11,537 nt of DNA from Flavobacteriales bacterium UBA1995. Lineage in GTDB: Bacteria > Bacteroidota > Bacteroidia > Flavobacteriales_D > Sanyastnellaceae. The stretch lies in the NCBI GenBank assembly GCA_002336475.1, contig DDCX01000130.1, positions 11,395 through 22,931 of the forward strand. Reading direction: 5' to 3'. The first letter of the stretch is position 1. The number at the start of each line of letters is the position of its first letter. This document shows positions 1-11,537 of the stretch, in pieces. A program made the position numbers and the translations under genes. The notes under the pieces are model-generated. The model had not been told where the DNA came from and ran no database searches. It saw nothing but the letters and a program-made list of their open reading frames with translations.

Positions 1-540
1 GTTGCCGTCAATCGGTATCGAAAGCTGAACCTGCTTGGTAGCACAGGGAAGTCTTACAACAACCTCATGTTCCGCATCGTTTTGGCAAAGGTGATTTACT
101 ACCCGATTGTACTGGGGTTACCCCTGGCATTCAGTGGTTTGGGTGCCGGTCAAATCATCGCCGGGTGGTTGCTGATGCACTTCTTCGGAGGCTTGACGTT
201 GGCCCTGGTTTTTCAGCCTGCACACGTCATGGAAAATCATGACTACATCCAAGCAGAGAAAGGAGGTAAAATGGACACCGACTTGATGAGCCACACGCTT
301 CACACGACCTGCAACTTTGGGACGAAGAGCAAGGCCTTAACGTGGTACAGTGGAGGTCTCAACCACCAAATTGAGCACCACCTCTTCCCCCACATTTGCC
401 ACGTCCACTATGCTTCACTTGCTCCCATTGTCAAGGAAACTGCAAAGGAGTATGGCCTGCCGTACAGAGCAGAAACCACCTTCATGGATGCCGTTCGGAT
501 GCATACCAATCAGTTGAAGGAATTGGGGCGCCCAGCATAA
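1..540 (+). CDS. Membrane fatty acid desaturase, C-terminal part (5' end outside window)
   Basis: The reading frame is open from base 1 to TAA at 538-540, so this is the last 179 residues of a longer gene. The key signal is the third histidine box, NHQIEHHLFP, encoded near 361-390. Glutamine replaces its first histidine, which is typical of front-end/acyl-lipid desaturases of the linoleoyl-CoA desaturase type. The final conserved 'H.CHVHY' stretch follows. Two hydrophobic segments (about 70-210) fit the last transmembrane pair. Family members are di-iron inner-membrane enzymes that introduce a cis double bond into acyl chains using O2 and an electron donor. The first two histidine boxes lie upstream of the window, so regioselectivity cannot be judged. 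The gene converges on the next one with a 15-nt gap. Confidence 0.92.
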   Translation, partial: VAVNRYRKLNLLGSTGKSYNNLMFRIVLAKVIYYPIVLGLPLAFSGLGAGQIIAGWLLMHFFGGLTLALVFQPAHVMENHDYIQAEKGGKMDTDLMSHTLHTTCNFGTKSKALTWYSGGLNHQIEHHLFPHICHVHYASLAPIVKETAKEYGLPYRAETTFMDAVRMHTNQLKELGRPA

Positions 541-555
541 GACGGACGCGGCTGT

Positions 556-1137
556 TCAAATCCAAAAGAGCAGCTCCATTCCAAGGAGCTTAGCACCGGC
601 CCTCCTGCCCAAATTCGTTTGGATAGGCAGGGCCTCTGCGTTTGTGGAATATCCTACCCCCATGTGCACAGAGAGGCTCATGCGATCGGCAACCTTGATC
701 CTCCCGCCTGCCAGCAAGCGGAGTTCATTGCGGGAATACTGGCGCAGTCCAAAAGGGGCGCCTGCATCTGCTTCTGGGGCAATTGTCACGTTCTCATTGA
801 AGACTTCAAAGCTGTAGTCTAGGCCTAACAAGCCTTGAATCCGCCCACCTTCTTTAGGCGACGGATGCAATCTGACCCCGAAATTTCCAGAGAAAGCTTC
901 GTCAAAATTCGCAGGCCTCTGGTTCATGGCACTGCCCAAGAGGCCGCCTTGTGCCTGCATCCACCCTGCCCCGCCTACCAAGCTAAGCTCAGGGTGCAAT
1001 TGAGCGCCCACCTGAACATGGTGCCAACCAGACAACCACATTGTTGGGTCTGTTCCTACACCCCACTGCACACCTTGGCCCATCATTGGGGAGGTGATTG
1101 CCGCTATGGCCAATGTGATGAGTGCTCGGTACAACAT
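556..1137 (-). CDS. Exported beta-barrel-like protein of unknown function
   Basis: 193 residues from ATG at 1137 to TGA at 556. Residues 1-21 form a signal peptide (short basic start, hydrophobic ITLAIAAITS core, cleavage near MMGQ-G). The mature part is rich in glycine and alternates polar and hydrophobic residues in strand-like runs such as FGVRLHP, LLGLDYSFEVF, LRLLAGGRIKV and LSVHMGVGY, ending in LLGMELLFWI with an aromatic close to the C-terminus. This resembles a small outer-membrane beta-barrel of the OmpA/OmpW size class, but I recognise no specific family and infer localisation from pattern alone. It is monocistronic in view and divergent from the gene at 1250. A good start is supported by the signal peptide. 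Confidence 0.75.
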   Translation of the reverse strand: MLYRALITLAIAAITSPMMGQGVQWGVGTDPTMWLSGWHHVQVGAQLHPELSLVGGAGWMQAQGGLLGSAMNQRPANFDEAFSGNFGVRLHPSPKEGGRIQGLLGLDYSFEVFNENVTIAPEADAGAPFGLRQYSRNELRLLAGGRIKVADRMSLSVHMGVGYSTNAEALPIQTNLGRRAGAKLLGMELLFWI

Positions 1138-1192
1138 GGGGATGCCTCTACGGACAATGTTAACTCAATGTTACCAAATCCTCAATCAAAAT

Positions 1193-1200
1193 CAAAAATA
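1193..1200 (-). promoter_or_regulatory. Putative -7 promoter box (TATTTTTG) for the exported barrel-like gene
   Basis: Read on the minus strand this octamer matches the Bacteroidota -7 consensus TAnnTTTG exactly. It would put the transcription start about 50 nt before the ATG at 1137. I see no clear TTG at the -33 distance and the surroundings are A/T-rich, so a chance match is quite possible. Confidence 0.3.
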
Positions 1201-1249
1201 ATCTCAGCCGTAATATGTTTACATCTATTTATGGGTTAAATTAAAGGCT

Positions 1250-2002
1250 ATGTCGAATAAAACCGGAGGTTTAACACGCCACTCACCCGCCTTGCGCCCC
1301 CACTCAAGTTGGCTCACGGAAGGGTTGCTCGACGCTGAATACAAGGAATACACCTTGCTCGCCTGGCTTCAGAAGATCAAAGGGGAACTTAGAGAGACCA
1401 AACTCTACCCGGCACTTGCAGAAGTCATCCTTAAACACCGGGAATTGACCACCATCAAAAAAGGAATTGAGCAGGGCAAGAACAAAGGCCCGGTTGTGGG
1501 TCTTGACTTTGCACGGATGCAATTGCTCCGGGGAAAGCTCCAACATCCTTCTTCTGTAGAAACCTACCTGAGGGAGCTCATTCAAAGGGCAATGCCCCAC
1601 CTAGATGATGCCATGACCGAGGGCAAAACACTGTATGACCTGATCGACTCCAAAATTGAATTCAATCCCATTGGGATTCAGCCCCTGCATTCCGGGGAAG
1701 GATATCTCATCGTCACGCACGGAAAGGCTGGAGCCAGAAAGCTGATGGCCTATCGGTACACCAAATCCAAGGTGGACCGAGGCGGCGACGCCTTCCTAGA
1801 ATTGTCCATGAAATGCGTGGAGTCACGCATGCTGTCACGCATGGAAACTGCCGACGCCATAAAATGGGGGCTGATTCGAAGAAACCGGGAATTGCCGCAG
1901 CCAGCAACGTTCCATGCCCATATGGAATGGAACGTTCCCATTGAGCCCACCCTGCTCCCCATAGCGAGGCGCAGATTGCTCAAAGAAATAGCCCAGTGCT
2001 GA
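1250..2002 (+). CDS. Conserved Bacteroidota protein of unknown function
   Basis: 250 residues, ATG at 1250 to TGA at 2000-2002. There is no signal peptide or membrane segment, so it is probably cytoplasmic. The N-terminal third (SSWLTEGLLDAEYKEYTLLAWLQ, residues about 19-41, split here as SSWLTEGLLD + AEYKEYTLLAWLQ) and the C-terminal stretch around PQPATF and NVPIEPTLLPIARR resemble an uncharacterised family of about 250 residues that I recall as common in Bacteroidota. That resemblance is from memory, not from a search. The protein is charged and largely helical in its first half, and more strand-like around IGIQPLHSGEGYLIV. Its stop lies 3 nt from the stop of the convergent cold-shock gene. 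No function can be assigned. Confidence 0.8.
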   Translation: MSNKTGGLTRHSPALRPHSSWLTEGLLDAEYKEYTLLAWLQKIKGELRETKLYPALAEVILKHRELTTIKKGIEQGKNKGPVVGLDFARMQLLRGKLQHPSSVETYLRELIQRAMPHLDDAMTEGKTLYDLIDSKIEFNPIGIQPLHSGEGYLIVTHGKAGARKLMAYRYTKSKVDRGGDAFLELSMKCVESRMLSRMETADAIKWGLIRRNRELPQPATFHAHMEWNVPIEPTLLPIARRRLLKEIAQC

Positions 2003-2005
2003 GCC

Positions 2006-2458
2006 TTACTTAATGATGACCACCTTGATGGCGGAAGGTCCTTTGTGGCTTTGCTCCACTTCGAATTGAACCTTGTCTCCTTCGGAAACCTCCTCCTTCA
2101 TATTGGTGACGTGAGCGAAGATGCTGTCCCGGGTATCCGTGTCACGGATGAAGCCGAAACCCTTGTCCGAGTTGAACATGGTTACGACACCACGACGGGT
2201 CTTGTCAACGGGCTCCATATCCTCATCCTTGGGGACACTAATCTGGATGTCTTCCAAGTTGATTTCTTCGCGTTCCGTAGGATCGGGAGGGGTATCAACA
2301 ATGCGGCCAAACTCATCCACGTAAGCAAACATTTCTGGGCTATCAAGCGTGCGCTTGTTTCCCTTGGCCTCCTGCTTCTTGAGGTCCTTTTCCTTCTTCT
2401 TCTTAGCGCGCTTCGCTTCTCTTTCGCGCTTCCCGAATGTTTCCTGAGATCGTCCCAA
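2006..2458 (-). CDS. Cold-shock-domain RNA-binding protein with lysine-rich N-terminus
   Basis: 150 residues. Residues 88-149 form a cold-shock domain with RNP1-like KGFGFI (99-104) and RNP2-like SIFAHV (112-117), the aromatic and basic surface that binds single-stranded RNA or DNA. Residues 1-37 are strongly basic (KREREAKRAKKKKEKDLKK), followed by an acidic linker (58-83). This two-part build, with the MGRSQETFGK start, is typical of a Bacteroidota family. The start codon is TTG at 2456-2458: no in-frame ATG lies just upstream, and the MGRSQETFGK start fits. A -7 box sits 16 nt before it. The likely role is an RNA chaperone or translation modulator in the cytoplasm. Whether it is cold-induced cannot be seen. 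Confidence 0.92.
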   Translation of the reverse strand: MGRSQETFGKREREAKRAKKKKEKDLKKQEAKGNKRTLDSPEMFAYVDEFGRIVDTPPDPTEREEINLEDIQISVPKDEDMEPVDKTRRGVVTMFNSDKGFGFIRDTDTRDSIFAHVTNMKEEVSEGDKVQFEVEQSHKGPSAIKVVIIK

Positions 2459-2474
2459 ATCGTTGATTTTGCTG

Positions 2475-2482
2475 CAAATGTA
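2475..2482 (-). promoter_or_regulatory. Putative -7 promoter box (TACATTTG) for the cold-shock gene
   Basis: On the minus strand TACATTTG matches the Bacteroidota consensus TAnnTTTG exactly and is followed by CA, a common extension. A transcription start about 7 nt downstream would leave a leader of only about 10 nt before the TTG start. No good -33 TTG is visible; a CTG sits at 2503-2505 about 20 nt upstream. Confidence 0.5.
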
Positions 2483-2557
2483 GAGCCTTCATGCGCTTTT
2501 GCAGCCACGTGGGCGAACTGTTTTCCACCATTCAGGCCCGAGAATGCAATGCAGTCC

Positions 2558-3016
2558 CTATTCAACGGATATAATACGCCACGTCTTCCCCCTGAATTCA
2601 ACGGTACTGTGGGGCCCCAGTCCATGAAACGCTTGTGCAAGTGGGGCATTGGCTGAAATGGCACGCCACTGGCCTTCTTCGGGTACATCAAAAGCACCCC
2701 AAGCCACCCCGATCACAAAGCCACCTTGGTCCGTGCGTACGACACCACCTGGCCGCACCTGTTCTCTGCGCCGAATAGGGTCTAAAGACTGCCACTGTCG
2801 GATCATGCCTTCTACCCGAGAAAGTCGAAGCGCAGCTTGTTCCATTTCCATCTGAACCATGGCCCTGCCCGTCTCGTGCTTGTCGCCAGCCGTGCTCTTG
2901 GACTCCCCTTCTAAACTCCCCTGGAGCTCTTGAAATGCTGCCTGAGCCTGCTCAAGCCCCTCCTTCATGGAAGTCTCCAACGCCGCAACAATCAATGGCC
3001 GAATCGGCTCGATCAT
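2558..3016 (-). CDS. GreA/GreB-like protein (Bacteroidota 'STAGDK' family)
   Basis: 152 residues, ATG at 3016 to TAG at 2558. Residues 10-80 form a predicted helical hairpin carrying the motif STAGDKHETGRAM (41-53), as in the coiled-coil domain of a Bacteroidota family often mislabelled 3-oxoacyl-ACP synthase. Residues 88-152 (PGGVVRTDQGGFVIGVAWG... WRAISANAPLAQA... TVEFRGKTWRIISVE) resemble the small beta-rich C-terminal domain of GreA/GreB, the factors that enter the RNA polymerase secondary channel and stimulate transcript cleavage. Whether this family does so is unknown. The start codon overlaps the stop of the upstream gene as ATGA (3013-3016), so the two are probably translationally coupled. 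Confidence 0.8.
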   Translation of the reverse strand: MIEPIRPLIVAALETSMKEGLEQAQAAFQELQGSLEGESKSTAGDKHETGRAMVQMEMEQAALRLSRVEGMIRQWQSLDPIRRREQVRPGGVVRTDQGGFVIGVAWGAFDVPEEGQWRAISANAPLAQAFHGLGPHSTVEFRGKTWRIISVE

Positions 3017-3795
3017 CTGAAAAGAATGCGCCAGGTTCCGTCAACCTTGACCATTTCAGACGAGAGCCCTTCCGCCGTTGGAAATTCTGCATGCACAATG
3101 ATGATCTCCTCCGTTTCCTGCTCTGCACGCAAAAACATGTCGTCCCATTCTGCTGCTCGCAAAGCAACCCGGCGCTCATGTGCTTCAGCAAACGCGCCCC
3201 CATCGGACAAAAAAGCCGAAGCTTCAGCCCGGTATGAGGCAAAGCGCGGAAGAACAAAACGGGCCACCCAAGCCTCCGCCTCTTCCCAGCTGCCAGCATC
3301 CAAGGCTTGGCTGTAGGCTGTGAAAACCCTCTTCTGCTCCGGGTCGAGCGCGTAAAGGTTGTCCTCTACCCACCATGCGTCCTCCTTTTGGGACATCGTC
3401 AGAAAACTGTAAGAACGTCCATCGGGGTCCACCTGAATGCGGTATCGACCTTTATCAGAAGAGGAAGGCATACAGGAATAAACAGAAACCGCCAGCCGCT
3501 GCTTAGCAATGGACTTTTCCTTCCGAGCCCGCTCCTGAACCTCCTCAGAAAAACCAAGTATGCGGCGGTTGGAACGGTCCAAATCCCAAGATGTCCATTC
3601 TGCCCAAGCCCCCCTTCTTTCCGGATGCAGGTAGGCTGCAGCTGCATCTATATCTTCACTCAACTTGGCCTCTAGAAAACCCATGGCAAGTGGCTTCCAA
3701 CCCTCTGGACAGGCGTTGTCTACACCTTGCGCCCAAGGAATCTGAAGGTGTCCCAAGCTCAACACCAAGAGGAACAGCGGTCTCAACTTTGACAT
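3013..3795 (-). CDS. Secreted protein of unknown function, possibly NTF2-like
   Basis: 260 residues, ATG at 3795. The first 22 residues are a signal peptide (MSKLRPLFLLVLSLGH, cleavage near PWAQ-G). The mature protein is helix-rich with two segments of similar outline: residues about 35-150 and 155-260 each start with an alpha-helix (MGFLEAKLSEDIDAAAAYL; YSQALDAGSWEEAEAWVARF) and end in beta strands. The C-terminal EMVKVDGTWRILFR looks like the last strand of NTF2-like/DUF4878 domains, in which a helix-rich half packs on a curved sheet. I infer a periplasmic or outer-membrane-facing protein with two such domains, but no family is certain and no catalytic residues can be named. It is the first gene of a two-gene operon. 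Confidence 0.7.
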   Translation of the reverse strand: MSKLRPLFLLVLSLGHLQIPWAQGVDNACPEGWKPLAMGFLEAKLSEDIDAAAAYLHPERRGAWAEWTSWDLDRSNRRILGFSEEVQERARKEKSIAKQRLAVSVYSCMPSSSDKGRYRIQVDPDGRSYSFLTMSQKEDAWWVEDNLYALDPEQKRVFTAYSQALDAGSWEEAEAWVARFVLPRFASYRAEASAFLSDGGAFAEAHERRVALRAAEWDDMFLRAEQETEEIIIVHAEFPTAEGLSSEMVKVDGTWRILFR

Positions 3796-4093
3796 GTCTC
3801 AAAATTCACGAATTCCATCGAGAGAATCGGTTTTTGCATCACAATGATGTGAAACCCCCCACTTCAGTGCCATTTACCCCACAAGTCAACCCTTCAAAAC
3901 ACCGGCTGTTTAGAACAGGAGTAGAAATGATGCATGGCATGAAAAGACCAAGAAATATGGCCGAAAAAGAGGGGACACGATGAAGGTGAGCTTGAATAAC
4001 TGTCACGTTTGTTCGAGATTCGATGTAAAGAAATAGACACCCGTGCAACTTTCTTTAGAGAAGAGAGCTTTCCTACTTAGAACCTTTACCGAC
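3796..4093. other. Divergent intergenic region without a recognisable gene
   Basis: About 300 nt between the secreted minus-strand gene and the large modular gene, so it should hold both promoters. It is more A/T-rich than its surroundings. The best -7-like octamer on the + strand is CACGTTTG (4004-4011), one mismatch from TAnnTTTG and without a suitably placed TTG, so I do not call it a promoter. A short inverted repeat, CATCA-CAA-TGATG, lies near 3837-3849. I see no RNA gene or coding region. Confidence 0.5.
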
Positions 4094-7000
4094 ATGAGAC
4101 ATCTCTTATTCATTGGCCTTCTGGCCTTCGGATTTCTTGGGAATGCCCAAGACGACTGCCTGTTCGAAGCAGACATTGCAATCCACACTGAATTGTGGGG
4201 CGACGAGGTATCCTGGAACCTCTTAAACGAGGACGGAGTTGTTGTGGCCAGCGGCAGCGGTTATCAAAGCAATTCCAGTGATGCTCAGACTGTATGCTTG
4301 GAAGACTCGTGTTACACATTGGAGCTACACGACAGTTTTGGTGACGGATGGAATGGCGCCACCATTTCCATCAACTATGCTGCTCTTGGTATCATGGTGG
4401 GTCCATTGACGATGGAACAAGGATCATTTGCCGCATTTTCAGTCGGGTTCAGTCCAAGCTGCGGAGGAGACCTGATCGACAGCGACGGCAATGGCGGAGG
4501 CAACACCGACATCTGGGGGTGTACGGATCCTTTGGCCCTGAATTTCGACCCCTCTGCCAATGCGGATTGTTGCTGTCAATACCCCGTTGATTGCAGCGCG
4601 AGCAACACGTTGGAAATCATCCAAGCCTCCACTGACGACTCCTTTTGGGGCTTTGGAGAATTCTATGCAATGGGTGAAGACGGCTTGTATTGGTATCCTT
4701 CCTACGGTGATTTCGACGACTCCGGACAGTTGGTACAAGGGGGCTGTATCGAAGATGGGTGCTACAACCTCACCATTCACTCCAACAACTTCTATGGATT
4801 GGAAACCACACTTGAGGTTTTCCTCAACGGAGAGCTTCTCGAAACCATCGTCATTCCTGCAGACCTAGCGGTATATGAAACGTCGTTGGGCATCAATACA
4901 GACGGATGCACCTTGTTTGTACTGGGGTGCACCGACCCCGAGGCACCAAACTATAACCCAGCAGCCACGGACGACAATGGCACTTGCTTGGAACCCTGCG
5001 ATTGCCCTGATGTCTACGATCCCGTTTGCGGCTACGATTATTACAGTGGCCAAACCCTGACCTTCAGCAACATTTGTGAACTCGAATGCGCAGAAGCTTT
5101 CTTTCAGTGGGAGGGCGATTGCAGCGAGCCACCAGTTTATGGCTGCACAGATCCAGAGGGGTTGAACTACGACCCAAATGCGACAGCAGAAAGCGGATGC
5201 CTCTACATGCCCGAGTGCGGCGAAGACCATTTGATCAGCATTTATTCGGTCAACAACCCGTTGGATTCCCTCGAGTTTGGTTGGTTCTCCCCTGTCAGCA
5301 CGTATTTCACCAATGCGACCGGCTACGTCAACACTTTTGTGGGCTTGTACGATGAAAATGGGTACGCCTCTTATGGCTGCCTCTCGGACGGATGCTACAA
5401 CTTCTACCTCGTCTCCAATGGCTTGGGCGGAGGAAGCGCAGAGGTCAGCATCGATGGAGAAGCCCCCATCACTTACACCATTGAAGACGATGCCTTCGAA
5501 GCGGTCTACGCTTTCGGTATCAATGAAACAGACTGCGAAATCTCCATCTTGGGTTGCACCGACCCAGAAGCCACCAACTACAATCCTCTGGCGACTGCGG
5601 ACGACGGCTCTTGCGTGGTGCCCTTTACCTGTGACGAGGGGGTGGCCGGCCAATTGTATGTCTGCACTTTCTCCCAAGGCAACGAGGTGGCACTGACCAT
5701 CACCGACAGCCAGGGAGAGGTACTCTACAGCCAGTCCGGTTTCCCTGACTTGACCATTGACTACATCGACGTTTGCCTTGACCCTGAAGAGTGCTATACC
5801 GCCACCATGAGCAACATTGCAGGAGGCGACTCTTGGAATGGTGGATACTTCTGGATCACAGCTGGAAACAGCGAGTGGGTCAACGGAGCTTTGTATGGAG
5901 CAACATCGGAGGACATTGAGTTTGGCTTGGCCGATGATTGTGGTGAAGACATCAGCGGAGGCAATGATCCGATTTGGGGTTGTACGGACCCCTTTGCTTT
6001 GAACTACGATGCCTTGGCGACTTACGATGATGGCAGCTGTTTCTATGACAACGTGGATACGTCCTTCGTCGATTGTGGCGACTTGAACACCGTTACGGGC
6101 CTCTTCTTCCAAGGAGGCGACCCCTTCATTGACGAGGTCAGCTGGGCCCTCCTGGATTCCACCGGCAACGCCGTGCTCATCGGACAAGGGGACAACCTCG
6201 GACCTGATGGGACACTCAGTGGCTACACCGCCTGCTTGGAGGATGGCTGCTATACCCTCGAGCTTTACGACAGCTTCGGCGACGGCTGGGGAGGTGGTCT
6301 GCTTATCCTAACCTCAGGAAACAGTGCCTTGACGTTCACGCTGGATGAGGGAGAATTTGCATCCTTCCCATTTGAAGTGGGTGCAGGATGCGGCGAAATC
6401 CTCACCATTTGGGGCTGCACCGACCCGGGCGCCACCAACTTCAACGCTGAGGCCGATGCCGAAGACGGGTCCTGTGAATACGCCTTCTGCCCATTGATCG
6501 AAGTCACGTTTGTAACCTACACCATGACAGATGGCGAAGAAGTGTCTTGGACCATGGAGGGGCTCGATGACACAACCGGGGATTCCACCTGGGTGTCTTC
6601 CAGTGCCATGGGAGATTTCGGCGCGCACACCTACACCGCTTGCATGGATGCAGGCTGCTACAGCATGACCTTGAGTGATGCCGGCAATGACGGATGGAAC
6701 CAAGGTTGGCTCGAAGTGTGGATGGACGGCGACTTAATGACCACGGCCACTTTCGACCCCAACGGTGACAACACCATGAGCTTGGGCATCGGCACCGACT
6801 GCGGGGATGCGCCTGGCGTGACCGGTGGCAACACCAACTTCGGCATGAGCGGCTGGGACGACGCCGTAGACTTTAGCATCTACCCGACCCCCACTGGAGA
6901 GATCGTAAACATCCTCGGCGAAGGTTTTGACAATGAAGCTCCCGTAGTGGTTCGCGTCAAAGACCTGATGGGCAAGCTGGTCGTGGAAAGAATCGTGCAG

Positions 7001-7120
7001 CCCCAAGACGGTCCTGCAGCATGGGTTTTTGATGTGAGCGGATGGCCCGTCGGCATCTATTCAGCCGAGGGAACCCAAGGAGACAAAGTCGCTACAGGGA
7101 AGGTGATGGTCGCGCGATGA
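4094..7120 (+). CDS. Large modular secreted protein with GCTDP repeats, Kazal-like domain and T9SS sorting domain
   Basis: 1008 residues from ATG at 4094. A GTG 51 nt upstream is in frame, but the signal peptide MRHLLFIGLLAFGFLGNAQ begins exactly at the ATG. The mature chain alternates two kinds of module. Six beta-sandwich-like units carry a C..(D)xCYxLxxxDSFGDGWNG-type signature, first at residue 68. Six GCTDP units start at residues 142, 278, 350, 487, 629 and 774. A Kazal-like cysteine domain (302-343; PDVYDPVCG and SNICELEC, six cysteines) sits between the second and third GCTDP units. Residues 927-1008 (FSIYPTPTGE, VVRVKDLMGKLV, GIYSAEG) form a type IX secretion type-A sorting domain, so the product should cross the outer membrane and be anchored or released. 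It is Asp/Glu-rich and cysteine-rich. An adhesin or surface-scaffold role is a guess. Confidence 0.9.
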   Translation: MRHLLFIGLLAFGFLGNAQDDCLFEADIAIHTELWGDEVSWNLLNEDGVVVASGSGYQSNSSDAQTVCLEDSCYTLELHDSFGDGWNGATISINYAALGIMVGPLTMEQGSFAAFSVGFSPSCGGDLIDSDGNGGGNTDIWGCTDPLALNFDPSANADCCCQYPVDCSASNTLEIIQASTDDSFWGFGEFYAMGEDGLYWYPSYGDFDDSGQLVQGGCIEDGCYNLTIHSNNFYGLETTLEVFLNGELLETIVIPADLAVYETSLGINTDGCTLFVLGCTDPEAPNYNPAATDDNGTCLEPCDCPDVYDPVCGYDYYSGQTLTFSNICELECAEAFFQWEGDCSEPPVYGCTDPEGLNYDPNATAESGCLYMPECGEDHLISIYSVNNPLDSLEFGWFSPVSTYFTNATGYVNTFVGLYDENGYASYGCLSDGCYNFYLVSNGLGGGSAEVSIDGEAPITYTIEDDAFEAVYAFGINETDCEISILGCTDPEATNYNPLATADDGSCVVPFTCDEGVAGQLYVCTFSQGNEVALTITDSQGEVLYSQSGFPDLTIDYIDVCLDPEECYTATMSNIAGGDSWNGGYFWITAGNSEWVNGALYGATSEDIEFGLADDCGEDISGGNDPIWGCTDPFALNYDALATYDDGSCFYDNVDTSFVDCGDLNTVTGLFFQGGDPFIDEVSWALLDSTGNAVLIGQGDNLGPDGTLSGYTACLEDGCYTLELYDSFGDGWGGGLLILTSGNSALTFTLDEGEFASFPFEVGAGCGEILTIWGCTDPGATNFNAEADAEDGSCEYAFCPLIEVTFVTYTMTDGEEVSWTMEGLDDTTGDSTWVSSSAMGDFGAHTYTACMDAGCYSMTLSDAGNDGWNQGWLEVWMDGDLMTTATFDPNGDNTMSLGIGTDCGDAPGVTGGNTNFGMSGWDDAVDFSIYPTPTGEIVNILGEGFDNEAPVVVRVKDLMGKLVVERIVQPQDGPAAWVFDVSGWPVGIYSAEGTQGDKVATGKVMVAR
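4517..6475 (+). repeat. Six GCTDP-type cysteine modules within the secreted protein
   Basis: Units of 60-63 nt at 4517-4576, 4925-4987, 5141-5200, 5552-5614, 5978-6040 and 6413-6475. Each encodes GCTDP, then an N-Y/F-(D/N) core, an A-T or A-D turn and a closing DDGSC-like end. The first unit ends in ADCCC and the third in ESGC, so they are degenerate. The paired Cys at start and end suggests one disulfide per unit, and the acidic core looks like a calcium-binding loop (inference). DNA identity between units is low, so they are old duplications. Confidence 0.85.
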
Positions 7121-7187
7121 CCTTGCGTTTACAAACTCTCGGTCCTTTCGCTTTACCGCGGAAAAAGGCCGCTGTAGTTTCGCGCTG

Positions 7188-7205
7188 AATACCCCTATCG
7201 GTATT
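7188..7205 (+). other. Small hairpin upstream of the RNA region
   Basis: AATACC (7188-7193) pairs with GGTATT (7200-7205) around the 6-nt loop CCTATC. No T tract follows, so it is not a terminator. It lies between the stop of the modular gene and the terminator-like hairpin and may be part of a leader or of the mRNA 3' end. Confidence 0.4.
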
Positions 7206-7211
7206 AACAAT

Positions 7212-7220
7212 TGTGGATAA
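7212..7220 (-). promoter_or_regulatory. Single consensus DnaA box (TTATCCACA)
   Basis: The minus strand reads TTATCCACA, a perfect DnaA-box nonamer. A weak second match (two mismatches, TCGTTCACA) sits at 7236-7244 on the same strand. No further boxes or A/T-rich unwinding element are seen, so this may be a chance match or a DnaA titration/regulatory site and not an origin. Confidence 0.3.
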
Positions 7221-7247
7221 CGCTTGTTACCACGTTGTGAACGACAA

Positions 7248-7279
7248 CGGACCTCCATAGGGGGTCCGTTTCGTTTTTA
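7248..7279 (+). terminator. Rho-independent terminator-like hairpin
   Basis: CGGACCTCC (7248-7256) pairs with GGGGGTCCG (7260-7268), nine pairs with one G-T wobble, around the loop ATA. It is followed by TTTCGTTTTTA (7269-7279). It lies 127 nt after the stop of the modular secreted gene and can end that transcript. The opposite strand has no T tract. Its 3' arm has a second perfect partner at 7362-7370, so it might also act as a switchable element of the RNA that follows. Confidence 0.7.
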
Positions 7280-7280
7280 T

Positions 7281-8035
7281 GCCCCACTATTGTCCTGTCA
7301 GCAACGACAACGCAGCGCTTCGGCGAGGCGACCCCTCCGGGGGTGAAGGGAAACCTTCTGTCGGACCCCCGAAAGAATGGCTTCGGCCAGGGCAGCGGGA
7401 AGAACCTCGGTTCTGTTGACCTCCAAAGCGAAAGCTGAGGAGTTGCCGACCTCCGGCGCAACGGCATCCTGAGAATGGATGGAGCCCAGCTCACCCGGGA
7501 GCAATCCCGCACCTGAACAATGGAGGCGCCGCACCCAACCGGTCTAACCGGTACTGCCTCGGCAGTGGGGGACCAAGACGAGAGTCGCGGTCATCTCTTC
7601 GGAGACAAGAGCGGTGAGTACCAAGGGTTTCGATCCGAAGTACTGAGGAAGGACTGGCCACCGAAAGGAAACCGGTCCGACATCGGGTCACCCTGTGTGA
7701 CGCGATGCGCCAAAGAGCCCAGGGACAGGCACGCCGCAAGGCAGTTGACCCCGGGATGCTTGGGCCAGAAGGGGCAACCCCGAAGGCCGACTCAGTTCGC
7801 TCGCGAATTGAACCGCGCAGTCCGCAAGGAAGGCCGGGTGCATTCAGGACAAGTCAATGGTCATTGACCACGTCAGTTCCGACGCTTTGAGGTCCAGATC
7901 GCCTTTAAAAAGGCGAAGCATGAAGAACCCCCGTTACTTCATGAGCAGGACACCCCAGGGTGGGCCATGCCTGGAAGAATCCGCATCAGAAACAGAAGGC
8001 TTCGGCCGGAAGTGGACGGTGCGGATTTCTTATTT
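7281..8035 (+). ncRNA. Candidate large structured noncoding RNA, class not recognised
   Basis: About 755 nt with no credible protein, filled with local hairpins. Tetraloop hairpins on the + strand: CGC-TTCG-GCG 7316, ACCCC-TCCG-GGGGT 7331, GAAGG-GAAA-CCTTC 7345, TGGC-TTCG-GCCA 7378, AGC-GAAA-GCT 7427, CGGGA-GCAA-TCCCG 7496, GAC-GAGA-GTC 7577 inside GACC/GGTC, TCTC-TTCG-GAGA 7594, GGGT-TTCG-ATCC 7625 inside AGTAC/GTACT, GCC-GCAA-GGC 7733. Others: 7401-7414, 7538-7552, 7553-7566, 7651-7678, a 10-pair hairpin 7681-7707, 7853-7868, 7871-7884, 7900-7915, 7919-7943. On the minus strand none of these loops is GNRA or UNCG, so transcription is +. CCCAC and TGTCCTG (7283-7297) can pair with CAGGACA and GTGGG (7946-7964), closing the molecule. 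I find no RNase P, tmRNA, SRP or group I/II intron signature. Exact ends and promoter are not evident. Confidence 0.75.
7978..8035 (+). terminator. Terminator-like hairpin ending the candidate RNA
   Basis: AATCCGCATC (7978-7987) pairs with GGTGCGGATT (8018-8027), ten pairs with one wobble. Inside is a second hairpin, GGC-TTCG-GCC (7998-8007). A T-rich run, TTTCTTATTT, follows at 8026-8035. The T run is imperfect and lies only on the + side, which supports a + strand transcript ending here, 38 nt before the stop codon of the convergent minus-strand gene. Confidence 0.6.
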
Positions 8036-8072
8036 CCCACCATTTCTATGCGGTGAGGAGCATTCTCGACGG

Positions 8073-8528
8073 TTAGGGAAGTTCTCTTTTTGCAATGCGC
8101 TCCAAAGGACCAGGACATGCCTTTTGATGGCATGAAATACAACCAGAGACTACTGAGGAATATGCTTCCGAATTGGGGTGGTCATTGAATTCCAAGATCC
8201 GCTTTTCAAAGGCAATGGCCAATGCTTGGTAACCATCCACGAGCATACTGGAGTCCGTTGGCGCCAAGTCATTCAGGTCAAATTCCGTGAAGGCCGCACC
8301 ATCCCAATCACCAACCTGTCCTAGAAACTGCGTGCGAAACCCCACCAACTCTGCATCCAAGTGACGCATAGATTCCGCCAGCGGACTGGTACGGTTGGGT
8401 TGGGTAGGTGCCAAGCGCGGCCCTGCAGAAGATGGTGATGTTCCACATCTGGCCAACACCATGGCTCCTGCTGCCAAGCAAATTACCGTCCATTGACGGC
8501 AACTGTTTGAGGGGAACTGCGCTGGCAT
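8073..8528 (-). CDS. Small exported protein with one c-type heme motif
   Basis: 151 residues from ATG at 8528 to TAA at 8073; a TTG just before the ATG is also in frame, but the ATG is preferred. The N-terminus is a signal sequence (WTVICLAAGAMVL) followed by ARCGTS; Cys28 could be lipidated, though Arg before it is unusual. Near the C-terminus CISCH (130-134) is a CxxCH heme c attachment motif, followed by an extra Cys (138) in QKACPGPLERI. The preceding helix-rich part (residues 50-125) has no second heme motif, and I see no certain distal ligand, so electron transfer or heme sensing is inferred only. The ATG overlaps the stop of the DUF4920 gene as TGATG, which indicates an operon with coupled translation. 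Confidence 0.8.
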   Translation of the reverse strand: MPAQFPSNSCRQWTVICLAAGAMVLARCGTSPSSAGPRLAPTQPNRTSPLAESMRHLDAELVGFRTQFLGQVGDWDGAAFTEFDLNDLAPTDSSMLVDGYQALAIAFEKRILEFNDHPNSEAYSSVVSGCISCHQKACPGPLERIAKRELP

Positions 8529-9031
8529 CAATCTTCGATCATCACTCCCGTAGCGGTGAATGCAAGCTGCAATTCTGGCTCGGAAATGGACGCTATGTAG
8601 GCTTCAGATTCTCCCGCGTCTTCTGCATAGTGTCGGAGCATATCCACCGTCAACGTATCGAAGAAGGCCTCCCCTTCTACTACGGTTCGTTTTCCTTCAG
8701 CCCCTTCAGTAGGAACAAAAAACCCGTAATCGAGAAAACGAACGAAGACGGTATCCTCACCTGACGCCACATCCATCCAACATCCCTTCTTGGCGCAGGT
8801 AGCGGTGATTTCTCCTTCGAAACGAACCGCAGCCCTGCCCTCATTCTCCAAAGCTGAGCGAAGACCTTGGGCGTCCACTGTCTCATCCAAGTCGATCACT
8901 GACCCGTAAAACATCTGTCCTGATTCAGCTCCTCCCTCAATTGGGGCGCTGCTACCAGCACAACCCAAACCGGTTACAATTCCGATTGCCACTGCGGCCC
9001 AAAAGGGGCCATTACCCAACACATTCATCAT
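8528..9031 (-). CDS. DUF4920 family lipoprotein
   Basis: 167 residues; the gene begins ATG-ATG at 9031/9028. Residues 5-24 are a signal peptide ending in TGLGC, a somewhat atypical lipobox with Cys24 as the likely lipidation site. The mature domain matches my memory of the DUF4920 family: an OB-like beta-rich fold with CAKKGCWM (Cys79 and Cys84), VRFLDYGFFVP (97-107), VVEGEAFFDTLTVDMLRHYAEDAG (117-140) and a closing ATGVMIED-like strand. The two cysteines may bind a metal or form a disulfide; no activity is established for the family as far as I know. It is the first gene of a pair with the downstream heme protein, suggesting a shared envelope role. Confidence 0.85.
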   Translation of the reverse strand: MMNVLGNGPFWAAVAIGIVTGLGCAGSSAPIEGGAESGQMFYGSVIDLDETVDAQGLRSALENEGRAAVRFEGEITATCAKKGCWMDVASGEDTVFVRFLDYGFFVPTEGAEGKRTVVEGEAFFDTLTVDMLRHYAEDAGESEAYIASISEPELQLAFTATGVMIED

Positions 9032-9145
9032 GGTGGTAAACTAAACCAAAATGCAACATTCAAACATCAGCCGAACCTTGCTAAAAGAGCGTCTTTTCAA
9101 ATCCTAACGGATTGTGCGCTTTGGGCCCAAACGGATGGAATTGAT

Positions 9146-9165
9146 AAGTGTATTTCTTACACTTG
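9146..9165 (+). promoter_or_regulatory. Putative promoter box with overlapping operator-like palindrome
   Basis: TACACTTG (9158-9165) is one mismatch from the Bacteroidota -7 box TAnnTTTG and is followed by CAG, as at the cold-shock gene. It would give a leader of about 12 nt before the ATG at 9184. A perfect inverted repeat, AAGTGTA (9146-9152), 5 nt, TACACTT (9158-9164), covers the box, so a dimeric repressor could block RNA polymerase there. TTG at 9141-9143 is closer than the usual -33 spacing. Confidence 0.4.
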
Positions 9166-9183
9166 CAGATCCGTACCGCATCC

Positions 9184-11490
9184 ATGCGATTAAACACCGT
9201 TTTTCTTTCTGGCTTCAGCTGCATGAGCATCGGCTTCCTTTCAAGCTGCAGGCCCTCAGTTGCCCCTGATCTCTCAGAGAAAAAAACAGCTTTTGTAGAC
9301 AGTGTACTTCGGACCATGTCCTTGGAAGACAAAGCCGGCGAGATGACGCAGCTTACGCTCGACATGGTATGTGTGGGCAAACCCTTTAAACTGGAAAAGC
9401 CCCACCGGCTGGACACCACAAAATTGCAGAAGGTTTTGGTGGACCTCAAGGTGGGCAGCATCCTGAATTGCGGAGGACACGCCTATAGCCCTGCCCAGTG
9501 GCACGAATTCATTAGCGGGATTCAGTCTGCGGCAGCCCAAAAAACGACAGGCATCCCCGTGTTGTATGGCATCGATGCCATCCATGGAGCAACCTACACT
9601 TCTGGCGCCGTGCTGGGGCCCCAACAAATCGGACTTGCGGCCACTTGGGACACCGCCTTGGTCCGCAAGTTTGCCGAGAATGCCGCTATTGAAGTGACCG
9701 CTTCGGGCATCCCTTGGAATTTCTCACCCGTTCTCGATGTAGCGCGCGATGCACGCTGGCCGAGGTTCTGGGAAACGTTTGGAGAGGCGCCTAAACTGGT
9801 CAGCGACATGGGCGTGGCCATGGTCAAAGGTTACCAGGAAGGCCCTGCCCCCATTGCTGCAACACTCAAACATTATGTCGGTTACAGCCGGCCGTTGACG
9901 GGAAAGGACAGAACGCCCGCTTGGATTCCAGAACGTCAACTGCGCCAGATCTTTTTGCCGCCCTTTGCAGCTGCCATCGACGCTGGTGCAGCCAGCATCA
10001 TGGTCAACAGTGGCGAAGTCAATGGCATCCCCGTGCATGCAGACCATCACATCCTCACGGATATCCTGCGGGAGGACCTGGGTTTTGAGGGAATGGTGGT
10101 GACGGATTGGGAAGACATCAAGTACCTCTTCAAGCGCCACAAGGTCGCGGCGAATTACAAGGACGCGATCGAGATGGCCATCCATGCCGGCATCGACATG
10201 AGCATGGTTCCCGGAGACCTCAAATTTCCGGGATTGCTGATGGAACTGGTCCGCGAAGGCAGGATCTCAGAAGCCCGCATCGACGAAAGTGTGCGCCGCA
10301 TTCTCAGCATGAAGTATGACCTCGGCCTCTTTCGCACAGGAGGCATGCCCCCTGCCCTTGCGGACTATCCCGCCAAAGAGAGCTTAGAAGGCACTGCCGC
10401 AAGGGCAGCATTGGAGAGCATCACCTTGCTCAAGAATGAAGGCCAGCACGCCGTCAATGAAGGCGACCCCATTCTGCCCATTGGTGGCAAGGGGCGCATC
10501 CTCGTCACGGGCCCTACCGCCAACAGCTTGAATGCCCTCAACGGAGGATGGACCGGAACATGGCAAGGGAGGGACACCACCTACAACACCCCGGGACGCC
10601 CCACTGCTGTTGAATCCATGAGGGAAGTCTTTGGTGAAGACCGCATTGCATTTGCGGGGGTGGACATGGATTTCACCGATGCCGACGTCGCCGACATCAC
10701 CCGCAACTTGAACCCCGTCACCACCCAATGCGCCGTGGTCTTTTTGGGTGAAATGCCCTACACTGAGGGCAAGGGAAGCGTTGAAGACATCGAACTTTTT
10801 GACAACCAACAAAACCTGGTAAAAGCCCTTCATGGAAAGGGAATACCGGTCATTGGCGTCTATGCCGGTGGACGCCCAAGGACCTTCTCCAACATGGAGC
10901 CGATGCTCGACGCGTTTGTCATGGCCTACCTCCCTGGAGATTACGGTGCCCGCGCCATTGCTGACGTCCTCAGCGGAAACTTTAACCCCTCGGGCCGTCT
11001 GCCCTTCACCTGGCCGCGCTATGCCTCAGCGCACCTGACGTACGACCACAAGCACACCGAAAACCTGAGCGCAAAATTGGACTGGGGCGACTTTAACCCC
11101 CTGTACACCTTTGGAAGCGGCTTGTCCTATTCCAACGTGGAGACCACCTCCATCGCACTAACCGACAGCGTCTTCCAGATGGGAGATGTCATCGACATCA
11201 CTGTGAGCCTTCAAAATACTGGGACACGATCCACCACGGAGACGGTCATCCTCTATTCCCAAGACCGCGTGGCGAGCATCACGCCGTCTGTAGATGAACT
11301 CAAGGCCTTCAAGCAGGTGGTTGTACCTGCTGGTGCCACCATTGAAGTGAACTTCAACGTTTCCACTGAGGGCTTAGGCTTCATTGGACAAGAGAACACC
11401 TACACCGTCGAGCCAGGGGCCTTTGGGCTGCGTGTGAAAGACCAAACCGTGGACTTCGAACTCATTCAGCAATCAAACAACAACCCATAA
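9184..11490 (+). CDS. Glycoside hydrolase family 3 lipoprotein (beta-glucosidase/exo-beta-glycosidase type)
   Basis: 768 residues from ATG at 9184. A GTG at 9148 is in frame but the signal peptide starts at the ATG. FLSSC gives a canonical lipobox with Cys22, so the enzyme is a lipoprotein of the periplasm or cell surface. Residues about 30-390 form the TIM barrel with GIDAIHG, KHYVGYS (K229, H230) and GMVVTDW, in which Asp308 is the expected nucleophile. The alpha/beta sandwich follows, with GEMPYTEGKGS, where Glu528 fits the acid/base of barley ExoI-like enzymes. A C-terminal fibronectin-III-like domain (about 660-755) completes the usual GH3 layout. The enzyme should release glucose or a similar sugar from the non-reducing end of beta-glucans or xyloglucan oligosaccharides; substrate choice is not readable here. 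Divergent from the DUF4920 gene. Confidence 0.93.
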   Translation: MRLNTVFLSGFSCMSIGFLSSCRPSVAPDLSEKKTAFVDSVLRTMSLEDKAGEMTQLTLDMVCVGKPFKLEKPHRLDTTKLQKVLVDLKVGSILNCGGHAYSPAQWHEFISGIQSAAAQKTTGIPVLYGIDAIHGATYTSGAVLGPQQIGLAATWDTALVRKFAENAAIEVTASGIPWNFSPVLDVARDARWPRFWETFGEAPKLVSDMGVAMVKGYQEGPAPIAATLKHYVGYSRPLTGKDRTPAWIPERQLRQIFLPPFAAAIDAGAASIMVNSGEVNGIPVHADHHILTDILREDLGFEGMVVTDWEDIKYLFKRHKVAANYKDAIEMAIHAGIDMSMVPGDLKFPGLLMELVREGRISEARIDESVRRILSMKYDLGLFRTGGMPPALADYPAKESLEGTAARAALESITLLKNEGQHAVNEGDPILPIGGKGRILVTGPTANSLNALNGGWTGTWQGRDTTYNTPGRPTAVESMREVFGEDRIAFAGVDMDFTDADVADITRNLNPVTTQCAVVFLGEMPYTEGKGSVEDIELFDNQQNLVKALHGKGIPVIGVYAGGRPRTFSNMEPMLDAFVMAYLPGDYGARAIADVLSGNFNPSGRLPFTWPRYASAHLTYDHKHTENLSAKLDWGDFNPLYTFGSGLSYSNVETTSIALTDSVFQMGDVIDITVSLQNTGTRSTTETVILYSQDRVASITPSVDELKAFKQVVVPAGATIEVNFNVSTEGLGFIGQENTYTVEPGAFGLRVKDQTVDFELIQQSNNNP

Positions 11491-11493
11491 AGC

Positions 11494-11537
11494 ATGAAAC
11501 ACCTTTACTCTTTATTGACGGCCATCCTGGTCGTTTC
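11494..11537 (+). CDS. Start of an exported protein (3' end outside window)
   Basis: ATG at 11494 comes 3 nt after the TAA of the glycoside hydrolase, so the two are probably co-transcribed. Only 14 full codons are visible: MKHLYSLLTAILVV, a basic start and hydrophobic core typical of a signal peptide. The position suggests a second envelope protein of the same operon, perhaps carbohydrate-related, but the product cannot be named. Confidence 0.65.
   Translation, partial: MKHLYSLLTAILVV

Follow-up and report, generated by a model that had tools for sequence, protein, structure and literature searches.

An intergenic stretch of about 740 nt on the + strand of Flavobacteriales bacterium UBA1995 resembles a gene for a large folded RNA. 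It lies within a window of 11,537 nucleotides, by which we mean the whole stretch of DNA that was analysed, and its comparison with homologous loci supports the reading of the element as a large structured noncoding RNA outside the catalogued classes. The comparison revealed a conserved, covarying fold under selection at the RNA level, and it showed the strand, the 3′ end, the control site, the lack of any kept frame length and the changing neighbours of the element. We consider it probable that the element is a stand-alone gene, present at one locus per genome in its genus, for a structured noncoding RNA of about 740 nt encoded on the + strand, which has its own control site and an intrinsic terminator, is transcribed, and acts in trans as a structural molecule. 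The features of the locus are listed in Table 1.

Table 1. Features at and around the element (positions are those of the window)
Feature	Position	Strand	Remarks
Upstream neighbour gene	4043-7120	+	1025-aa protein
Control site	7202-7241	+	inverted pair of DnaA-box-like 9-mers, then two further TGTK boxes
GC hairpin and T tract	7247-7278	+	between control site and RNA; from the sequence and the 16-row alignment
RNA element as aligned	7281-8035	+	genus alignment, 152-pair consensus structure
5′ hairpin	7290-7315	+	helices 2 and 3 of the 152-pair model
Loops of the five four-pair hairpins	7336 TCCG, 7350 GAAA, 7382 TTCG, 7501 GCAA, 7598 TTCG	+	
Core domain	7450-7526	+	closed by CCTC/GAGG; holds hairpin with loop TGARAAT at 7465-7481
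Branched central domain, large	7706-7896	+	helices 16-26
Three 3′ hairpins	7899-7916, 7919-7943, 7945-7970	+	helices 27-29, 97-100% of cells paired
Terminator	stem 7977-8028, T tract to 8035	+	ATCCGCAYC ... GRTGCGGATTT
Downstream neighbour gene	8073-8531	–	opposite strand to the element

The 3′ boundary of the RNA at position 8035 fits the terminator stem and the T tract. At the 5′ end the limit is less precise: the start of the RNA probably lies somewhat inside position 7281, at an estimated 7290–7300. The GC hairpin that precedes it probably terminates the upstream gene; alternatively, it may be a leader attenuator. Hairpins of this type with a T tract were found in eight genus genomes (G000, G003, G005, G006, G009, G010, G014 and G015), and the remaining rows of the 16-row alignment have no hairpin or no T tract at this position. 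The upstream gene encodes a secreted protein with repeat units resembling GCTDPxAxNYNPxAxxDDGSC, and its match to a T9SS sorting tail scored slightly below the Pfam cut-off. In the downstream protein there is a CxxCH haem-binding-like motif, and Pfam gave no match.

Hairpins, covariation and anatomy of the RNA

An earlier note on this DNA, made from the letters alone, had proposed a structured RNA on the + strand with at least five GNRA or UNCG tetraloop hairpins of four or more Watson–Crick pairs. A systematic count from 7281 to 8035 returned exactly five on the + strand (stems starting at 7331, 7345, 7378, 7496 and 7594) and none on the – strand. In 2000 dinucleotide shuffles the mean was 0.219 with a maximum of 2. 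When three pairs sufficed and wobble pairs were allowed, the + strand held 14 hairpins, one of them inside the terminator, and the – strand held one; the corresponding value in shuffles was 2.29 ± 1.46 (maximum 8). The strand assignment was borne out by the four-pair hairpins (5 versus 0) and by the folding energy, which reached a z-score of –6.1 relative to shuffles on the + strand (0 of 20 shuffles as good) and –1.3 on the – strand (2 of 20).

The longest ATG-started frame on the + strand measured 115 aa in the element of the window and 45–116 aa across the other 15 genus rows. Since the frame lengths spread from 45 to 116 aa, no frame length is kept among the genus rows, and a protein-coding reading of the element was rejected for this reason. 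Stop-free stretches on either strand were longer in some GC-rich rows, with up to 247 codons in the genus and 302 in G120.

Alignment A1 comprised 16 rows from 15 genomes of the genus (g1), and RNAalifold yielded a consensus structure of 152 pairs. Pairing was kept in 94.9% of the pair cells, compared to 82.5 ± 0.5 in shuffles, and 80 of the 152 pairs exhibited changes on both sides (51.0 ± 3.3 in shuffles); the covariation score was 0.401 versus 0.196. When the partners were slid by 1 to 3 columns, 35–44% of cells remained paired, a control that is flattered because the structure came from the same alignment. For the 11 rows of a second genus, g14, a separately derived structure of 133 pairs was 96.1% paired and held 46 double-change pairs versus 24.9 ± 2.9 in shuffles, with 33–49% paired in the slid versions; as in g1, the structure was counted on the alignment from which it was derived. 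Covariation in homologues, which the earlier note had named as a check on its proposal, was found to be strong in g1 and again in g14.

In the 5′ hairpin, no pair had changes on both sides and covariation is silent; in the branched central domain, 8 of 11 helices had such changes. The core hairpin was recovered in 33 of 42 rows, from g1, g5 and g14, compared to 1 of 42 on the – strand and 52 of 8400 shuffles. It is missing in all seven g3 rows, in G129, and in G005, where the loop has one extra base. The terminator stem TCCGCA ... TGCGGATTT is identical in 26 of 26 rows of alignment A3, 8 of which had been retrieved with a pattern of this same stem. G129 shows a compensated pair change in the stem, and seven loci of g5 (L324, L327, L328, L329, L330, L331 and L334) combine the control site with a different terminator stem, CGCGGTTYTT. 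These observations indicate strong conservation of the stem in g1, g3 and g14 and its replacement in some of the g5 loci. Four other g5 members (G096, G103, G105 and G110) retain the TGCGGATTT-type terminator, so that two 3′ ends occur in one genus. Several tandem copies of a module of about 54 nt were seen by eye in the element of G120 (g3, L290:76–985), which would fit an enlargement of the RNA by domain duplication.

The upstream control site

The control site follows the frame TATnnACAATTGTKnATAACnnnTGTKnnnnnnnTGTKAA, with fixed spacing in 41 aligned loci from g1, g3, g5, g12 and g14. Its ACA, TGT, AA, GT and GT positions are kept in 41 of 41 loci, a conservation that arises partly by selection, as the rows were picked with fuzzy forms of the site. 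The exact form ACAATTGTKGAWAAC gave 16 matches in 14 of the 17 genus genomes, and the sites of G001, G003 and G013 are one base off. When up to two mismatches were allowed, the site was detected in 60 of 114 family genomes, representing 12 of 21 genera, and it occurred once in 56 of these genomes; this pattern had been fitted to known members (the 41-row alignment), and a stricter earlier pattern matched 2 of 114. The reversed pattern matched 1 of 114. Second matches were present in G125, G128 and G136. The g18 match is a chance one; the match in G060, which reads as protein-coding, was set aside as chance. At a contig end of G014 (L079:6361–6402), a second control site is followed by the first 42 bases of the element, resembling the G015 version; this partial copy is possibly a contamination.

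The halves of the control site resemble the DnaA box, TTATCCACA, making DnaA a putative binder of the site. A dedicated regulator, or DnaA, may control transcription via the upstream boxes. The same likeness to DnaA boxes is what favours reading the locus as a DNA element, a replication origin or similar, whose RNA-like fold would be accidental. GC skew was examined on one contig of 385 kb, that of G007, which has the locus at 117 kb. Of its 77 five-kb windows, 75 were positive; the other two, starting at 145 and 160 kb, were slightly negative. There is no skew switch at the locus, which is therefore no origin in G007. As compensatory changes are, moreover, a property of RNA pairing, we regard the probability of the DNA-element reading as negligible.

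Distribution in the genus, the family and beyond

DNA similarity (blastn) identified the element in 15 genomes of g1, and the upstream control site led to a diverged version in G002 and G004 that shares the core hairpin and the terminator, so that all 17 of 17 genomes carry it, each at one locus. The blastn matches spanned approximately the full length in seven genomes, two pieces in G009 and part of the element in the rest; the full-length element was recovered by alignment in the blastn-positive genomes. None of the 43 genomes of other genera in the same sample matched by blastn. The 15 genomes have common neighbours, some with an extra gene, and the neighbours in G004 and G002 differ from these. 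Of the 16 loci compared, no more than 7 shared any one protein cluster, and neighbours vary among G004/G002, the other genus members, g3/g14, and g5. These differences suggest that the element is a stand-alone RNA gene.

Three other genera of the family, g3, g5 and g14, have the element as well, and there it measures about 0.67–1.14 kb from control site to end. A scan of one genome per GTDB species with the terminator pattern gave at least 118 stretches, in which control site and core were then inspected. Among the matches listed were Flavobacteriales contigs, two of them titled Crocinitomicaceae; control site (up to three mismatches) and terminator occurred together on twelve Flavobacteriales contigs, including one titled Euryarchaeota, again among the matches listed. 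A weak control site and a terminator, without the core, were seen in L127, L175, L212 and L220 (100–175 nt apart) and in L174 (607 nt). For L132, L144 and L172, the upstream part lies outside the locus examined. The element of L146 (PBNL01000038.1), titled Euryarchaeota archaeon, is identical to that of G130; as G130 is placed in the window's own family, the title looks wrong.

Two covariance models were applied to these groups. R1, representing the terminator domain, was built from 26 rows including 9 non-g1 members and matched 38 of the 399 order genomes searched, each of them in family f1: 17 of g1, 11 of g14, 8 of g3 and 2 of g5 (E about 1e-5). Twelve of the 38 positive genomes were absent from the training rows; ten of these have the control site within two mismatches, and G103 and G105 have only a looser form. 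Among 395 genomes of the phylum, R1 found G000 itself and none in other families; the filters of both searches were stricter, at the cost of weak matches. R2, the core model, was tried on 95 loci and reached a best E of 0.039 outside the genus (L146), followed by E values of 5–6 for L159 and L131, compared to 0.16–0.6 on loci without the element; L090, L121, L142, L144, L172 and L210 were not matched at E ≤ 10. As a proof of cross-genus homology R2 was rejected, being mostly not significant. Homology across genera thus rests on the control site, the terminator, the core hairpin and position, and not on a full alignment.

In g6, g7, g8, g9, g12, g15 and g16, the control site precedes an intergenic RNA-like region of about 0.25–0.42 kb beside a queE-like gene (eleven loci: L313, L314, L316, L317, L318, L319, L320, L312, L084, L088 and L089). 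The gene is called queE-like because the best NCBIfam matches of the three proteins scanned were QueE models, below their cut-offs. The stretch TTTCCATCCATGTCCACGT is identical in G021, G027 and G092 and nearly so in G030, G079 and G091. Folded singly, ten of the short regions (g16 left out) exhibited a long closing stem directly before a T run. A MAFFT alignment of the ten regions gave no consensus fold (energy 0.0), and an Rfam scan of nine short loci produced sub-threshold matches only. When the G091 region served as query at E ≤ 10, 22 of 22 genomes matched, nearly all by chance, and the analysis relied only on those in G027, G092 and G029. As their alignment has no consensus fold, the short regions may be either short relatives of the element or another RNA under the same control.

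A queE-like gene stands downstream on the same strand at 9 of the 11 short loci, as would be expected if the RNA were a cis-acting leader, that is, a riboswitch or attenuator of a neighbouring gene. However, G027 and G092 have this gene on the opposite strand, and the neighbours of the full-size element change between the groups named above. In the window, a terminator closes the element and the next gene is read from the opposite strand, which makes a leader function unlikely; all in all, we consider this reading very improbable. A broader scenario would unite the short and the large forms as one RNA gene with a family-wide DnaA-type control site, present about once per genome across much of the family. 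From a short queE-side form (about 0.26–0.42 kb), relocated giant forms (about 0.65–1.1 kb) with bodies that cannot be aligned between genera would have arisen, and these would build RNA-only or RNA–protein assemblies under replication-linked control. We regard this scenario as speculative and rather doubtful.

Known RNA classes and proposed role

At gathering scores, cmscan against Rfam yielded no match in the whole window, and at E ≤ 10 the region 7100–8200 gave two matches only, both on the – strand, at chance level and far below the cut-offs. The Rfam models of OLE, ROOL and GOLLD found no match at E ≤ 10, nor did those of group I introns, group II introns and RNase P in the element region; the 6S model was unmatched in the window region and in nine short loci, and ARAGORN detected neither tRNA nor tmRNA in the window. 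The earlier note had described an unrecognised class without RNase P, tmRNA or intron signatures, and both statements stand: Rfam matches were absent beyond the two chance-level ones, and neither Rfam nor ARAGORN found those classes in the element. A literature search, which covered few subscription papers, retrieved nothing on this RNA. The RNA family appears to be new and, as a kind, to join the large ornate RNAs of unknown function.

Like tmRNA and RNase P, the element is a single-copy structured RNA gene, but these RNAs have separate genes. RNase P (RF00010) gave a single match in the G000 genome, on contig C110 (189 bits) and away from the element. Elsewhere in 7 of the 17 genus genomes, tmRNA scored above the cut-off; six of these genomes have the main and one has the diverged form of the element. 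In G000 itself no tmRNA exceeded the cut-off, and two weak matches fall on tRNA genes. In size range and GNRA/UNCG density the element would pass for a strongly diverged tmRNA, RNase P, group II intron, OLE, ROOL or GOLLD RNA. With no such Rfam model matching at gathering score or at E ≤ 10, and with separate RNase P and tmRNA genes as described, we judge such an origin to be highly improbable, even more so than a leader.

Size and GNRA-rich domains are shared with group II introns, and a large, GNRA-rich RNA with many domains could be a ribozyme, whether self-cleaving, intron-derived or otherwise catalytic. However, the intron and RNase P models were unmatched at E ≤ 10, RNase P is encoded elsewhere, and the element has a control site, lies between genes in the window and ends in a terminator. 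A catalytic role is thus, in our estimation, quite unlikely.

A trans-acting regulatory RNA, either a 6S-like decoy of RNA polymerase or a sponge for proteins or sRNAs, would be compatible with a stand-alone gene behind possibly growth-linked control boxes, and the folds of the ten short regions that follow this site are each closed by a long stem. On the other hand, cmscan detected no 6S RNA in the window region or the nine short loci, and a repeated module was noticed, by eye, in G120 only. The size and branching of the element are far beyond those of 6S RNA. We consider this regulatory reading unlikely, yet less so than catalysis, and favour a structural scaffold.

OLE (Ornate Large Extremophilic) RNA is a large ornate RNA encoded by a stand-alone chromosomal gene. 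The element is similar in size class, ornateness and stand-alone gene; it differs in having no Rfam match, no protein cluster common to all compared loci and another bacterial group than the OLE hosts. In a Pfam scan of the ten window proteins, four scored above the cut-off, and none was recognised as an Oap-type partner protein of OLE. The element is most likely a structural trans-acting RNA that is comparable to OLE, ROOL and GOLLD and a member of none of them. Transcription would start near 7290–7300 under the control site and end at the RNA's own terminator. The RNA would act in trans as a folded structural molecule, perhaps a scaffold for proteins or for its own copies as in OLE, ROOL and GOLLD; the TGARAAT core hairpin and the 3′ end would be the likely sites at which it is recognised. 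Its presence in every genome of the genus and in three further genera argues for a house-keeping role, which we infer for the RNA. Few bacterial RNAs of such size and complexity have been described. The diverse homologues suffice for a consensus structure, and the control site offers an entry to regulation.

With ROOL and GOLLD the element shares a large, multi-branched and tetraloop-rich architecture. OLE, ROOL and GOLLD, three large RNAs with solved structures, form homo-oligomers, two of which are cages larger than the ribosome; GOLLD combines a conserved 3′ part with a variable 5′ part, and GOLLD and ROOL are encoded in phages or prophages, often near tRNA islands (PMC12286853). The element differs in that the window contains no tRNA and that phage or plasmid records had no match to it. 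Among 38 pattern matches on viral contigs, the core was found in none, and the two with a terminator had no control site. A phage or plasmid origin was rejected on the grounds of the empty record searches and the viral matches without core, and a phage origin is unlikely. In G029 (g14), a tRNA-like sequence follows shortly after the element.
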